From the NCBI GenBank assembly GCA_020073585.1, contig JAIQEV010000023.1, positions 1 to 58,235 of the forward strand: a DNA stretch of 58,235 nucleotides. The letters run 5' to 3'. The first letter of the stretch is position 1; each line of letters opens with the position of its first letter. The position numbers were made by a program, and so were the translations under genes. Shown here in pieces: positions 1-58,235 of this stretch. The notes under the pieces were generated by a model, which saw only the letters and a program-made list of their open reading frames with translations, was not told the DNA's origin and did no database searches. Source of the DNA: Terriglobia bacterium. GTDB taxonomy: Bacteria; Acidobacteriota; Terriglobia; Acidiferrales; UBA7541.

Positions 1-139
1 GCGACACCAGACAGCGAATGGACGAATGATTCTTGCCGAACGCGCGCCCGATCTCATGCAACGACTGTCCCGCCTTCCAACGGCACCACATGTCGCTCTT
101 CTGCACCGCAGAAAGCCCCGCCCGTTTCCCTTGGGCCAT
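1..139 (-). CDS. IS30-family transposase, 5' end only (runs off window)
   Basis: Reading leftward from the ATG at 139 gives about 46 residues beginning MAQGKRAGLSAVQKSDMWCR and continuing with GQSLHEIGRAFGKNH. This is the N-terminal helix-turn-helix that binds the inverted repeats in IS30-type transposases; the catalytic DDE domain would lie beyond the left edge. AAGGGTGG sits a few bases upstream of the ATG as a ribosome binding site. The gene is complete at its 5' end and cut only by the window. The family call rests on the N-terminal domain alone, so the exact IS cannot be named. Confidence 0.8.
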   Translation of the reverse strand, partial: MAQGKRAGLSAVQKSDMWCRWKAGQSLHEIGRAFGKNHSSIRCLVS

Positions 140-205
140 AAACACCACCCTTGAAAGCAGCTTTATATCAGATGGTGTTGCGTTGACCCGTTGAGCCCGC
201 ACCCT
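1..205 (-). mobile_element. Right end of an IS30-like insertion sequence (boundary approximate)
   Basis: The transposase start lies at 139. Further out, the minus strand carries GGTCAACGCAACACC near 175-190, which resembles IS30-family terminal repeats as I recall them. The neighbouring 550-aa gene ends inside this stretch, with an unnatural GSTGQRNTI tail. The outer boundary (somewhere about 185-205) and the target duplication cannot be fixed because the other IS end is outside the window. Confidence 0.5.
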
Positions 206-1820
206 TATCGGACAGTTGGCAGGCGTAACCATTGGCGGCCGCAATAAATGAGACGGCGGTGAATGTATCGAAGAGCCTGATCTCCGGATTCTGAAGATTT
301 GCGTTAATGTCGTCGCCGATTATCAGGAGGGAACCTGGGCAAGCGTAGGCGAGCGCTTGTTGTGACACGCGGATGTCGTGGGTACCCGAAGGTTGGGGCG
401 GAACTACGAGATTCTCCGCTATGTGAGGGATGGTTGGTACCGCTCGGCTGCGGGCGATGACTTCCGCAACCCATCGGTGTTTAGTGGCACTCAGTTTGGA
501 GAAACCGTTGGGTCTCGGGCTTCGAATTGCGCCCACGGACCTATCCCCCAGGAATGGGTATATTTCCGGGTGGTTTGGCGAATCGATGCAGTAGGGGATA
601 AGTGCAGCAGTTGGCTCTGTCACTACGTCTATCGGTGCAACCGCATTAAGTCTTTCACCATTCAATCCATAGGCGGTATGTATTTTTAGAACCTCAAATA
701 TTTCCAAGATGCGCTCAGTTCCCATGGATAGACTGCATACCTTGACTCCAGTACCACGGCGAACACTGTGCGGCGCAGCGTATAGTACAGAGAAAACGCA
801 AGACCTTAGCGGAGTGTCCCTCTTTGATTGAAGCGCATCTATCCAGGGCGAAGGTAGCCAAGCTGCCCGATGACCGATACGAGGCAGACAATATGACAAA
901 CAAAAATCGCTAATGGAATCGCCAAGGACAAGAGCGAAACGATTGGCGAAATCTCGGGGCGAGAGAGGGGAGCCATATAGTCCGATGCAAGACATCGAAA
1001 TATCGAACGGAGTTGGTCGCGCTTGGTCTGGTGGCGTAAACCCGGGTTTGCCGCCAAGAATTTCGTTGATTTTCAGGGACGCGGGGGCGAGTGGACCACC
1101 TACAATCCAGCTAGCAAAGCCACCCAACTCTTCCGCCGATACGCGAATCGTCTCCTCATTCAGGGACAGGCTGCGGAGTTGCTCAGAGAGCGCTTTGGGG
1201 TACACACCCGTGTGAGCTGTCCACCATACTGCATCGATTTCCGGAGGCACCTCGAAAGATACAAAGGATTGGGGATGATCGACACAGGGAAGAACGTCGA
1301 GGATACTGGTCAGTGGGTGGGGCACGTAGCTGTTGCTGCTTGCTGGCTCGAAATGCTTCTGGAAATGGAAAGGAACGAGCCGATCTGCAATCTGGGAGCA
1401 AAGATCGGTGCCGAGATGAAAGCTATCAGCCCAGGCTTCCTGTAGTTCGCTATCGATTCGTTCTCTTTCGACCTCAAGTGTGGGGAATCCACTCTCATAA
1501 CGCCCAATTTGTTGTTGGAGTCGCGCTGCATATTCTTCGGTATGAGAAGCTTTAATGTCAGCCCCGGTCTTCTTATAAAAATAGACGTAGTCTGGTGAAA
1601 ACCTCTCAAGGATCGCCCAGAAGACCGAATCAATCGTTGAACCGTCGGTTGGGACAATGATGCTGTGCTTGCCGCCCCAGATGGAACTCAGGAATTCGAT
1701 AATTCGCAGCGCTGTATGATGCCAGTCGATATCCGAGGAATCTATCAGAACGGCGACTCGTGCCGGTCGCGCTCGACTCTCGAGTGTCTCGTAATGCAAT
1801 TGCGGATCGCCGGTGTGCAT
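168..1820 (-). CDS. Unrecognised 550-aa protein, probably truncated at its C terminus by the IS
   Basis: I do not recognise the family. The N terminus (residues 20-75) reads like an alpha/beta nucleotide-binding-type fold: AVLIDSSDIDWHHTAL, then IIVPTDGSTIDS and FSPDYVYFY. There is no signal peptide or membrane segment, so it should be cytoplasmic. The last residues, GSTGQRNTI, are encoded in what looks like the IS30 end, so the original C terminus is probably lost. Base composition is visibly lower in GC (about half by eye) than the neighbouring trp genes, and codon use is not the GCG/CTG-rich style of the rest. That fits an acquired accessory gene. The ATG at 1820 is the first in frame; the ribosome binding site is poor, so the start is uncertain. 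Confidence 0.6.
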   Translation of the reverse strand: MHTGDPQLHYETLESRARPARVAVLIDSSDIDWHHTALRIIEFLSSIWGGKHSIIVPTDGSTIDSVFWAILERFSPDYVYFYKKTGADIKASHTEEYAARLQQQIGRYESGFPTLEVERERIDSELQEAWADSFHLGTDLCSQIADRLVPFHFQKHFEPASSNSYVPHPLTSILDVLPCVDHPQSFVSFEVPPEIDAVWWTAHTGVYPKALSEQLRSLSLNEETIRVSAEELGGFASWIVGGPLAPASLKINEILGGKPGFTPPDQARPTPFDISMSCIGLYGSPLSPRDFANRFALVLGDSISDFCLSYCLPRIGHRAAWLPSPWIDALQSKRDTPLRSCVFSVLYAAPHSVRRGTGVKVCSLSMGTERILEIFEVLKIHTAYGLNGERLNAVAPIDVVTEPTAALIPYCIDSPNHPEIYPFLGDRSVGAIRSPRPNGFSKLSATKHRWVAEVIARSRAVPTIPHIAENLVVPPQPSGTHDIRVSQQALAYACPGSLLIIGDDINANLQNPEIRLFDTFTAVSFIAAANGYACQLSDKGAGSTGQRNTI

Positions 1821-2228
1821 AACACCACATGGTACATCCGAGGCATGAATCTGTCCTCTGCGGACCGAAGAGTTGACGACTGGCGGGCAGTGGAAGTTCC
1901 TGTCTTCCGTTCAATTGGACGTATAGTCGGCTATTCCTAGATCTACTTCGAAATTGATCATGTCGGAATTCCGTCCAGATGACGGCGCACTCGAAAGTAA
2001 TCCAGTTGTCTGTATGACGCGCGCATCGGGAACTGACCCGCTACTCGGGAACACGGTTTCCGGCGGGCGGCAGCGCGGCGCGCCGGGCGGGGCTGCGGGG
2101 CGGGCGAGAGGAGGGGGAGAGGCGATTTTTTGCGGCGGCGGGACGATGATGCGGCGCAGGCGCTGCGGCTTTGTGCGGCGGGGGCGGCGCTGGGATAGTA
2201 TGAAAGAGGGCAGGATTCGGGCGCGCTT
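1821..2228. other. Gene-free gap at the accessory/core boundary
   Basis: The left half (to about 2040) has the lower GC of the 550-aa gene; the right half is strongly GC-rich like trpD. A short minus-strand reading frame ending NFEVDLGIADYTSN at 1911 has no convincing start. No promoter for trpD stands out. I see no RNA gene. Confidence 0.5.
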
Positions 2229-3251
2229 ATGCACAAGGAAATTCTGGAACGGGTGGAAGCGGGCGGGCATCTCGCGCGCGCGGAAGCCGCAGGGGCGATG
2301 GAGGAGCTGCTGGCCGGACGGGCCGGGCACGCGGAGATCGTGCGGCTGCTGGGAGCGCTGCGCGCGCGGCCGTACTGCGTGGAAGAGCTGACGGGGTTCG
2401 CCACGGCCATGCGGCGGCAGGCGCAGCCGGTCTTCGCGCCGGGGGAAGCGCGGCCGGAACACCTGGTGGACACTTGCGGGACGGGCGGGGACGGAGCGGG
2501 CACGTTCAACATCTCGACGGCGGCGGCGATGGTGGCCGCGGCGGCGGGCGCGCGGGTGGCCAAGCACGGCAACCGCAGTTCGGCGGGCAACAAGGGCAGC
2601 GGCTCGGCGGACGTGCTGGAGGCGCTGGGGGTGCGGCTGGATTTGCCGCTGGCGCGCGTGGGCGCGGCCATCCGGGAGATCGGCATCGGATTCATCTTCG
2701 CCCAGGCGGCGCATACCGCCATGCGCCATGCGGTGGCGGCGCGGCGGGAGCTGGGCGGGCGCACGGTGTTCAACCTGCTAGGGCCGCTGACGAATCCCGC
2801 GGGAGCGCCGGCGCAGGTTCTGGGAGTGTTCTCGGCGGAGGTGCTGGAGCTGATGGCGGGGACGCTGGTGGAGCTGGGAGTGGAGCGGGCGTTCGTGGTG
2901 CACGGGGCCGGAGGGCTGGACGAAATCGCGCTGGCGGGCGAGACGCAGGTCGCCGAAGTGCGGCACGGGAGCGTGCGGCGCTACACGGTGACCCCGGAAG
3001 AGTTCGGGGTGGCGCGGGCGGGGCAGGAAGCGATCCGCGGCGGGGATGCGGCGGAAAACGCCGCGCTGATCCGGCGCATCCTCGCAGGCGAAGCGGGCGC
3101 GCCGCGGGACATCGTGGTGAGCAACGCCGCGGCGGCGCTGGTGGCCGCGGGGGTTAGCGAGAATTTCCGCGCGGGGGCGCGGCGGGCGGAGCAAGCGATC
3201 GATAGCGGGGCGGCAGGGGAGAAGCTGCGGGAGTTGGTGGAGTACCGCTGA
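2229..3251 (+). CDS. trpD: Anthranilate phosphoribosyltransferase TrpD
   Basis: Transfers the phosphoribosyl group of PRPP to anthranilate, the second committed step of tryptophan synthesis, in the cytosol. The 340-aa length is normal. The glycine-rich PRPP loop DTCGTGGDG is at 81-89, and KHGNRSSAGNKGSGS at 112-126 is the second family signature, binding pyrophosphate and anthranilate. It stands alone on the plus strand, separated from trpE/trpG by a repeat-filled gap and two unrelated genes and from trpCFBA by about 29 kb. The start at 2229 fits the family N terminus (a helix beginning HKEILERV), although no strong Shine-Dalgarno is visible. Confidence 0.97.
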   Translation: MHKEILERVEAGGHLARAEAAGAMEELLAGRAGHAEIVRLLGALRARPYCVEELTGFATAMRRQAQPVFAPGEARPEHLVDTCGTGGDGAGTFNISTAAAMVAAAAGARVAKHGNRSSAGNKGSGSADVLEALGVRLDLPLARVGAAIREIGIGFIFAQAAHTAMRHAVAARRELGGRTVFNLLGPLTNPAGAPAQVLGVFSAEVLELMAGTLVELGVERAFVVHGAGGLDEIALAGETQVAEVRHGSVRRYTVTPEEFGVARAGQEAIRGGDAAENAALIRRILAGEAGAPRDIVVSNAAAALVAAGVSENFRAGARRAEQAIDSGAAGEKLRELVEYR

Positions 3252-3335
3252 AAGAATTGGCGAAGAAGGTGAGCGGCGGAAGAATTAGCCAGGATTTCTA
3301 GCGAGGTCGGGTGCGGGATGGAAAGAGAGAGAATA

Positions 3336-3370
3336 ACGCAGAGACGCAGAGGACGCAGAGGAGCGCAGGG
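3336..3370. repeat. ACGCAGAG low-complexity repeat
   Basis: Tandem near-copies of ACGCAGAGG (ACGCAGAG, ACGCAGAGG, ACGCAGAGG, AGCGCAG). A diverged relative (ACAGAGAGCGCAGAGGACAC) lies inside rlpA at 28339-28358. Confidence 0.7.
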
Positions 3371-3423
3371 GCGGTGGGGCAGGGGATGGGCGTTTCTGAC
3401 GCCAGAAGCGTGGCATAAAGGCG

Positions 3424-3466
3424 AAGAGAGATTCCTCACTCCGCGGACTCCGTTCGGAATGACGGC
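3424..3466. repeat. AGAGATTCCTC ... CGGAATGAC dispersed repeat, copy 1
   Basis: AGAGATTCCTCACT is followed after about 14 bases by TTCGGAATGACGG. The same two blocks in the same order occur at 33448-33505. Read on the other strand it is GTCATTCCG...GAGGAATCTC, a string I recall from intergenic repeats of many environmental genomes. Confidence 0.65.
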
Positions 3467-3512
3467 GTGTGGTTAGGCATCCGGTTAGCATTGAAAGCAG
3501 GATGCCGGGCCG

Positions 3513-3557
3513 GATGCCGGGCTCCCGACAGGGCCGGGATAAATTCCGCCCGGCATC
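3513..3557. repeat. Fold-back repeat with GGGATAAATTCCGC core, copy 1
   Basis: Perfect 10-bp outer inverted repeat, GATGCCGGGC (3513-3522) and GCCCGGCATC (3548-3557), around CTCCCGACAGGGCCGGGATAAATTCC. A relative at 22731-22773 keeps the GGGCTCCCG and GCCGGGATAAATTCCGC blocks but has different outer arms that still pair. Confidence 0.7.
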
Positions 3558-3591
3558 TACATAATCGGGAGAAAAAAAGTTTTTCGGCAGC

Positions 3592-3611
3592 GGGCGGAGC
3601 AAGCTCCGCCC
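3592..3611. repeat. GGGCGGAGC-AA-GCTCCGCCC palindrome
   Basis: Perfect 9-bp inverted repeat with a 2-base loop, followed by CCTACGGGGTGA. It lies just beyond the stop codon of the FecR-like gene (minus strand) and could act as a transcript-end hairpin, but no T-run follows. Confidence 0.6.
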
Positions 3612-3632
3612 CTACGGGGTGACTGATGCGGG

Positions 3633-4382
3633 TTAGGGGCGGTTGGGGCTTTCGAAAACTTCGTGGATGGCCCACCCGGTGGCCCAGGCGACGGGGATGA
3701 GAATGTAGAGTTTGTACTTGGCGCGGCTGCGCCCGGCGGCGCGCACCGGCAAGGGAGCCTGGTCGGCGGAAGGCAGGCCGGGAGCCGGATCGAGCACGGC
3801 GCGATACGTGGCGCCTTCCGGGATCACTTCGCTTTCGCCGTTGTAGCTGAGTTCCAGCGCGCCGCGGCGCACGACGACGTAAAACTCCTTGGGCCCCAGG
3901 ACGCTGACCTGCGCGACGGCCGGACGGCTGTCCACGGTGCGCAGCAGGGCGCCGTTGACAGCGATTTCGATTGCAGGCGTGGCCGCGGAGCGGTCAGTTG
4001 CAGGTGTGACCGCAGAGCGGTCAACTGCAGGTGTGACCGCAGAGCGGTCAACAGCAGGCGAGGCCGCAGGCGGCGCGGAGGAAACGCTCAGGGTGCCGCC
4101 AAGCAGAGTGGCCTGCAAGCCCTGTTCCGCGCGGCGCAGAGTGACCACGCTGTCCCCGCCGAGGTGAACCTGCGCGGCGCCGATGCGCAGACGCAAAGCG
4201 CCATCGGCATTGGTGCGGAACTGGTCGCCGTCGAAGACGGTGGCCCCGGCCGAGACTCCGCCGGAACCCAACTGGGCCCCCGTGGCCTGAAGGACCACAC
4301 CCATAGCGGCCGGGCGCGCCCTGAGGACCGGCGCACCCGCCAGCATGGCGGACAAGAGCAAGGACACGAGAGCCCTATTCAT
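3633..4382 (-). CDS. Secreted FecR-like domain protein with a C-terminal membrane helix
   Basis: A 249-aa protein with a signal peptide (residues 1-22, ending ALVSLLLSAMLAGAPVLRA) and a probable C-terminal membrane helix (about 226-242, LYILIPVAWATGWAIHEVF). The middle reads GDQFRTNADGALRLRIGAAQVHLGGDS, a FecR-type beta domain also seen in extracytoplasmic anchor proteins. Residues about 103-132 are three to four copies of a 9-aa unit, PAVDRSAVT, encoded by the 27-bp palindromic repeat. That insertion splits the domain: the second half resumes with EIAVNGALLRTVDSRPAVAQVSV. Role unknown; family members sense or scaffold at the envelope. It is divergent from the M20 peptidase gene, and both carry the repeat. 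Confidence 0.75.
   Translation of the reverse strand: MNRALVSLLLSAMLAGAPVLRARPAAMGVVLQATGAQLGSGGVSAGATVFDGDQFRTNADGALRLRIGAAQVHLGGDSVVTLRRAEQGLQATLLGGTLSVSSAPPAASPAVDRSAVTPAVDRSAVTPATDRSAATPAIEIAVNGALLRTVDSRPAVAQVSVLGPKEFYVVVRRGALELSYNGESEVIPEGATYRAVLDPAPGLPSADQAPLPVRAAGRSRAKYKLYILIPVAWATGWAIHEVFESPNRP
3973..4076. repeat. 27-bp tandem palindromic repeat array inside the FecR-like gene
   Basis: Cores GGCCGCGGAGCGGTC (3981), GACCGCAGAGCGGTC (4008) and GACCGCAGAGCGGTC (4035) are exactly 27 bp apart. A decayed fourth (GGCCGCAGGCGGC) starts at 4062. Each core is a 6-bp inverted repeat around 3 bases. Because 27 is a multiple of 3 the host frame is kept, giving a 9-aa protein repeat. Confidence 0.9.
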
Positions 4383-4671
4383 AACCTTTGTTGGGCTCCG
4401 ACGGGAAGCCCCCGCAGGAAAGAGTAGTCCGGGCCGGGAGGTTCGGAAGGCACTTCGTTAGCGCGATGTGCTCAATTTGTACCTTCTGTACCTGGAGACA
4501 GGGAGAGCTGCGGCGGGGGATTCCGGCGGCGGGAAGGAGTTTCCGGATGCGCCCGATTCGCCGCCTGGGGGTGAAAGGAATCCGCTAGAATCTCCGGGCA
4601 CGGCATTGCCGAAGGGATCACGCCGCGGGCGAAGCGGGAAGCGGAATTGCGAGCCGGCTCCGGGAGGAACG

Positions 4672-6279
4672 ATGAAACGCAGAACTTTGTTAAGCGTGAC
4701 CGCGAAGCGGTCGACTGTATTGGTGATCGCGAAGCGGTCAACATTGTTGCTGGCGGCTCTCTTGCCATTGCCCGCGCTGGGGCAGAAGGCGGTGGCGGTG
4801 GCGCCGGGGCAGGTGGCGCAGGAGGTGCGCGACTACCGCAAGAGCAACGAAGAGCGGATCGTGCGGGAGTTGCGGGAGTTTCTGGCGATCCCCAACACCG
4901 CCACGGACACGCCGAACATCCAGAAAAACGCGGCGCGGCTGATGGAAATGCTGGAGGCGCGGGGGATTGAGACGCATCCGCTGTCCATTGCGGGGCGCGG
5001 GCCGGTGATCTTCGGGAAGCTGACGACGCCGGAAGCGACGCGCACGGTGATCTTCTACGCGCACTACGACGGGCAGCCGGTGGATGCGGCGGCGTGGACG
5101 GACGGGAAGCCGTTCGAGCCGGCGCTGCGGACCAAGGCTATCGAGGCGGGCGGGAAGCGGATTCCCTTCCCGGAGGGCGCGGGGCCGGGAGCGGCGCACT
5201 ACAACGACGAGTGGCGGATCTATGCGCGGTCGGCGTCGGACGACAAGGCGCCGATCGTGGCGCTGCTGGCGGCGCTGGATGCGCTGCGGGCGAAGAGGAT
5301 CGCGCTGGGCGTGAACCTGAAGGTGGTGCTGGACGGCGAGGAGGAAGCGGGATCGCCGAACCTGGAGCGGACGCTGCAAGCGCATCGCAACCTGCTGGGG
5401 GGCGACGTGCTGCTGGTGGCCGACGGGCCGGTGGACGCGTCGGGGCTGCCGCTGATCGATTTCGGGAACCGCGGGGTGGTGGATGTGCAGGTGACGGTGT
5501 ACGGGCCGGCGCGGGCGCTGCACAGCGGGCACTACGGGAACTGGGCGCCGAATCCGGCGTTGCAGATGGCGCGGCTGCTGGCGTCCATGAAGGACGAGGA
5601 CGGGCGGGTGCGGGTGGAGGGCTTCTACGACGACGTGACGCCGCTGAGCGCGACGGAGAAGAAGGCCATCGAGGAGATGCCGGCGAACGACGCGGAGCTG
5701 ATGAAGGAACTGGAGTTCGCGGTGCCGGAGGGCGGCGGGAAGAAGCTCATGGAGCTGATCAGCGAGCCGTCGCTGAACATCCGCGGGCTGCGCAGCGCGT
5801 ATGTGGGGGCGGAATCGCAGAACGTGGTGCCGGAGAAGGCCGAGGCGTCGCTGGACCTGCGGCTGGTGAAGAATATCGAGCCGAAGGTTCAGTACGAGCG
5901 GCTGCTGGCGCACATCCGCAAGCAGGGGTACTACGTGACGGATCGCGAGCCGACGAAAGAGGAGCGGCTGAAGTATCCGCGGGTGGCAATGGTGACGAGC
6001 AGCGGGGGCTATGCGGCGACGCGCACGCCGATGGACACGGCGGTGGCGCGGAAGCTGACGGAGGTGGTGGAGGGCGCGGCGGGAAAAACGGTGAAGATGC
6101 CGACGTCGGGCGGGAGCGTACCGATGTACATCTTCGAGGAGCTGGGGCTGCCGGTGATCGGAGTGCCGATCGTGAACCACGACAACCGGCAGCACACGGC
6201 GGACGAGAATTTGCGGCTGGGGAATTTGTGGAGAGGGATGGAGATTTACGGGGCGGTGCTGGCGGGGCTGACGTGGTGA
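4672..6279 (+). CDS. Secreted M20-family metallopeptidase (dipeptidase-like)
   Basis: Zinc-dependent exopeptidase of the M20 family, 535 aa. Start at 4672 is chosen because GGGAGGAA lies just upstream and the protein then begins with a signal peptide (cleavage near ALG-QKA, residue 37). Metal and catalytic residues are visible: FYAHYDGQP (H131, D133), SASDDKAP (D190/D191) and LDGEEEAGS (E223-E225). The family lid domain follows at about 255-410. The signal peptide is odd: its basic part and much of its hydrophobic core are two copies of a 9-aa unit (VTAKRSTVL, VIAKRSTLL) encoded by the 27-bp palindromic repeat. The stop codon lies in a TGACTCGTGA tandem tract. Likely exported to the periplasm to cleave short peptides; substrate unknown. 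Confidence 0.88.
   Translation: MKRRTLLSVTAKRSTVLVIAKRSTLLLAALLPLPALGQKAVAVAPGQVAQEVRDYRKSNEERIVRELREFLAIPNTATDTPNIQKNAARLMEMLEARGIETHPLSIAGRGPVIFGKLTTPEATRTVIFYAHYDGQPVDAAAWTDGKPFEPALRTKAIEAGGKRIPFPEGAGPGAAHYNDEWRIYARSASDDKAPIVALLAALDALRAKRIALGVNLKVVLDGEEEAGSPNLERTLQAHRNLLGGDVLLVADGPVDASGLPLIDFGNRGVVDVQVTVYGPARALHSGHYGNWAPNPALQMARLLASMKDEDGRVRVEGFYDDVTPLSATEKKAIEEMPANDAELMKELEFAVPEGGGKKLMELISEPSLNIRGLRSAYVGAESQNVVPEKAEASLDLRLVKNIEPKVQYERLLAHIRKQGYYVTDREPTKEERLKYPRVAMVTSSGGYAATRTPMDTAVARKLTEVVEGAAGKTVKMPTSGGSVPMYIFEELGLPVIGVPIVNHDNRQHTADENLRLGNLWRGMEIYGAVLAGLTW
4695..4748. repeat. 27-bp palindromic repeat, two copies within a signal-peptide coding region
   Basis: Cores GACCGCGAAGCGGTC (4698-4712) and GATCGCGAAGCGGTC (4725-4739), spaced 27 bp. 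In the M20 frame they code for TAKRS and IAKRS followed by hydrophobic residues. Confidence 0.9.
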
Positions 6280-6349
6280 TTCGTGACTGGTGACTCGTGA
6301 TTCGTGACTCGTGATTCGTGACTCGTGACTGGTGACTCGTGACTGGTGG
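6275..6349. repeat. TGACTCGTGA/TGATTCGTGA stutter repeat
   Basis: About seven short units of the form TCGTGAYT or GGTGACT follow one another. The M20 stop codon TGA (6277-6279) is the first of these. Further degenerate TCAGT/ACAGTGAACTG repeats follow to about 6465. There is no gene between this tract and trpG. Confidence 0.75.
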
Positions 6350-6531
6350 AAGAACTCGCGTTGAGCGGGTGGCTGTGTTCCGGGCATCAGGCATCAGTAA
6401 TCAATTATCTGTTATCAGTCACTGACCACTGGGGGGAACGGTTGAACAGTGAACTGTTCTGCCGTTTTTTTTGTGCTGATGGACGGGCACGGCGATGGCG
6501 TGGCGCGGCGAAGAAGGGGTACGGCGGCAAG

Positions 6532-7095
6532 TTACAACGAGAGGAAATTTTTCAGGAGCTGCTTGCCGGATTCGGTGAGGACGGATTCGGGGTGGAACTG
6601 AACGCCCTCGATGGGGAATTTGCGGTGGCGGAGGCCCATGATGATGCCGTCCCGGGTTTCGGCGGAGATGTGCAGGACGCGGGGGAGGGATTTGCGCTCG
6701 ACGATGAGGGAATGGTAGCGGGTGGCGGTGAAGGGGCTGGGGAGATGGCGGAAGACGCCCTTGCCGTCGTGAAAGATCTCGCTGGTTTTGCCGTGGAAGA
6801 GCGCGGGGGCGCGGACGATCTTCGCGCCAAAAGCCGCGCCGATGGCCTGATGGCCCAGGCAGACGCCGAGAATGGGCAGCTTGCCGGCCAGGCGCTGGAT
6901 CAAGGGGATGGAGATGCCGGCCTGCTGCGGGGTGCAAGGGCCGGGGGAGATGACCACGCGCTCGGGGTTGAGGCGCTCGACTTGGTCGACGGTGATCTTG
7001 TCGTTGCGGCGGACGGCGACGTCGCAACCGAGCTCGCCGAGGTACTGGGCGAGGTTGTAGGTGAAGGAATCGTAGTTGTCGAGCAGCAGGATCAT
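6532..7095 (-). CDS. trpG: Anthranilate synthase glutamine amidotransferase subunit TrpG
   Basis: Class I glutamine amidotransferase, 187 aa, which frees ammonia from glutamine for TrpE; such subunits may also serve aminodeoxychorismate synthase (PabA). The nucleophile is C79 in GVCLGHQ; the other triad members are H168 and E170 in QFHPES. The oxyanion motif [11 protein letters not shown] is at 50-60. The ATG overlaps the trpE stop by 4 bp (ATGA), so the pair is translationally coupled and should be made in equal amounts. No separate pabA is seen in the window, so a dual role is possible but not shown. Confidence 0.95.
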
Positions 7096-8675
7096 GGGCG
7101 TTGCTTTCCGTGCTTCTTTGTTGCGCGCTTCCCCGCCCCGGCTTTCTTCTTCGGGAAATTTTTCTTGCGCAGTTTTTCGGACCGCAGCGGAGCGCGCCGG
7201 TGCGCGGCTTCGAGAGCGGCGACCAGGGCGCGCGCTTTGTTGACCGTTTCCTGATACTCGCCGGCGGGAGTGGAATCGGCGACGATGCCGCCGCCGGCCT
7301 GGATGCAGGCCGTGCCGCCCTTCATGACCATAGTGCGCAGGGCGATGCAGGAATCGAGATTGCCGGCGAAGTCGAGATAGAGAATGCCGCCGGCGTAAAT
7401 GCCGCGGCGGGTCTTTTCCATCTCCTCGATGATTTCCATGGCGCGGACCTTGGGAGCGCCGGAAACGGTGCCGGCGGGAAAGCAGGCCATGAGGGCGTCG
7501 AAGCAGTCCACGTCGGGGCGGAGACGGCCGCGCAGGCTGGAGACGAGATGCATGACGTGGGAATAGCGCTCGACGCTGAGGAGTTTTTCGGGGCGCACGG
7601 TGCCGTATTCGCAGACGCGGCCGAGGTCGTTGCGGCCGAGGTCCACGAGCATGATGTGCTCGGCGCGCTCTTTTTCGCTGGCGAGGAGATCTGCTTCGAG
7701 GCGCAGGTCTTCCTTTTCGTCGCGGCCGCGCGGGCGGGTGCCGGCGATGGGGCGGTAGAAGACGTCGCGGCCCTGGACCTTGACGAGCATCTCGGGAGAG
7801 CTGCCGATGACGCTGACGTCGTTGAGACGCAGGTAGAAGAGATAGGGCGAGGGGTTGAGGGCGCGCAGCTCGCGGTAGACCTGGAAAGGGTCGGCGTGGG
7901 TCTGAGCGGAGAAGCGCTGGCTGAGGACGACCTGAAAGATATCTCCGGCGCGGATGTATTGCTTGGCGCGGCGGACGGCGGCGAGATATTCGCGGCGCTG
8001 GAAATTGGAAGTGACGCGGAGGGGGGCGCGTTTGGCGGAGGGCTGCGGCGCGGGAGGCAGCTCGGCGGGCGCGGGCCGCTCGAGGGTCTTGCGGGTGGCG
8101 GCGATTTCGCGGACGGCGGCGTCGTATTTGGAGCGCAGGCTGCCGGGGCCGTCAGTGAAGACGTTGCGGATGATCCACAGTTGGTGCTGGACGTGATCGA
8201 AGGCGACGAGGCCGAAGTAGAACATGAGCATGGCGTCGCAGAGGCCGATGTCGTCGCGGAGGCGGCGAGGCAAGCGCTCGATGAGGCGCACCATGTCGTA
8301 GGAAAAATAGCCGATGGCGCCGCCGACGAGCGGGGGCAGACCCGGTACGCGCACGGGGCGGAAGCGGCGCATGCGCTCGCGGAGAAAAGCCACGGGATCG
8401 CGCTCCTCCCAGACGAGGCGGTCGCGGCTTTCGAGAACGCAGGCGCCGGCGACGTAACGAAAGGTCTCTTCGGGGTGGGCGCCGACGAAGGTGTAGCGGG
8501 CGATCTTCTCGCCGCCCTCGACGCTTTCCAGGAGGAAGGAGTAGCGCGCGCCCTGCGCCAGACGCATGTGGGCGGCGACGGGAGTGAGCAGGTCGGCGGA
8601 GAGCGTTTCGTAGACCGGGACGAGATTGCCGTGTCTGGCGAGGAGCTGGAATTCGGCGAAGCTCGGCTGGATCAT
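7092..8675 (-). CDS. trpE: Anthranilate synthase component I TrpE
   Basis: Chorismate-utilising enzyme (527 aa) that makes anthranilate with ammonia from TrpG, the first committed tryptophan step. Start at 8675 is the only ATG that fits, giving [27 protein letters not shown] near residue 50 corresponds to the tryptophan feedback-binding motif (L-L-E-S) of regulated TrpE proteins, so feedback inhibition is likely. The C-terminal catalytic domain shows [31 protein letters not shown] and a final [11 protein letters not shown] basic tail (about 25 residues rich in K and R) extends beyond the family end. The start overlaps the aroDE stop by 4 bp, and a 27-bp-family repeat core sits at that junction. 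Confidence 0.96.
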
Positions 8676-10237
8676 GAACGGCTCCGCGAAGCGGTCAACG
8701 AAGCACTTTCTTCGGCGCGCAGGGCGCGCAGGACGGCGCGGCGCATGGCGGCTTCGGGGGCGGGGCGGCGGGTCCAGATCTCCCACTGGGCGATGCCCTG
8801 GGCGAGAAACATGTCCACGCCGGAGACGACGGCGCAGCCGCGGCGCTCGGCCAGCTTCAGCAAGTGCGTCTTCCCGGGACGGTAGATGAGGTCCATGACA
8901 ATCCGACAGTGTAACTCGGCGGGGGAAAGAGGGGAAATGCCGGCGCGGGGATACATGCCGACGGGAGTGGAATTGAGGATGGCGTCGAAGAATTCGCTGC
9001 GCAGGGCGCGGCGCGGAAGGGCCTCGCCGCCGACGGCGCGGGCCAGTTCGCGGGCCTGCTTTTCGCGGCGGGCGCAGACGGCGACGACGGCGCCGGCGCG
9101 GGCGAGGGCGAAGGCCGCGGCGCGCGCGGAGCCGCCGGCGCCGAAGACGAGGACGCGGCTGCCGGCCAGTCGCAGGCGGGATTCGAGGGCGCGCAGCACG
9201 CCGACGTAATCGGTGTTGCAGCCGTAGAGGGAACCGCCGGGGCGGACGACCACGGTGTTCACGGCGCCGATTTCGGCGGCCAGGGGATCGCACTCCGCGA
9301 GGTGGCGGAGGATGGTTTGCTTGTGGGGCAGGGTGACGCTGAAGCCGCGAATGGCGAAGTCCGGGAGGGCGCGGAGGAAATCGCGGAGATCCTTGACCAG
9401 GAAGGGGAGATAGACGGCGTCGAGCTGGCGCTCGACGAAGCCAGTGTTGTGCAGAAGCGGGGAGAGCGAGTGGCCGATGGGGTCGCCGATGACGCCGTAG
9501 ACGCGCGAGCGGGGGGTGAGGGCGTGGGCGCGGTAGAGGTGGCGCAGGTCGTGGAGGGAGACCTGGCCGGGGGCGGTGGCCGCGGCGACGGGGGCGTAGG
9601 CGAGAGCGCTGCCGGCGCGCAGGGCGAGGATGCGCGCGGGGAGGCCGACTTCGCCCATGGGCACGGCCACGACGTCGCGGCGGGCGGCGGCGAGGCGCAG
9701 GACGCGCAGGCTGTCGGCCAGGGAATGGGACTGGGCGGCGATCTTGACGCCGTCGGCGGCGAAGCGGCGGGCGAGGGCGAAGAGCGGGGCGAAGGACCTG
9801 GGGGTGGCGCGGAAGTCGTGAAAGGAGAGGAGAATTTTTGCGGGCGCCAGAGCGCGCTGCAGGGTCTGCGGGGAGAGTCCGCGCGCGGTTTCGATTTCGA
9901 CGTCGCACCAGGAGCAGCCGCTGCGCACGGCGGCGGACAGCACGGCCAGTTCGGCGGCGGGTGAACCCGTGAAGCGCCCGCCGCCGGCGGTGCGGCGGCA
10001 GGTGGCCAGGAGAGTGGCGCGAATGCGGGCGGTGCGCAGGCGCGCGAGGAAGGCGGCGCGCTGGGCGGCGCTGCGCAGCCAGTCCAGGCGCAGCTCGATG
10101 GTGCAGGTGTGGCGCAGGGCGGCGCGCAACTGGCGCAGCATCTCGCGCGCGGTGGGGGCCGCGACGACCGCGCAGATGCGGTCCGCGCCGGTGGGCAAAA
10201 GAGTACTTCCCTGTGGTTTGCGGGGCACGGTGGGCAA
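8672..10237 (-). CDS. aroDE: Bifunctional 3-dehydroquinate dehydratase (type I)/shikimate dehydrogenase
   Basis: A 521-aa fusion covering two consecutive shikimate steps: 3-dehydroquinate to 3-dehydroshikimate, then NADPH reduction to shikimate. Residues about 20-240 are a type I dehydratase, with H140 in LLSFHDF and the Schiff-base lysine K165 in DGVKIAAQS. Residues about 245-510 are AroE: GDPIGHSLSPLLHN, catalytic K306 in VTLPHK, GAVNTVV, D343 in NTDYVG, and the nucleotide loop GAGGS at 366-370. The domain order is that of plant DHQ-SDH. The C terminus (SLTASRSRS) is coded partly by a repeat core and reads into trpE with a 4-bp overlap. It is the first gene of aroDE-trpE-trpG. Confidence 0.95.
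   Translation of the reverse strand: MPTVPRKPQGSTLLPTGADRICAVVAAPTAREMLRQLRAALRHTCTIELRLDWLRSAAQRAAFLARLRTARIRATLLATCRRTAGGGRFTGSPAAELAVLSAAVRSGCSWCDVEIETARGLSPQTLQRALAPAKILLSFHDFRATPRSFAPLFALARRFAADGVKIAAQSHSLADSLRVLRLAAARRDVVAVPMGEVGLPARILALRAGSALAYAPVAAATAPGQVSLHDLRHLYRAHALTPRSRVYGVIGDPIGHSLSPLLHNTGFVERQLDAVYLPFLVKDLRDFLRALPDFAIRGFSVTLPHKQTILRHLAECDPLAAEIGAVNTVVVRPGGSLYGCNTDYVGVLRALESRLRLAGSRVLVFGAGGSARAAAFALARAGAVVAVCARREKQARELARAVGGEALPRRALRSEFFDAILNSTPVGMYPRAGISPLSPAELHCRIVMDLIYRPGKTHLLKLAERRGCAVVSGVDMFLAQGIAQWEIWTRRPAPEAAMRRAVLRALRAEESASLTASRSRS
8682..8699. repeat. Single core of the 27-bp repeat family at the aroDE/trpE junction
   Basis: CTCCGCGAAGCGGTCAAC matches the GACCGCGAAGCGGTCAAC form at 16 of 18 positions. 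It lies in the last codons of aroDE, next to the trpE start. Confidence 0.6.
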
Positions 10238-10291
10238 GATACGGCTTGTACCATGCGGTATCCAACCTGTAAAGCCACCCCCGGCATTTTC

Positions 10292-10320
10292 TTGACGCTC
10301 CCCGGGAGCTTTGTTAGCGT
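10292..10320 (+). promoter_or_regulatory. Sigma-70-like promoter for the gene at 10406
   Basis: TTGACG (10292-10297), 17-bp spacer, TAGCGT (10315-10320), leading to a leader of about 80 bases with AAGGAG at 10393-10398. Confidence 0.45.
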
Positions 10321-10354
10321 GCGAGAGAAGAGTCCCCGCACGGCGATATGGCGC

Positions 10355-10369
10355 GACCGCAAAGCGGCC
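10355..10369. repeat. Single decayed core of the 27-bp repeat family
   Basis: GACCGCAAAGCGGCC, one mismatch from the perfect palindrome, in the leader of the gene at 10406. Confidence 0.45.
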
Positions 10370-10405
10370 GGCTCGTGCGGCTTGTTTTTCCGAAGGAGTG
10401 TTTCG

Positions 10406-11296
10406 ATGCGCATGAACGCTGCTGGATTGTGTCTCGCGATTTTAGCCGGAGCCGGCCTCTGTGCCGCCCAAACGGCGCCCGCCCCTGCACCGGCAGCAGC
10501 GGCGCCGGAGGTTCACCACCCGGACTATTCGACGGTGTATTGCGCGGGATTTGTGACGGACCAGGCTGTCCCCGAAGAGATGCACGTCATCTCCGGGGAG
10601 CAAGCGACGTACAAGGCCACGTTCGCCTCCGGCGACTATGTGTATATCAACCGGGGAGCGAGCCAGGGAGTGAAGGCCGGGGACGAGTTCCTGGTGCTGC
10701 GCCGCAACCCGGACCCCTCGCCCGTGGTGTGGTTCAAGTGGCAGAAGAAGCTGATGCGCGCGATGGGCACGCCGTATCAGGACCAAGGGCGGATCCAGGT
10801 GGTGCAGGTGCAGGAGAAGGTTTCTATCGCCAAGGTGGTCTTCGCCTGCGGCATGATGCAGCGCGGCGACATCATCCGGCCCTTCGAGGCCCGGCCGGCG
10901 CCGGCGTTCAAGGAAGCCGCGGCGTTCGATCATTTCGCGCCGAAGAGCGGCAAGGAAGTGGCCATGGTGGTGACGACGTCCATGTTGCAGTCGGCCGCCG
11001 GGCGGAACGACGTGGTGTATGTGAACCTGGGCGGCAACCAGGGCGTGAAAGTGGGCGACTATTTCCGCGTGTTCCGCTACCAGGGCACACGCGCGGAAAC
11101 GGTTCCGCAGACGGAAAATTACCATTTCAAACTCTACGGATTTGGCGGGACACGCGAAGAATATGGCCCGGAGGATCTGCCCCGGGAGGTGCTGGGGGAA
11201 GGAATCGTCCTGAATGTGACGCGGAACTCCTCGGTGGTGCTGATCACCGTGGCGTCGAGTGAAATCTTCAGCGGGGACTACGTGGAAATCGAATAG
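10406..11296 (+). CDS. Secreted protein with two copies of a small beta domain
   Basis: A 296-aa protein with a signal peptide (cleavage near CAAQ-TAP, residue 22) and an Ala/Pro linker. The segment YVYINRGASQGVKAGDEFLV (about 77-96) is echoed by YVNLGGNQGVKVGDYFRVF (about 206-224). This duplicated GxxxGVKxGD motif resembles the C-terminal domain of the flagellar protein FlgT and other small beta barrels; I do not assign a function. Start at 10406 is supported by AAGGAG 8 bases upstream and by the signal peptide. It forms a one-gene unit: promoter upstream, strong terminator at 11325 downstream. Probably periplasmic or outer-membrane associated. Confidence 0.75.
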   Translation: MRMNAAGLCLAILAGAGLCAAQTAPAPAPAAAAPEVHHPDYSTVYCAGFVTDQAVPEEMHVISGEQATYKATFASGDYVYINRGASQGVKAGDEFLVLRRNPDPSPVVWFKWQKKLMRAMGTPYQDQGRIQVVQVQEKVSIAKVVFACGMMQRGDIIRPFEARPAPAFKEAAAFDHFAPKSGKEVAMVVTTSMLQSAAGRNDVVYVNLGGNQGVKVGDYFRVFRYQGTRAETVPQTENYHFKLYGFGGTREEYGPEDLPREVLGEGIVLNVTRNSSVVLITVASSEIFSGDYVEIE

Positions 11297-11324
11297 CCGC
11301 CGCAGAACCGGAAGGATGGAAGCA

Positions 11325-11360
11325 GGCCCGGACCCGCAGGGGTCCGGGCCTTTTGCTTTT
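11325..11360 (+). terminator. Rho-independent terminator
   Basis: A perfect 11-bp stem, GGCCCGGACCC (11325-11335) with GGGTCCGGGCC (11340-11350), a GCAG loop, then TTTTGCTTTT. It lies 29 bp after the stop of the upstream gene and before the convergent amrA. Confidence 0.93.
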
Positions 11361-11395
11361 CCGGGAAGAGTTGCGGGAGCGCGGGCAGGCGGGTC

Positions 11396-11962
11396 TCAGG
11401 GCCGCGGCGGGCCTTCCCGGAGTTCCGCGATGATTTCGCAGGTAAAGGCATAGAGCCGGGTTTCGGGATCCAGCCAGGCGCCGGGGGACAGGCCGGCCTT
11501 GCGGCAGGTCTCCTCGAGGAAACGCTCGCGGGTGAACCCGTACTCCGTGGCCACCTGCGGAAGGAGCAGGCCGCGGTGTACGGCGCGGCGCAGGAAGAGG
11601 CCGTGGCGGCCGAGCTCGATCTCCTGGGACCGAATGGGCTGAAGGCGCGAAAGAAGAGAGATCTCGATGTGCAGATCGAGGAGCGCTTCCGCGCGGAGGG
11701 CCGGAAAACGCGGGTCGTTGAGGGCGGCGCCTACGGCGCAGCGCACGAGGCTGTCGCCGAGAGGTTCCACGGGCTCGACGACACCGATGCAGCCCTGGAG
11801 GCGGCCGCGGCAGCGCAGGGTGACGAAAATGCCGCGGGGCTCGGCGAGAATGCCGGACCAGGGAGGGGCGTCGAGCAATGGCGCGTCGCGTACGGCGGCC
11901 GCGATCGTCCGGCGCGCCAGGGCCAGCAGCGCTAGTTTCTCGGAATCAGAGAGTGGGGACAT
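11396..11962 (-). CDS. amrA: AMMECR1-domain protein (AmmeMemoRadiSam system protein A)
   Basis: A 188-aa AMMECR1-fold protein. The hallmark appears as LQGCIGVVEP at about 55-64 (usually LRGCIG), followed by ALNDPRFPAL and EISLLSRLQPI. These proteins usually sit with a MEMO-like protein and a radical SAM enzyme, neither of which is in this window; the biochemical role of the family is unsettled. Its first 17 bp overlap the end of pgsA, so it is translated from the pgsA message. Length is normal and the conserved cysteine of the GCIG motif is present. Confidence 0.85.
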   Translation of the reverse strand: MSPLSDSEKLALLALARRTIAAAVRDAPLLDAPPWSGILAEPRGIFVTLRCRGRLQGCIGVVEPVEPLGDSLVRCAVGAALNDPRFPALRAEALLDLHIEISLLSRLQPIRSQEIELGRHGLFLRRAVHRGLLLPQVATEYGFTRERFLEETCRKAGLSPGAWLDPETRLYAFTCEIIAELREGPPRP

Positions 11963-12572
11963 CCTGCGGATTTTTGTGGCGCTCGAGCAGACTGAGGCTG
12001 CGGCGCTGCTTGATGCGGTCGTCGAGCTGGCTCCAGAAGCGGAGGAAGTACTGCGCGGCAGAAACCAGGGCGCTGATGACCACCAGCCAGAGCAGAACGA
12101 CGCCGAGGGGCTTGAGAAAGAGATGGCGCGCGCCGAGGATGAGGGTAGCGCAGGCCAGGACCTGCAGGACCATCTTGGTCTTGCCGAGCAGCGAGGGGAG
12201 GATGGTGAAACCCTCGGCGGTGGCGATGTTGCGCAGGCCCAGAACGGTCAGCTCGCGGCCGATGATGATGACCACCATCCAGGCCTGCACGAGATGCATG
12301 TCCACGAGAGAGACAAAAGCGGCGCAGATAAGCAGCTTGTCCGCGACGGGGTCGAGGAGAATGCCCAGGGTGGTGACCTGGAGACGGCGGCGCGCGAAAT
12401 AGCCGTCGGCCCAGTCGGTAGCCGCGGCCAGGAGCAGGATGAGCACGCCCCAGACTTCAAAATGGACCTGGAGGCCCCACAGGACGAGGTTGGGGCTGCG
12501 CGTCAGCAGGACAACAATCAGCAGCGGAACGAAGAAGATCCGCAAAAGTGTCAGCGAATTCGGAAGATTCAT
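11946..12572 (-). CDS. pgsA: CDP-diacylglycerol--glycerol-3-phosphate 3-phosphatidyltransferase
   Basis: An integral membrane enzyme (208 aa) that makes phosphatidylglycerol phosphate from CDP-diacylglycerol and glycerol 3-phosphate. The CDP-alcohol phosphotransferase motif is complete: D-W-A-D-G-Y-F-A-R-R at about 53-62, then GILLDPVADK. MNLPNSLTLLRIF is the standard PgsA N terminus. Several hydrophobic helices follow. The extra C-terminal charged tail (about 25 residues) overlaps amrA. A second family member is encoded at 29713-30264; this one has the more typical PgsA start, so it is the better candidate for the housekeeping enzyme. Confidence 0.9.
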   Translation of the reverse strand: MNLPNSLTLLRIFFVPLLIVVLLTRSPNLVLWGLQVHFEVWGVLILLLAAATDWADGYFARRRLQVTTLGILLDPVADKLLICAAFVSLVDMHLVQAWMVVIIIGRELTVLGLRNIATAEGFTILPSLLGKTKMVLQVLACATLILGARHLFLKPLGVVLLWLVVISALVSAAQYFLRFWSQLDDRIKQRRSLSLLERHKNPQDVPTL

Positions 12573-13062
12573 GAGTGCGCGGCCGGCGGAGACGCCGCCC
12601 TGTGGACTCCACCAACTCGCGCCTCACTATAGACTTCGCGGAGGCCCGCGTCAACGCCCCGGAGGACCGGAAAGGAGTGCGAAAACGGGTACTAGAACAG
12701 CAACAAGAAGAACGCGCGGGCAAATTGCTGATACCTGTACTGATTCGTAACATTGAGATGCAAAGCTGTGCAAATTGGCGGATGTCAATGGACGGTTAAA
12801 GAGCGGGAAAAGGGTACGGGGAGAGGCGCGCCAAAATGTTAAGTGGTTGACAAAAAAGAGGTTACGAGCTTCAAAGGGAGATGAAGAAAGGGAGCGCGGC
12901 GGCCGCAGGCAAATCCGCAAGCGCGGCCATTTTGATTTCCACAAGGTTTTCCACACCAGGGGCCCGCGGCGAACCTCGAAAAAGGCCTTATTTCTCCATG
13001 TGTTGCGGGGCACAGCGGAGGCGAAAACGACAAGTTTACCCGGAAGGCACCCCTGCGGCGCC
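12573..13062. other. Gene-free 490-bp gap
   Basis: The stretch is lower in GC around 12700-12870 and holds overlapping open frames without protein character. TTTCCACAA and TTTTCCACA near 12938-12957 resemble DnaA boxes, but there are only two. It must contain the pgsA promoter on the minus strand; I cannot single one out. Confidence 0.4.
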
Positions 13063-13263
13063 TCAGACCGCGCGCGGCCCGCGCAAGAGACGCACCGGCA
13101 GGAACAAAATGGCGTGCAGCAAGGCGAAAACGCCGTGCACGGCAATGCCGAGGAGCCGGAGCGGGAGGGTCAGCAGCCAGACGATGGGATAGAGGACCAG
13201 AGCCAGCAAGGCCAGAGGCCAGCACAGCACGAACAGGATGCACCACAGAAGAAAAGCTATCAT
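13063..13263 (-). CDS. Small two-helix membrane protein (66 aa)
   Basis: Unrecognised small protein that is almost wholly hydrophobic in its first 45 residues: MIAFLLWCILFVLCWPLALL followed by LVLYPIVWLLTLPLRLLGI. It ends with a short basic tail, LPVRLLRGPRAV. Two membrane helices are likely. GGAGGG lies 5 bases before the ATG, the best ribosome binding site in this part of the window, which together with composition argues that it is real. It is separated from hflX upstream by a pair of 27-bp palindromic repeats that end just before its ribosome binding site, so the repeats could affect its expression. Confidence 0.7.
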   Translation of the reverse strand: MIAFLLWCILFVLCWPLALLALVLYPIVWLLTLPLRLLGIAVHGVFALLHAILFLPVRLLRGPRAV

Positions 13264-13280
13264 CGCACCCTCCTGCAGGC

Positions 13281-13327
13281 GTGACCGCTAAGCGGTCAAC
13301 TTCAAGTGTGACCGCTAAGCGGTCAAC
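13281..13327. repeat. 27-bp palindromic repeat, two intergenic copies
   Basis: Cores GACCGCTAAGCGGTC at 13283-13297 and 13310-13324 are identical and exactly 27 bp apart, joined by AACTTCAAGTGT. They lie between the hflX stop and the ribosome binding site of the 66-aa gene. Confidence 0.92.
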
Positions 13328-13338
13328 TCTCTCTGTTC

Positions 13339-14697
13339 TTACGCAGAGGAAGCGCCGGAAGTTCCGGAATTGAGGAAAGTGGAAAGGCGCAGGCGGCGCG
13401 CCACGGAGACCGGCACTTCGGCGCGCAGGTTCATATGCGAATCTTCGACTTGCGAATGGAGCACCTTGCCCAGAGCGTGGATCAGGGCCAAGGTGCGGCC
13501 TTCGGACATGGGCAGGCGCAGCGTCAGGGTCACCACGGGATCCACGGGCAGGGAGACGTCCATGCGGCGCAGCAGATCGTCGAGGCCCTGGCCGGTCTTC
13601 GCGGAGACCAGGACCGGACCGCCTTCGTGAATTCCCGCGTAGGGATACTTGAAGGGAGCGATCTGCTCGGGAGTGAGCAGGTCGATCTTGTTGAAGACGC
13701 GCAAGCGCGGGCGGTCGGCCACGCCGAGCTCCTGGAGCACCTTGTCCACTTCATCGTCCAACTCGGCATGGCGGGGATTGGAAGCGTCGCTGACCTGAAT
13801 AATGAGCGCGGCTTCCTGAACCTCTTCGAGAGTGGCGCGGAAGGCGTTGAGCAGGCCCTTGGGAAGATCGCGAATGAAACCGACGGTGTCGGAGACCAGG
13901 ACGCGGCGGTTGGAAGGCAGGCGGATGGCGCGAATGGTGGGGTCCAGGGTGGCGAACATGCGCGAGGAGACGAGGACCTCGGCGCGGCTGAGGGCGTTGA
14001 AGAGGGTGGACTTGCCGGCGTTGGTGTAACCGACCAGGGCGATGGTGCCGAGGGGCACGGCCTGGCGGGCTTCGCGGCGCAGGGTGCGCTGCTTGCGAAT
14101 CTGGTCAATGCCCTTCTGAATTTTCTGGACGCGTTCGCGGATGCGGCGGCGGTCGGTCTCCAGCTTTTTTTCGCCGGGCCCGCGGACGCCGATGCGGCCG
14201 GCGGCGCCGCCGCCCTTGCCGCCGAGACGGGACATGGAAGCGCCGCGGCCGGTGAGCCGGGGGAGCATGTAGTTGAGCTGGGCCAGCTCGACCTGCAACT
14301 GGCCTTCGCGGCTGCGCGCATGACGGGCAAAGATGTCCAGGATGAGCTGGGTGCGGTCGATGACGCGGCACTCGGTGGCGCTCTCGATGTTGCGCTGCTG
14401 GATGGGGGAAAGATTGCGGTCGAAAATGATCAGCGGGACATCGCGGGCCACGGCTTCCGCGCGGATCTCCTCGAGTTTGCCTTTGCCGACCAGGGTGGCG
14501 GGGTCGGCGGAATCGCGCATCTGGAAGATGGTGCCGGCGATTTCGGCGCCGGCGCTGCGCGCCAGCTCGACGAGCTCGGCGAGGGATTCGCGCTCGGGCT
14601 CGCCCGCAGGCATGCCCGGAAAGCGCGGGGAGCGCTTCCAGCCGACGCCGATCAGCAAGGCGCGTTCGGAGCTCATCGTATCGTGGTGCGTTTTCAT
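13339..14697 (-). CDS. hflX: GTPase HflX
   Basis: A ribosome-associated GTPase (452 aa) that, in studied bacteria, splits or rescues stalled ribosomes under stress. It has the HflX N-terminal domain with the QMRDSADPATLVGKGKLEEI segment, a glycine-rich linker (GRGASMSRLGGKGGGAAGRI), a basic coiled region, then the G domain: G1 GYTNAGKST at about 222, G3 DTVGFIRDLP, G4 NKID. A C-terminal domain of about 80 residues follows. The ATG at 14697 gives a 7-residue extension over the next ATG (MSSERALLIGVGW), which fits the family start better; either is possible. A promoter with TATAAT lies about 70 bp upstream. Confidence 0.95.
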   Translation of the reverse strand: MKTHHDTMSSERALLIGVGWKRSPRFPGMPAGEPERESLAELVELARSAGAEIAGTIFQMRDSADPATLVGKGKLEEIRAEAVARDVPLIIFDRNLSPIQQRNIESATECRVIDRTQLILDIFARHARSREGQLQVELAQLNYMLPRLTGRGASMSRLGGKGGGAAGRIGVRGPGEKKLETDRRRIRERVQKIQKGIDQIRKQRTLRREARQAVPLGTIALVGYTNAGKSTLFNALSRAEVLVSSRMFATLDPTIRAIRLPSNRRVLVSDTVGFIRDLPKGLLNAFRATLEEVQEAALIIQVSDASNPRHAELDDEVDKVLQELGVADRPRLRVFNKIDLLTPEQIAPFKYPYAGIHEGGPVLVSAKTGQGLDDLLRRMDVSLPVDPVVTLTLRLPMSEGRTLALIHALGKVLHSQVEDSHMNLRAEVPVSVARRLRLSTFLNSGTSGASSA

Positions 14698-14765
14698 AGT
14701 TGCGGAAGCCGTGCCGTCATCGTGCGCGTGCGGATGCCCGAGGCGGAGGAACCTTGGTCACGAAT

Positions 14766-14795
14766 ATTATACTCCTCATGCCGTTTCGCTAGTAA
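14766..14795 (-). promoter_or_regulatory. Sigma-70-like promoter for hflX
   Basis: On the minus strand TTACTA (14795-14790), 18-bp spacer, consensus TATAAT (14771-14766), about 70 bp ahead of the hflX start. Confidence 0.5.
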
Positions 14796-14830
14796 GCAGA
14801 CAGACGGCGGGTATTGGGGCAGTGGGCCAT

Positions 14831-15445
14831 TCAGAGGAGCATATCGGCATGAACTTTCAACTGAACATAAACAGGGTGTTCCAATGTCTCCAGATAGATT
14901 CTCAAACCTTCCTTACGGGCAAGTTTCATCGCAGGGACAAAATCGGAGTCTCCGGTCACCAACACAACCGCGTCCACAATCCTTTTCGTGGCTAGCCAGG
15001 CGATATCCAATCCAATTCGCATATCAACACCTTTTTGCTTGAGGTCAGGCACCAGATCGTTTGCCAGTATGGGCCGGGGAGTTGCCGTTATGGACCTAAG
15101 AGCTGCGTCTCCAAGTTTCCATCCCTGAAAGGAGACGACCCCTCGCCGTACGGCGAAATTGGGCTGAAGCTCCAAGTCTTGAAGCAATTTCTCATTTTGA
15201 ACGGTTCTTGCCGTGTCCGCAAAATTCGTAATTGCACCGTCAAGTGGATTCGTTACCCTGCCTTGATAGGGTGGAGCATCATAAAAATAGATTCGGAAAA
15301 GTTGCGCGTTCGCCAGCGGCGGTTTTCCCATCACACTTGCGCAGAATCCAGAGATATCCTGCACCGTTGGGAACCTATTATGCCGCCGCTTGAGCTTGAA
15401 TTTGAGAAAAGCACCATCAATCATCAGCGCCGTTTTTTCAGGCAC
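14831..15445 (-). CDS. NYN-domain (LabA-like PIN-fold) putative ribonuclease
   Basis: A 204-aa protein with the NYN/LabA fold. ALMIDGAFLKF near the N terminus gives the first acidic residue (D10), GVDMRIGLDIAW the middle acidic pair (about 137-147) and VLVTGDSDFVPAM (about 160) the last ones. This acid cluster binds metal in PIN-like RNases. RIYFYDAPPYQG matches LabA-type members. The start is GTG at 15445, with AGAGGTG upstream. Base composition is clearly lower in GC than hflX and miaA on either side, so it looks acquired. A strong fold-back element with its own promoter-like sequence lies just upstream on the other strand. Biological role unknown; RNA decay or defence are possible. Confidence 0.85.
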   Translation of the reverse strand: MPEKTALMIDGAFLKFKLKRRHNRFPTVQDISGFCASVMGKPPLANAQLFRIYFYDAPPYQGRVTNPLDGAITNFADTARTVQNEKLLQDLELQPNFAVRRGVVSFQGWKLGDAALRSITATPRPILANDLVPDLKQKGVDMRIGLDIAWLATKRIVDAVVLVTGDSDFVPAMKLARKEGLRIYLETLEHPVYVQLKVHADMLL

Positions 15446-15462
15446 GTGGCACCTCTTTTTTC

Positions 15463-15491
15463 TTGACAGCTTCGTCCCTGGAGTCTAAATT
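15463..15491 (+). promoter_or_regulatory. Promoter-like sequence facing the fold-back element
   Basis: TTGACA (15463-15468), exact 17-bp spacer, TAAATT (15486-15491) on the plus strand, divergent from the NYN gene. No protein gene lies downstream on this strand before 21530. Confidence 0.45.
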
Positions 15492-15572
15492 TCTTACTAG
15501 AGATTGCCCTCTGCTACGCCGCTGATCCAAGTGGGCTTCGGCCCCGCGTAGTGGAGGGCGTTTTGATTTAGA
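15484..15572 (+). ncRNA. Candidate structured RNA or fold-back element
   Basis: A 14-bp stem pairs GCCCTCTGCTACGC (15506-15519) with GCGTAGTGGAGGGC (15546-15559), with two G-T pairs. Its loop holds a GGGC-TTCG-GCCC hairpin (15133-15144 offset, that is 15533-15544). It is followed by GTTTTGATTT. An outer 7-bp pair, TCTAAAT (15484-15490) with ATTTAGA (15566-15572), encloses it. With the promoter at 15463 it could be a short RNA ending in its own terminator. Alternatives: a decayed gene tail on the minus strand (frame ending WISGVAEGNL) or a small mobile palindrome. Confidence 0.45.
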
Positions 15573-15702
15573 AACCTCCCCCGCCTTCCAATCCTCTTAA
15601 AACTTATAAGTATACAAGTGTCATTTCATACAAAGTGTAGCGCAATTATGCCTTGAGAATTGGGCAGTTCCCCCAAATTCCTCGGCGGGACCGGAATGAT
15701 TT

Positions 15703-16734
15703 CTAATCGTTCGATGGCTTGGAATGCGGTATACCGTGCGAGCTCGATTGGACGGAGATGCCGCGGGCGGCGAGGAGGCGGAGGGATTCTTCCTGCACGC
15801 GGGGATCGTCGCCAAAGCCCTCGAGCCAGGCGATCTCGGGGTCCCTGCGGAACCAGGTCATCTGGCGCTTGGCGTAGCGGCGGGTGGCCTGGGCGATGGC
15901 GGCTTGGGCCTCGGCGAGGGACAACTGGCCGCGCAGGTGGGCGCGCAGCTCGCGATAACCGATGAAGTCGAAGGGCTTGGCGTCCTCGGGGAGGCCGGCG
16001 GCGAGGAGATGGCGAACTTCGTCGAGCCAGCCGGCCGCGAGCATGGATGCGAGGCGCGCCTGGATGCGGGCATAGAGCGCCTCGCGGGGCGGAGCGAGGC
16101 CGATCTTCACGGCGCGCCAGCCGAGAAGCGGTGCGCGCCCGGCACGATGCACTTCGGAGAGGGGGCGGCGAGCAAGCAGGCAGATCTCCAGGGCGCGGAT
16201 GATTTTCTGGACGTCGGTGGGGGCAATGCGCGGGGCTCCCGCGGGGTCGAGGCGCCGCAGAAGGCGATGGAGATGGCCCGGGGGATGGGCCGCGGCGCTT
16301 TCGCGCAGGCGCGCGCGCAGCTCTTCGGAGCGCTGCGGAACATCGGCGAGTCCTTCGAGGAGGGCGCGCAGGTAGAGGCCGGTGCCGACGGTGAAGATGG
16401 GCAGGCGGGAGCGGCGGCGCAGATCGTCGAGGACGGCGAGGGCGCGCTGGCGGTAGTCTCCGGCGCTGGCGGTTTCGTGGGGATCGAGTATGCCCAGGAG
16501 GTGATGGGGAACGCCGCGGCGCTCGGCGAGCGAGGGCTTGGCGGTGCCGATGTCGAAGCCGCGGTAGAGCTGCGTGGAATCGCAAGCCACGACTTCGCCG
16601 CGGAGGCGTTCGGCGAGCCATACGGCCAGAGCCGACTTGCCCGAGGCGGTGGGGCCGAGGAGGACGACCAGCGGCGCGCCAGAGGGCGCAACAAGTGGCG
16701 CGATTGGCGGCGAGGAGGCGTCTGGCGCGGTCAT
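15703..16734 (-). CDS. miaA: tRNA dimethylallyltransferase MiaA
   Basis: Adds a dimethylallyl group to A37 of tRNAs reading UNN codons. The 343-aa product starts at the ATG at 16734 (MTAPDASS), giving a normal N terminus; a longer frame to 16794 adds residues unlike the family. P-loop GPTASGKSALA at about 27-37, then DSTQLYRGFDIGTAKPS and HHLLGILDP, the classic MiaA signatures; FTVGTGLYLRALLEGLAD and RRYAKRQMTWFRR follow. It is the last gene of the fabZ operon, 10 bp after a 32-aa ORF. Downstream lies a 257-bp lower-GC gap. Confidence 0.96.
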   Translation of the reverse strand: MTAPDASSPPIAPLVAPSGAPLVVLLGPTASGKSALAVWLAERLRGEVVACDSTQLYRGFDIGTAKPSLAERRGVPHHLLGILDPHETASAGDYRQRALAVLDDLRRRSRLPIFTVGTGLYLRALLEGLADVPQRSEELRARLRESAAAHPPGHLHRLLRRLDPAGAPRIAPTDVQKIIRALEICLLARRPLSEVHRAGRAPLLGWRAVKIGLAPPREALYARIQARLASMLAAGWLDEVRHLLAAGLPEDAKPFDFIGYRELRAHLRGQLSLAEAQAAIAQATRRYAKRQMTWFRRDPEIAWLEGFGDDPRVQEESLRLLAARGISVQSSSHGIPHSKPSND

Positions 16735-16744
16735 GACCCCGGCT

Positions 16745-16843
16745 TCAACGGAAGAGCAGATGGCGCGAGCGCACGAGCAGAAGAATAAGCACAAGAACGC
16801 CGATGAGAAGAGTGCCGAGAATCTGCTGGCGCTGGAATTTCAC
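16745..16843 (-). CDS. 32-aa single-helix membrane ORF coupled to tonB
   Basis: Reads (V/M)KFQRQQILGTLLIGVLVL, then ILLLVRSRHLLFR: a basic start, one membrane helix and a basic end. The GTG start overlaps the tonB stop by 4 bp (GTGA), the same coupling used by neighbouring gene pairs, and the stop lies 10 bp before miaA. That tight packing is the main evidence that it is translated. It is too short to give a family call. Its position between a TonB protein and miaA suggests an envelope role, or simply a leader that keeps ribosomes on the message for miaA. Confidence 0.55.
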   Translation of the reverse strand: MKFQRQQILGTLLIGVLVLILLLVRSRHLLFR

Positions 16844-18180
16844 TGGGCGTAATCCAAGGGCAGATTGTACAGGAAGATGAAGCGCAACTCGATGTAGGGC
16901 CCGCTGAAAGCCGGAGGCAGGGGCTCGAAGGGGCTGGAGGTGCGAATGGCGGAGATGGCCGCGCGGTCGAGCGGCTCCTTGCCGGAGGTGTCCACCATGG
17001 CGGGCTCGCCGGGGGGCACGGCGCCCTCGCGCAGGATCTTGAATTGCAGAATGACGCGGCCGCGGTCGCCCATCTGCGCGGACGCCGGAATCACCGCGTA
17101 CCAATTGCGGCGAACGCTGGCGAGAACGCGGGCGAGGTAGTTGCTGAAGTCCACGCCTTCGGTGGGGGTCAGCATCTCGATACCGTTGCTCATCAGGCCC
17201 TGGCTGGGGCCACCGCCGCCGGGAGCGCCATGGCTGCCGGGCAAGGGCCCGCTGATGGCTGCGCGGCGGCCGGAGGTGCGCGCGGCTTCCTTGGCGGATT
17301 CCTCGATGGCCCGGCCGGGGGAGAGCTTGGGCAGCACCAGGCCGCGGGATGGCTGCGGCTGGTCGGGCGTCTCCAGTTTGAGCGGAGGCCGCGGCTGATC
17401 GGATTTCGGCGGCGCGGGCTGCGGGGGGGCGACGCTGGGCTGCGGCGCGGGCGCGTTGGGCAAATCCTTGACGACGCGCTCCGGCTCGGGCGGGCCGGGC
17501 AGGGGCTGCGGCTCGGGCGGAGCGATGCGGCGGAGGATGCGCGGGTCGATGTGCAGCTTATCGCTGCGCGGTTCATCGGGGTGCGTCACCCGGGGAGGAT
17601 TGCGCAAGCCCGGGGGCAGAAAAACGTAACTGAGCTGGCGGCGGGCAATCTCCGACTCTTCCTGGGAGCGGTCGCGGCGCGATAGTTCCGGGAAGTAGAT
17701 CAAGGCCAGGATGATCAGGGCGTGAACCAGGCCCGAGGAGATGCGCACGAGGAGTTCCGACCTGGCGGATTTCTCCTTCTGCTCGCCGGCCATCAACTGG
17801 ATTTCGCCGGTGGTCAGAATGTCGGGGTCGACGAGATCGAGAGGAACATGCTCGAGGGGCTGCAATATCTGGGGAGGCTGGGCGTCGGAGGGGACGGCGA
17901 CGCGCTCGTCCATGTCGGTGGGAATGAGCGGAGCGGAGGATTCCACCGCGGATTTGAAGAGCTCCCAGTTGACGTCGCGAGGCACCAGGACGCGCGCGGC
18001 GATGGATTCGAGCGGCAGCGAAGCCGGAATATTGGTGCGGCTGTCGAGGGCCACGATGGGCAGGGCGGGGGGAATCAGGGCGCGCTCGTCCAGGGAAGAG
18101 GGACGGCGGCGGGCGGCCTCCGTCGCGGGATTGGCGGCGGGGGGACGGGCATCAAGGGGAACGAGGACGCGGGGGATCAT
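16840..18180 (-). CDS. TonB-family energy transducer with a long cytoplasmic N terminus
   Basis: A 446-aa protein. Residues 148-164 are a membrane helix (SSGLVHALIILALIYF), then a proline-rich periplasmic stretch (about 205-290) and a TonB C-terminal domain (about 360-446: YLARVLASVRRNWYAVIP, GRVILQFKI, SPFEPLPPAF). Unlike normal TonB it has about 145 residues before the helix, with recurring short units (RVLVPLDARPP, ERALIPPALP, RVLVPRDVNW, ERVAVPSDAQPP). Its role would be to pass proton-motive force to outer-membrane transporters; no ExbB/ExbD gene is near. The ATG overlaps the stop of the oxidoreductase gene by 4 bp. Confidence 0.82.
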   Translation of the reverse strand: MIPRVLVPLDARPPAANPATEAARRRPSSLDERALIPPALPIVALDSRTNIPASLPLESIAARVLVPRDVNWELFKSAVESSAPLIPTDMDERVAVPSDAQPPQILQPLEHVPLDLVDPDILTTGEIQLMAGEQKEKSARSELLVRISSGLVHALIILALIYFPELSRRDRSQEESEIARRQLSYVFLPPGLRNPPRVTHPDEPRSDKLHIDPRILRRIAPPEPQPLPGPPEPERVVKDLPNAPAPQPSVAPPQPAPPKSDQPRPPLKLETPDQPQPSRGLVLPKLSPGRAIEESAKEAARTSGRRAAISGPLPGSHGAPGGGGPSQGLMSNGIEMLTPTEGVDFSNYLARVLASVRRNWYAVIPASAQMGDRGRVILQFKILREGAVPPGEPAMVDTSGKEPLDRAAISAIRTSSPFEPLPPAFSGPYIELRFIFLYNLPLDYAQ

Positions 18181-19184
18181 CGGGTGGTGTGCATGTCCGG
18201 GGGCATGCCTGGAGGCATTCCAGGAAGCCCACGTAGTTGGACGCGCGCGGCGTGCTCCTGGATGCTTGCCATGACGCGGACGGCGAGTTCCAGCGCGGCG
18301 CGGCCGGCGGCGCCGCTGACGCGCGGAGCGCGGCGCGTGCGCACGGCCTCGAGGAAGTCGAGGAGTTCGGCGCGCAGGGGCTCGAGGGGTTCGGCGGGCA
18401 GTTTTTCGAAAGCAAATTCGGGCTGCGGGCCGGGGCGGGCCACGCGGACGCGCAGGGCGTCGCGGCGGGAGTAATCGAGGGAAACGTATTCGTGCTGCTG
18501 GAAGAAGCGCATCTTGCGCACGCGCTCGGTGGAGACGCGGCTGGCGGTGACATTGGCCACGGCGCCGCCGGCAAATTCGATGCGGGCGTGGGCGATGTCC
18601 ACCTTGTCGGTGAGCACGGGGATGCCCACAGCTTTGACCTCGGCGACCGGCTCGCCGACCAGGGCAAGGAGGATGTCCAGGTCGTGGATCATGACGTCGT
18701 AGATGACGTCGACGTCGAGGCTGCGCGGGGTGAAGACGCCGAGGCGGTGCACTTCGAAAAAGAGGGGGCGGTTGAGAATGGGCAGGACGGCGGTGACGGC
18801 GGGGTTGAAGCGCTCGAGGTGGCCCACCTGGAGGATGCGCGCGCCGCGCTGGGCGGCGGCGAGCAGCGCGTCGGCTTCGGAGAGCGAGGCGGCCATGGGC
18901 TTTTCGACGAGGAGGTCGAGGCCCATGCCGAGGAGGCGCACGCCGACGGCGGAATGGTCCACGGTCGGGATGGCCAGGCTGACGGCGTCCACGCGGCCGG
19001 GCAGGTCGTCCACGCTGGCGAGCGCGACGCCGCCGAACTCCGCGGCGGCCTGCGCGGCGCGCGCGGGGTCGCGGTCGACGATGGCGGCCAGCTCGGCTTC
19101 GTCCAGCTCGCGGTAGACACGGGCGTGGTGGCGGCCGAATTCTCCGGCGCCCACCACCGCCACACGAATCTTTTTCTCGGTCAT
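18177..19184 (-). CDS. Gfo/Idh/MocA-family oxidoreductase in a lipid A operon
   Basis: An NAD(P)-dependent sugar oxidoreductase, 335 aa. Rossmann motif AVVGAGEFGRHHARVY at about 9-24, EKPMAASLSEA at about 94-104 with the family lysine, and the DVMIHDLDILL helix with the catalytic-type histidine. It sits between lpxI and tonB. In bacteria such as Acidithiobacillus and Leptospira a member of this family, GnnA, oxidises UDP-GlcNAc at C3 to build GlcNAc3N-type lipid A; the location here suggests a similar role, but the partner aminotransferase GnnB is not in the window. An unusual tail (LPGMPPGMPPDMHTTR) ends the protein. Confidence 0.85.
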   Translation of the reverse strand: MTEKKIRVAVVGAGEFGRHHARVYRELDEAELAAIVDRDPARAAQAAAEFGGVALASVDDLPGRVDAVSLAIPTVDHSAVGVRLLGMGLDLLVEKPMAASLSEADALLAAAQRGARILQVGHLERFNPAVTAVLPILNRPLFFEVHRLGVFTPRSLDVDVIYDVMIHDLDILLALVGEPVAEVKAVGIPVLTDKVDIAHARIEFAGGAVANVTASRVSTERVRKMRFFQQHEYVSLDYSRRDALRVRVARPGPQPEFAFEKLPAEPLEPLRAELLDFLEAVRTRRAPRVSGAAGRAALELAVRVMASIQEHAARVQLRGLPGMPPGMPPDMHTTR

Positions 19185-20086
19185 TAACGAGCTTCGCCCA
19201 TCTTCGTACTTGCCCCGGAAGCCGGTTTAAGTTCCCCGGAGGCGGCCGGGGGAACCGCCTGGATGGCAAGGCCCGCGGCGTCGGCCGCGGCGATCAATTG
19301 GGAGCGGTCAAAGAGAAGCGTTTTGTGCGCATCCACGGCCAGCGCGGTGGCCCCGGACTGGCGCATCTGTTGGATGGTGGGCAGGCCGATCACGGGTACA
19401 TCGAAGCGCATGTCCTGGCCAGGCTTGCTGACTTTGACGACGACCAAGGGCTTGCCGGAGGCGAGACGCGCGGCGCGGGCGATGGTTTCGTCGGTGCCTT
19501 CCATGGCTTCGACGGCGACGCAGGCGCAGTCGGCGACGACGACGGTCTGGCCGATGTCCATGGCGGCGATCTGGCGGGCGACGCTCAGGCCGTAGGCGAT
19601 GTCCGCGGCTTCGCGCGCATCGGGGGCGCGGCGGGTGAGCACGCCGGGCTCGGGCACGAGGGGCTTGAGGAAGGCGGTGGAGTCCACGAGGCGGATGCCT
19701 TCGTCTTCGAGGACGCGGGCGACGGCGCCGATGAGGGCGTCGGTGTTCTTGCGCGGGAGGGAGAAGAGCAGCTTGGCCAGGCGCCAGTCGGGGCGGATGG
19801 CGCTGAAAATTTTGTTGTGCTTGACCTGGCCGGCCATGACCGCCTGCTTGACGCCTTCCTGGTGCAGCAACTCGATGGCTTTGCTGAGCTCGCCGAGGCT
19901 GACCCAGTGCAGGCGCCTGGCGACAGTGGCGAGTTCCGGCGAGGCCTCTTCCTTGATGGCGATGACGGCCATCTCGATGCCCTGGCTGCGCGCGCCCTCG
20001 AGGACCAGGAAGGGAAAGCGGCCGTTCCCGGCGATCAGGCCCCAGCCGGAGGCGGCGGAGGCAACGGGGTTGGAAGGAGAGGTCAT
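19184..20086 (-). CDS. lpxI: UDP-2,3-diacylglucosamine pyrophosphatase LpxI
   Basis: Hydrolyses UDP-2,3-diacylglucosamine to lipid X in lipid A synthesis, the alternative to LpxH. The 300-aa protein has the LpxI N domain (WGLIAGNGRFPFLVLEGA, about 15-32; HQEGVKQAVMAGQVKHNKIF, about 75-94) and the C domain (DIGQTVVVADCACVAVEAME, GTDETIARA, KPGQDMRFDVPVIG, ALAVDAHKTLL). A Ser/Ala/Pro tail of about 25 residues is extra. Its stop overlaps the next gene start by one base (TAATG), and lpxA ends 13 bp upstream. Presence of lpxI, lpxA and fabZ shows that the organism makes lipid A and is diderm. Confidence 0.95.
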   Translation of the reverse strand: MTSPSNPVASAASGWGLIAGNGRFPFLVLEGARSQGIEMAVIAIKEEASPELATVARRLHWVSLGELSKAIELLHQEGVKQAVMAGQVKHNKIFSAIRPDWRLAKLLFSLPRKNTDALIGAVARVLEDEGIRLVDSTAFLKPLVPEPGVLTRRAPDAREAADIAYGLSVARQIAAMDIGQTVVVADCACVAVEAMEGTDETIARAARLASGKPLVVVKVSKPGQDMRFDVPVIGLPTIQQMRQSGATALAVDAHKTLLFDRSQLIAAADAAGLAIQAVPPAASGELKPASGASTKMGEAR

Positions 20087-20099
20087 GGCGGAGGCGCGG

Positions 20100-20885
20100 C
20101 TATTTCACGATGCCGCGCTCGGCGGCTTCGATGAAGCGGACCAGCTCGTCCACGTCGGGAGAGCCGGCGAAGGTGGAGCGCATTTCGGCGACGGCTTGCG
20201 AGGTGTTGAGCTTGGAGCGCAAGAGGAGGCGGAAGGCGCGCTGGAGGGCGGCGATGCGCGGGGCGTCGAAGCCCTTGCGCTCGAGGCCGATGGCGTTGAC
20301 GCCGTAGGATTTGGTTTCGCGCTCGGTGACCACGCGGGAGAAAGGCGGCACGTCCTGGGTGATGACGGTGCAGGCGCCGATGTAGGCGTAGCGGCCGATG
20401 CGGCAGAACTGGTGCACGGGAGAGAAGGCGCCGAGGGTGGCGAAATCTTCGACGGTCACATGTCCGGCGAGCGTGGCGCCGTTGACGAAGAGGGTATGGT
20501 CGCCGACGCGGCAATCGTGGCCGACGTGCGCGTAGGCCAGGAAGAAGTTTCCGCTGCCGATAGTGGTGATGCCGCCGCCCTTTTTGGTGCCGCGGCTGAC
20601 GGTGACGTACTCGCGGAAGATGTTGCCATCCCCAACGACGAGCTCGGTGCGTTCGCCATGAAAGGTAATGTCCTGGGGGTCGCCGCCGACCGAGCAGAAG
20701 GGATGAAAGACGTTGTCCTTGCCGAAGCGCGCGGGGCCCTGCACGACGGCGTGCGAGTGCAGAACGCAGCCGGGGCCGAGCTCGACGTGCTCGCCAACGA
20801 CGGCGAAGGCGGCGACGCGCACGTCCGGGGCGAGGCGGGCGCTGGCGGCGACGACGGCGTGCGGATGGATGCCGGTGCTGCTCAT
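20100..20885 (-). CDS. lpxA: UDP-N-acetylglucosamine acyltransferase LpxA
   Basis: A left-handed beta-helix acyltransferase, first step of lipid A assembly, moving a hydroxyacyl chain from ACP to UDP-GlcNAc (or UDP-GlcNAc3N). The 261-aa start at 20885 ([12 protein letters not shown]) matches the family; the longer frame upstream reads into fabZ. Hexapeptide repeats run from about 8 to 190; the catalytic histidine lies in FLAYAHVGHDC (about 120), and GDPQDITFHGE and NIFREYVTVSRGT are typical. It has the C-terminal helical segment ending at residue 261. The ATG overlaps the fabZ stop by 4 bp. Confidence 0.96.
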   Translation of the reverse strand: MSSTGIHPHAVVAASARLAPDVRVAAFAVVGEHVELGPGCVLHSHAVVQGPARFGKDNVFHPFCSVGGDPQDITFHGERTELVVGDGNIFREYVTVSRGTKKGGGITTIGSGNFFLAYAHVGHDCRVGDHTLFVNGATLAGHVTVEDFATLGAFSPVHQFCRIGRYAYIGACTVITQDVPPFSRVVTERETKSYGVNAIGLERKGFDAPRIAALQRAFRLLLRSKLNTSQAVAEMRSTFAGSPDVDELVRFIEAAERGIVK

Positions 20886-21349
20886 TTGGAGGGGGCTTCC
20901 GCCGCGGGGGACAAATCGCGGTCCACGGTTTTGCACATGAGGATGGCTTCGGCGGCCAGTTCGCCGCCGACGGTGGATTGGGCCTCGAGCTTGCAGAAAT
21001 TGCCGCGCCAGGAGAGCACTTTCACTTCCATGCGCAATTGGTCGCCGGGAACCACGGGGCGGCGGAAGCGCGCGCCGTCCACGGCGACGAAGTAGATCAG
21101 CTTCTTCTCGCGGTCGGGGACCTCCTGGAGAAGAAGGAAGCCGCCGGTCTGGGCCATGGCCTCGAGGATGAGCACGCCGGGCATGATGGGCTTGCCGGGA
21201 AAATGGCCGGTGAAGTGGGGCTCGTTGAAGGTGACGTTCTTGATGCCGACAATGCGCTTGAGGCGCTCCATTTCGAGGATGGCGTCCACCAGCAAGAATG
21301 GATAGCGGTGCGGCAGTACCTTCTGGATGTCGTTGATGTCGAAAAGCAT
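20882..21349 (-). CDS. fabZ: 3-hydroxyacyl-ACP dehydratase FabZ
   Basis: A hot-dog-fold dehydratase of fatty acid elongation, 155 aa. [11 protein letters not shown] at 12-22, catalytic His in [10 protein letters not shown] (about 49-58) and the active-site Glu in ILEAMAQ just after. It competes with lipid A synthesis for hydroxyacyl-ACP, which explains its place at the head of the lpxA-lpxI operon. The ATG at 21349 begins [12 protein letters not shown], as in other FabZ proteins. It is divergent from the M20 peptidase gene at 21530; a TATAAT-containing promoter lies about 80 bp upstream. Confidence 0.96.
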
Positions 21350-21427
21350 TGCGGCTCCCTGGCGCTTTGCAGCGGCCCGCCCCGCGCCCTCGAGCGGCGT
21401 GCCACCCTACCCCGGTGCAAAACGTAC

Positions 21428-21456
21428 ATTATATGCGACGCCTGCCCCGGCGGGAA
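21428..21456 (-). promoter_or_regulatory. Probable promoter of the fabZ operon
   Basis: Consensus TATAAT on the minus strand (21433-21428), about 80 bp before fabZ. The -35 is weak (TTCCCG at 21456-21451 with 17-bp spacing). Confidence 0.4.
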
Positions 21457-21491
21457 ACGAGGATCGCGGCCGGGAAGGCGTTTGCGGGGGT

Positions 21492-21520
21492 TTGCCAGGC
21501 GCGCGGAGGATTGCTAGCAT
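21492..21520 (+). promoter_or_regulatory. Promoter placed 9 bp before a start codon
   Basis: TTGCCA (21492-21497), 17-bp spacer, TAGCAT (21515-21520). The ATG of the M20 gene is at 21530, so transcription would begin at or within 3-4 bases of the start codon. Confidence 0.5.
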
Positions 21521-21529
21521 ACGCGGGAA

Positions 21530-22690
21530 ATGAGCGAAACGGCACTGGCGAAAGGACTGTTGCAGGGGCTGCGGGCGCGCCTGCCGGCGATGACCGAGAC
21601 GCTGCGGCGGCTGGTGCTGGCCGAATCGCCCAGCCTGGAAAAAAAGCCCGCGGACCGCTGCTGCCGGCTGCTGGCCGGAGAATGGCGGCGGCGCGGGGCG
21701 CGCGTGGAGATTCTGCGGGAGAAGCAGCGCGGGGATCATCTGCGCGTCACCTGGCAGGCCGCGCGGGGCGGCCAGCCGCGCGGGCAACTCCTGGTGCTGG
21801 GGCATTACGACACGGTGTATGCCTCGGGAACGCTGCGGACGATGCCCTTCCGGGTGCGCGGGGGCAAAGCGTACGGGCCGGGGACGTTCGACATGAAGGG
21901 CGGGATCGTGCAGGCGCTGTATGCGCTGGAGGCGCTGCAGGAGGCGCAGGCGGAGCTGCGCAAGCGCATCGTGTTCCTGTGGACCTCGGACGAGGAGATC
22001 GGCAGCGAGAGCTCGCGGAAGACGATCGAGGAGGAGGCGCGGAGGAGCGACGCGGTGCTGGTGCTGGAGCCGTCGTTCGGTCCGCGGGGCCTGCTGAAGA
22101 CGGCGCGCAAGGGAGTGGGCGAGGCGGAACTGATCGTGCACGGGCGGGCGTCGCACGCGGGGCTGGCGCCGCAGGAGGGCGTGAACGCGGTGCACGAGCT
22201 GGCGCGGCAGATCGCGCGCATCGAGCGGTGGAACGATCTGCGGCGGGGGATCACGGTGAACGCGGACATGGTGGAAGGCGGGACGCGGGTGAATGTGATC
22301 GCCGAGCGGGCGCGCGCGGTGCTGGACCTGCGGGCACTGACGATCGCGGACATGCACAAGGTGGAGCGGCGGCTGCACGCGCTGCGGCCGGAGCTGCCGG
22401 GGGCGCGGATCGAGGTGCGCGGGGGATTCAATCGCGCGCCGCTGGAGCGCACGGTGAGCGCGGGATTGTACGCGCAGGCGCGGAAGCTGGCGCGGGAGAT
22501 GGGCCTGGCGCTGGGAGAATGCACGGCGGGAGGCGGCTCGGACGGGAACCTCACCGGGGCGCTGGGGGTGCCCACGCTGGACGGGCTGGGCGCGGTGGGC
22601 GACGGAGCGCACAGCGCGCACGAGCACGTGGTGCTGCGGCGGATGCCGGAGCGCGCGGCGCTGCTGGCGGCGCTGCTGGCGGCGGCATAG
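21530..22690 (+). CDS. M20-family metallopeptidase (carboxypeptidase G2-like)
   Basis: Zinc-dependent M20 hydrolase, 386 aa, without a signal peptide, so probably cytoplasmic. Metal ligands: LGHYDTVY (about 87-94), GTFDMKGG (bridging Asp, about 121-128), WTSDEEIGSES (catalytic and metal Glu, about 150-160), and a C-terminal SAHEHV histidine (about 363). The lid domain includes GRASHAGLAPQEGVNAV, the conserved His that completes the active site across the dimer. This order fits the CPG2/ArgE-DapE group; the substrate could be an N-acyl amino acid or folate-like glutamate. A promoter lies so close to the ATG that the message may be leaderless. Confidence 0.9.
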   Translation: MSETALAKGLLQGLRARLPAMTETLRRLVLAESPSLEKKPADRCCRLLAGEWRRRGARVEILREKQRGDHLRVTWQAARGGQPRGQLLVLGHYDTVYASGTLRTMPFRVRGGKAYGPGTFDMKGGIVQALYALEALQEAQAELRKRIVFLWTSDEEIGSESSRKTIEEEARRSDAVLVLEPSFGPRGLLKTARKGVGEAELIVHGRASHAGLAPQEGVNAVHELARQIARIERWNDLRRGITVNADMVEGGTRVNVIAERARAVLDLRALTIADMHKVERRLHALRPELPGARIEVRGGFNRAPLERTVSAGLYAQARKLAREMGLALGECTAGGGSDGNLTGALGVPTLDGLGAVGDGAHSAHEHVVLRRMPERAALLAALLAAA

Positions 22691-22730
22691 AAGCGCAGGG
22701 CGCGCGCAGAATTCCAAAAAAAATAAAGAT

Positions 22731-22773
22731 GGCGGGCTCCCGGCCAAGCCGGGATAAATTCCGCGCGCCGCCA
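22731..22773. repeat. Fold-back repeat with GGGATAAATTCCGC core, copy 2
   Basis: GGCGGGCTCCCGGCCAAGCC followed by GGGATAAATTCCGCGCGCCGCC. GGCGG at the left pairs with CCGCC at the right. It lies between convergent genes, as copy 1 does. Confidence 0.7.
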
Positions 22774-22788
22774 CAGGATCGGAAAAAA

Positions 22789-24228
22789 TCAGCGGATGTA
22801 GGTCGTGCGGAGATAGGCGACGGTGGATTCCATGAGGTCGCCGTAATCGCCGCGGATAACTTCGCGGAGGGCGGGCGAGACGGGGCTGCCGGCGGCGATG
22901 CGCTCGAGGATGCGGGTAACGTCGCCCATGCCGTCGGTTTGCACGAGGTATTCGACGTTGGCGAGCGCCCAGGCGTAGGCATACTGCGCGGCATCGCCTT
23001 TCAGGCGCATCCAAGGACCTTCGAGCGCGCTGAGCTGCGCGAACTGCTGGGCGTCATAGATGCGCACGAGTTCCGGGGCATTTTCCGCGCTGCGCAAACC
23101 CTCCATCCACTGCGCCAAGCCTTCATTCAGCCAGGTGGGGCAGCGGTGATCCGTCTTCTGATCCAGGAAGCTGTGGGTCAACTCGTGCTTGAGCACGCGG
23201 GAGAGCTCCGGGGAGACGCTGGTAAGGCCCTGCACGGGGACGCGGATGCGGCCATCGTTGAGGGCGCCGGCCCAGCCGGGAGCGCGGGTGATGTCGGCGA
23301 AGGCCTCCTGGGTGTAGAGGACGACGCCGATGGACTCGGGGGGCGAGAAATCGAGCGCGGAGGAGATGGCGGAAAAGTGGGCTTCGAGAGTGCGGAGGAC
23401 CTCGCGGGCGAGGGCGGGCTCGGCGACACCGCTGTAGCGCAGAGTGAAGTGCGCGCTTTCGTTTTCCTTGTAGGTCTCTTCCTCGGCCTTGTCGCGCAGG
23501 GCCTTGTCGAGCGCGGCCCGCACCTCGGGATCGCGGCGCAGGGCGAGAGAGCGCTGCCACTCGGCGACGGCCTCGTCCAGCTTGTTCAAGCCATACCAGG
23601 CCCAGCCGGCAAGCTTGGGGACTTCGGGAGAATCGGGGGCCACGCGGCGGGCGCGCCGCAGGTATTCGAGGGACTGGCGGTACTCGCTGCGGCGGAGGTG
23701 CAGATTGGCGACGTTGAGCAACAAGCCGAGCTGTTCGGGGGCAAAGGAAAGCGCGGTGCGCTCATCGGCGAGGGCGCGTTCGAGATCGCCGCGACCGAGC
23801 GCGAACTGCGCGGCCACGTGATGGGCCAGGGCCGCGTGCTCGGCGGCTTCGGGGCGGCCGTGGCGGGCCTCGGCCACGAGCTTGGCGATGAATTCGCGGT
23901 CCACCGCACCGTCATGCACGGTGGAGCGGGTGATTTCCCCGGCGAGATCGGGGTTCCCGAGGATGACGGGCGGCGGGGAAATGCCCAGCGGCAGCATGGG
24001 GGCCGGCCCGGAGGCGCCACGGTCGATGTGGTCCACGATGGAGAGCGGAAGGCTCAGGCGGCCGGCGGAGGTTTCATAGCTGACCTTGCCGTTTTCTTCG
24101 ACGACGACGCCGGCGGAGATGCGGCGGCCGTTTTTCAGGACGATGGTGTCGGCGCGGAGAGGCGCGGCGGCCAGCAGCGCGGCGGCGAGAAGGGCAAGTC
24201 CAAAGCGATGTGCGGCACAATGCATCAA
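22789..24228 (-). CDS. Secreted TPR protein with a peptidase MA-like metalloprotease domain
   Basis: A 479-aa exported protein: signal peptide (1-26, LLAAALLAAAPLRA), a short N-terminal domain (ADTIVLKNGRRISAGVVVEE), two to three TPR units (about 130-245; VAAQFALGRGDLERALADER, LNVANLHLRRSEYRQSLEYL) and a gluzincin-like domain. Its zinc motif HELTH is at about 348-352, with the downstream glutamate in NEGLAQWMEG. This matches the peptidase MA family often found in Acidobacteria, probably periplasmic. The second codon is also ATG, so the start is uncertain by one residue. It is divergent from the M1 peptidase, 67 bp away. Confidence 0.85.
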   Translation of the reverse strand: MMHCAAHRFGLALLAAALLAAAPLRADTIVLKNGRRISAGVVVEENGKVSYETSAGRLSLPLSIVDHIDRGASGPAPMLPLGISPPPVILGNPDLAGEITRSTVHDGAVDREFIAKLVAEARHGRPEAAEHAALAHHVAAQFALGRGDLERALADERTALSFAPEQLGLLLNVANLHLRRSEYRQSLEYLRRARRVAPDSPEVPKLAGWAWYGLNKLDEAVAEWQRSLALRRDPEVRAALDKALRDKAEEETYKENESAHFTLRYSGVAEPALAREVLRTLEAHFSAISSALDFSPPESIGVVLYTQEAFADITRAPGWAGALNDGRIRVPVQGLTSVSPELSRVLKHELTHSFLDQKTDHRCPTWLNEGLAQWMEGLRSAENAPELVRIYDAQQFAQLSALEGPWMRLKGDAAQYAYAWALANVEYLVQTDGMGDVTRILERIAAGSPVSPALREVIRGDYGDLMESTVAYLRTTYIR

Positions 24229-24258
24229 CTTATTTTACCGCCACGGGGGGCGGCGCGC

Positions 24259-24288
24259 TTGCCGGACAAGGACGAAAGTTGCTAGAGT
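24259..24288 (+). promoter_or_regulatory. Promoter placed 8 bp before a start codon
   Basis: TTGCCG (24259-24264), 18-bp spacer, TAGAGT (24283-24288), then the ATG at 24296. A transcript would start at about the ATG itself. Confidence 0.45.
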
Positions 24289-24295
24289 CGCGACT

Positions 24296-26743
24296 ATGAA
24301 GGCCCGAGCGTTGGGGATGGGCCTTGCCGCCCTCTTTGTTCTTGGTGCGCCCGCCGGGGCGCAAACTTCGCCGAGTTCTCCGCGGGAGATCTACGAAGCG
24401 CTGAACCGCGTGCGCGTGGATGAGCAAGCGGTCTATCCGGTGCAGCAACTGGAGCTGCGCCGCGGCGACGTGCGCCTGGCCTTCGACGAAGGCACGCTGG
24501 CCTTCCTGACCCCTTGCAACGGACGGATTACCGGCGCGGTCTTCTCCGGGCGCGGCCATGCGCTGGCCGCGCCGCGGGACCCGGTGGAGAAGCAGCAACT
24601 GGCGCGGTTTGTGGGAGCGCCGGTGCTGGACCAGGAGTTCCGCACGGCCTACCTGCGCTTCACCGACGACACGGCGGGAGAGTTGCAGAAACAACTGCGC
24701 GCGACGCAGGCCGCGGCGGGGGAAAACCGCGAGTACGCGGCGCGGTGGAACACCATCGCCGTCCCGATGAACCCGGCGCACGCACTGCGCATCCTGGCGG
24801 ACTGGATAGCGGAGGAGCCGCGGCCGTACTTCTACGCGGCGCTGGAAGGGCTGCGCACGGGAACCTTCGAGGTGGTGCTGGATGCGCGCCGCGAGGAAGC
24901 GCTGAGCATCGGCCAGATGCATGCGGCGGACGGCGCAAGCGTGTACGACGTGTGGGCGGCGTACCGGCCGGGTGGCGACGCGCCGCCCGCCCCGGCCTTT
25001 CGCGCGCTGCGCTATGCCATCGAGACCACGGTCCTGGCGGATCGCGCGCTGGAGGGAACGTCGACGATCGCGGTGCGCGCGGAGCGCGGCGGGGAGCGCC
25101 TGCTGGCCTTCGAGCTTTCCCGGGAGCTGGCGGCGGAATCGGTGCGCGGCGGGGGCGGCGAGGAGCTGGCCTTTTTCCAGAACGAGGGGCTGAACAAGCA
25201 GGAGCGCAGCCGGCGGGGCAACGACGTGCTGTACGTGGCGCTGCCGCGGGCGGCGCGGCGCGGGGAGGAGTTCACGCTGCGAGTGCGCTACCGCGGGCGG
25301 GTCATCAGCGACGCGGGCAACGGGGTGCTGTTTGTGGGAGAGCGCGGAAGCTGGTATCCGCACCTGGGCGCGGCGGACAGCTTCGCGGAGTACGAATTGA
25401 CGCTGCGCTGGCCGCGGCGGCTGCGCCTGGTGGCCACGGGGACGAAGCTCGAGGAACACGAAGAGGGGGAATTCCGGGCGGGCCGCTGGCGCACGGAAAA
25501 GCCCGTTACCGTGGCGGGTTTCAATCTGGGGGAGTATGCCTCGACGTCGCTGGACAGCGGCGCGTATACCGTGAAGGTGTACGCGAACCAGCAGCTCGAA
25601 GAGGCACTGCGCCAGCGGCTGACGCCGCCGGCCAGCGCGCCGCCGGACGCCCGGCAGGTGGAGGCGCGGCCTTTCGGCATTCCGGCGATCGGACGAATGG
25701 AGCTGCCGGCGGCCGCGCCGAGTCCCGCGGACAGGCTGCAGCAACTGAGCAAGGAGATCAGCGCGTCCATCCGCTTCTACGAGGTCTACAGCGGGGCGTT
25801 TCCCTACCGGCAACTGCAGGTTTCGCAGATTCCCGGGACGTTCGGGCAGGGCTGGCCGGGGCTGCTGTACCTTTCGACGTTTTCGTATTTGCCCGCGGAA
25901 GCGCAGCAGCGCGCGGGGCTGAGCACCGCCGGGCAGGAGCATTTCACGGAGCTGGTGCCGTTCCACGAAGTGGCGCACCAGTGGTGGGGCAACGTGGTGG
26001 GCTGGCAGAGCTACCGGGACCAGTGGGTGAACGAGGCCATCGCCAGTTATCTGGCGCTGCTCTTCGCCGACAGCCAGAAGAAACCGGAGCGCACGCTGCG
26101 CGACTGGCTGGAGCGCTACCGCAAGCAACTGCTCACGAAAAGCGAGGGCGCGGATGTGGCGTCGGCGGAGATCGGCCCGCTGACGCTGGGCAACCGGCTC
26201 AGTTCGTCGAAATCGCCGGAGGGATTCGAGCAGGTGGTGTACGGCAAAGGGGCGTGGGTGATGCACATGCTGCGCATGCAGTTGCGGCAGCCGGGAAGCC
26301 GCAATCCGGATGCGCGATTCGTGGCGCTGCTGCGCACGCTGGCGGCGAAGTACGCCTACCGGGCGCTGTCCACGGGGGATTTGCAGCGCGAAGTGGAGGC
26401 GGTGATGACGCCGGGGATGGCCGTGGAGGGCGGGCGGTCGATGGACTGGTTCTTCGAGGAGTGGGTGCGCGGGGTGGGGATTCCGCACTACCGGGTGGAG
26501 TACGGCGTGAAGCGCGGAGAAAACGGGGGCTACGTGGTGCGCGGGAAGCTGCGGCAGACGGGCGTGCCGCGGGGATTCGTGGCGCCGGTGCCGCTCTCCG
26601 CCAGTTTGGGCGGGGGACGCAGCGTGGCGCTGGGGACGGTGGTGGCCTCGGGAGAAGAGACCAGCTTCCGGTTCACGACGGCGAGCGCGCCGCGGAAGAT
26701 CGTGATCGATCCGCAGATGACGCTGCTGTGCGTGGCGGAGTGA
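24296..26743 (+). CDS. Secreted M1-family aminopeptidase-like protein
   Basis: An 815-aa exported protein. The start at 24296 gives a signal peptide (MKARALGMGLAALFVLGAPA, cleavage near AGA-QTS). Residues about 24-220 are a beta-rich domain of unknown type, about 235-440 an M1-type N-terminal domain (LRVRYRGRVISDAG, FVGERGSWYPHL), then the thermolysin-like domain: HEVAHQWWGN at about 557-566 with the glutamate ligand in NEAIASYLALLF. The M1 exopeptidase motif GxMEN is not obvious; GQGWPGLLYLS stands in the expected place, so the substrate choice may differ from classical aminopeptidases. A helical C-terminal region and a small beta domain (about 750-815) end the protein. Confidence 0.88.
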   Translation: MKARALGMGLAALFVLGAPAGAQTSPSSPREIYEALNRVRVDEQAVYPVQQLELRRGDVRLAFDEGTLAFLTPCNGRITGAVFSGRGHALAAPRDPVEKQQLARFVGAPVLDQEFRTAYLRFTDDTAGELQKQLRATQAAAGENREYAARWNTIAVPMNPAHALRILADWIAEEPRPYFYAALEGLRTGTFEVVLDARREEALSIGQMHAADGASVYDVWAAYRPGGDAPPAPAFRALRYAIETTVLADRALEGTSTIAVRAERGGERLLAFELSRELAAESVRGGGGEELAFFQNEGLNKQERSRRGNDVLYVALPRAARRGEEFTLRVRYRGRVISDAGNGVLFVGERGSWYPHLGAADSFAEYELTLRWPRRLRLVATGTKLEEHEEGEFRAGRWRTEKPVTVAGFNLGEYASTSLDSGAYTVKVYANQQLEEALRQRLTPPASAPPDARQVEARPFGIPAIGRMELPAAAPSPADRLQQLSKEISASIRFYEVYSGAFPYRQLQVSQIPGTFGQGWPGLLYLSTFSYLPAEAQQRAGLSTAGQEHFTELVPFHEVAHQWWGNVVGWQSYRDQWVNEAIASYLALLFADSQKKPERTLRDWLERYRKQLLTKSEGADVASAEIGPLTLGNRLSSSKSPEGFEQVVYGKGAWVMHMLRMQLRQPGSRNPDARFVALLRTLAAKYAYRALSTGDLQREVEAVMTPGMAVEGGRSMDWFFEEWVRGVGIPHYRVEYGVKRGENGGYVVRGKLRQTGVPRGFVAPVPLSASLGGGRSVALGTVVASGEETSFRFTTASAPRKIVIDPQMTLLCVAE

Positions 26744-27281
26744 CGGGACGCCATCTCCGTGTGACCCCCGGCAGATTTCAAACGGCCGCGAAGCGGCTTT
26801 CCCTTTGCGCACTTGCGGAGATCCGGCAAGAACCTCAAGTATTGGTCGAGGATTATGGGCGGTCCCCCTACTCCCACCCCCGTTGTTTTTCGCAAAGAGT
26901 GCGGTAGTAATTGAATCCGAAAGAGTTAGCAGATACTGCGCAATTGAAGAGTACGCAAGAGTATCAAACAAAAGAGTTTTAAGCGGCGTAGATTGATATT
27001 GATGCGAAAGAGTGTGTAAGTGCTGATTCTGCGGGCGTTGCGGGAGAGTCTGTGGGGCAGGAAAGTTTCTACAGCGATTGCCAAAGAGGGGGATCTGCCA
27101 GCGGGCGGGTTGCACGGACAAGAGAGTGGACTTCCCTTCTCCTCCGCGCTAAAACAAAATAAGTATACTGGCAGGGTACCGTAGAGTCAATTTCATTTTG
27201 CGGTATTCGAATGGGTTGTGGAAAACAACACGATTTCGCTCGCGACCCGAGGAGGCACCTGAGCGAACTCCGGCGGACGGA
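26744..27281. other. Gap with an AAGAGT-rich degenerate repeat
   Basis: The gap between the convergent M1 peptidase and hinT genes is markedly lower in GC from about 26900 to 27180. It holds a decayed palindrome GGCCGCGAAGCGGCT at 26784 and six AAGAGT hexamers. No gene is seen; open frames across it have no protein character. Confidence 0.5.
26893..27016. repeat. Degenerate AAGAGT repeat cluster
   Basis: AAGAGT occurs six times in about 120 bp on one strand, mostly within (C/G)AAAGAGT or CAAGAGT and at irregular spacing. Two larger blocks of the form GCAA(A)GAGT ... AAAAGAGTT can be aligned. Confidence 0.5.
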
Positions 27282-27626
27282 CTATCCCGGGGGCCAATGG
27301 AAGGGGCGGCCGCCGAGCAGGTGCAGGTGGAGGTGGAAGACGGACTGGCCGGCGAGGGCGCCGGTGTTGAAGACGGTGCGATAGCCGGGCTGGAGATGGC
27401 GCTCGCGGGCGAGCTGCGCGGCGACGAGGAGCAGCTTGCCGATGAGGGCCTGATCGGCGGGCTGGGCCGCGTCGAGCGAGGCGAAATGCTTGCGCGGGCA
27501 GACGAGAATGTGGGTGGGGGCCTGGGGGTGGATGTCCTCGAAGGCGAAGAGATCGGGGTCCTCGAAGACGAGCTTCGCGGGGATCTGCTTGGCCGCGATC
27601 TTGCAGAACAGGCAATTCTCGCTCAC
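27282..27626 (-). CDS. HIT-family hydrolase (HinT-like)
   Basis: A histidine-triad nucleotide-binding protein of 114 aa. The active-site triad is HLHLHLLGG near residues 97-105; CLFCKI at the N terminus and PTHILVCPRKHFASL are typical of the HinT branch, which hydrolyses AMP-lysine-type phosphoramidates. It is cytosolic. The two N-terminal cysteines with the later histidine could hold zinc, as in some HinT proteins. Its ATG overlaps the rlpA stop by 4 bp (27623-27626), so it is translated from the rlpA message. Biological substrate unknown, as for most HIT proteins. Confidence 0.92.
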   Translation of the reverse strand: MSENCLFCKIAAKQIPAKLVFEDPDLFAFEDIHPQAPTHILVCPRKHFASLDAAQPADQALIGKLLLVAAQLARERHLQPGYRTVFNTGALAGQSVFHLHLHLLGGRPFHWPPG

Positions 27627-28507
27627 GGGTTTCCTCCTGCGGCGGCGGATTCATCCAGACGAATGACGAACGGCGTGAAACCTTCCCGGGCGCGCAGCGC
27701 TTCGCCGAGCTGGCGGGCGGCTTCTTCGTCCTTGCTGCGGCCGACGCGCACGCGGTAGAAGACACCGTCGGGGGAATCATAAGACTGGATGAAGACGGGG
27801 GAATAGGCGGCATTCAGGCGGTCGCGAAGGCGCTCGGCGTTGGCGCGCTCGCGGAAGGCTCCGACCTGCACGGTGAAGAAGCCGAGGGAAGGATCGGGGC
27901 CGGAAAGAACCTCGAGGCGCACGGGGACGACGCCGGCGCCGACCATGTCCAGCGCGCGGGCGGCGGCGAGGGAGAGATCGATGATGCGGTTCTCGACGAA
28001 GGGCCCGCGGTCGGTGACGCGCACGGTGGCGGTGCGGCCGTTGCCGAGATTGGTGACGCGCAGCATGGTCTCGAAAGGCAGAGTGCGGTGCGCGGCGGTC
28101 ATGCGGTTCATGTCGTAGATTTCGCCGTTGGAGGCGCGGCGGCCGTCGAAGGGCACGCCGTACCAGGAGGCATTGCCTTCTTCGACGTGACCGGCGGGGG
28201 CCGGGGCGGCGGGCACCCGCGCGGACCGCTTGGCCGCGGGCGCGGCGTTTTCCGGCGGCGCGGGCGCGGGAGCCAACGGAGGAGGCGGGCGGCGATCCAC
28301 GACGGGGCGGCGCGAGCCGCAGCCGGAGAAAAGAGAAACACAGAGAGCGCAGAGGACACCGAGAAGAGAAAGAGCGGAGAACGAACCGCGCGGGCGGAGG
28401 AGTTGCGCCGCGCGGAAAGACCCGGGATGCGGCTGGTGAAACCGCCGGAAGGGCCGGGCGGTCAGTGGGCGTGCGGATTCAAGAGCGCGGGCGGCGCGAG
28501 GCCACAT
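27623..28507 (-). CDS. rlpA: RlpA-like septal ring lipoprotein with SPOR domain
   Basis: A peptidoglycan-acting lipoprotein: double-psi beta-barrel RlpA domain (GNASWYGVPFDGRRASNGEI, MTAAHRTLPFETMLRVTNL, VRVTDRGPF) and a C-terminal SPOR domain (FFTVQVGAFRERANAERLRD) that binds denuded glycan at the septum. The lipobox is LFSGC, after the hydrophobic run LSLLGVLCALCVSLF. I chose the ATG at 28507 (294 aa), which gives a long N terminus before the signal; no closer start codon is in frame. The signal region is coded by a CTCTGCG-type dispersed repeat. The catalytic Asp of lytic RlpA proteins could be the one in TDRGPF. The start overlaps the 63-aa gene upstream by 29 bp. Confidence 0.85.
   Translation of the reverse strand: MWPRAARALESARPLTARPFRRFHQPHPGSFRAAQLLRPRGSFSALSLLGVLCALCVSLFSGCGSRRPVVDRRPPPPLAPAPAPPENAAPAAKRSARVPAAPAPAGHVEEGNASWYGVPFDGRRASNGEIYDMNRMTAAHRTLPFETMLRVTNLGNGRTATVRVTDRGPFVENRIIDLSLAAARALDMVGAGVVPVRLEVLSGPDPSLGFFTVQVGAFRERANAERLRDRLNAAYSPVFIQSYDSPDGVFYRVRVGRSKDEEAARQLGEALRAREGFTPFVIRLDESAAAGGNP
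28331..28372. repeat. CTCTGCGCTCTCTGTG repeat inside the rlpA signal sequence
   Basis: On the coding strand it reads CGGTGTCCTCTGCGCTCTCT and then GTGTTTCTC; it is related to the ACGCAGAGG tract at 3336-3370 read on the other strand. Confidence 0.6.
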
Positions 28508-28670
28508 GGGACTCCAGTTTGCTCGCGGCGGCGTTGAGCGATTGCGAAAGTTCGCGGAGAAATTCCGCGGTGCGGCGCTCGGCTTCGGGGGCGAGCCGGT
28601 CTTCGAGGAACCGGCGCAGATGGAGCAGCTCCTGGTCGAGGCGCTGGCCGATCTGGGCAAATTTGTCCAT
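28479..28670 (-). CDS. Small coiled-coil protein (63 aa) upstream of rlpA
   Basis: Unrecognised. The sequence MDKFAQIGQRLDQELLHLRR continues as FLEDRLAPEAERRTAEFLRE and is strongly amphipathic: two helices, probably a coiled coil, with balanced charge and no membrane segment. The ATG at 28670 has a weak ribosome binding site, but TATAAT lies about 40 bp upstream. It ends inside the start region of rlpA, so the two are probably co-transcribed. Length and composition suggest a real cytosolic protein; a structural or regulatory partner of the downstream cell-wall gene is a guess only. Confidence 0.55.
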   Translation of the reverse strand: MDKFAQIGQRLDQELLHLRRFLEDRLAPEAERRTAEFLRELSQSLNAAASKLESHVASRRPRS

Positions 28671-28708
28671 GAGCGAGACGCACCGCGGACGCGCGGGGCG
28701 ATTCCGGT

Positions 28709-28737
28709 ATTATAGGAATGCGCAGGACGCGCCGCAA
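28709..28737 (-). promoter_or_regulatory. Promoter-like sequence for the 63-aa gene and rlpA
   Basis: TTGCGG (28737-28732), 17-bp spacer, TATAAT (28714-28709) on the minus strand. The same bases give TATTAT on the plus strand toward the rhomboid gene, so the site may work both ways. Confidence 0.4.
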
Positions 28738-28746
28738 GGAGGACGA

Positions 28747-29643
28747 TTGGCACTTCCCTATCGCTGGCAATGGCGGATCGAACGCTGGAAGAGGGCGCTG
28801 CGCGGATTATTGGGCGGCGGCGAAGAGCAGCCGCGGCCGAAAGTGTGCCCGGCGTGCGGGGCGCTGGTGGGCATATCGGCGACGCGCTGCCACGAATGCG
28901 GCAGCGGGATCAATTTTTCGATGGCCGCGGCGAGCCGCAAGCTTTCCAGCTTCTTCGGGGGCCGCGCGCCGGTCACCTCGGTGCTGCTGATGGTGAATGT
29001 CCTGCTCTACGGCATCAGCCTGGCGATGACGGCGCAGGCGGGCGGGAGCTTCAGCCTGTTCGGGGGGATCAGCGGGCATGCGCTGAATACGCTGGGGGCC
29101 AGCCGGATCGACTTGATCCTGGCGGGGCAGTGGTTCCGGCTGGTGACGGCGATGTTTCTGCACGGGAGCCTGATCCACATCGGCTCCAACATGATGGTGC
29201 TGCTGGACATCGGGCCGACGCTGGAGGAGTTGTACGGCTCGCCGCGCTACTTGTTCCTGTACGTGATCACGGGAATGTTCAGTTTCGTGGTGAGCGCGCT
29301 GTTCGGGCATCTGGCGGTGGGAGCGAGCGGGGCGCTGATGGGGCTGATCGGGCTGCTGCTGGCGATCACCACGAAACGCGGCGGAGTGCATATGAAGGTG
29401 ATGCGGTCGCGCCTGCTGACCTGGGTGGTTATCATCTTCCTGATCGGCTTCTCGCTGCCGGGGGTGGACAACGCGGCGCACTTCGGGGGGCTGGCGGCGG
29501 GGTTCGTGCTGGGGAAGGTGTTCGCGGACCGCGAGCCGCTGGCCGGAGCGGAACGGCAGCGGGCTCAGGCGCTGGGATGGCTCGCGGGACTGGTGGTGGT
29601 GGCCAGCTTCGCGATGATGCTGAAACAGTTTGTGAAGATCTAA
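28747..29643 (+). CDS. Rhomboid-family intramembrane serine protease with N-terminal zinc ribbon
   Basis: A 298-aa membrane protease. The start is TTG at 28747, chosen because AAGGAGG lies 4 bases upstream; upstream frames lack any better site. A cytosolic zinc ribbon comes first (C34, C37, C48, C51: CPACG and CHECG), then six membrane helices. Rhomboid residues: HGSLIHIGSNMM (about 139-150, helix 2 His and Asn), catalytic S194 in GASGALMG and catalytic H245 in DNAAHFGGLAAG. It cleaves membrane proteins within or next to the bilayer. The zinc ribbon probably recruits partners or substrates on the cytosolic side. Confidence 0.92.
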   Translation: MALPYRWQWRIERWKRALRGLLGGGEEQPRPKVCPACGALVGISATRCHECGSGINFSMAAASRKLSSFFGGRAPVTSVLLMVNVLLYGISLAMTAQAGGSFSLFGGISGHALNTLGASRIDLILAGQWFRLVTAMFLHGSLIHIGSNMMVLLDIGPTLEELYGSPRYLFLYVITGMFSFVVSALFGHLAVGASGALMGLIGLLLAITTKRGGVHMKVMRSRLLTWVVIIFLIGFSLPGVDNAAHFGGLAAGFVLGKVFADREPLAGAERQRAQALGWLAGLVVVASFAMMLKQFVKI

Positions 29644-29712
29644 GAGACGGCAGAAAAAGTCCTGGTGGCCGCGATGCGGAGCGCGCCAACGCGGATGGGG
29701 CGGGCGGATGGC

Positions 29713-30264
29713 TCAGGCGGCGTGCAGGCGGCGGGCGATCACGAAGCTGTAGTGGAAGCCGGAGAGCACGGTGAAGCCGGTGACGACGTAGATGAGCAGG
29801 TGATTGACGGCGGCCAGCCAGGGGGCGTGGAAGGCCGCGGCGGCGACCACGGTGAAGACCAGCAGGATCTGAAACGTGGTGGTGAGCTTGCCGTAGATGC
29901 TGGGCGGAAACGGGCGGTAGCCGGAGATGAGCAGGATGACCGCGGCGACCATGAGCATGAGGACGTCGCGGCTGAGGATGAGAATGGTCAGCCACCAGGC
30001 AATCTTGTGTTTGAAGGCCAGGATGATGAAGGAAGAGGAAAGCATCAGCTTGTCGGCGATGGGATCGAGATAGGCGCCGAGCTCCGATTTCTGATTGAGG
30101 CGCCGCGCCAGCAGACCGTCAATGCCGTCGGAAAGACCCGCCAGAAGAAGCACACCCAGGGCCCAGCCGTAGCGCTCATAAAAAATGAGAATGAGGAAGC
30201 CCGGCAGGAAGCCGAGGCGCAACAGCGTAATCTGATTGGGAACGGTCCATATCCGGCCAGACAT
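29713..30264 (-). CDS. CDP-alcohol phosphatidyltransferase family protein (second copy)
   Basis: A 183-aa membrane enzyme with the intact family motif: D-G-I-D-G-L-L-A-R-R at about 46-55, then GAYLDPIADK. MSGRIWTVPNQITLLRLGF is PgsA-like but diverges from the copy at 11946-12572. It may make phosphatidylglycerol phosphate or act on another alcohol (for example cardiolipin or inositol-type head groups); the sequence does not decide. Several hydrophobic helices cover the rest. It sits downstream of a conserved 102-aa gene on the same strand and convergent to the rhomboid gene. Confidence 0.85.
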   Translation of the reverse strand: MSGRIWTVPNQITLLRLGFLPGFLILIFYERYGWALGVLLLAGLSDGIDGLLARRLNQKSELGAYLDPIADKLMLSSSFIILAFKHKIAWWLTILILSRDVLMLMVAAVILLISGYRPFPPSIYGKLTTTFQILLVFTVVAAAAFHAPWLAAVNHLLIYVVTGFTVLSGFHYSFVIARRLHAA

Positions 30265-30285
30265 TTACGGAAATTGTAACGCAGT

Positions 30286-30594
30286 TCAGGCGAACTGGGC
30301 GAGATAATCGGCCAGGGTGCGGCCGGCTTTGCGCGCAAAGAGCTCGGCCATGGATGGGATAGCGCCGGAGGGCTCGTCGAGGGCGATGCGCTCGACGCGG
30401 TTCATGGGGAAGAAGAGAGTGGGCAGGCCGGTGCGCTCGCCGTCGGGATCGCTGGTCTGGCGGACGAAATGGTCGAAGGAGTTGAGGTCGATGCCGCGGA
30501 TGGTGATGCCGGAAGGCTGAATGGAGAGCAGCTCGCCCCAGATCTTCTCCTTGGGGTTGTGGAGGCTGACGACGACGATGGAAGGGGTGTCCAT
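30286..30594 (-). CDS. Conserved-looking 102-aa cytosolic protein of unknown function
   Basis: Unrecognised. It begins MDTPSIVVVSLHNPKEKIWG and continues with ELLSIQPSGITIRGIDL, which reads like a small Sm- or SH3-type beta barrel (a short segment with alternating hydrophobics and GxxxSxxxxGIxxRGID). It then has TLFFPMNRVERIALDEPSG and a helical C terminus, MAELFARKAGRTLADYLAQF. No signal or membrane segment. It lies 21 bp upstream of the second phosphatidyltransferase gene on the same strand and is probably its operon partner. Codon use is that of the core genome, which supports it being real. Confidence 0.7.
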   Translation of the reverse strand: MDTPSIVVVSLHNPKEKIWGELLSIQPSGITIRGIDLNSFDHFVRQTSDPDGERTGLPTLFFPMNRVERIALDEPSGAIPSMAELFARKAGRTLADYLAQFA

Positions 30595-30706
30595 GGGCGG
30601 CCTGGTGTGCTCCTGGTTTCGAGAGTAGCGCAGAATCGCCGGTTTGCGGCGTGCGGGTGAAGAAAGAGTGAATAGCGGGGCGGGGCGGAACGCGGGAGGC
30701 GCGGCC

Positions 30707-31378
30707 TCAGACGGGCATGGGCTGGGGGCCGCCGGGGGGCAGGAGCAGCGTGGGCTCGGTGAGCGACTGGACCTGGGCGAGAGTGGCGTCGGGGGCCAAC
30801 TCGCGGAGGAGCAGGCCGTCCGGGGTGACGTCGATCAGAGCCAACTCGGTGACGATGTGGTCGACGACCTCCACGCCGGTGAGCGGGAGGGTGCAGCGCT
30901 TGAGGATTTTGGGCTGGTTGTCGCGGGTGGCGTGCTCCATGGCGATGAAGACGCGCTTGGCGCCGGCGACGAGATCCATGGCCCCGCCCATGCCCTTGAG
31001 CATCTTGCCGGGGATGGCCCAGTTGGCGAGGGTGCCCTTCTCGTCCACCTGCAGGGCGCCGAGGACGGTGAGGTCCACATGGCCGCCGCGGATCATGGCG
31101 AAGGAGTCGGCGCTGGAGAAATAGGAGGAGCCGGGAATCTCCGAGACGGTCTCCTTGCCGGCGTTGATGAGATCGGGGTCCACTTCGGCGTCGAGCGGGT
31201 AGGGGCCGACGCCGAGCATGCCGTTTTCGGATTGCAGGACGACGTCCATGCCTTTGGGGATGTAGTTGGCGACGAGGGTGGGCATGCCGATGCCGAGATT
31301 GACGTAGTAGCCGTCGCGGAGCTCGATGGCGATGCGGCGGGCGATGCGTTCGCGTTTTTGGTCTTCGGTGAGGGGCAT
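30707..31378 (-). CDS. scoB: 3-oxoacid CoA-transferase subunit B
   Basis: Beta subunit (223 aa) of a class I CoA-transferase moving CoA from succinyl-CoA to acetoacetate or another oxoacid. The catalytic glutamate is in QSENGMLG (about 49-56). [33 protein letters not shown] and [18 protein letters not shown] are family signatures. GGAG lies before the ATG. Normally it directly follows subunit A; here 390 bp with a foreign-looking small gene separates them. The start codon region is flanked by a TCAGTTGTCAGT repeat. Confidence 0.94.
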
Positions 31379-31390
31379 GGGGATTACTCC

Positions 31391-31423
31391 GAGTTGTCAG
31401 TTGTCAGTTTACAGTTCACAGTG
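31391..31423. repeat. CAGTTGTCAGTT stutter repeat
   Basis: GAGTTGTCAGTTGTCAGTTT is followed by ACAGTTCACAGTG. It is similar in kind to the tract at 6385-6465 and lies at the edge of the insertion between scoA and scoB. Confidence 0.6.
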
Positions 31424-31456
31424 AAGAACAAGGGCCCTAAGAACATGCTAGAGAAT

Positions 31457-31717
31457 TCAGTTCTTTCTTGGACTCTGGATATCGTTCACGTTTCGATCAA
31501 GGTGGAACATGTCATTCATCGACTCGTACCGGCAGTCCAGAGCAATCTCTGCTAGCTGAAGCCAAAAGTCTCCTGGTTTACGACGCGAACCGTGAACAGC
31601 GTCAATTGTCCTCTCGGCCGTTCGATAGGTCACCCGCGTGAACACACTGGCCTCGGCAATCGCCAATCTGCGGCCGAGCTCTTCCAGTAGTTCTTGCGGG
31701 TATTTGGATTTCTTCAT
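31457..31717 (-). CDS. Unrecognised 86-aa protein inserted between scoA and scoB
   Basis: The frame reaches 31750, but GGGGAGG precedes the ATG at 31717 (MKKSKYPQELLEELGRRLAI), so I use that. It is a basic, largely helical protein with no membrane segment; ASVFTRVTYRTAERTID could be part of a DNA- or RNA-binding helical fold, but I do not recognise a family. Base composition is near 50 percent GC by eye, well below scoA and scoB. With repeats at its downstream edge, this looks like a gene captured into a metabolic operon. Confidence 0.55.
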   Translation of the reverse strand: MKKSKYPQELLEELGRRLAIAEASVFTRVTYRTAERTIDAVHGSRRKPGDFWLQLAEIALDCRYESMNDMFHLDRNVNDIQSPRKN

Positions 31718-31768
31718 TTCGCCCTCCCCACGTTTGTTCCAGATCCGCAAATGACACAGGGTGTTTTC

Positions 31769-32464
31769 TCACATTTTGCGAATGGTGCGGCGCTCGATGC
31801 GCTTTTCGTAGCGCGGGCCCTGGAAAATGGCGTCCACGAAAATGCCGGGGGTGTGGACCTGGTCGGGGTCGAGCTGGCCGGTGTCCACGAGGTGCTCGAC
31901 TTCGGCGATGACGTAGTCCGCGGCGGTGGCCATCATGGGATTGAAGTTGCGCGCGGTCTTGCGATAGATGAGATTGCCCCAGCGGTCGCCCTTCCAGGCC
32001 TTGACGAAAGCAAAATTGCCGCGCAGGGCGCGCTCGAGGATGTATTTGCGGCCGTCGAATTCGCGCACTTCCTTGCCTTCGGCGACCATGGTGCCGTAGC
32101 CGGTGGGCGTGTAGAAGCCGGGGATGCCCGCGCCGCCAGCGCGCAGGCGCTCGGCCAGCGTTCCCTGGGGATTCAGCTCCACCTGCAGCTCGCCGCTCAG
32201 GACCAGTTGCTCGAAGAGTTTGTTCTCGCCGACGTAGGTGGAGATCATCTTCTTGACCTGGCGGGTCTGCAGGAGCAGGCCGATGCCGAAATCGTCCACG
32301 CCGGCGTTGTTGGAGACGATGGTGAGGTCTTTGGCGCCTTTGCGGCGGACGGCGGCGATGAGATTTTCGGGGATGCCGCAGAGGCCGAAGCCGCCCATGA
32401 GGATGGTGGCGCCGTCGTGGAGTTTTGCGATAGCGGCGTCGGCGGAGGCTACGCGTTTGTCCAT
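31769..32464 (-). CDS. scoA: 3-oxoacid CoA-transferase subunit A
   Basis: Alpha subunit (231 aa) of the class I CoA-transferase. The CoA-binding glycine motif [13 protein letters not shown] is at about 24-36; [36 protein letters not shown] and [19 protein letters not shown] are typical of the succinyl-CoA:3-ketoacid group. Together with scoB it would activate acetoacetate or a branched oxoacid for degradation. It precedes scoB on the same strand but is separated from it by an 86-aa low-GC gene. Confidence 0.94.
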
Positions 32465-32499
32465 GGAATCTCCCGCACCGGGAACGTGCAGGACGCAGT

Positions 32500-33384
32500 T
32501 TACTTCAAATCGCGGAGGAGTTTGTAGAGATCGTTGGCGGCGTCGAAATCGGCTTCGAGTTCGCGGGAGGAGAGTTTTTCGCGCAGGTCCTCGATGTGGC
32601 GGGCATAGACGGCCAGGGCGGCGGAGAGAAACTCGCGGTTGGTGAGGAGGATGTCGCGCCAGGTGGAGTAGGGACTGCCGGCCAGGCGCAGGGAGTCGCG
32701 CAGGCCGGAGCCCGCGAGGGTGATGGGCAGGCCGGTTTCATCGATCTGCCCGTGGAGAAACGATCCCAGGGCCACGGCGGCGAGTTGCGGCAGGTGCGAG
32801 ACCATGCCCACGGCCCAATCGTGCTTCTGCGCGCCGATCCACAGGGGGCGCGCGCCGAGGCGCGCGAGCAGGGCGGCGAAGGCCCGCGCGCGGGGCGCGT
32901 CGCGCAATTCCCCTTCGCCGATCAACGCGTAGGTGGCCTCGTGAAAGAGGTCCGCGTCCGCGTGGGCCACGCCGGAGAGCTCCTTGCCGGCCATGGGATG
33001 CCCGGGAAGCAGCAGGAGGCCGTCGCCGGGATTGGCAGCGAAGACTTCGGTGGCGCGCTGGCAGATGCGCATCTTGGTGCTGCAGGCGTCGGTGAGCAGA
33101 GCGCCCGGGGAAGCGTGGCGCACGATCTCCGGGAGGAGGTCGAGGGTGACGCCGATGGGCAGGGCGATGTAGATGAGATCGGAGCCAGCCAGAGCGGGAG
33201 CCAGCTCGCCGGAAAAGGCTTGCTGCACCGCGCCGCGCGCCAGGGCCGCGCGCACGGCCGCTTCGCGGTCCCACCCGGCGACGCGGATTTCCGGGGCGTA
33301 TTTGCGCAGGGCCAGGCCGAAAGAGCCGCCGATGAGACCGGTGCCGAGGATGGTGGCGCTTCGGAAAGTGGCGGCAGGAGGCAT
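32500..33384 (-). CDS. tyrA: Prephenate dehydrogenase TyrA
   Basis: Oxidatively decarboxylates prephenate to 4-hydroxyphenylpyruvate with NAD(P), for tyrosine. The 294-aa protein has the Rossmann loop GTGLIGGS (14-21), [11 protein letters not shown] (about 108), [14 protein letters not shown] (active-site histidine, about 127) and a helical dimer domain with SHLPQLAA (second conserved His) and [13 protein letters not shown]. There is no fused chorismate mutase or ACT domain: mutase activity is in the separate aroQ three genes upstream. It is the last gene of the trpC to tyrA run, with a 150-bp gap to aroF that holds a dispersed repeat. Confidence 0.94.
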
Positions 33385-33447
33385 GGGTCAGGGCTCCCGA
33401 TCAGAGATGGGCGCAATCCACATTTTCCTGCCAAGACGCACGGGCAG

Positions 33448-33505
33448 AAGAGAGATTCCTCGACTGCGGGCCGGCAAAAAACGCCGGCCCTTCGCTCGGA
33501 ATGAC
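33448..33505. repeat. AGAGATTCCTC ... CGGAATGACA dispersed repeat, copy 2, with inner hairpin
   Basis: GAAGAGAGATTCCTCGACT and TTCGCTCGGAATGACA flank an 8-bp inverted repeat, GGGCCGGC-AAAAAAC-GCCGGCCC less one base at each side. It lies in the 150-bp gap between aroF and tyrA. Copy 1 (3424-3466) lacks the inner hairpin. Confidence 0.7.
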
Positions 33506-33534
33506 AGGCAAATTTGAAAGGTGCGTCGCATGGG

Positions 33535-34554
33535 TCAGGCCATCCGGCGGCCGATGGCCGGGGCAATGATGCGGAGTTCGCCCATGAGCTGGGCGAACTG
33601 CTCGGGAAAGAGGGACTGCGCGCCGTCGGAGAGGGCGTGGTCGGGATCGTTGTGGACTTCGATGAGCAGGCCGTCGGCGCCGGCGGCCACGGCGGCGCGG
33701 GCCATGGGGGCGACCTTGTCGCGGCGGCCGGTGCCGTGCGAGGGGTCAGCCATCATGGGAAGGTGCGACAGTTTTTTGATGACCGGAATGGCGGCGATAT
33801 CGAAGGTGTTGCGGGTGTAGGTTTCGAAGGTGCGGATGCCGCGCTCGCAGAGGACGACATTGTAGTTTCCGCCGGCAAGGATGTACTCGGCGCTGAGCAG
33901 CAGCTCTTCCATGGTGGCGGACATGCCGCGCTTGAGGAGCACGGGTTTCTGGAGTTCGCCGAGGGCGCGGAGGAGATGGTAGTTCTGCATGTTGCGCGCG
34001 CCGACCTGGAACATGTCCACGTAGCCGAGCATCATCCGGATCTGCGAGGGGTCCATCACTTCGCTGACGGTGCACAGGCCGAACTTGTCGGCGGCTTCGC
34101 GCATGAGCTGCAAGCCCTTTTCGCCGAGGCCCTGGAAGGCGTAGGGCGAGGTGCGGGGCTTGAAGGCTCCGGCGCGGAGAATCTTGGCGCCGGCTTTGGC
34201 GACGCTTTCGGCGACGGCGTGGATTTGCTCGCGGGATTCGACCGAGCAGGGCCCGGCGGCCACGACGACATCGTTGCCGCCGATGCGCACACCGCGGCCG
34301 AGGTCCACGACGGTGCCTTCGGGGCGGAACTGGCGGCTGGCCAGCTTGAAGGGCTGGGTGATGCGCATGACTTCGCGCACGCCATCGAGAAGCTCGAAGT
34401 CGCGGTGATCGAAGTCGCGGTGCACGCCGACGGCGCCGAGAACCGTGTGGGATTCTCCGGTGGAGCGATGGACGTTGAAACCGGCGGCGACGAGCCGGTC
34501 GATGACGTTCTGAATCTGGGCGTCGGTCGCGCCCTCGTGCATGACGATGACCAT
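33535..34554 (-). CDS. aroF: 3-deoxy-7-phosphoheptulonate synthase, AroF type with N-terminal regulatory domain
   Basis: Condenses phosphoenolpyruvate and erythrose 4-phosphate, the first shikimate step. The 339-aa start at 34554 ([19 protein letters not shown]) gives the ferredoxin-like (ACT-like) regulatory domain of the Thermotoga-type enzyme, residues 1-70, followed by the barrel: AAGPCSVES (99-107), FKPRTSP (131-137), [32 protein letters not shown] and [10 protein letters not shown]. Domain and length match the tyrosine-regulated type I-beta class. It lies 22 bp after aroQ, so both will be co-expressed with the trp genes. Confidence 0.95.
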
Positions 34555-34576
34555 GAACTTTCCCTGTTCTCCTGTC

Positions 34577-34894
34577 TCAATGCCCGGCAGGCCGGGTGGG
34601 ATCGGAATCTTTTTCCAGAGCGCTTTCCGGATGCATCGCGGCGCGCTCGGCGGAGCGGGCTTCGTCAATGATGCGCTCGAAGAGGCGGCGGATGGCCTGG
34701 TTCGAGAGCGGGCCGGAATTGGCGTGTTCCGCGGCGGCCAGCACTTCCCTTTCGCGGTCGGGCTGGTAGAGCGGGAGGTTTTCCCGCTGCTTCTGGCGGC
34801 CGATCTCGATGGCGCAGCGCGAGCGCTCGTTCAGCAGGGCGACGAGCTGGCGGTCGATCTCATCGATTCTGCGGCGCCAGTCTTCGATGCTCAT
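34577..34894 (-). CDS. aroQ: Chorismate mutase, AroQ class
   Basis: An all-helical chorismate mutase of 105 aa converting chorismate to prephenate. [20 protein letters not shown] at 8-27 carries the N-terminal active-site arginine and the typical ID.ID..L..L...R pattern; IGRQKQ is the lysine motif and [12 protein letters not shown] the third segment. A tail of about 20 residues ([20 protein letters not shown]) extends past the domain. The ATG overlaps the trpA stop by 4 bp. Placed between trpA and aroF, it lets the cell draw chorismate to tyrosine/phenylalanine from the same message that makes tryptophan enzymes. Confidence 0.92.
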
Positions 34895-35736
34895 GATGCG
34901 TTTTCCCTGCGGCTCAAGCCGCGGCGCGCGGCGTCTTTCAGGGCGCGCATGCGCGCGGCCAGCGCCGCGGCTGCGGCTTCCGGCGTGGCGGCCTTCGCGA
35001 TCTCCGAGACCAGCGCCGAGCCGACCACGGCGGCGTCCGCGAGGCCGCCGAGAATGGAGACGTGGCCGGGCAGCGAGATCCCGAAGCCGATGGCGATGGG
35101 CAGCGGGGAGACCGCGCGCAGGCGGCGCACCAGCGCCGGGAGATCTTCCGGGAGGGCCTCCTGCGCTCCGGTGACGCCGGTGCGCGAAATCAGGTAGAGG
35201 AAGCCGGAGGAGCACGCGGCGATCTTGGCCAGGCGTTCGTCGGTGGAAGTGGGCGCGGCGAGAAAGATGGTGTCCAGGCCGCGTGCGGCGAGGATGCGGC
35301 GGTAATCGGCGGACTCTTCCGGGGTGAGGTCGGTGACCAGGACGCCGTCGGCGCCGGCGGCGGCTGCGGCTGCGGCAAATTTTTCGAGGCCCATCTGCAG
35401 GATGGGGTTGTAGTAGCTGAAGAGCACCAGAGGGATTTCGCAGGTCTGGCGGATGCGGCGGACGAGATCGAGGACGCCGGCGAGGGTCGCGCCACTTTTC
35501 AGGGCGCGTTCGCTGGCGCGCTGGATGGTGGGGCCGTCGGCGACGGGATCGCTGAAGGGCACGCCGAGTTCGATAACGTCGGCGCCGGCTTCGGCCAGGG
35601 CCAGGACGTAGCGGAGGGTGGCGTCGAGCGAAGGATCGCCGGCGGTGATGTAGGCGACGATGCCCATTTCGCCGCGGGCGCGGAGCTCGGCGAAGCGTTT
35701 TGCGATGCGAGTCGTTTTGGCGTTGGCAGTGATCAT
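34891..35736 (-). CDS. trpA: Tryptophan synthase alpha subunit TrpA
   Basis: Cleaves indole-3-glycerol phosphate to indole and glyceraldehyde 3-phosphate and channels indole to TrpB. The 281-aa start at 35736 (MITANAKTTRIAKRFAELRA) is the family-like one; an upstream ATG would overlap trpB. The catalytic Glu is in ADVIELGVPFSDPVADGP (about 52-69, including the Asp just after), with FSYYNPILQMG, LVTDLTPEES, LISRTGVTGAQ and GFGISLPG (phosphate-binding end) following in order. It lies 16 bp after trpB. Confidence 0.96.
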   Translation of the reverse strand: MITANAKTTRIAKRFAELRARGEMGIVAYITAGDPSLDATLRYVLALAEAGADVIELGVPFSDPVADGPTIQRASERALKSGATLAGVLDLVRRIRQTCEIPLVLFSYYNPILQMGLEKFAAAAAAAGADGVLVTDLTPEESADYRRILAARGLDTIFLAAPTSTDERLAKIAACSSGFLYLISRTGVTGAQEALPEDLPALVRRLRAVSPLPIAIGFGISLPGHVSILGGLADAAVVGSALVSEIAKAATPEAAAAALAARMRALKDAARRGLSRRENAS

Positions 35737-35752
35737 CGGGATGCGCCGCCGG

Positions 35753-36964
35753 CTAGAGCAGCCGGGCGTAGGTGTCCATGTCCTTGTCACCGCGGCCGGA
35801 GATATTCACGATGACCAGATCGTCCTTGGAAAATTGGGGGAGGCGCTCGATCAGGCCGGCGAGGGCGTGGGCGCTTTCGAGCGCAGGGATGATGCCCTCG
35901 AGGCGCGCGAGGAGCTTGGCGGCGGCGAGGGCCTGAGTGTCGCTGACGGCGCTGTATTCGGCGCGCTTCTCGTCGGCGAGCCAGGCGTGCTCGGGGCCGA
36001 TGGCCGGATAGTCGAGGCCGGCGGAAACGGAATGGGTCGCGGCGATCTGGCCGTCGGCGGTCTGCAGGACGTAGGTGTAAGTGCCCTGGAGCACACCGGG
36101 GCGCGCGCCGGAGTAGCCCTGCGCGGCGGCCAGCCGCGCGGCATGCTCGCCGAGATGGGTGCCGCGGCCGCCGGCTTCGATGCCGACCAGTTTGATGGCG
36201 CGGTCAGCGAGAAATTCGTGGAAGAGGCCGATGGCGTTGGAGCCGCCGCCAACGCAGGCGTAGAGATGCGTGGGCAGGCGCTTTTCCGCGGCCAGGATCT
36301 GCTGCTTGGCCTCGCGGCCGATGATCGAGTGGAAATCGCGCACCATGGTGGGATAGGGATGCGCGCCGAGGACCGAGCCGAGAAGATAGTGGGTGGTGCG
36401 GACGTTGGTGACCCAGTCGCGCATGGCTTCGTTGATGGCGTCCTTCAGCGTGCGGCTGCCGGATTCCACGCCGATGACTTCCGCGCCGAGCATGCGCATG
36501 CGCGCGACGTTGAGCGCCTGGCGGGCCATGTCCTCCGTGCCCATGTAGACGGTGCACTGCAGGCCGAGCTTGGCGGCGACGGTGGCGGAAGCGACGCCGT
36601 GCTGGCCCGCTCCGGTCTCCGCGACGATGCGCGGCTTGCCCATGCGCACGGCGAGCAGGCCCTGGCCGATGGCGTTGTTGATCTTGTGCGCGCCGGTGTG
36701 CAGCAGGTCTTCGCGCTTGAGATAGATCTTGGGACCGGCGAGGTGCGCGGAGAGGCGCCCGGCGTGCTGCAGCGGGGTGGGACGCCCGGCAAAATTCTTG
36801 AGCAGGGATTCGAACTCGGCGCGGAAGACCGGATCGGCTTTCGCGGCTTCGTAGGCGCGCTCCAGCTCTTCGAGCGGGGCCATGAGCGTTTCGGGGACGT
36901 AGCGTCCACCGTAGGGACCGAAGCGTCCGGGGACAGCGGCAGCGGGCTGGGTCAAAGAGCTCAT
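35753..36964 (-). CDS. trpB: Tryptophan synthase beta subunit TrpB
   Basis: PLP enzyme (403 aa) that joins indole and serine to tryptophan. [14 protein letters not shown] at the N terminus, PLP lysine K94 in [26 protein letters not shown] and the phosphate-binding GGGSNAIG are all present; HLGEHAARL and [15 protein letters not shown] are the C-terminal signatures. This is the normal TrpB1 form that pairs with TrpA. It sits between trpF (5 bp upstream) and trpA. Confidence 0.97.
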
Positions 36965-36969
36965 CGGGT

Positions 36970-37623
36970 TTAGCGCTTCTCCGTTTTCGCGGCGAGTTCG
37001 CGGCTGGCGCGCTGCACTTCCGCAAAGAAGGCGCGCAGCTTGCCGGGGTCTTTCCTGCCGGGGCGCGATTCGACGCCGCTCGCGACGTCCACGGCATAGG
37101 GGCGGACGCGGCGAATGGCCTCGGCGACGTTTTCCGGCGTCAAGCCGCCTGCCAAAATGATACGGCGTGAGCGCGCCGCCTGGCCAGCCAGCGCCCAGTC
37201 GGTGGTCTGCCCCGTACCGCCATATTGGCCTGCCCGAGCGGCGTCGAGGAGAAAGGCCGCGGCGGCCGGATAGCGGCGCAGGGCGGCGAGGGAGAAGCCG
37301 GGAGCCACGCGGAAGGCTTTGATGACGCGGCGGCGGCGCGCGCAGGCGGCTACGTCACGCGGGGTCTCCTCGCCGTGCAACTGCACGGAGGTGAGCTGCA
37401 GGGCGTCGGCGAGCGAGAGCACGGCACCGGGTGTCCAGTTGACGAAGACGCCGACCGGCTCGACGAAGGCCGGGAGGCGGCGCAGGATTTTCCAGGCCGC
37501 GGCGGGAGAGACGGCGCGGGGGCTGGGCGCGTAGAAATTGAAGCCCAGGGCGGCGGCGCCGGCGTCGCAGGCGGCGCGGGCGTCGGGCCAGGTGGTGATG
37601 CCGCAGATCTTGACGCGCACCAT
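36970..37623 (-). CDS. trpF: Phosphoribosylanthranilate isomerase TrpF
   Basis: Isomerises phosphoribosylanthranilate to CdRP. The 217-aa product from the ATG at 37623 begins [20 protein letters not shown], with the catalytic cysteine C7. [40 protein letters not shown] (catalytic Asp and phosphate loop) and [14 protein letters not shown] follow, then [16 protein letters not shown] longer open frame to 38526 is read-through of trpC in another frame. It lies 8 bp after trpC. Confidence 0.96.
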
Positions 37624-37631
37624 GGCGAAGC

Positions 37632-38438
37632 TCACGGAGCGCCTGCCGGGCCGAGCAAGGCGGCCAGAGCGGCGCCGGGATCGGCGGCCTGCATGAGGGA
37701 TTCGCCGATGAGGAAAGCGTCGAAGCCGGCGGCGCGGAGGCGGCAAAGATCGTCGTGGGAGCGCAGGCCGGATTCGCTGATGGCGATGCAGTCGCCGGGA
37801 ATCTTGGCGACCAGCTCGAAGGAGGTTTCCGGACGCACTTGCAGGGTCTTGAGGTCGCGGTTGTTCACGCCGAGGATGCGCGCGCCGGCCGCGAGGGCGC
37901 GCTGCAGCTCCTCCGCGGTGTGCACCTCGACGAGCGGCTCCATGGCCAGCTCGCGGCCGAGGGCCAGCAGTTCGCGCAACTGGGCGTCGCCGAGCGCGGC
38001 CACAATCAGCAGGAAGCTGTCGGCATCGTTGGCGCGGGTCTCCCACACCTGCCAGGGGTCGAAGATGAAATCCTTGCGCAGCACGGGGAGCGCGGTGCTC
38101 TTGCGGGCCGCGCGGAGATTCTGGAGCGAGCCGCGGAAGAACTCCTCTTCGGTGAGGACGGAGAGAGCGGCGGCGCCGGCGGCTTCGAGAGCGCGGGCCA
38201 GGACCACGGGGTCGAAATTTTCGCGGATCACGCCGCGCGAGGGCGAGGCGGGCTTGAGCTCGGCGATGACGTTGAGGCCGGGACGCGTGAGCGCCGCCGG
38301 GAAGTCGCGGACGGCGAGGCCATGCTTGACGCCGTACTTCAGGGCGGCCTCGGGCAGCACCTTCTTGCGGTGCTCGACGGCTGCGCGCCGCGCGTCGAGG
38401 ATGCGGTCCAGCACCGTGCCTGTGTTCGCAGGAGTCAT
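37632..38438 (-). CDS. trpC: Indole-3-glycerol phosphate synthase TrpC
   Basis: A beta/alpha barrel (268 aa) that closes the indole ring. Catalytic residues appear in VIAELKPASPSRG (about 57-69), LTEEEFFRGS, LPVLRKDFIFDPWQ, VEVHTAEEL, GVNNRDLKTLQV and ISESGLRS, the usual order. First gene of trpC-trpF-trpB-trpA-aroQ-aroF-tyrA. A good sigma-70-like promoter begins 46 bp upstream and leaves a leader of only about 10 bases, too short for a leader-peptide attenuator. Confidence 0.97.
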   Translation of the reverse strand: MTPANTGTVLDRILDARRAAVEHRKKVLPEAALKYGVKHGLAVRDFPAALTRPGLNVIAELKPASPSRGVIRENFDPVVLARALEAAGAAALSVLTEEEFFRGSLQNLRAARKSTALPVLRKDFIFDPWQVWETRANDADSFLLIVAALGDAQLRELLALGRELAMEPLVEVHTAEELQRALAAGARILGVNNRDLKTLQVRPETSFELVAKIPGDCIAISESGLRSHDDLCRLRAAGFDAFLIGESLMQAADPGAALAALLGPAGAP

Positions 38439-38455
38439 TGGGAGCGTGAACAGTT

Positions 38456-38484
38456 ATGCTAGGAGGAGCGCAGGAAGCTGTCAA
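38456..38484 (-). promoter_or_regulatory. Promoter of the trpC-tyrA operon
   Basis: Minus strand TTGACA (38484-38479), exact 17-bp spacer, TAGCAT (38461-38456). The start codon of trpC is at 38438, leaving about 10 bases of leader. Confidence 0.6.
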
Positions 38485-38536
38485 ATAGAGAACGCGGAAA
38501 GGGCGGCCGAAGCGAGGCCGCCGCAAAGGAGAGGCG

Positions 38537-39316
38537 ATGGGCTACCGGGAAGAATACGGCGCGCTGCTGGAGACGATTGCCGGGGACGCGGAACGCGTGG
38601 CCATGCTGTACTTCCGCAGCGCGGCCATGCGCATCGAGCGCAAAGGGGACGGCTCGGTGGTGACGCAGGCGGACCGCGCCATCGAGGAGATGGCCCGGGC
38701 GGAAGTGGCGACGAGAGGGATTCCCCTGGACGTGCTGGGAGAAGAGATGGGCGGGGAAGCCAACGCGCTAGGGGAGACTGGGCGGCCGCGGCTGATCATT
38801 GACCCAATCGACGGCACCGAGGAGTTCTCGCGCGGCATACCGACGTTCGGGACGCTGCTGGCGATCGAACACGACGGGGAGATCGTGGCGAGCATGGCGT
38901 GCGCGCCGGCGCTGGGCGCGCGGTGGTGCGCGTATCGCGGACAGGGAGCGTGGCGCGACGGGCGGCCGCTGCGGGTCTCGAAGGTGGAGAAACTCAGCGA
39001 GGCCATGATCTTTACCGCGGGGACCGGGCCCGGAAACGATTTCGGGCGGCGGGGAAATATGCGGCGGGTGCAGGACGCGGCGCGGCGCAGCCGGAGCGTG
39101 GGCGGATTCTGGCAGCATATGCTGGTGGCGGAGGGGTCGGTGGAAGCGGCCATGGACCTGAAGTCCAAGCCGTGGGACCTGGCGGCGTCGATTTTGATCG
39201 TGGAAGAGGCGGGCGGGCGGTCGACGAACCTGCTGGGGGAACGCACCATCTATCAGGGAACGTTCTGCAGTTCGAACGGGCTGGTGCACGAGGAGATCTT
39301 GAGCTATTTCCGGTAA
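38537..39316 (+). CDS. Inositol monophosphatase-family phosphatase (HisN-like)
   Basis: A Mg-dependent, lithium-sensitive-type phosphatase of 259 aa. Metal motifs: GEEMGGE (about 68-74), the hallmark IDPIDGTEEFSRG (88-100) and KPWDLAASILIVEEAGG (C-terminal Asp, about 212-228). The spacing and the GIPTFGTLLAI stretch recall the HisN histidinol-phosphatases more than CysQ, but inositol phosphatase activity is also possible. AAAGGAG precedes the ATG. It is divergent from trpC, sharing a 98-bp intergenic region. Confidence 0.85.
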   Translation: MGYREEYGALLETIAGDAERVAMLYFRSAAMRIERKGDGSVVTQADRAIEEMARAEVATRGIPLDVLGEEMGGEANALGETGRPRLIIDPIDGTEEFSRGIPTFGTLLAIEHDGEIVASMACAPALGARWCAYRGQGAWRDGRPLRVSKVEKLSEAMIFTAGTGPGNDFGRRGNMRRVQDAARRSRSVGGFWQHMLVAEGSVEAAMDLKSKPWDLAASILIVEEAGGRSTNLLGERTIYQGTFCSSNGLVHEEILSYFR

Positions 39317-39424
39317 GCGGATGCCCGGACAAAGCCGAGGAAATTGGAAGCGATGAAGATCCGGAGGCCCCGATGAAAGAGATCAGCATCGCCGGATGAC
39401 AGAATTAGCTAAGGTGCGTTTCGC

Positions 39425-40120
39425 GTGAAAAAGGCCGAAGAGTTGCGCGTGCTGGGGGAAGAGATTGTGGCGTGCCGGAAGTGCGCGCGGCTGGTGGCGT
39501 ACCGGGAGAAAGTGGCGCGGGAGAAGCGGCGGGCGTATCGCGAGTGGGAGTACTGGGGCAAGCCCGTGCCGGGGTTCGGGGATGCAAAGGCGGAGCTGCT
39601 GATTCTGGGGCTGGCGCCGGGAGCGCACGGCGCCAACCGCACGGGGCGGATGTTTACCGGGGACCGCTCGGGGGATTTTCTCTACAGGGCGCTGCACAAG
39701 GCGGGATTCGCGAACCAGCCCACTTCCCTGCACCGGGACGACGGGCTGCGGCTGCAGAATGCCTACATCACGGCGACGATCCGCTGCGCGCCGCCGGGGA
39801 ACAAGCCGCTGCCGGGGGAGATCGCGCAGTGCCGCGGCTACCTGGAGCGCGAACTGGAGCTGCTGCGCCCGCGCGCGGTGCTGGCGCTGGGCGGAATTGC
39901 CTGGAACGGCTATCTCGAGATTCTCAAGCAGCTCGGAAAGATCGCTTCGCGGGCCGCGTTTCCCTTCGCGCACGGCAGCGAGGCGGAATTGCCGGGGGAT
40001 TTGCCGCGGCTTTTCGGGGCCTATCATCCCAGCCAGCAGAACACGCAGACCGGGCGATTGACGCCGGCGATGTACGCGCAGGTGTTGCGGCACATCCAAC
40101 GCTACCTACGCGCGCGTTAG
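39425..40120 (+). CDS. Uracil-DNA glycosylase, family 5 (UDGb)
   Basis: A 231-aa DNA repair enzyme removing uracil and other deaminated bases from DNA. Motif 1 is GLAPGAHGANRTGRMFTGD (62-80); as in family 5 it lacks the catalytic Asp/Asn of motif A found in other UDGs. The motif near the C terminus is HPSQQNTQTGRLT. Four cysteines, C17, C20, C121 and C136, fit the family 4Fe-4S cluster. The start is GTG at 39425, directly before a Lys-rich helix. Such enzymes were first known from thermophiles and are also found in high-GC mesophiles, where cytosine deamination is costly. Confidence 0.92.
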   Translation: MKKAEELRVLGEEIVACRKCARLVAYREKVAREKRRAYREWEYWGKPVPGFGDAKAELLILGLAPGAHGANRTGRMFTGDRSGDFLYRALHKAGFANQPTSLHRDDGLRLQNAYITATIRCAPPGNKPLPGEIAQCRGYLERELELLRPRAVLALGGIAWNGYLEILKQLGKIASRAAFPFAHGSEAELPGDLPRLFGAYHPSQQNTQTGRLTPAMYAQVLRHIQRYLRAR

Positions 40121-40244
40121 AACCGGACACAAGCTGCCGCCCACGGACTTCCGGCCGGGCCAGCGCTTGCCGAGCTTTTTCCACCAGGCCGCAGTATGAG
40201 ACTCTCAGGAGCGGCAGCACGCTGATGCTGCCCGAAGGCCTCCG

Positions 40245-42791
40245 ATGAACGATTCCTCCGCAGACCGGTGGCTGGCCCTCGGACTCACCGGCGAAGAAGC
40301 CGCGTGGCGCCTTGCGCGCGAGGGCCCGAACGAACTGCCATCCGCGAAACCCCGCTCCCCGCTGGCGATCGCCGCCAGCGTGCTGCGCGAGCCGATGTTT
40401 CTGCTGCTGGGCACGATCTCGGGCATCTACTTCGTCGTCGGCGATCTCCGCGAAGCGTTCGCGCTGTCGATCGCGGTCGTGGTGATCATCATCATCACCG
40501 TGGTCCAGGAGGAGAGAAGCGAGCACGCGCTGCAGGCGCTCAAGGAGCTCTCGAGCCCGCGCGCGCTGGTGCTCCGCGACGGTGAAGCGCGGCGCATTGC
40601 GGCACGCGAGGCCGTGCGCGGGGACATCGTGCTTCTTTCCGAGGGCGACCGCGTACCCGCTGACGGCGCGGTGATCTCCGCGCACAGCCTCGAGACGAAT
40701 GAGTCGCTGCTTACCGGGGAGTCCGCGCCGGTGCGCAAGTCCGCCTCCGCGGACGCGGCGGAAATGCAACGGCCCGGCGGCGACGACCTGCCCTTTGTCT
40801 ATTCCGGGACGCTGGTCACCGCGGGGCGCGGGGTGGTGCGGATTCTGGCGACCGGACCGGGCACCGAACTGGGGAAGATCGGCAAAATCTTGCAGGAGCT
40901 GAAGCCGGAACGCACACGGCTGCAGAAGGAATCCGCGCGCGTCGTGCGGATCTTCGCACTGCTCGGCATGTCACTCTGCGTGGTGGTGGCGGTGGTGCAC
41001 ACGCTAACGCGCGGAAACCTGTTGCGGGGAATCATGGCCGGGCTGACACTGGCCATTTCCATGGTGCCGGAAGAACTGGCCGTGGTGCTGACGGTCTTTC
41101 TGGCCATCGGGGCCTGGCGGATTTCCCGCAAACGCGTGCTGACGCGGCACATGCCGGCGATTGAAACCCTCGGCGCGGCGACGGTTTTCTGCGTGGACAA
41201 GACGGGAACGCTGACCATGAACCGCATGAGCGTCACGCGGCTGTTCGCGCAGGGAAAACTCTACCGGGCAAACCCGGAAGCGGACGAGCCGCTCCCCGGC
41301 ACCTTTCGCGAACTCGTCCGCTGCGGATTCCTGGCCAGTCCCGAGGAGACGTTCGACCCGATGGACCGGGCCTTTCTGGAGTTCGCGAAACGCTATTTTC
41401 CGGAGGAGCCTCCCGGCAAGGGTTACCGCATCGTTCGTGAATACCCGTTTTCGCGGGACATTCTGGCCATGGGGCGGGTGTGGAAACGGGAGGAGGGAGA
41501 TTCGCTCATTGTCGCCGCGAAGGGAGCGCCGGAGGCCATCGCCGAGCTTTGCCAGCTAAATAGCGAGGAGCGCGCCCGCCTGGCGGAAGTGGTGGGGCAG
41601 CTGGCCTCCGAGGGACTGCGAGTGCTGGGGGTGGCGCGGAGCACATGGACGGGCGGTGAGCCGCTGGAGTCCCTGCGGGGCTACCCTTTCGAATTCCTGG
41701 GGCTTGCCGGTCTAAGCGATCCCGTGCGCCGCGGCGTCCCGGAAGCCGTGGCGCAATGCCACGACGCGGGAATCCGGATCATCATGATCACGGGCGACTA
41801 TCCGGTGACGGCGGCGACCATCGCGCGCCAGATCGGCCTCGAACACCCGGACAACATCATCACCGGCGACGAATTGAGAGCCATGAGCGGCGCGGAGCTG
41901 GGCGAACGCATCCGGTCCGCACAGATTTTTGCGCGGATTTTGCCGGAGCAAAAGCTGCGCATTGTCGAAGCCCTCAAGGACAGTGGCGAGATCGTGGCCA
42001 TGACGGGCGACGGCGTCAACGATGCGCCGGCGCTCAAGGCGGCGCACATCGGGATCGCCATGGGAGCCCGCGGATGCGACGTGGCGCGCGAAGCGGCATC
42101 GCTTATCCTCTTGGACGACGAGTTCCCCTCGATCGTGGAGGCGATCCGGCTGGGCCGGCGCATCTACGACAACATGCGCAAGGCGGTGAGCTATATCTTC
42201 GCGATCCACGTTCCCATCGCGGGGATCTCCCTGCTGCCGGTGATGTTCCGGTGGCCGCTGATCCTGATGCCCGTACACATCGTCTTTCTGGAGCTGATCA
42301 TTGATCCGGCATGCTCGACGGCGTTCGAGGCAGAGCCGGCGGAGGAGAACGTGATGCGGCGGCCGCCGCGAGATCCAGGGGAATCGCTGTTCCACTGGCG
42401 CCTGATCCGTTATGGACTCCTGCAGGGGCTGGGGGCGCTCCTAGTGAGCCTGGCTGTGTTTGGCGTCGCGCTGGTCCGAGGCCAGGGCGAGATGGACGCC
42501 CGCGCGCTGGGGTTTACAACGCTCGTGATTACGAATCTGTTGCTGATCTGGGGAAACCGGTCGTCGAAGGCGCTGCACTGGTCCGCGCTGGCGGCGCCGA
42601 ACCGCGCGTTGTGGTGGGTCACATCGGGCGCTCTCGTTTTTCTGGCCATCGTTCTGCGAGTGCCGTCGTTGCGGGGCTTGTTCCAATTCTCCTTTCTGCA
42701 TCCGGCAGACATCGCCATCTGCCTCGCAGCGGGCTTTGTCTTTGTGCTGTGGCTCGAAGGACTGAAGTGCCTCGCGCGGCGTTCCGCCTGA
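40245..42791 (+). CDS. Cation-transporting P-type ATPase (P2-type)
   Basis: An 848-aa ion pump. Order: N-terminal cation ATPase segment (GEEAAWRLAREGPNELP), two membrane helices, actuator domain with TGES (157-160), helices with PEEL (275-278) in M4, phosphorylation motif DKTGTLT (D318), KGAPEAI, TGDGVNDAPA (587-596), then six C-terminal helices. PEEL instead of the PEGL of SERCA-type calcium pumps, and the IDPACSTAFEAEPAEE stretch in M6, place it among bacterial P2-type pumps of unproven ion (Ca2+ is most likely). Third-position use of C rather than G differs from neighbouring genes, and the regions on both sides lack operon partners, so it may be acquired. Confidence 0.92.
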   Translation: MNDSSADRWLALGLTGEEAAWRLAREGPNELPSAKPRSPLAIAASVLREPMFLLLGTISGIYFVVGDLREAFALSIAVVVIIIITVVQEERSEHALQALKELSSPRALVLRDGEARRIAAREAVRGDIVLLSEGDRVPADGAVISAHSLETNESLLTGESAPVRKSASADAAEMQRPGGDDLPFVYSGTLVTAGRGVVRILATGPGTELGKIGKILQELKPERTRLQKESARVVRIFALLGMSLCVVVAVVHTLTRGNLLRGIMAGLTLAISMVPEELAVVLTVFLAIGAWRISRKRVLTRHMPAIETLGAATVFCVDKTGTLTMNRMSVTRLFAQGKLYRANPEADEPLPGTFRELVRCGFLASPEETFDPMDRAFLEFAKRYFPEEPPGKGYRIVREYPFSRDILAMGRVWKREEGDSLIVAAKGAPEAIAELCQLNSEERARLAEVVGQLASEGLRVLGVARSTWTGGEPLESLRGYPFEFLGLAGLSDPVRRGVPEAVAQCHDAGIRIIMITGDYPVTAATIARQIGLEHPDNIITGDELRAMSGAELGERIRSAQIFARILPEQKLRIVEALKDSGEIVAMTGDGVNDAPALKAAHIGIAMGARGCDVAREAASLILLDDEFPSIVEAIRLGRRIYDNMRKAVSYIFAIHVPIAGISLLPVMFRWPLILMPVHIVFLELIIDPACSTAFEAEPAEENVMRRPPRDPGESLFHWRLIRYGLLQGLGALLVSLAVFGVALVRGQGEMDARALGFTTLVITNLLLIWGNRSSKALHWSALAAPNRALWWVTSGALVFLAIVLRVPSLRGLFQFSFLHPADIAICLAAGFVFVLWLEGLKCLARRSA

Positions 42792-42908
42792 GCCGAGCGA
42801 AACCGCCGCGCCGGAAACGCCATGCGGCAGGCCAGCCGTACAGGTTCGTTCCCCGCAATCCGGGCACAACTCCTGTGCCGGACGCCACCGGCCATCTACG
42901 CGGACGGC

Positions 42909-42937
42909 TTGGCTTTCCCCGGCGCACTTGCTAGAGT
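42909..42937 (+). promoter_or_regulatory. Promoter of the first two-component operon
   Basis: TTGGCT (42909-42914), 17-bp spacer, TAGAGT (42932-42937), followed by a leader of about 25 bases to the ATG at 42970. Confidence 0.5.
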
Positions 42938-42969
42938 CAAATACACAGCAGAATTCATGAGGCTGAGGC

Positions 42970-44394
42970 ATGGTTGAAGAGAACAAGAGCGCGGTGCGCG
43001 CGGCCGAAGGCGCGGAGCACCGGGAACGCGTGCTCATCGTCGAGGACGAGGAGAACGCGCGCAAGGGCTACGAGACCCTGCTGGAGAGATGGGGGTACAG
43101 CGTTTTGGGAGTGGGCAGCGCGGAAGAGGCCCTGGCGGAATTTTCCAAGTTCCACCCGCACGCCATGATTGCGGACGTGGAGTTGCCGGGGATGAACGGA
43201 CTGAACCTGCTGAAGCAACTGGGACCGGAGCTGCGGGACGTTCCCGCCATCGTCGTCACGGGCAAGGGCAGCGACGAACGCAACGTGGAAGCGATCGAAG
43301 CCGGAGCTTTCTGGTACATCGAAAAACCGCTGAAGAAGGCGGTATTGCAGGCGTTGCTGGAGCGCGCCCTGGAATCGGCGCGCAATGCGCGGGAACGCGA
43401 ATCGCTGCGCCGGCAGTTGCGCGAGAAAGGGCGGCTGGGCGAGCTGGTGGGGGAATCGAAGCCGATGCAGGAGGTGATGCGCATCGTGGAGATGGCCGCG
43501 CCGAGTTCGGCCTCGGTGCTGATCACGGGCGAGACGGGGACGGGGAAAGAGATCGTGGCGCGCACGATCCACAAGCTGTCGCCGCGCGCGGAGCGGCCGT
43601 TCGTGGCCATCAACTGCTCGGCGATCCCCGAATCACTGATGGAAAGCGAAATTTTCGGGCACGAGCGCGGCGCCTTCACCGGAGCGGCCGAGCGGCGCGT
43701 CGGGTGCTTCGAGCTGGCCGACGGGGGGACGCTGCTGCTGGACGAAATCGGAGAGATGCCGGCGCCGACGCAGGCCAAGCTGCTGCGGGTGCTGGAGGAG
43801 CGCAAGGTGCGGCGGCTGGGGAGCAAGTCGGAGACGCCGGTGGACGTGCGGGTGCTGGCGGCCACCAACAAGGACCCGGAACAGGCGGTGGCCAGCGGGG
43901 GCCTGCGCCAGGACCTCTATTTCCGGCTGAACGTCTTTCACATTCACTTGCCGCCGCTGCGCGAGCACAAGGAAGACATCGCGCTGCTCGCGGAACACAT
44001 GCTGCGGGAGATCAACGCCAAGCACGGCAAGCACGTGCGGGGAATCGGCGCGGAAGTGCTGGACATATTCCAGAGCCACACCTGGCCGGGGAACATCCGC
44101 GAGCTGCGCAACGTGCTGGAGCGCGCGACGATCATGTGCGACCGGGAGCTGATCGGGCGGGCGCATCTTCCCGGGGAGTTCGGCAAGGCGGCGGTGAAAG
44201 GTTCGGGGGATCTTTCCAGCATGCGCTTCCCGGTGGGCACGACAGTGGACGCGGTGGAGCGCGCACTGATCCTGCAGACGCTGCAGGCCACGGGGAACAA
44301 CAAGACGCGCGCCGCGGAGCTGCTGGGCATCAGCCTGAAGACGCTACACAACAAGCTCAAGGAATACGGCGGAGAGCGCGGGGAAACGGAATAA
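42970..44394 (+). CDS. Sigma-54-dependent response regulator (NtrC family)
   Basis: A 474-aa activator: receiver domain (about 20-135; phospho-acceptor D69 in MIADVELPGMNG, K119 in IEKP), AAA+ domain (about 160-395; Walker A GETGTGKE 187-194, sigma-54 loop GAFTGA 234-239, Walker B GGTLLLDEIGEM, second region HTWPGNIRELRNV) and a Fis-type helix-turn-helix (about 430-465, NNKTRAAELLGISLKTLHNK). It should activate RNA polymerase with sigma-54 at enhancer-dependent promoters. It is followed 25 bp later by its kinase partner on the same strand. Targets are not visible in this window. Confidence 0.95.
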   Translation: MVEENKSAVRAAEGAEHRERVLIVEDEENARKGYETLLERWGYSVLGVGSAEEALAEFSKFHPHAMIADVELPGMNGLNLLKQLGPELRDVPAIVVTGKGSDERNVEAIEAGAFWYIEKPLKKAVLQALLERALESARNARERESLRRQLREKGRLGELVGESKPMQEVMRIVEMAAPSSASVLITGETGTGKEIVARTIHKLSPRAERPFVAINCSAIPESLMESEIFGHERGAFTGAAERRVGCFELADGGTLLLDEIGEMPAPTQAKLLRVLEERKVRRLGSKSETPVDVRVLAATNKDPEQAVASGGLRQDLYFRLNVFHIHLPPLREHKEDIALLAEHMLREINAKHGKHVRGIGAEVLDIFQSHTWPGNIRELRNVLERATIMCDRELIGRAHLPGEFGKAAVKGSGDLSSMRFPVGTTVDAVERALILQTLQATGNNKTRAAELLGISLKTLHNKLKEYGGERGETE

Positions 44395-44419
44395 GCGGGA
44401 GCGGGGGCCGGGCAAAGGC

Positions 44420-46276
44420 ATGCAGCTGCGGCTGCGAACCAAACTGACGCTGGTGATGACGGGGCTGGTGCTGCTCGTGGTGGCGGTGCTGTGCACGCTG
44501 TTCCTCGCGCGGCTGACGGAGCAAGTGCTGCGGCAGGCGAACGAACGGGCGCGGGCGGTGGCGCTGCAGACCTTTTTGCAGGCGCAGCATGCCCTGGCCG
44601 ACGCCGCGGCGCAGGGACTGCGTCCGGCCACCGGCAGCGCCGAGGATATCCACGACTACGTGCGCCACGCTTTCGAAGCGCACTCCGGGCTGCGCACGCA
44701 GATCGGGGCGGCGCTGGCCTCTTCCTCCGACGTGGACGAAGTCACCATTGCCGACGTCAACGGCGCGGTCTTCGTCTCCAGCGACGCCAATCTGCCCGGG
44801 AGAATTGTTGCGCGCCGGGCGCCCTTCACGCAGCTCCTGAACCAGAATTTCATCTCGAAGCTGCGCGCCATCTACGGCCCGCAACGGCAGTACGAAGTGG
44901 ATTACGCGTTTACCAAGAGCGGGCAGCCGTTCGGCGATGTGCGCGTGCGCATCACCACGGCCTTGCTGCACAACGAGATGACCAAGGATCTGCGGCCCGC
45001 CGCGGGGATCGTGCTGGCGGCGCTGGTGCTGTCGGCGATGCTGGCGGCGCTGGTCAGCGGCGCGTCGCTGCGCCCGCTGGCGCAGATCTCCGCGCAACTG
45101 GACCGCATCTCGGCGGGGCAGTTCGACGCGCCGGGGCAGAATCCGCGCGGGCTGCCGGGAGGCAGCGACGAACTGGGGCAGGTCAGCCGGAAGATCACGC
45201 AGGTCGGCCAGCAACTGCGCGGGGTGCACGAAATCTTCAGCACCCTGCGGGAAAACCTCAACCAGGTGATGGCCGGCCTGGAGGACGGGCTGCTGCTGTT
45301 CACGCGCGACGCGCGCGCGGTGATGATCAGCCCGGCCGCGGAGAAGTTCCTGGCGGCGCCGGCCAGCGATCTGCTGGGGCGGCGCGCCGGAGAGATTTTT
45401 CCGCCGGAGCACCCGCTGCGCAAGGCGCTGCGCCTGGAGGGCGACGAGCTGAACGCGGTGACCACGGAAACGCAGCTGGAAACGAGCGAGGGGCCGAAGC
45501 GAGTGGGAGTGAGCGTGCAGGAGATCGAGGAGAACGGCGAGCGCATGGGCGCGCTGGTGACGCTGCGGGATCTCGATTCGCTGGAAAGCATCAACACGCA
45601 ACTGCAGGTGAGCGAGCGCCTGGCGGCGCTCGGGCGGATCACCGCCGGCGTGGCCCACGAAGTAAAGAACCCGCTCAATTCGATGCGGCTATGGCTGGAA
45701 AACCTGAAGGAAGCGCTGCCCCACGAGCCGGAGGCCGCGCAGCAGGCGGTGCAGGTCCTGGACAAGGAGATCGACCGCCTGGACACGGTGGTGAAGCGCT
45801 TTCTGGATTTTACGCGGCCCACCGAAGTGCACCTGGAGCTGACGCAGCTCGCCACCCTGCTCCAGGAAGTGCTGGAGGTGGCCAAGCCGCAACTGCAGAA
45901 GGCCAATGTGCGGCTGGCGCAACTCCTGCCCATCGACGTGCCGGACGTGTACGTGGATCGCGCGCTGCTGAAACAGGCGGTGCTGAACCTGGTGCTGAAC
46001 GGCGTGGAGGCGATGCCGGAGGGTGGGCAACTGCGGCTGGTGCTGAGCCGGCGCGGCGACATGGCCGAGATTTCCGTGAGCGATACGGGCGCCGGCATCG
46101 CTCCGGGCGACCGGCAGAAGATCTTTCAGCTGTTTTTCACGACGCGGCCCGGGGGTAGCGGAATCGGACTGGCGAGCACCTTCCGCATTGTGCAGCTTCT
46201 CAACGGTTCGATAGACTTTACTTCCGAGGTCGGGCGGGGCACGACGTTCCACATCGATCTGCCGCTGGCCTCCTGA
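44420..46276 (+). CDS. Membrane sensor histidine kinase
   Basis: A 618-aa kinase: helix 1 at about 10-30 (LVMTGLVLLVVAVLCTLFLA), a periplasmic sensor domain of about 165 residues, helix 2 at about 195-214, HAMP (about 215-275), PAS (about 285-390, LEDGLLLFTRDARAVMISP), HisKA with H413 in GVAHEVKNPLNSM, then a catalytic domain (NLVLNGVEAM, SDTGAGIAPGD, GGSGIGLAS). Its autophosphorylated histidine should pass phosphate to the regulator encoded just upstream. The ligand is unknown. The lipoprotein gene that starts 2 bp after its stop may be part of the signal path. Confidence 0.94.
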   Translation: MQLRLRTKLTLVMTGLVLLVVAVLCTLFLARLTEQVLRQANERARAVALQTFLQAQHALADAAAQGLRPATGSAEDIHDYVRHAFEAHSGLRTQIGAALASSSDVDEVTIADVNGAVFVSSDANLPGRIVARRAPFTQLLNQNFISKLRAIYGPQRQYEVDYAFTKSGQPFGDVRVRITTALLHNEMTKDLRPAAGIVLAALVLSAMLAALVSGASLRPLAQISAQLDRISAGQFDAPGQNPRGLPGGSDELGQVSRKITQVGQQLRGVHEIFSTLRENLNQVMAGLEDGLLLFTRDARAVMISPAAEKFLAAPASDLLGRRAGEIFPPEHPLRKALRLEGDELNAVTTETQLETSEGPKRVGVSVQEIEENGERMGALVTLRDLDSLESINTQLQVSERLAALGRITAGVAHEVKNPLNSMRLWLENLKEALPHEPEAAQQAVQVLDKEIDRLDTVVKRFLDFTRPTEVHLELTQLATLLQEVLEVAKPQLQKANVRLAQLLPIDVPDVYVDRALLKQAVLNLVLNGVEAMPEGGQLRLVLSRRGDMAEISVSDTGAGIAPGDRQKIFQLFFTTRPGGSGIGLASTFRIVQLLNGSIDFTSEVGRGTTFHIDLPLAS

Positions 46277-46278
46277 AC

Positions 46279-46881
46279 ATGATGCGCACTTTCCCACCGG
46301 CGAAGGCCGGCCGCCAAGAGCAGCTTCGCCGCCGTGCGCTGCTGGGCGCGGCGGGCGTGATTCTCCTGCTGCCGAGCGGCTGCGCGGGAGTTCGCCAGCA
46401 TCGCCACACACCGGCGATTCCCTGGGAAGCCGCCGCGCGGAACCGCCCGCGCCTACCGGAGAAGAGCTCCGCAGCCGCGGCCGCAGAGAGCGTGCCGGAT
46501 CTGCAGCCGTTGATTCCGCCGCCCGGCGCGCTGTTCAACACGCTGCGCAGCGCGCCGCCGCGCCCGCGCATGCCCGCGGCGCCCGCGGCGGAGACGGATG
46601 CCGCGGGGCCGGTCGAAGCGCCCGTGATCGCGCCGCAACTCAGCGCGGCGGAGGCGTCCGCCGCGCAGGAACAGACCCGCCAGAGCCTAGGCCTCGCCGA
46701 GCAGAACCTGGCCCGCGCGCGCGGGCGTTCCTTCACCAGCATGCAGGCGGACCTGGCGGAAAAAGTGCGCGGGTTCATTGACCAGGCCCGCGAAGCCGGG
46801 CGCGAAACGGACTGGGTGCGCGCGCGCAACCTCGCCGAAAAGGCGCAACTGCTCTCCGAAGAACTCGTCCGCTCCCTGTAA
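46279..46881 (+). CDS. Putative lipoprotein of unknown function downstream of the kinase
   Basis: A 200-aa Ala/Pro-rich protein. The N terminus LRRRALLGAAGVILLLPSGC has a lipobox (C35) and an RRxLLG pattern that could direct Tat export. A long low-complexity stretch (about 45-125) is followed by a helical C terminus (AEQNLARARGRSFTSMQADL, KVRGFIDQAREAGRETDW). The latter could be a coiled coil or a short helical repeat. I recognise no family. The 2-bp spacing from the kinase gene says they are co-translated. It would sit at the cell envelope. Confidence 0.65.
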   Translation: MMRTFPPAKAGRQEQLRRRALLGAAGVILLLPSGCAGVRQHRHTPAIPWEAAARNRPRLPEKSSAAAAAESVPDLQPLIPPPGALFNTLRSAPPRPRMPAAPAAETDAAGPVEAPVIAPQLSAAEASAAQEQTRQSLGLAEQNLARARGRSFTSMQADLAEKVRGFIDQAREAGRETDWVRARNLAEKAQLLSEELVRSL

Positions 46882-46936
46882 GAACTCTCCACAAAGGCCG
46901 CCCGCGGGTCCCTGCCGGCAAAGAATGCGCTAAGAT

Positions 46937-48067
46937 GTGGGCGTGAAAACGTACGATGCGGTGATTGCCGGCGGCGGTCTGATTGGCGGAGCCATCGCCT
47001 GGGAGCTGGCGCGGGCCGGCTTGCGGGTGGCTATTTACGACCGCCAGGAGCCGGGGCACGAGGCGTCGTGGGCCAGCGCTGGAATCATTTCCCCTGCTCC
47101 CGAGCATCCGGGAATGATTCCGCTGGTGCCGCTGGGCAAGGCCAGCGCCGGACTGTATCCGCGCTTCATCGCGCAGATCGAAGAGCGCAGCGGGCAGCGC
47201 ACCGGGTACCGCGCGCAAGGCACGCTGCAGGCGCTGTTTGCCCGCGAGGCGCGGGAGGAGCTGAGCACGCTGGTGGCGCTGCATCACGGGCTGGGCCTGG
47301 CCTGCGACCCGCTGCATGTGGAAGAGGCGCGGGAGATGGAGCCGGCGCTGAGCGAAGAGCTGCAGGCCGCCGCGCTGCGTCCGAACGAAGCCTGCGTGGA
47401 CAACCGGCTGCTGACGCGCGCGGTGCTGGAAGCGGCGCGGCGCAGCGGCGTGGAGATTTTTGCGGGAACGGGCGTCGAAGCGGTGTGGCAGGAAAACGGC
47501 CGCTGCGCCGGGGTGATCACCTCCGCCGGAAAGACCGCGGCGGGAAACACGGTCATTGCCGCGGGCTGCTATTCCGCGGGGATCGGCGGCGCGGGAAGCT
47601 ACGCGCCGGTGCGGCCGGCGCGCGGGCAGATGCTGGCGCTGCGCTCTCCGGCGCTGCAGATCGAGCGCGTGCTGTGGTCCGAGCGCATCTATTTCGTGCC
47701 GCGCGAGGACGGGCGGGTGGCCGCCGGGGCGACCGTGGAGTATGCCGGCTTCGAGAAGAAGCTCACGCCCGCGGGAATTCTGTCCCTGCTGGAAGCGGCC
47801 ATGGAGCTGGCGCCGGCGGCGCGCGATGCGGAGATCGTGGAGACGTGGTGCGGGCTGCGGCCGGATTCCCCGGACCATCTGCCCATCCTGGGCCCCACCG
47901 ACGTCGAGGGCTTGCTGATGGCCACGGGGCATTTCCGCAGCGGGATACTGCTCGCGCCGGTCACCGCGCAACTGGTGCGCGAGTGGATCGTGGACCAGCG
48001 CGTCTCGCTGGACGTCGAGCGGCTGAGCCCGCTGCGTTTCCGCGACGCGCCGAATCCGGCGAGCTGA
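46937..48067 (+). CDS. thiO: FAD-dependent glycine oxidase-like protein (ThiO family)
   Basis: A DAO-family flavoenzyme, 376 aa. The FAD loop GGGLIGGAIAWELARAG is at about 12-28; SWASAGIISPAPEHPG, VRPARGQMLAL, YFVPREDGRVAAGATVEYAG and GLRPDSPDHLPILGP are typical of ThiO, which makes iminoglycine for the thiazole of thiamine. Start codons GTG at 46937 and GTG at 46943 are both possible. TAAGAT ends at 46936, which would put a transcript start close to 46943. No other thiamine gene is near, so a general D-amino acid or glycine oxidase role cannot be excluded. Confidence 0.85.
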   Translation: MGVKTYDAVIAGGGLIGGAIAWELARAGLRVAIYDRQEPGHEASWASAGIISPAPEHPGMIPLVPLGKASAGLYPRFIAQIEERSGQRTGYRAQGTLQALFAREAREELSTLVALHHGLGLACDPLHVEEAREMEPALSEELQAAALRPNEACVDNRLLTRAVLEAARRSGVEIFAGTGVEAVWQENGRCAGVITSAGKTAAGNTVIAAGCYSAGIGGAGSYAPVRPARGQMLALRSPALQIERVLWSERIYFVPREDGRVAAGATVEYAGFEKKLTPAGILSLLEAAMELAPAARDAEIVETWCGLRPDSPDHLPILGPTDVEGLLMATGHFRSGILLAPVTAQLVREWIVDQRVSLDVERLSPLRFRDAPNPAS

Positions 48068-48096
48068 AGGGCTTCCTCGAACAGCCGGACTACCGA

Positions 48097-48903
48097 CTAC
48101 TGCTGCCGCGGGCGGCGCGCGGGCGCGGGCATGTGCGACATCCGCCCGGGAGTGTCGAAGAGCAGCTTGTCCACGTCCAGGGTGAGACTGCGCTCGAGCA
48201 CGATATCCAGCGTGGAGCCGCGCGGCAGATGCACATCCGGGCCGCGCGTCAGGAGCACGGCGGCGAGTCCCGCGATGCCGCCGACGCCGGCGCCAATGCC
48301 GGCGCCCTTGGCGCTGCGGTCGACAATCGCGCCGATCGTCGCACCGGTTGCCGTCGTGCGGGCAATGGTCGCGGCGTCACCGCCTTTGTTGCCGCCACCC
48401 TCGATCTTTCCCTCGGAATCCACTTTTTCCTTGCCGCCGGTGTCCGCGCCGGTGGGAGCCGCGTTGAGATTGATGGTGTAGCCGTTGGGCAGGATGAGGG
48501 TGTCGAGGCGCAGACGGATTTCGCCGCGTCCCTTGACGCGGCCGGGGCGCTTGGCTTCGATGACTTCGCCGCGCACGTAGGAGCCGACGGGAATGATGAT
48601 GCGGTTGTCCTGGGTGACGGGAAAGGCGGTCTGGAAATAGACGGAGTCGCCGGGTTTGGCGCTTTGCGTGGAGATGCCATTCTCGAGAACGACCGGCAGG
48701 CGGGTGCCGGCGGGGACGGTTACGGTATCGCCGGTGGCCCTGGGCGCAGCCGGCGCGGGACGCGGCGCGGAGGCGACGGCAGGCGGCGGCGCGGTCTGCG
48801 GCCCGGGTGGCTCCTGCGCCGCGGCAGGCAACACCAGCAGGAGAAAGCCCGCCATCCAAACAAAAATCCTACGGTGAGTCAGGTCTGTCGAAAACATAGC
48901 CAT
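48097..48903 (-). CDS. Secreted protein with a TrbI/VirB10-like beta domain
   Basis: The start at 48903 (MAMFSTDLTHRR) gives a 268-aa protein with a signal peptide (FVWMAGFLLLVLPAAAQ), a Pro/Ala linker, then VTVPAGTRLPVVLENGISTQ, IIIPVGSYVRGEVIEA and LRLDTLILPNGYTINL. This resembles the beta-barrel of TrbI/VirB10, where VPAGT...LP and PxGSxxxG recur, but there is no conjugation cluster here. GAGIGAGVGGIAGLAAVLL (about 205-225) is a glycine-zipper helix and RGSTLDIVLERSL closes the domain. Lone copies of such proteins are common in Acidobacteria. Probably periplasmic or outer-membrane linked. Confidence 0.7.
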   Translation of the reverse strand: MAMFSTDLTHRRIFVWMAGFLLLVLPAAAQEPPGPQTAPPPAVASAPRPAPAAPRATGDTVTVPAGTRLPVVLENGISTQSAKPGDSVYFQTAFPVTQDNRIIIPVGSYVRGEVIEAKRPGRVKGRGEIRLRLDTLILPNGYTINLNAAPTGADTGGKEKVDSEGKIEGGGNKGGDAATIARTTATGATIGAIVDRSAKGAGIGAGVGGIAGLAAVLLTRGPDVHLPRGSTLDIVLERSLTLDVDKLLFDTPGRMSHMPAPARRPRQQ

Positions 48904-48970
48904 CGGCCTCCGCTCAGTACCGTGCGATGCGCGTCCCCGAAAACCGGATGCCTGAGTTTCGCACAGGGAT

Positions 48971-49000
48971 TTGACGATGGGAAGCGGGGGCACGTAGGCT
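48971..49000 (+). promoter_or_regulatory. Promoter for the 66-aa gene at 49031
   Basis: TTGACG (48971-48976), 18-bp spacer, TAGGCT (48995-49000), then a leader with AAGGAG before the ATG. Confidence 0.5.
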
Positions 49001-49030
49001 GGACGGCAGACCGAAAGAAGGAGCGAAGCA

Positions 49031-49231
49031 ATGGCCAAGCTGGCGCTGGTTTACGGGATGCGGCTGTTTCCCTCGGAGGAATTAGGCGAGGTGAAGGAGG
49101 CCACGGTGGTATTGAAGAACGGGAAGACGGTGCGTGTGGCCATGCACCTCATCGAAGGCAGCAAAGAGGAGATCGAAGCGGCGTTCCAACAATCCGCGGA
49201 AGCCTTCTTCGACATGTACCCGGAAATCTAG
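49031..49231 (+). CDS. Small soluble protein of unknown function (66 aa)
   Basis: Unrecognised. MAKLALVYGMRLFPSEELGE, then VVLKNGKTVRVAMHLIEGSK and a C-terminal helix EEIEAAFQQSAEAFFDMYPE. It looks like a compact beta-beta-alpha fold with an acidic surface. AAGGAG lies 8 bases before the ATG and a promoter further upstream, so it is very likely expressed as a single gene. It is divergent from the TrbI-like secreted protein. No neighbour suggests a role. Confidence 0.7.
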   Translation: MAKLALVYGMRLFPSEELGEVKEATVVLKNGKTVRVAMHLIEGSKEEIEAAFQQSAEAFFDMYPEI

Positions 49232-49278
49232 CCCGCGGCAGCGCGCGGGGGCCGGCGCGAAAACGAGAATTCCCGCTC

Positions 49279-49296
49279 CGCGGCCTCCGCGTTTTT
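49279..49296 (+). terminator. Short hairpin with T-run after the 66-aa gene
   Basis: CGCGG-CCT-CCGCG followed by TTTTT, between convergent genes. The stem is only 5 bp, so the call is weak. Confidence 0.35.
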
Positions 49297-49298
49297 CC

Positions 49299-49613
49299 CT
49301 AGCGGTTGCCGAAGTTTTCGGGGTCGGCGTTGGGGTCGCCCAGGGCGTCGGAGATAAGCACCGTGGATTGGCCGGTCAGCTCGAAGCGCTTGCGGCACTT
49401 GTAGCACGCGGCCAGGTCGTCCAAGCGGACCATGTAGGAAGTGGCGTTGGCAAAGCGCCTGCGGTCCTCTTCGCCAGCGCCGCGCGGCAGCTCTTTCTTC
49501 TTGGTGCAGACCTTCCAGCGCACGGGAAATTCAAACTCTTTCTTGCAGTGCGGGCAGCGCAGGGTCTGCTTCTTGGTCTCTTCGCGTTCGGTATAAAAGG
49601 CGCGTTCGTCCAT
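49299..49613 (-). CDS. Zinc-ribbon protein of unknown function (104 aa)
   Basis: Two CxxC pairs, CPHC at about 20-23 and CYKC at about 70-73, can hold one zinc. Between them lie a basic stretch (VRWKVCTKKKELPRG) and RRRFANATSYMVRLDDLAA. The first 18 residues are charged and helical. No enzyme motif is visible. The protein is probably cytosolic and could bind nucleic acid or another protein. It lies 2 bp downstream of the polysaccharide deacetylase stop on the same strand, so the two are likely co-transcribed. Core-type codon use supports it. Confidence 0.72.
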   Translation of the reverse strand: MDERAFYTEREETKKQTLRCPHCKKEFEFPVRWKVCTKKKELPRGAGEEDRRRFANATSYMVRLDDLAACYKCRKRFELTGQSTVLISDALGDPNADPENFGNR

Positions 49614-49615
49614 GA

Positions 49616-50374
49616 TTAGCGCGGGCCTTCTCCCGCTATGGAAGGGATTGTAACAAATTCGAGGCCCAGGTCGCGCCAGCGTGGCAGCCAGTATTCGAGC
49701 GCAGCAAGGGTGTGGCGGCGGTCGCCGCCGGGACGCCGGTGGTCCCCGTCATGCAGGCAGAGAATGTCGCCGCCGGAGCGCGGCGGTGCGCCCTGCGGTG
49801 CGCGTTGCGCGCGGCGCGCCACCGGCTGCAGGCGGCGGATGAGGGGCGCGGCGGGCTGCGGGTACCAGTCGTGTGGGAGGAGCGACCACATCACCACGCT
49901 GCGAATCCCGGCCGCGCGCGCCGCGGCGTCGAGGAAGGGGCTGCGGAAGCCGTAGGGAGGGCGCAACAGCAGCGGGGGCGCGCCGAGCACCACGGCGATG
50001 GCCTCCTGGCAGCCGCCGAGCTCCGCGCGCAGCCGCGCCGGGCCGCACCAGAAGAGATTCGCGTGGGTTTCCGTGTGATTGCCGATGGCGTGGCCGCGCG
50101 CGGCGATCTCGCGCACCAACTCCGGCGACTGCCGGACGTAGCGCCCGATCAGGAAGAAGGTGGCGCGGGCGTCATAACGGGCCAGCAGGTCGAGAAGCTG
50201 CGGAGTGACGGCGGGATTGGGGCCGTCGTCGAAGGTGATGGCCAACTGCCGGGGCGAGGCCGTGCGGCACAGGGTGGGCCCGAAGAGCTGGGCGCGCGGA
50301 TAGGCCGCGCCGTAGGCCACGAGGCCCGCAGCACCGGTGAGCGCGATGGGGAGCGCGGCGATCAGGGGATGCAT
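49616..50374 (-). CDS. Polysaccharide deacetylase (NodB-type)
   Basis: A carbohydrate esterase 4 enzyme, 252 aa, that removes N-acetyl groups from glycans such as peptidoglycan, chitin oligomers or exopolysaccharide. The start at 50374 gives MHPLIAALPIALTGAAGLVA, a membrane anchor or signal peptide. Motif 1 TFDDGPNP (about 46-53), motif 2 HTETH (about 95-99, zinc histidines), motif 3 LLRPPYGFRSP (about 131), then DWYP and a final ILCLHDGD. All key residues are present. It is divergent from a glycosyltransferase pseudogene 600 bp away. Confidence 0.9.
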   Translation of the reverse strand: MHPLIAALPIALTGAAGLVAYGAAYPRAQLFGPTLCRTASPRQLAITFDDGPNPAVTPQLLDLLARYDARATFFLIGRYVRQSPELVREIAARGHAIGNHTETHANLFWCGPARLRAELGGCQEAIAVVLGAPPLLLRPPYGFRSPFLDAAARAAGIRSVVMWSLLPHDWYPQPAAPLIRRLQPVARRAQRAPQGAPPRSGGDILCLHDGDHRRPGGDRRHTLAALEYWLPRWRDLGLEFVTIPSIAGEGPR

Positions 50375-50847
50375 CACTGGAAACTTTACCCGGAAACAGC
50401 CGGAATGGCGACGGCTCAGCATAGCGCAAGTGCCGGGCGCGTCCCAGGCACGAAGAGGAGGGCCGGGCCGCAGGACCTGCACTCCCGGCTGTTTACTAGA
50501 ATGCACGCCAGTACGTGATCCTCCAATCGAGGGGATTTCTTGTTGTTAGAGTAGCTGTAGCAGTGCGCTACGGATCGACCCGCAAGGGGAGCAGAGCCAG
50601 AGCGGCCACGGGCTAATCGTACTTGGGGGCGCCGTGGGCATCAGGTTCCCGGCCAGCGCGCACGAGTGCCGTACTCCCGCGCACCGGCAGGCATTCCTCC
50701 ACGGGCGGACGCGATCCGGAAATTTTGCGGAGCAGCGCACGGCGGCGGTTCCCCCCTTCGCATAGGCTGCGCCCCAGAACTGTCCGCCATAGGCAAGCAG
50801 ATCCGATTAGCCGTAAACTCGCGCGCAGCTGAATCCTGGAAGCAGGC
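50375..50847. other. Gap upstream of the damaged glycosyltransferase gene
   Basis: About 470 bp without a convincing gene. Composition is mixed, lower in GC around 50500-50570. It must hold the promoters of the deacetylase and of the plus-strand glycosyltransferase. No tRNA, riboswitch fold or clear repeat was found. Confidence 0.4.
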
Positions 50848-50985
50848 ATGGACAGCGCTTTGCACACATTTATCAGCCGGAACCGGCGAGAAGATCTGCT
50901 GGCCGTCCTGCAGTCCGGATCTCTGGCTCTGCAGGGAAGCGCTGCGCAAGAGCTGGCCACCGCCGAAACCGCGGCCTCGCTATGA
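50848..50985 (+). CDS. 45-aa ORF coupled to the glycosyltransferase gene
   Basis: MDSALHTFISRNRREDLLAV continues with LQSGSLALQGSAAQELATAE and ends TAASL. Its stop overlaps the glycosyltransferase ATG by 4 bp (ATGA), as in many coupled pairs in this window. It is helical and mildly charged. There is an in-frame stop just before the ATG, so it is not simply the tail of a longer open frame, though it could be the remnant of a decayed upstream gene. No good ribosome binding site is visible. Function unknown. Confidence 0.4.
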   Translation: MDSALHTFISRNRREDLLAVLQSGSLALQGSAAQELATAETAASL

Positions 50986-52317
50986 CTTCCTTTCTGAATC
51001 TCGCCAACCACGCCCTGTTTTACTACTACCTGCTCTGCAATCTGGTGTACCTGACGATGCTGCTCATCGCGCTGAAGACCAGCGCGGCGCACCAGCACAC
51101 GCTGGAAAGCCACCGCCTGGAGTGGATCAAGGAGTCGCGGCTCGCGCCGCCCATCACCCTGCTGGTGCCCGCGCATAACGAGGAAAAATCGGTGCGCGGA
51201 TCGGTGCGCAATCTGCTGCGCCTGGATTATCCGGAGATCGAGGTGATCGTCGTCAATGACGGCTCGACGGACCGGACGCTCCAGGAATTGCGGGAAGAGT
51301 TCCGGCTGCGGCCGGTGCACGTGGTGTACGTGGCGCAGGTGCAGAGCGCGGAGGTATGCGGCCTGTACCGCAGCGATGCGGACCCGCGGCTGCTGGTGCT
51401 GGACAAGAAGCCCGGAGGGAGCAAGGCGGATGCGGTGAATGCCGGGCTGAACGCCGCGACCTCGCCGTACGTGTGCATCGTGGATGCCGATTCCGTGCTG
51501 GAACGCGATGCGCTTCTGCGCATCATGCTTCCGGTGCTGAACGACCCCAAGCGCGTCGTCGGGGCGGGGGGAATCGTGCGGGTGGTGAACGGCTGCGAAC
51601 TCGAAGGAGGGCGGATTCGGCAAATCCGCCTGCCGCGCGGAAGCATCGAGGTGATTCAAGTAGTGGAATACCTGCGCGCGTTTCTGATCGGCCGGGAGGC
51701 CTGGGCGCAGGGCAACATGCTGATGATCATTTCCGGAGCGTTCGGCGTGTTTCGAACGGACCTGGTGCGCGAGCTGGGCGGCTACCGGACCAGCTCGATC
51801 GGGGAAGACTTAGACGTGGTGACGCGCATGCACCGGCACCTGCTGGAGAAAAAGGCCGATTACCAAATTCAGTTCGTGCCGGACCCGGTGTGCTGGACCG
51901 AAGTGCCATCGGATCTGCGCTCGCTGGGACGGCAGCGCAGCCGCTGGCAGAAGGGCCTGCTGGATGTGCTGTGGAAGAACCGCGACATGCTCTTCCGGCC
52001 GCGCTACGGGCGGATCGGATGCTTTGCGCTGCCCTACCTGTGGGTCTTCGAACTCCTGGCGCCGGTGATGATCGGTGCTGCAGGAAGAGCTGACGTACAA
52101 GCGCTACAGCGATTGGAAAGACGTGGCGCGGCTGGTGAGCTTCTGCTTCTTCGAGCATTTTCCCTACCGGCAACTGCATATGTTCTGGCGGCTGCAGGGC
52201 ATCTGGCAATACCTGCGTGGAGACAAGAGCTGGAAATCGCCGCAGCGGCTGGGGCTGGAACCCGCGGCAAAGCGCGGATGGCCGGGGCTGCGGCGCGCGC
52301 CGGCGCGCAAAGGCTGA
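50982..52317 (+). pseudogene. Glycosyltransferase family 2 gene with internal deletion and frameshift
   Basis: The first 360 residues or so are a good membrane GT2 of the BcsA/hyaluronan-synthase type: two N-terminal hydrophobic segments, TLLVPAHNEEKS, VVNDGSTD (91-98), VCIVDADSVL (about 165-174), SSIGEDLDV (acceptor Asp) and QRSRWQKG (about 318). The frame then reads ELLAPVMIG at about 52070 and turns into a meaningless 570-residue tail. From 52075 another frame continues with VLQEELTYKRYSDWKDVARL and FFEHFPYRQLHMFWRLQGIW, the normal C terminus, ending at 52317. The C-terminal membrane helices that should lie between are missing. So an out-of-frame deletion of tens of codons joins the two halves; the gene is probably dead, unless this is an assembly error. 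Confidence 0.8.
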
Positions 52318-52322
52318 AGCGC

Positions 52323-53726
<1,404 letters not shown>

Positions 53727-53747
53727 GTCGCCTTCCTTTCGCCGAAC

Positions 53748-55589
53748 TCAGGCCGGCAGGCCGGACGGCGGCGCGGAGCCGCCGGTTAGCGCCGCAGCCG
53801 GAGTCTTTGGGGGCCGCAGGGGCAGCTCGATGCGGAAGGTGGTGCCGCTGCCGGGGTCGCTCGCGACGCTGATCGTGCCGCCATGATCGCTGACGACGGA
53901 TTGCACGATGGCCAGGCCAAGACCCGTGCCGTGCTGCTTGCTGGTGTAGTAGGGGGTGAACAGCCGCGAACATTCCTCGGGGGTGAGCCCCTGCCCGGAA
54001 TCGCTGACTTCCAGGAGCACACCGCCGTCGCGGGCGCTGGTGCGCAGCGTGAGCGTTCCGCCGGCGGGCATGGCGTCCAGGGCGTTGAGCACCAGATTCT
54101 GCAGGGCGCGATGCAGCAGGTCGGGGTCCGCGTCGATTTCCGGCAGGGCCTCGTCCAGACGGAGGTCCGGGGTGATGGCCGGCTTGCCTACGGCGCTGAA
54201 CTGGGCTTCGAAGAGGCGCACCGCATTGCGCACGGCATCGTTCACGTTGACGCGGCGGAGCTGCGGCGCGGGCATCTTCGAAAAATCGCTGAAGCGGCCG
54301 ACGATGACGTTCAGGTTGGAGAGCTCGGCCTTGAGCGTCGCGGTGGACTCCTGGAAGATCTCGTGGAACTGCTCGGGCGGCAGGGTCCGCGCGCGCTGCA
54401 GATTCTCGAGGGTGATCTGCAGGGGGAAGAGCGGGTTGCGCAGCTCGTGCGCCAGGCGCCGGGCCAGCTCGCGCCAGGCGGCCACGCGTTCGGCCTGCAC
54501 CAGGCGCTCGCGCTGCGCCGCGAGCGTGCCGGTCATGTCATTGAAGGCCGCGGCCAGCTGGCCGATTTCGCCGCCCGCGCCGGTCTCCATGCGCGTGTCC
54601 CAGTGGCCGGCGGCCACGGCCCGGGCGCCTTCCGCAAGCTCCACCACCGGACGGGTGATGCGCGCGGAAACCCACCAGGTGAGCAGCAGCCCAATCAGCA
54701 GGGCGCCCGCGCCGACTCCCGCGGCAATCGATTGGATGCGCCGCAACAGCAGCACCAACTCCCGGCGCGGGCTGCCGACCAGCAGCACGCCGAGAAGCTC
54801 GTTGTTGCGCCCCAGGAGCGGCATGGCATGAAAGGTTTCCGCCGCCGCGGCATCCGCGGACCAGTTCACCGTTTCCACCATCGGGCGCGGCTGTTTCTGC
54901 ATCTGCTGGATGAGCGGGGCGAGCTGCTCGCTCTGCGCCACTTCCCCGGAGGCATCGGTGAGCGCCGAGGGCACGAAGCCCTGCTCCAGATTGCGGTACA
55001 GCAGCGCGCGCATCCCGGAAGGGAGCACGAGCGAAGCCAGAAAGTTCTGGTCCAGGCGGCGGCCGCCGATCACGTAGAAAATCTTTTCCCCGACGGGCAG
55101 CGTGCGCACCGCGGTCAGCGAGAGCGCGACACCGTCGGGAGACTCTTCCCGCTTCAGGAAGGCGGGCGAAGAACGCCAGTCCTTGGCCGCCGTGACCCAG
55201 TCGTTCTTGTAACCCACGCGCGCGGGATACTGCGCCGAGGAGATCAGGGTTCCGTCGGAATTGACGAACTCCAGGTAATCGAGGTTTTGCTCCTGGGCCG
55301 CGCCGTTGGCATCGTGCACGTAAGCGGAAGGGTCGGCATTGGGCTGGGCCAGTTCCAGCGCGGTCTTGATGGTCACTTCGGCGTTGGTGATGTTTTCGAC
55401 GCGATGCGCCACATCCTCGGCGCGCTGCGCGAACTCCTTGTGGAACTGGGCCACCAGCGCTTCGGTGCGCTGCGTATCCAGCTCCTCGAAGGCCTTGCGC
55501 GTGTAGCGCGTCACGCCCCAGGCCACCAGGGTCACCGAAGCCAGCACAGTGAGGAGAAATACCAGAAAGAGTTTGATGCGAAAGTTCAT
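53748..55589 (-). CDS. Membrane sensor histidine kinase (NtrY-like)
   Basis: A 613-aa kinase from the ATG at 55589 (MNFRIKLFLVFLLTVLASVT). Helix 1 at about 6-26, a large periplasmic domain (about 30-280) that may be Cache-like, helix 2 at about 283-305, HAMP (ARITRPVVELAEGARAVAAG), HisKA with the phosphorylated His in RRLAHELRNPL (about 380) and a catalytic domain (LQNLVLNALDAM, SDSGQGLTPEE, HGTGLGLAIV). ELRNP and the lack of a PAS domain after HAMP are NtrY-like. Its start overlaps the stop of a substrate-binding protein gene by 4 bp, which suggests that the binding protein and the kinase work together. Confidence 0.94.
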   Translation of the reverse strand: MNFRIKLFLVFLLTVLASVTLVAWGVTRYTRKAFEELDTQRTEALVAQFHKEFAQRAEDVAHRVENITNAEVTIKTALELAQPNADPSAYVHDANGAAQEQNLDYLEFVNSDGTLISSAQYPARVGYKNDWVTAAKDWRSSPAFLKREESPDGVALSLTAVRTLPVGEKIFYVIGGRRLDQNFLASLVLPSGMRALLYRNLEQGFVPSALTDASGEVAQSEQLAPLIQQMQKQPRPMVETVNWSADAAAAETFHAMPLLGRNNELLGVLLVGSPRRELVLLLRRIQSIAAGVGAGALLIGLLLTWWVSARITRPVVELAEGARAVAAGHWDTRMETGAGGEIGQLAAAFNDMTGTLAAQRERLVQAERVAAWRELARRLAHELRNPLFPLQITLENLQRARTLPPEQFHEIFQESTATLKAELSNLNVIVGRFSDFSKMPAPQLRRVNVNDAVRNAVRLFEAQFSAVGKPAITPDLRLDEALPEIDADPDLLHRALQNLVLNALDAMPAGGTLTLRTSARDGGVLLEVSDSGQGLTPEECSRLFTPYYTSKQHGTGLGLAIVQSVVSDHGGTISVASDPGSGTTFRIELPLRPPKTPAAALTGGSAPPSGLPA

Positions 55590-57118
55590 GGCTTCTCTCC
55601 GGAGGATTTCGCGGGCGCGGGGGAATCCGCGCCGTCCAGCCAGACGCCGGCGAGATGCCAGTCGCCCCAGGGCGCGGGCAGCCAGTCGCGCACGCGCGCG
55701 CCCACGCCGGCGAATTCCGGGAGGAGCACGAGCGGCAGGACGCGGCGCTCGGCAAGAATGCGCTGCTCGCGCGCGTGGAGCTGCGCGGGATCGGCGCCCG
55801 CAGCGGCCGGCGATCCGGCGCTCTCCGCAGGTTCCGCCAGGTCCAGCGCGGCGGCGAAGGCATCCAGCTCGGCGCGCGGGGAGAGCGAGCGAAACCGCCA
55901 GGACACCAGGCGCATGCCCGGCGCGGGCTCGCGCGAGGGCGGCGCAGCGGCTGCGGCGGCGCGCGCACCCATGCGGTTCACCACCTGGACGATCAGCAGA
56001 GCCTGCCGAGCATTCACCGCAATGCGGTCCCCGAGCAGCCTGGCCAGGTCGCCCGGGGCATCCACGCGCAGGCGCAGCGGCTCCCCCGCGGTCGCCAGCG
56101 TGGCCGGCAAGGCCGCGCGCATCTCCCTCGCGCGATCCACGTTCGTCTCCACGGTGAAGAGGAAAGCATACCCGGAGAGCCACGCCGGCAAAAGAGCGGC
56201 GGCGGGTTCGGCTTGCTTCTGGAGCAACACGCCGGCCATCGTGGCGCGGTCGAGGGAGAGGGCCAGGGCTTCGCGGAGACGGGCGTCCTGCACGGCGGGC
56301 AGGGCGTCATCGAAGCGCAGCGCGTAGAGCGTCACGGGCGCGGAAGCCCAGGTGCGCAGGCCGGCCTGCGCCGCGCGGCGCACCAGATCCGGGGAGAGCT
56401 CGATCAGGTCGGCGCGGCTAAGTTGCAGATCGTAGAGCTGGCGCAGCGGCGGCACGCCCAGCGTCACTTCGACGGCGTCCACGAACGGGCGGCCGGACCA
56501 GGCTTCCGCGTTGGCGCGAAACGTAAGATGCGCCTCGCTGCGCGCGGGTACCGCGCCGGACGGCGGGGCGGCGGCGAGAACAAACGGACCGGTGCCCAGA
56601 AGGACGCCGGCGGAGGGCGCGCGATAGATGAAATAGCGGCCGGAGGCGAGCTCCTCGAGAAGATCGGGCATCGGCGCGGCAGACTGGAACACGACGGCGT
56701 TGCCGGAAGCGCTTACCTGCCGGGCAGCGGGCAGCAGCGGCGCGAGCGCGGCGGCCACATCGGCGGCGGTGAGCGGCGCGCCATCGGAAAACTTCACCTC
56801 GGCCCGCAGCGTGAACTGCCAGCGGTGGAAGGAGGCATCATGCGACCATTCCGCCGCAAGCTGCGGCAGGAAGTGGCCGTAGTTGTCCAGGGCCACGAGG
56901 CGGTCGAAAAGCAGCGTGGCAAGTTTTGCGCCGCTGGCGGCCTCTTCCGAGCCCGCGCGCCATTCGCGCGGATCGAGGGAGACCGCGGCGGCGCGCAGCT
57001 CGACGCGCAGCGTTCCGCCGTAGCGCGGGCGCTCCGCGGCGCCCAGCGACGCGCTCAGCGCCGCGCACGCCGCCAGCAGGCTAATTCCCGCACGCCAATG
57101 TGATGCGATAGACCTCAT
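55586..57118 (-). CDS. Family 5 extracellular solute-binding protein without transporter genes
   Basis: A 510-aa protein from the ATG at 57118 with a signal peptide (LLAACAALSASLGAAE). The SBP family 5 start RPRYGGTLRVELRAAAVSLD is at about 30-49, then LATLLFDRLVALDNYGHFLP and WQFTLRAEVKFSDGAPLTAA, the standard oligopeptide/nickel-binding fold; AVQDARLREALALSLDRATM also matches. No permease or ATPase genes follow; instead a sensor kinase gene begins 4 bp before its stop. The upstream gene overlaps its start by 38 bp. Peptide or metal-chelate sensing on behalf of the kinase is the natural inference. Confidence 0.85.
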   Translation of the reverse strand: MRSIASHWRAGISLLAACAALSASLGAAERPRYGGTLRVELRAAAVSLDPREWRAGSEEAASGAKLATLLFDRLVALDNYGHFLPQLAAEWSHDASFHRWQFTLRAEVKFSDGAPLTAADVAAALAPLLPAARQVSASGNAVVFQSAAPMPDLLEELASGRYFIYRAPSAGVLLGTGPFVLAAAPPSGAVPARSEAHLTFRANAEAWSGRPFVDAVEVTLGVPPLRQLYDLQLSRADLIELSPDLVRRAAQAGLRTWASAPVTLYALRFDDALPAVQDARLREALALSLDRATMAGVLLQKQAEPAAALLPAWLSGYAFLFTVETNVDRAREMRAALPATLATAGEPLRLRVDAPGDLARLLGDRIAVNARQALLIVQVVNRMGARAAAAAAPPSREPAPGMRLVSWRFRSLSPRAELDAFAAALDLAEPAESAGSPAAAGADPAQLHAREQRILAERRVLPLVLLPEFAGVGARVRDWLPAPWGDWHLAGVWLDGADSPAPAKSSGEKP

Positions 57119-58130
57119 AGTTCCCCGAAGCGAGATTCCAGACCACGGCCCAGGCCGAACGGTTCTCCGGCGCGGGAGAAAGCGACAGCACCGGCCCGGG
57201 CAGATCCAGCGGCCTGGCCGCGGCCGCGCCCGAACTCTTTCCGTGCTCGCTCTCCAGACGGATATGGTCGGCCACCGACCAATCGCCGGATCCTGTGGCG
57301 AGCTGCCAGAGCGCCACGTCGCAGGGCGAGCGCAGCGGCGCTTTCGCGCGCCAAGGCTCGCTGCCGACGCGGCAGTCCAGCGAAATTTTTCTCTCGAAAC
57401 TCGCGTCGCAGATCCGGCCGGGAAGAATAATCTGGGCGCGCGGCCCTTCGAGGCGAATCTCTCCGCGCAAATCCCGGGCCGGCGCGGCAGCCGGAAGCAA
57501 CGGCGCGGAATCCTGCAGCGCCCAGCCGTCCTTCTCGGAGTGCAACAGGGCCAGCGATTCCCGGCCGAGGAGCAGAAGCAGACCCGGCCGGGCCGCATCG
57601 CCGGGAAGCTCCGCGGCGTCCAGGAGCGGCTCGCGCTGCCGCCAGAGCAGCTCCTTCTGCAGGCGCAGGATGGAAGGCGGGTGTTCGGCCACGGAGATTC
57701 CGGCACGCGGCACCTGCACCATGCGCACCTCGGGGGAGTCTCCCGCGCCGGAGAGAGCGGCGACGAAGAGCAGATGCGCGGGGGTCTCGCGCAGGGAGAC
57801 GCGCAGTTCGGGCGCGGCGGCCTCCCCGGTAAGCGCGGCGCGGCGGCTCGTCAGCTCCGCGACGAAGACCCGCCGCAGGTCTTCGCTTTCCGCCTCGGGA
57901 AGCGACGAGGCATTGCTCCACGCCAGGCGCAGCGGAGCGCGCGCTTCCGCGAGGGACGCGATCTGCCGCGCCAGGCCGCGCGCGGCCTCTTCGAGGGAGC
58001 CGGCGCGGGAGACGGACGCCAAGCCCAGCAAGGCGAACCAGCACAGGACGCGGAGGAAAAGACGGCCTCGCGGGCGAGGCGCAGGAAGATGTCGCGTGGC
58101 ATTCACGGGGACGCGCGGCGATGATAGCAC
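57081..58130 (-). CDS. Exported protein of unknown function, first gene of the sensor operon
   Basis: A 349-aa protein with a signal peptide (LFLRVLCWFALLGLASVSRA, cleavage near residue 43). The mature part has no motif I recognise: a helical N-terminal segment (LEEAARGLARQIASLAEARA), then alternating strands (LLLLLGRESLALLHSEKDGW, IRLEGPRAQIILPGRICDAS), ending in ENRSAWAVVWNLASGNYEVY, which is like blades of a beta-propeller. Its last 38 bp overlap the binding-protein gene. It heads an operon with the SBP, the NtrY-like kinase and the NtrX-like regulator, so an accessory role in signal capture is possible. Confidence 0.65.
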   Translation of the reverse strand: MLSSPRVPVNATRHLPAPRPRGRLFLRVLCWFALLGLASVSRAGSLEEAARGLARQIASLAEARAPLRLAWSNASSLPEAESEDLRRVFVAELTSRRAALTGEAAAPELRVSLRETPAHLLFVAALSGAGDSPEVRMVQVPRAGISVAEHPPSILRLQKELLWRQREPLLDAAELPGDAARPGLLLLLGRESLALLHSEKDGWALQDSAPLLPAAAPARDLRGEIRLEGPRAQIILPGRICDASFERKISLDCRVGSEPWRAKAPLRSPCDVALWQLATGSGDWSVADHIRLESEHGKSSGAAAARPLDLPGPVLSLSPAPENRSAWAVVWNLASGNYEVYRITLACGN

Positions 58131-58148
58131 GGCGGCGAAGCGCCGTGC
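58127..58148. promoter_or_regulatory. Hairpin at the head of the sensor operon
   Basis: GCACGGCG (58127-58134) and CGCCGTGC (58141-58148) form a perfect 8-bp stem. It overlaps the first codon of the 349-aa gene (ATG 58130-58128 on the minus strand), so it would cover the translation start if formed in RNA, or could be an operator. Confidence 0.35.
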
Positions 58149-58235
58149 CGCGCGATCGGTGACCCGTGCGGAAGAGAAACGGCAAGCACATCCCGGGAAA
58201 AACCTCTTTCGAAAAAGTCTGGTGCACGGAATGCT

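Follow-up and report, generated by a model that had tools for sequence, protein, structure and literature searches.

The window analysed here (the whole stretch of 58,235 nt) corresponds to contig C76 in the 4.03-Mb genome designated G000; it was compared with the genome of a sister species, G028 (∼90% DNA identity to G000), and with a third genome of the genus, G016. At 4672..6279 on the forward strand it contains an ORF for an exported-type peptidase of the M20 family (535 aa), and a Pfam search of the product confirmed both Peptidase_M20 (PF01546, E = 1.7e-16) and M20_dimer (PF07687, E = 4e-12). A Shine-Dalgarno-like GGAGG (4663..4667, +) stands ahead of the ATG at 4672, and the product starts with MKRRTLLSVTAKRSTVLVIAKRSTLLLAALLPLPALGQK. 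The signal-peptide coding region, as now read, spans 4672..4782 (+; 37 residues), with a putative cleavage site ALG|QK and a hydrophobic core from residue 26 on. Residues 9-17 (VTAKRSTVL) and 18-26 (VIAKRSTLL) make up most of the n-region; as the preliminary description had noticed, and as the ORF and the repeat search confirm, they are coded by two repeat units. These units, 27 bp each, lie at 4689..4715 (+; palindromic core 4697-4713) and 4716..4742 (+; palindromic core 4724-4740), a register fixed by the insertion junction. Split around the insert, the protein start reads MKRRTLL-SVTAKRSTVLVIAKRST-LLLAALLPLPALGQK. Otherwise, the gene is that of an ordinary exported-type peptidase. At its other end, a 7/14-bp tandem array of GTGACTC type (∼10 copies of 7) occupies 6269-6348, at and just behind the stop codon, and positions 6266-6437 were covered by no match in blastn of the window against the sampled G028 stretches.

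The repeat search of the window placed the pair in a seven-copy family of 27-nt units, with three copies at 3971-4051, two at 4688-4741 and two at 13273-13326. The three-unit array (3972..4052, +), read antisense, encodes VDRSAVTPA repeats in the ORF 3633-4382 (-); G028 lacks it, with a net length difference of 90 bp instead of 81. The two-unit array at 13274..13327 (+) is intergenic and common to G028. With up to three mismatches allowed, the core TGACCGCnnAGCGGTCA had 20 matches in the window on both strands, against 3.35 expected (100 shuffles, the largest value being 9). Exact matches numbered 94 forward and 95 reverse (189) in G000, where the pattern read backwards had none; because the core is palindromic, one place may match on both strands, so a few of the 189 are counted twice. 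G028 had 206 exact core matches and G016 had 87; counts in the remaining 33 genus genomes ran from 0 to 14 each. A 20-bp core matched 146 times in G000 and once in a draw of 395 further genomes of the phylum, which included no other genus member. Tandem Repeats Finder (score 30) did not list the pair at 4688-4741, which is modest as a two-copy repeat; the repeat pair is certain because the genome-wide family exists. Rfam at gathering thresholds had no match in the window, and no title or abstract opening among those searched describes this 27-bp family. Membership of the pair in a dispersed family bears out the earlier characterization of the DNA as mobile-looking.

Arrays were sampled around the matches listed (100 places per genome), yielding 112 in G000, 90 in G028 and 49 in G016, 251 in all; genes were called with a hexamer gene finder. 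Among the matches listed, the G000 set comprised 52 single units, 44 doubles, 12 triples and four arrays with 4 to 7 units, and the spacing of units in it was 27 bp in 74 of 86 cases. Units are arranged head to tail, and in a few arrays (e.g. L167) the loop of one unit reads the opposite way. The arrays avoid genes: only 52 of the 251 around the matches listed lie wholly inside called genes, with 83% of the sequence coding (binomial p about 3e-102). Where neighbouring units both fell wholly inside genes, they were 27 or 54 bp apart in 20/20 cases; elsewhere the spacing was 27 bp in 101/118 (both counts among the matches listed). Units in frame were found in the M20 gene and in other called genes. 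With DNA parameters, a single unit folds into a 7-bp hairpin with a 3-nt loop (z = -4.4). The profile built from 202 arrays of G000 and G028 consists of a TnTATGTG-like stretch, followed by TGACCGC..AGCGGTCA and then AC.

Likeness of units was 0.58 within arrays versus 0.45 between arrays (94 pairs; the largest of 2000 shuffles gave 0.50). Neighbouring units being more alike, local duplication also adds copies. We considered on these grounds that the pair in the M20 gene could be a local duplication within that gene with no tie to a mobile family; given the occurrence of the core at many places genome-wide, and of single units where the sister species has an empty site, this explanation is hardly credible. 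The same difference in likeness led us to reject tandem growth by self-insertion as the sole route to arrays.

The closest orthologue of the M20 gene is that of G028 (88% protein identity). It begins with MKRKIVLLLAVCLPLPALGQK, contains no repeat inside the gene and carries MKRKIVLLLAVCLPLPALGQ as its repeat-free N-terminal signal; the ALG-QK junction, the putative cleavage site, is the same in both proteins. When 4689-4742 is removed from the window gene, the first 31 bases from the ATG align with the G028 gene free of gaps (26/31 identical). The joined flanks of the insert likewise align without gaps to the empty site of G028, with 41/60 and 51/60 identical bases on the two sides, and without the 54 bp they have exactly the G028 length. 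Among 27 genus loci with a covered N-terminus, an array inside the coding sequence is found only in the window's own gene; arrays near the M20 start occur at two of the 27, this one and the G028 locus, where the array lies ∼200 bp upstream of the gene. The remaining genus orthologues with a covered N-terminus also have hydrophobic beginnings (judged by eye from putative starts). None of 79 named loci, some of which belong to the same genomes as the genus set, has the repeat in the M20 gene; the nearest named relatives by this gene are group-2 Acidobacteria and Acidiferrum-like metagenome genomes. Since the sister and the outgroups are repeat-free, insertion rather than loss is indicated, and the simplest reading of these sequences is that the 54 bp were gained in the G000 lineage, a loss in G028 being possible in principle.

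The signal peptide with and without the repeat was judged by hydrophobicity count. The best 11-residue Kyte-Doolittle mean is 2.54 without the 54 bp versus 2.27 with the insert, and the charge ahead of the hydrophobic core rises from 3 to 7. The gene minus 54 bp encodes MKRRTLLLLAALLPLPALGQ, which keeps a short basic n-region and a hydrophobic core up to ALG-QK. The preliminary description had seen in the repeat the source of the positive charges, the export signal itself and a route to new signal peptides. The first idea holds in part, as the repeat brings four of the seven charges before the core and the other three are present without it. The other two are not supported by the comparison of orthologue N-termini: G028 has a complete-looking, equivalent signal peptide free of the repeat, and what the window gene encodes once the 54 bp are taken out is still signal-like. 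In substance, the preliminary description had itself named repeat-free orthologues of this kind as contrary to its view. That the repeat founded the signal peptide, a mobile element having turned into an export signal, would fit the coding of residues 9-26 by the units, with their share of the charge, and a similar case described for Yersinia (PMC2229807); we regard it as very improbable, given the G028 signal, the persistence of the signal in the shortened window gene and the lack of an array inside the gene at every other covered genus locus. Judged from the sequences compared, the M20 case is an add-on to an existing export signal, not the birth of one.

Coding status of the insert depends on the translation start. 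Several in-frame GTG and TTG codons follow the repeat, and N-terminal REPs are often, perhaps, non-coding, as a warning given in PMC3733652 states; translation could thus begin downstream (e.g. at TTG 4744 or 4747) and the repeat would be a non-coding 5' leader. Such a start is very improbable, because ATG 4672 has GGAGG at the right distance and both are kept in the repeat-free G028 gene, because the residues ahead of the insert match between the species (MKRR in the window, MKRK in G028) and because the insert keeps the frame. With the start conserved, we read the repeat in M20 as coding.

Sites with and without units were compared between the sister genomes. For 45 of the 112 G000 arrays a sampled G028 stretch was comparable; among the matches listed, 35 were shared and 10 flagged absent, and in the reverse direction 33 of 40 comparable G028 arrays were shared and 7 flagged absent, the share of common sites being biased upward in that the G028 stretches were chosen around that genome's own repeats. 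The M20 array is outside the 45, as its flanks failed the comparison criterion, and was compared separately. Of the 45 arrays, 15 showed no length difference, 12 differed by an exact non-zero multiple of 27 and 5 came within one base of such a multiple; in 13 the difference was of another size. Rearrangement seems a better description than a cleanly empty site for at least L130, L163 (two), L176:3001 and L238:3866 among the 10 arrays flagged absent in G028. Two of the 45 are the arrays of L147 (G000:C29:1-5700), near-identical to G028: the start of C29 is 99.7-100% identical to G028 (L222) beside both arrays, and L144 (G000:C26) aligns with that G028 place at about 86-92% identity. Going by these identities, the C29 end may not belong to the G000 bin, or may have been exchanged recently. 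A difference in unit number was seen at a gene end as well, where L250:1200 (G000) has seven units and L221:3237 (G028) one, exactly 162 bp apart in length.

Joined flanks were gap-free on both sides at six of 18 empty-site comparisons, M20 included, and not at the other 12. The net lengths at the six sites were 54 bp at L137, 27 bp at L251:3862, 27 bp at L201:11553, 81 bp at L215:11829, 27 bp at L224:14672 (the weakest of the six, with 39/60 on the left) and 54 bp at M20; the insert is therefore exactly one, two or three units with no target duplication. Among the 12 comparisons without gap-free flanks, L132:7664 has by eye a clean 27-bp insert once turned round. The five bases before the insert are the same in both alleles at L251 (TCCTT), L201 (TCCTC) and L224 (TCCTG), and also at L129 (CCCTC) and L141:189 (ACCTT), two sites with right sides that are not cleanly aligned. 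No fit to CCTN was seen at L215:11829 (ACAGT), L137 and M20; at the last, the species differ in these bases (ACTTT versus ATTGT), which makes a target motif unreadable there. The insert thus follows CCTN at 5/8 readable junctions. Among the matches listed, C(-12)..T(-10) precedes 118/251 first units versus a background of 5.7%, and CCT within -14..-9 precedes 76/251 versus 6.0%; the motif is not fixed.

The reading frames of arrays were tallied with one row in a sixth frame left out. In the KR-bearing frame (VTAKRS), 7 of 12 arrays of G000 and G028 precede a hydrophobic segment, six of them independent since L202 and L232 are orthologous; the 12 include L121, L176:4445, L234 and L192, which were added under a widened criterion and all have no such segment. 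The cases are M20, a DUF4097 protein (L122), a DUF3857 protein (L136), the orthologous pair L202/L232, an HlyD-type protein with a lipobox-like LAAMSGC by eye (L175) and an amino-acid permease in which the segment is a membrane helix, not a signal peptide (L149). At L136, L202 and L232 the start called by the gene finder falls within or after the repeat, and reading the units there as coding relies on a start further upstream, picked by eye. The pair L202:7149 (G028) and L232:3001 (G000), an exported-type protein with an N-terminal repeat, has two units in G028 versus one in G000. The prediction that this frame favours signal peptides was fixed before G016 was examined, and none of the four VTAKRS-frame arrays of that genome precedes a hydrophobic segment; one of them (L269) directly follows a signal-peptide-like core instead of preceding it. 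In the other frames, over the three genomes, arrays precede a hydrophobic segment in 1/16 (DREAVN), 9/38 (VDRFAVT) and 4/12 (LTASRS) cases. With 0/4 in G016, a preference of the VTAKRS frame for signal peptides is rejected as a general rule. N-termini, signal peptides included, tolerate repeat units. The predicted N-terminus of an M48 peptidase gene (L154:3001-3073) consists of three antisense-read units (MVHVDRSAVTPIVDRSAVTQVVDRFAVTH), and the true start of this gene may lie downstream of the repeat.

A Y1 transposase of the RAYT type was considered as the driver of the family. Three Y1 genes were read in G000 and G028 (L181:3098-3628, L209:11367-11903 and L228:5411-5941; type MPxxLKRYYGRGxLHFLTFSCYRRLPLL), all flanked by inverted repeats, in which they resemble the Acidobacteria TIRYT genes of PMC3733652. 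None has an array closer than about 1.4 kb: the first lies in a 4.6-kb locus free of arrays, with one weak core of three mismatches about 1 kb away, and the nearest arrays of the other two are about 1.4 and 6.8 kb off. A fourth Y1 match without a gene model (L204) has its nearest array about 1.3 kb away. Over 36 genomes the number of Y1 genes did not correlate with repeat number (Spearman -0.14, p 0.41). With neither correlation nor linkage this candidate is rejected, and no enzyme could be tied to the 27-bp family in the genus genomes compared.

We conclude that REP/RPE-like 27-bp units very probably lengthened an existing M20 signal peptide by in-frame insertion in the G000 lineage. A two-unit array, or one unit later duplicated, would have entered codon 6 of an existing M20 gene, landing where the short basic n-region of an existing Sec-type signal peptide gives way to its hydrophobic core. 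Exactly 54 bp (18 codons) were added, so the frame stayed open, and the stretch before the core would tolerate extra basic and small residues. In its present form the signal peptide would then be the earlier one, its n-region extended to about 24 residues, and we infer that the protein with the insert is probably still exported. The family may move via a hairpin DNA intermediate.

A wider reading, which we put forward tentatively and think rather unlikely as a whole, is that the nine-codon hairpin unit is moved single-stranded by some enzyme and inserts 3' of CCTN without duplication. The unit end TCAAC resembles the CCTN target, so the unit would insert after itself and form head-to-tail arrays; as each step equals nine codons, N-termini, signal peptides among them, would be repeatedly lengthened with the frame intact. 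The spread of REPs has been called poorly understood (PMC8266576). Unit-bearing and empty sites of sister genomes offer insertions resolved to the base, with unit length, target side and the absence of a duplication all readable. The M20 case shows that a tolerant part of an exported-type protein can accommodate units of this kind.

Several known systems invite comparison. A MITE insertion is flanked by a target-site duplication; unlike it, the 27-bp family has no target duplication at the six gap-free sites (6/18 comparisons). Single-strand transposition of the IS200/IS605 type places the insert 3' of a short, fixed target and makes no duplication. REPs of the GTAG superfamily are palindromes of 20-40 bp in high copy, mostly intergenic, sometimes coding and capable of forming hairpins (PMC3733652), and the 27-bp family is likewise a high-copy, mostly intergenic, hairpin-forming palindrome that is coding at times. 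In contrast to those REPs, it has no GTAG at the palindrome end, the stem on the other strand being preceded by GTTG; it is mostly arranged head to tail with a 27-bp period, and head-head dimers are given as the predominant form of GTAG REPs (PMC3733652); and no repeat-flanked RAYT gene was found for it in G000 and G028. Cleavage by TnpAREP is reported at CT dinucleotides that adjoin the REP hairpin (PMC8266576), and the CCTN before inserts recalls this cleavage, a lead and not a proof.

Palindromic units inside genes are also known from the RPE type of Rickettsia and other CGTC-tagged repeats, which are in-frame inserts in many unrelated proteins (PMC3733652); the description of CGTC repeats given there reports no association with a transposase. 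The 27-bp units found inside genes are similar, but the family differs from RPE/CGTC in having no CGTC tag, a 27-bp unit, another phylum as host and a mostly intergenic location. With neither tag present, it falls outside the GTAG and CGTC superfamilies as these are outlined in PMC3733652. PARCEL elements, palindromic coding repeats linked to membrane proteins, are a 25-residue protein repeat in tracts of variable number (PMC2996958), whereas our family is dispersed and mostly intergenic. Intragenic REPs are known, N-terminal ones included, and many of the latter may be non-coding with the real start downstream (PMC3733652). A signal peptide built from a repeat has a published precedent in Yersinia, where the mobile 168-bp repeat YPAL/RU-2 is described as part of a predicted signal peptide at locus YPO1552 (PMC2229807). 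Likened by description, the two cases differ in that the YPO1552 fusion was proposed as a new exported protein and the M20 case is an old signal lengthened. The 27-bp family works like REP or RPE, as a new REP-like variant.
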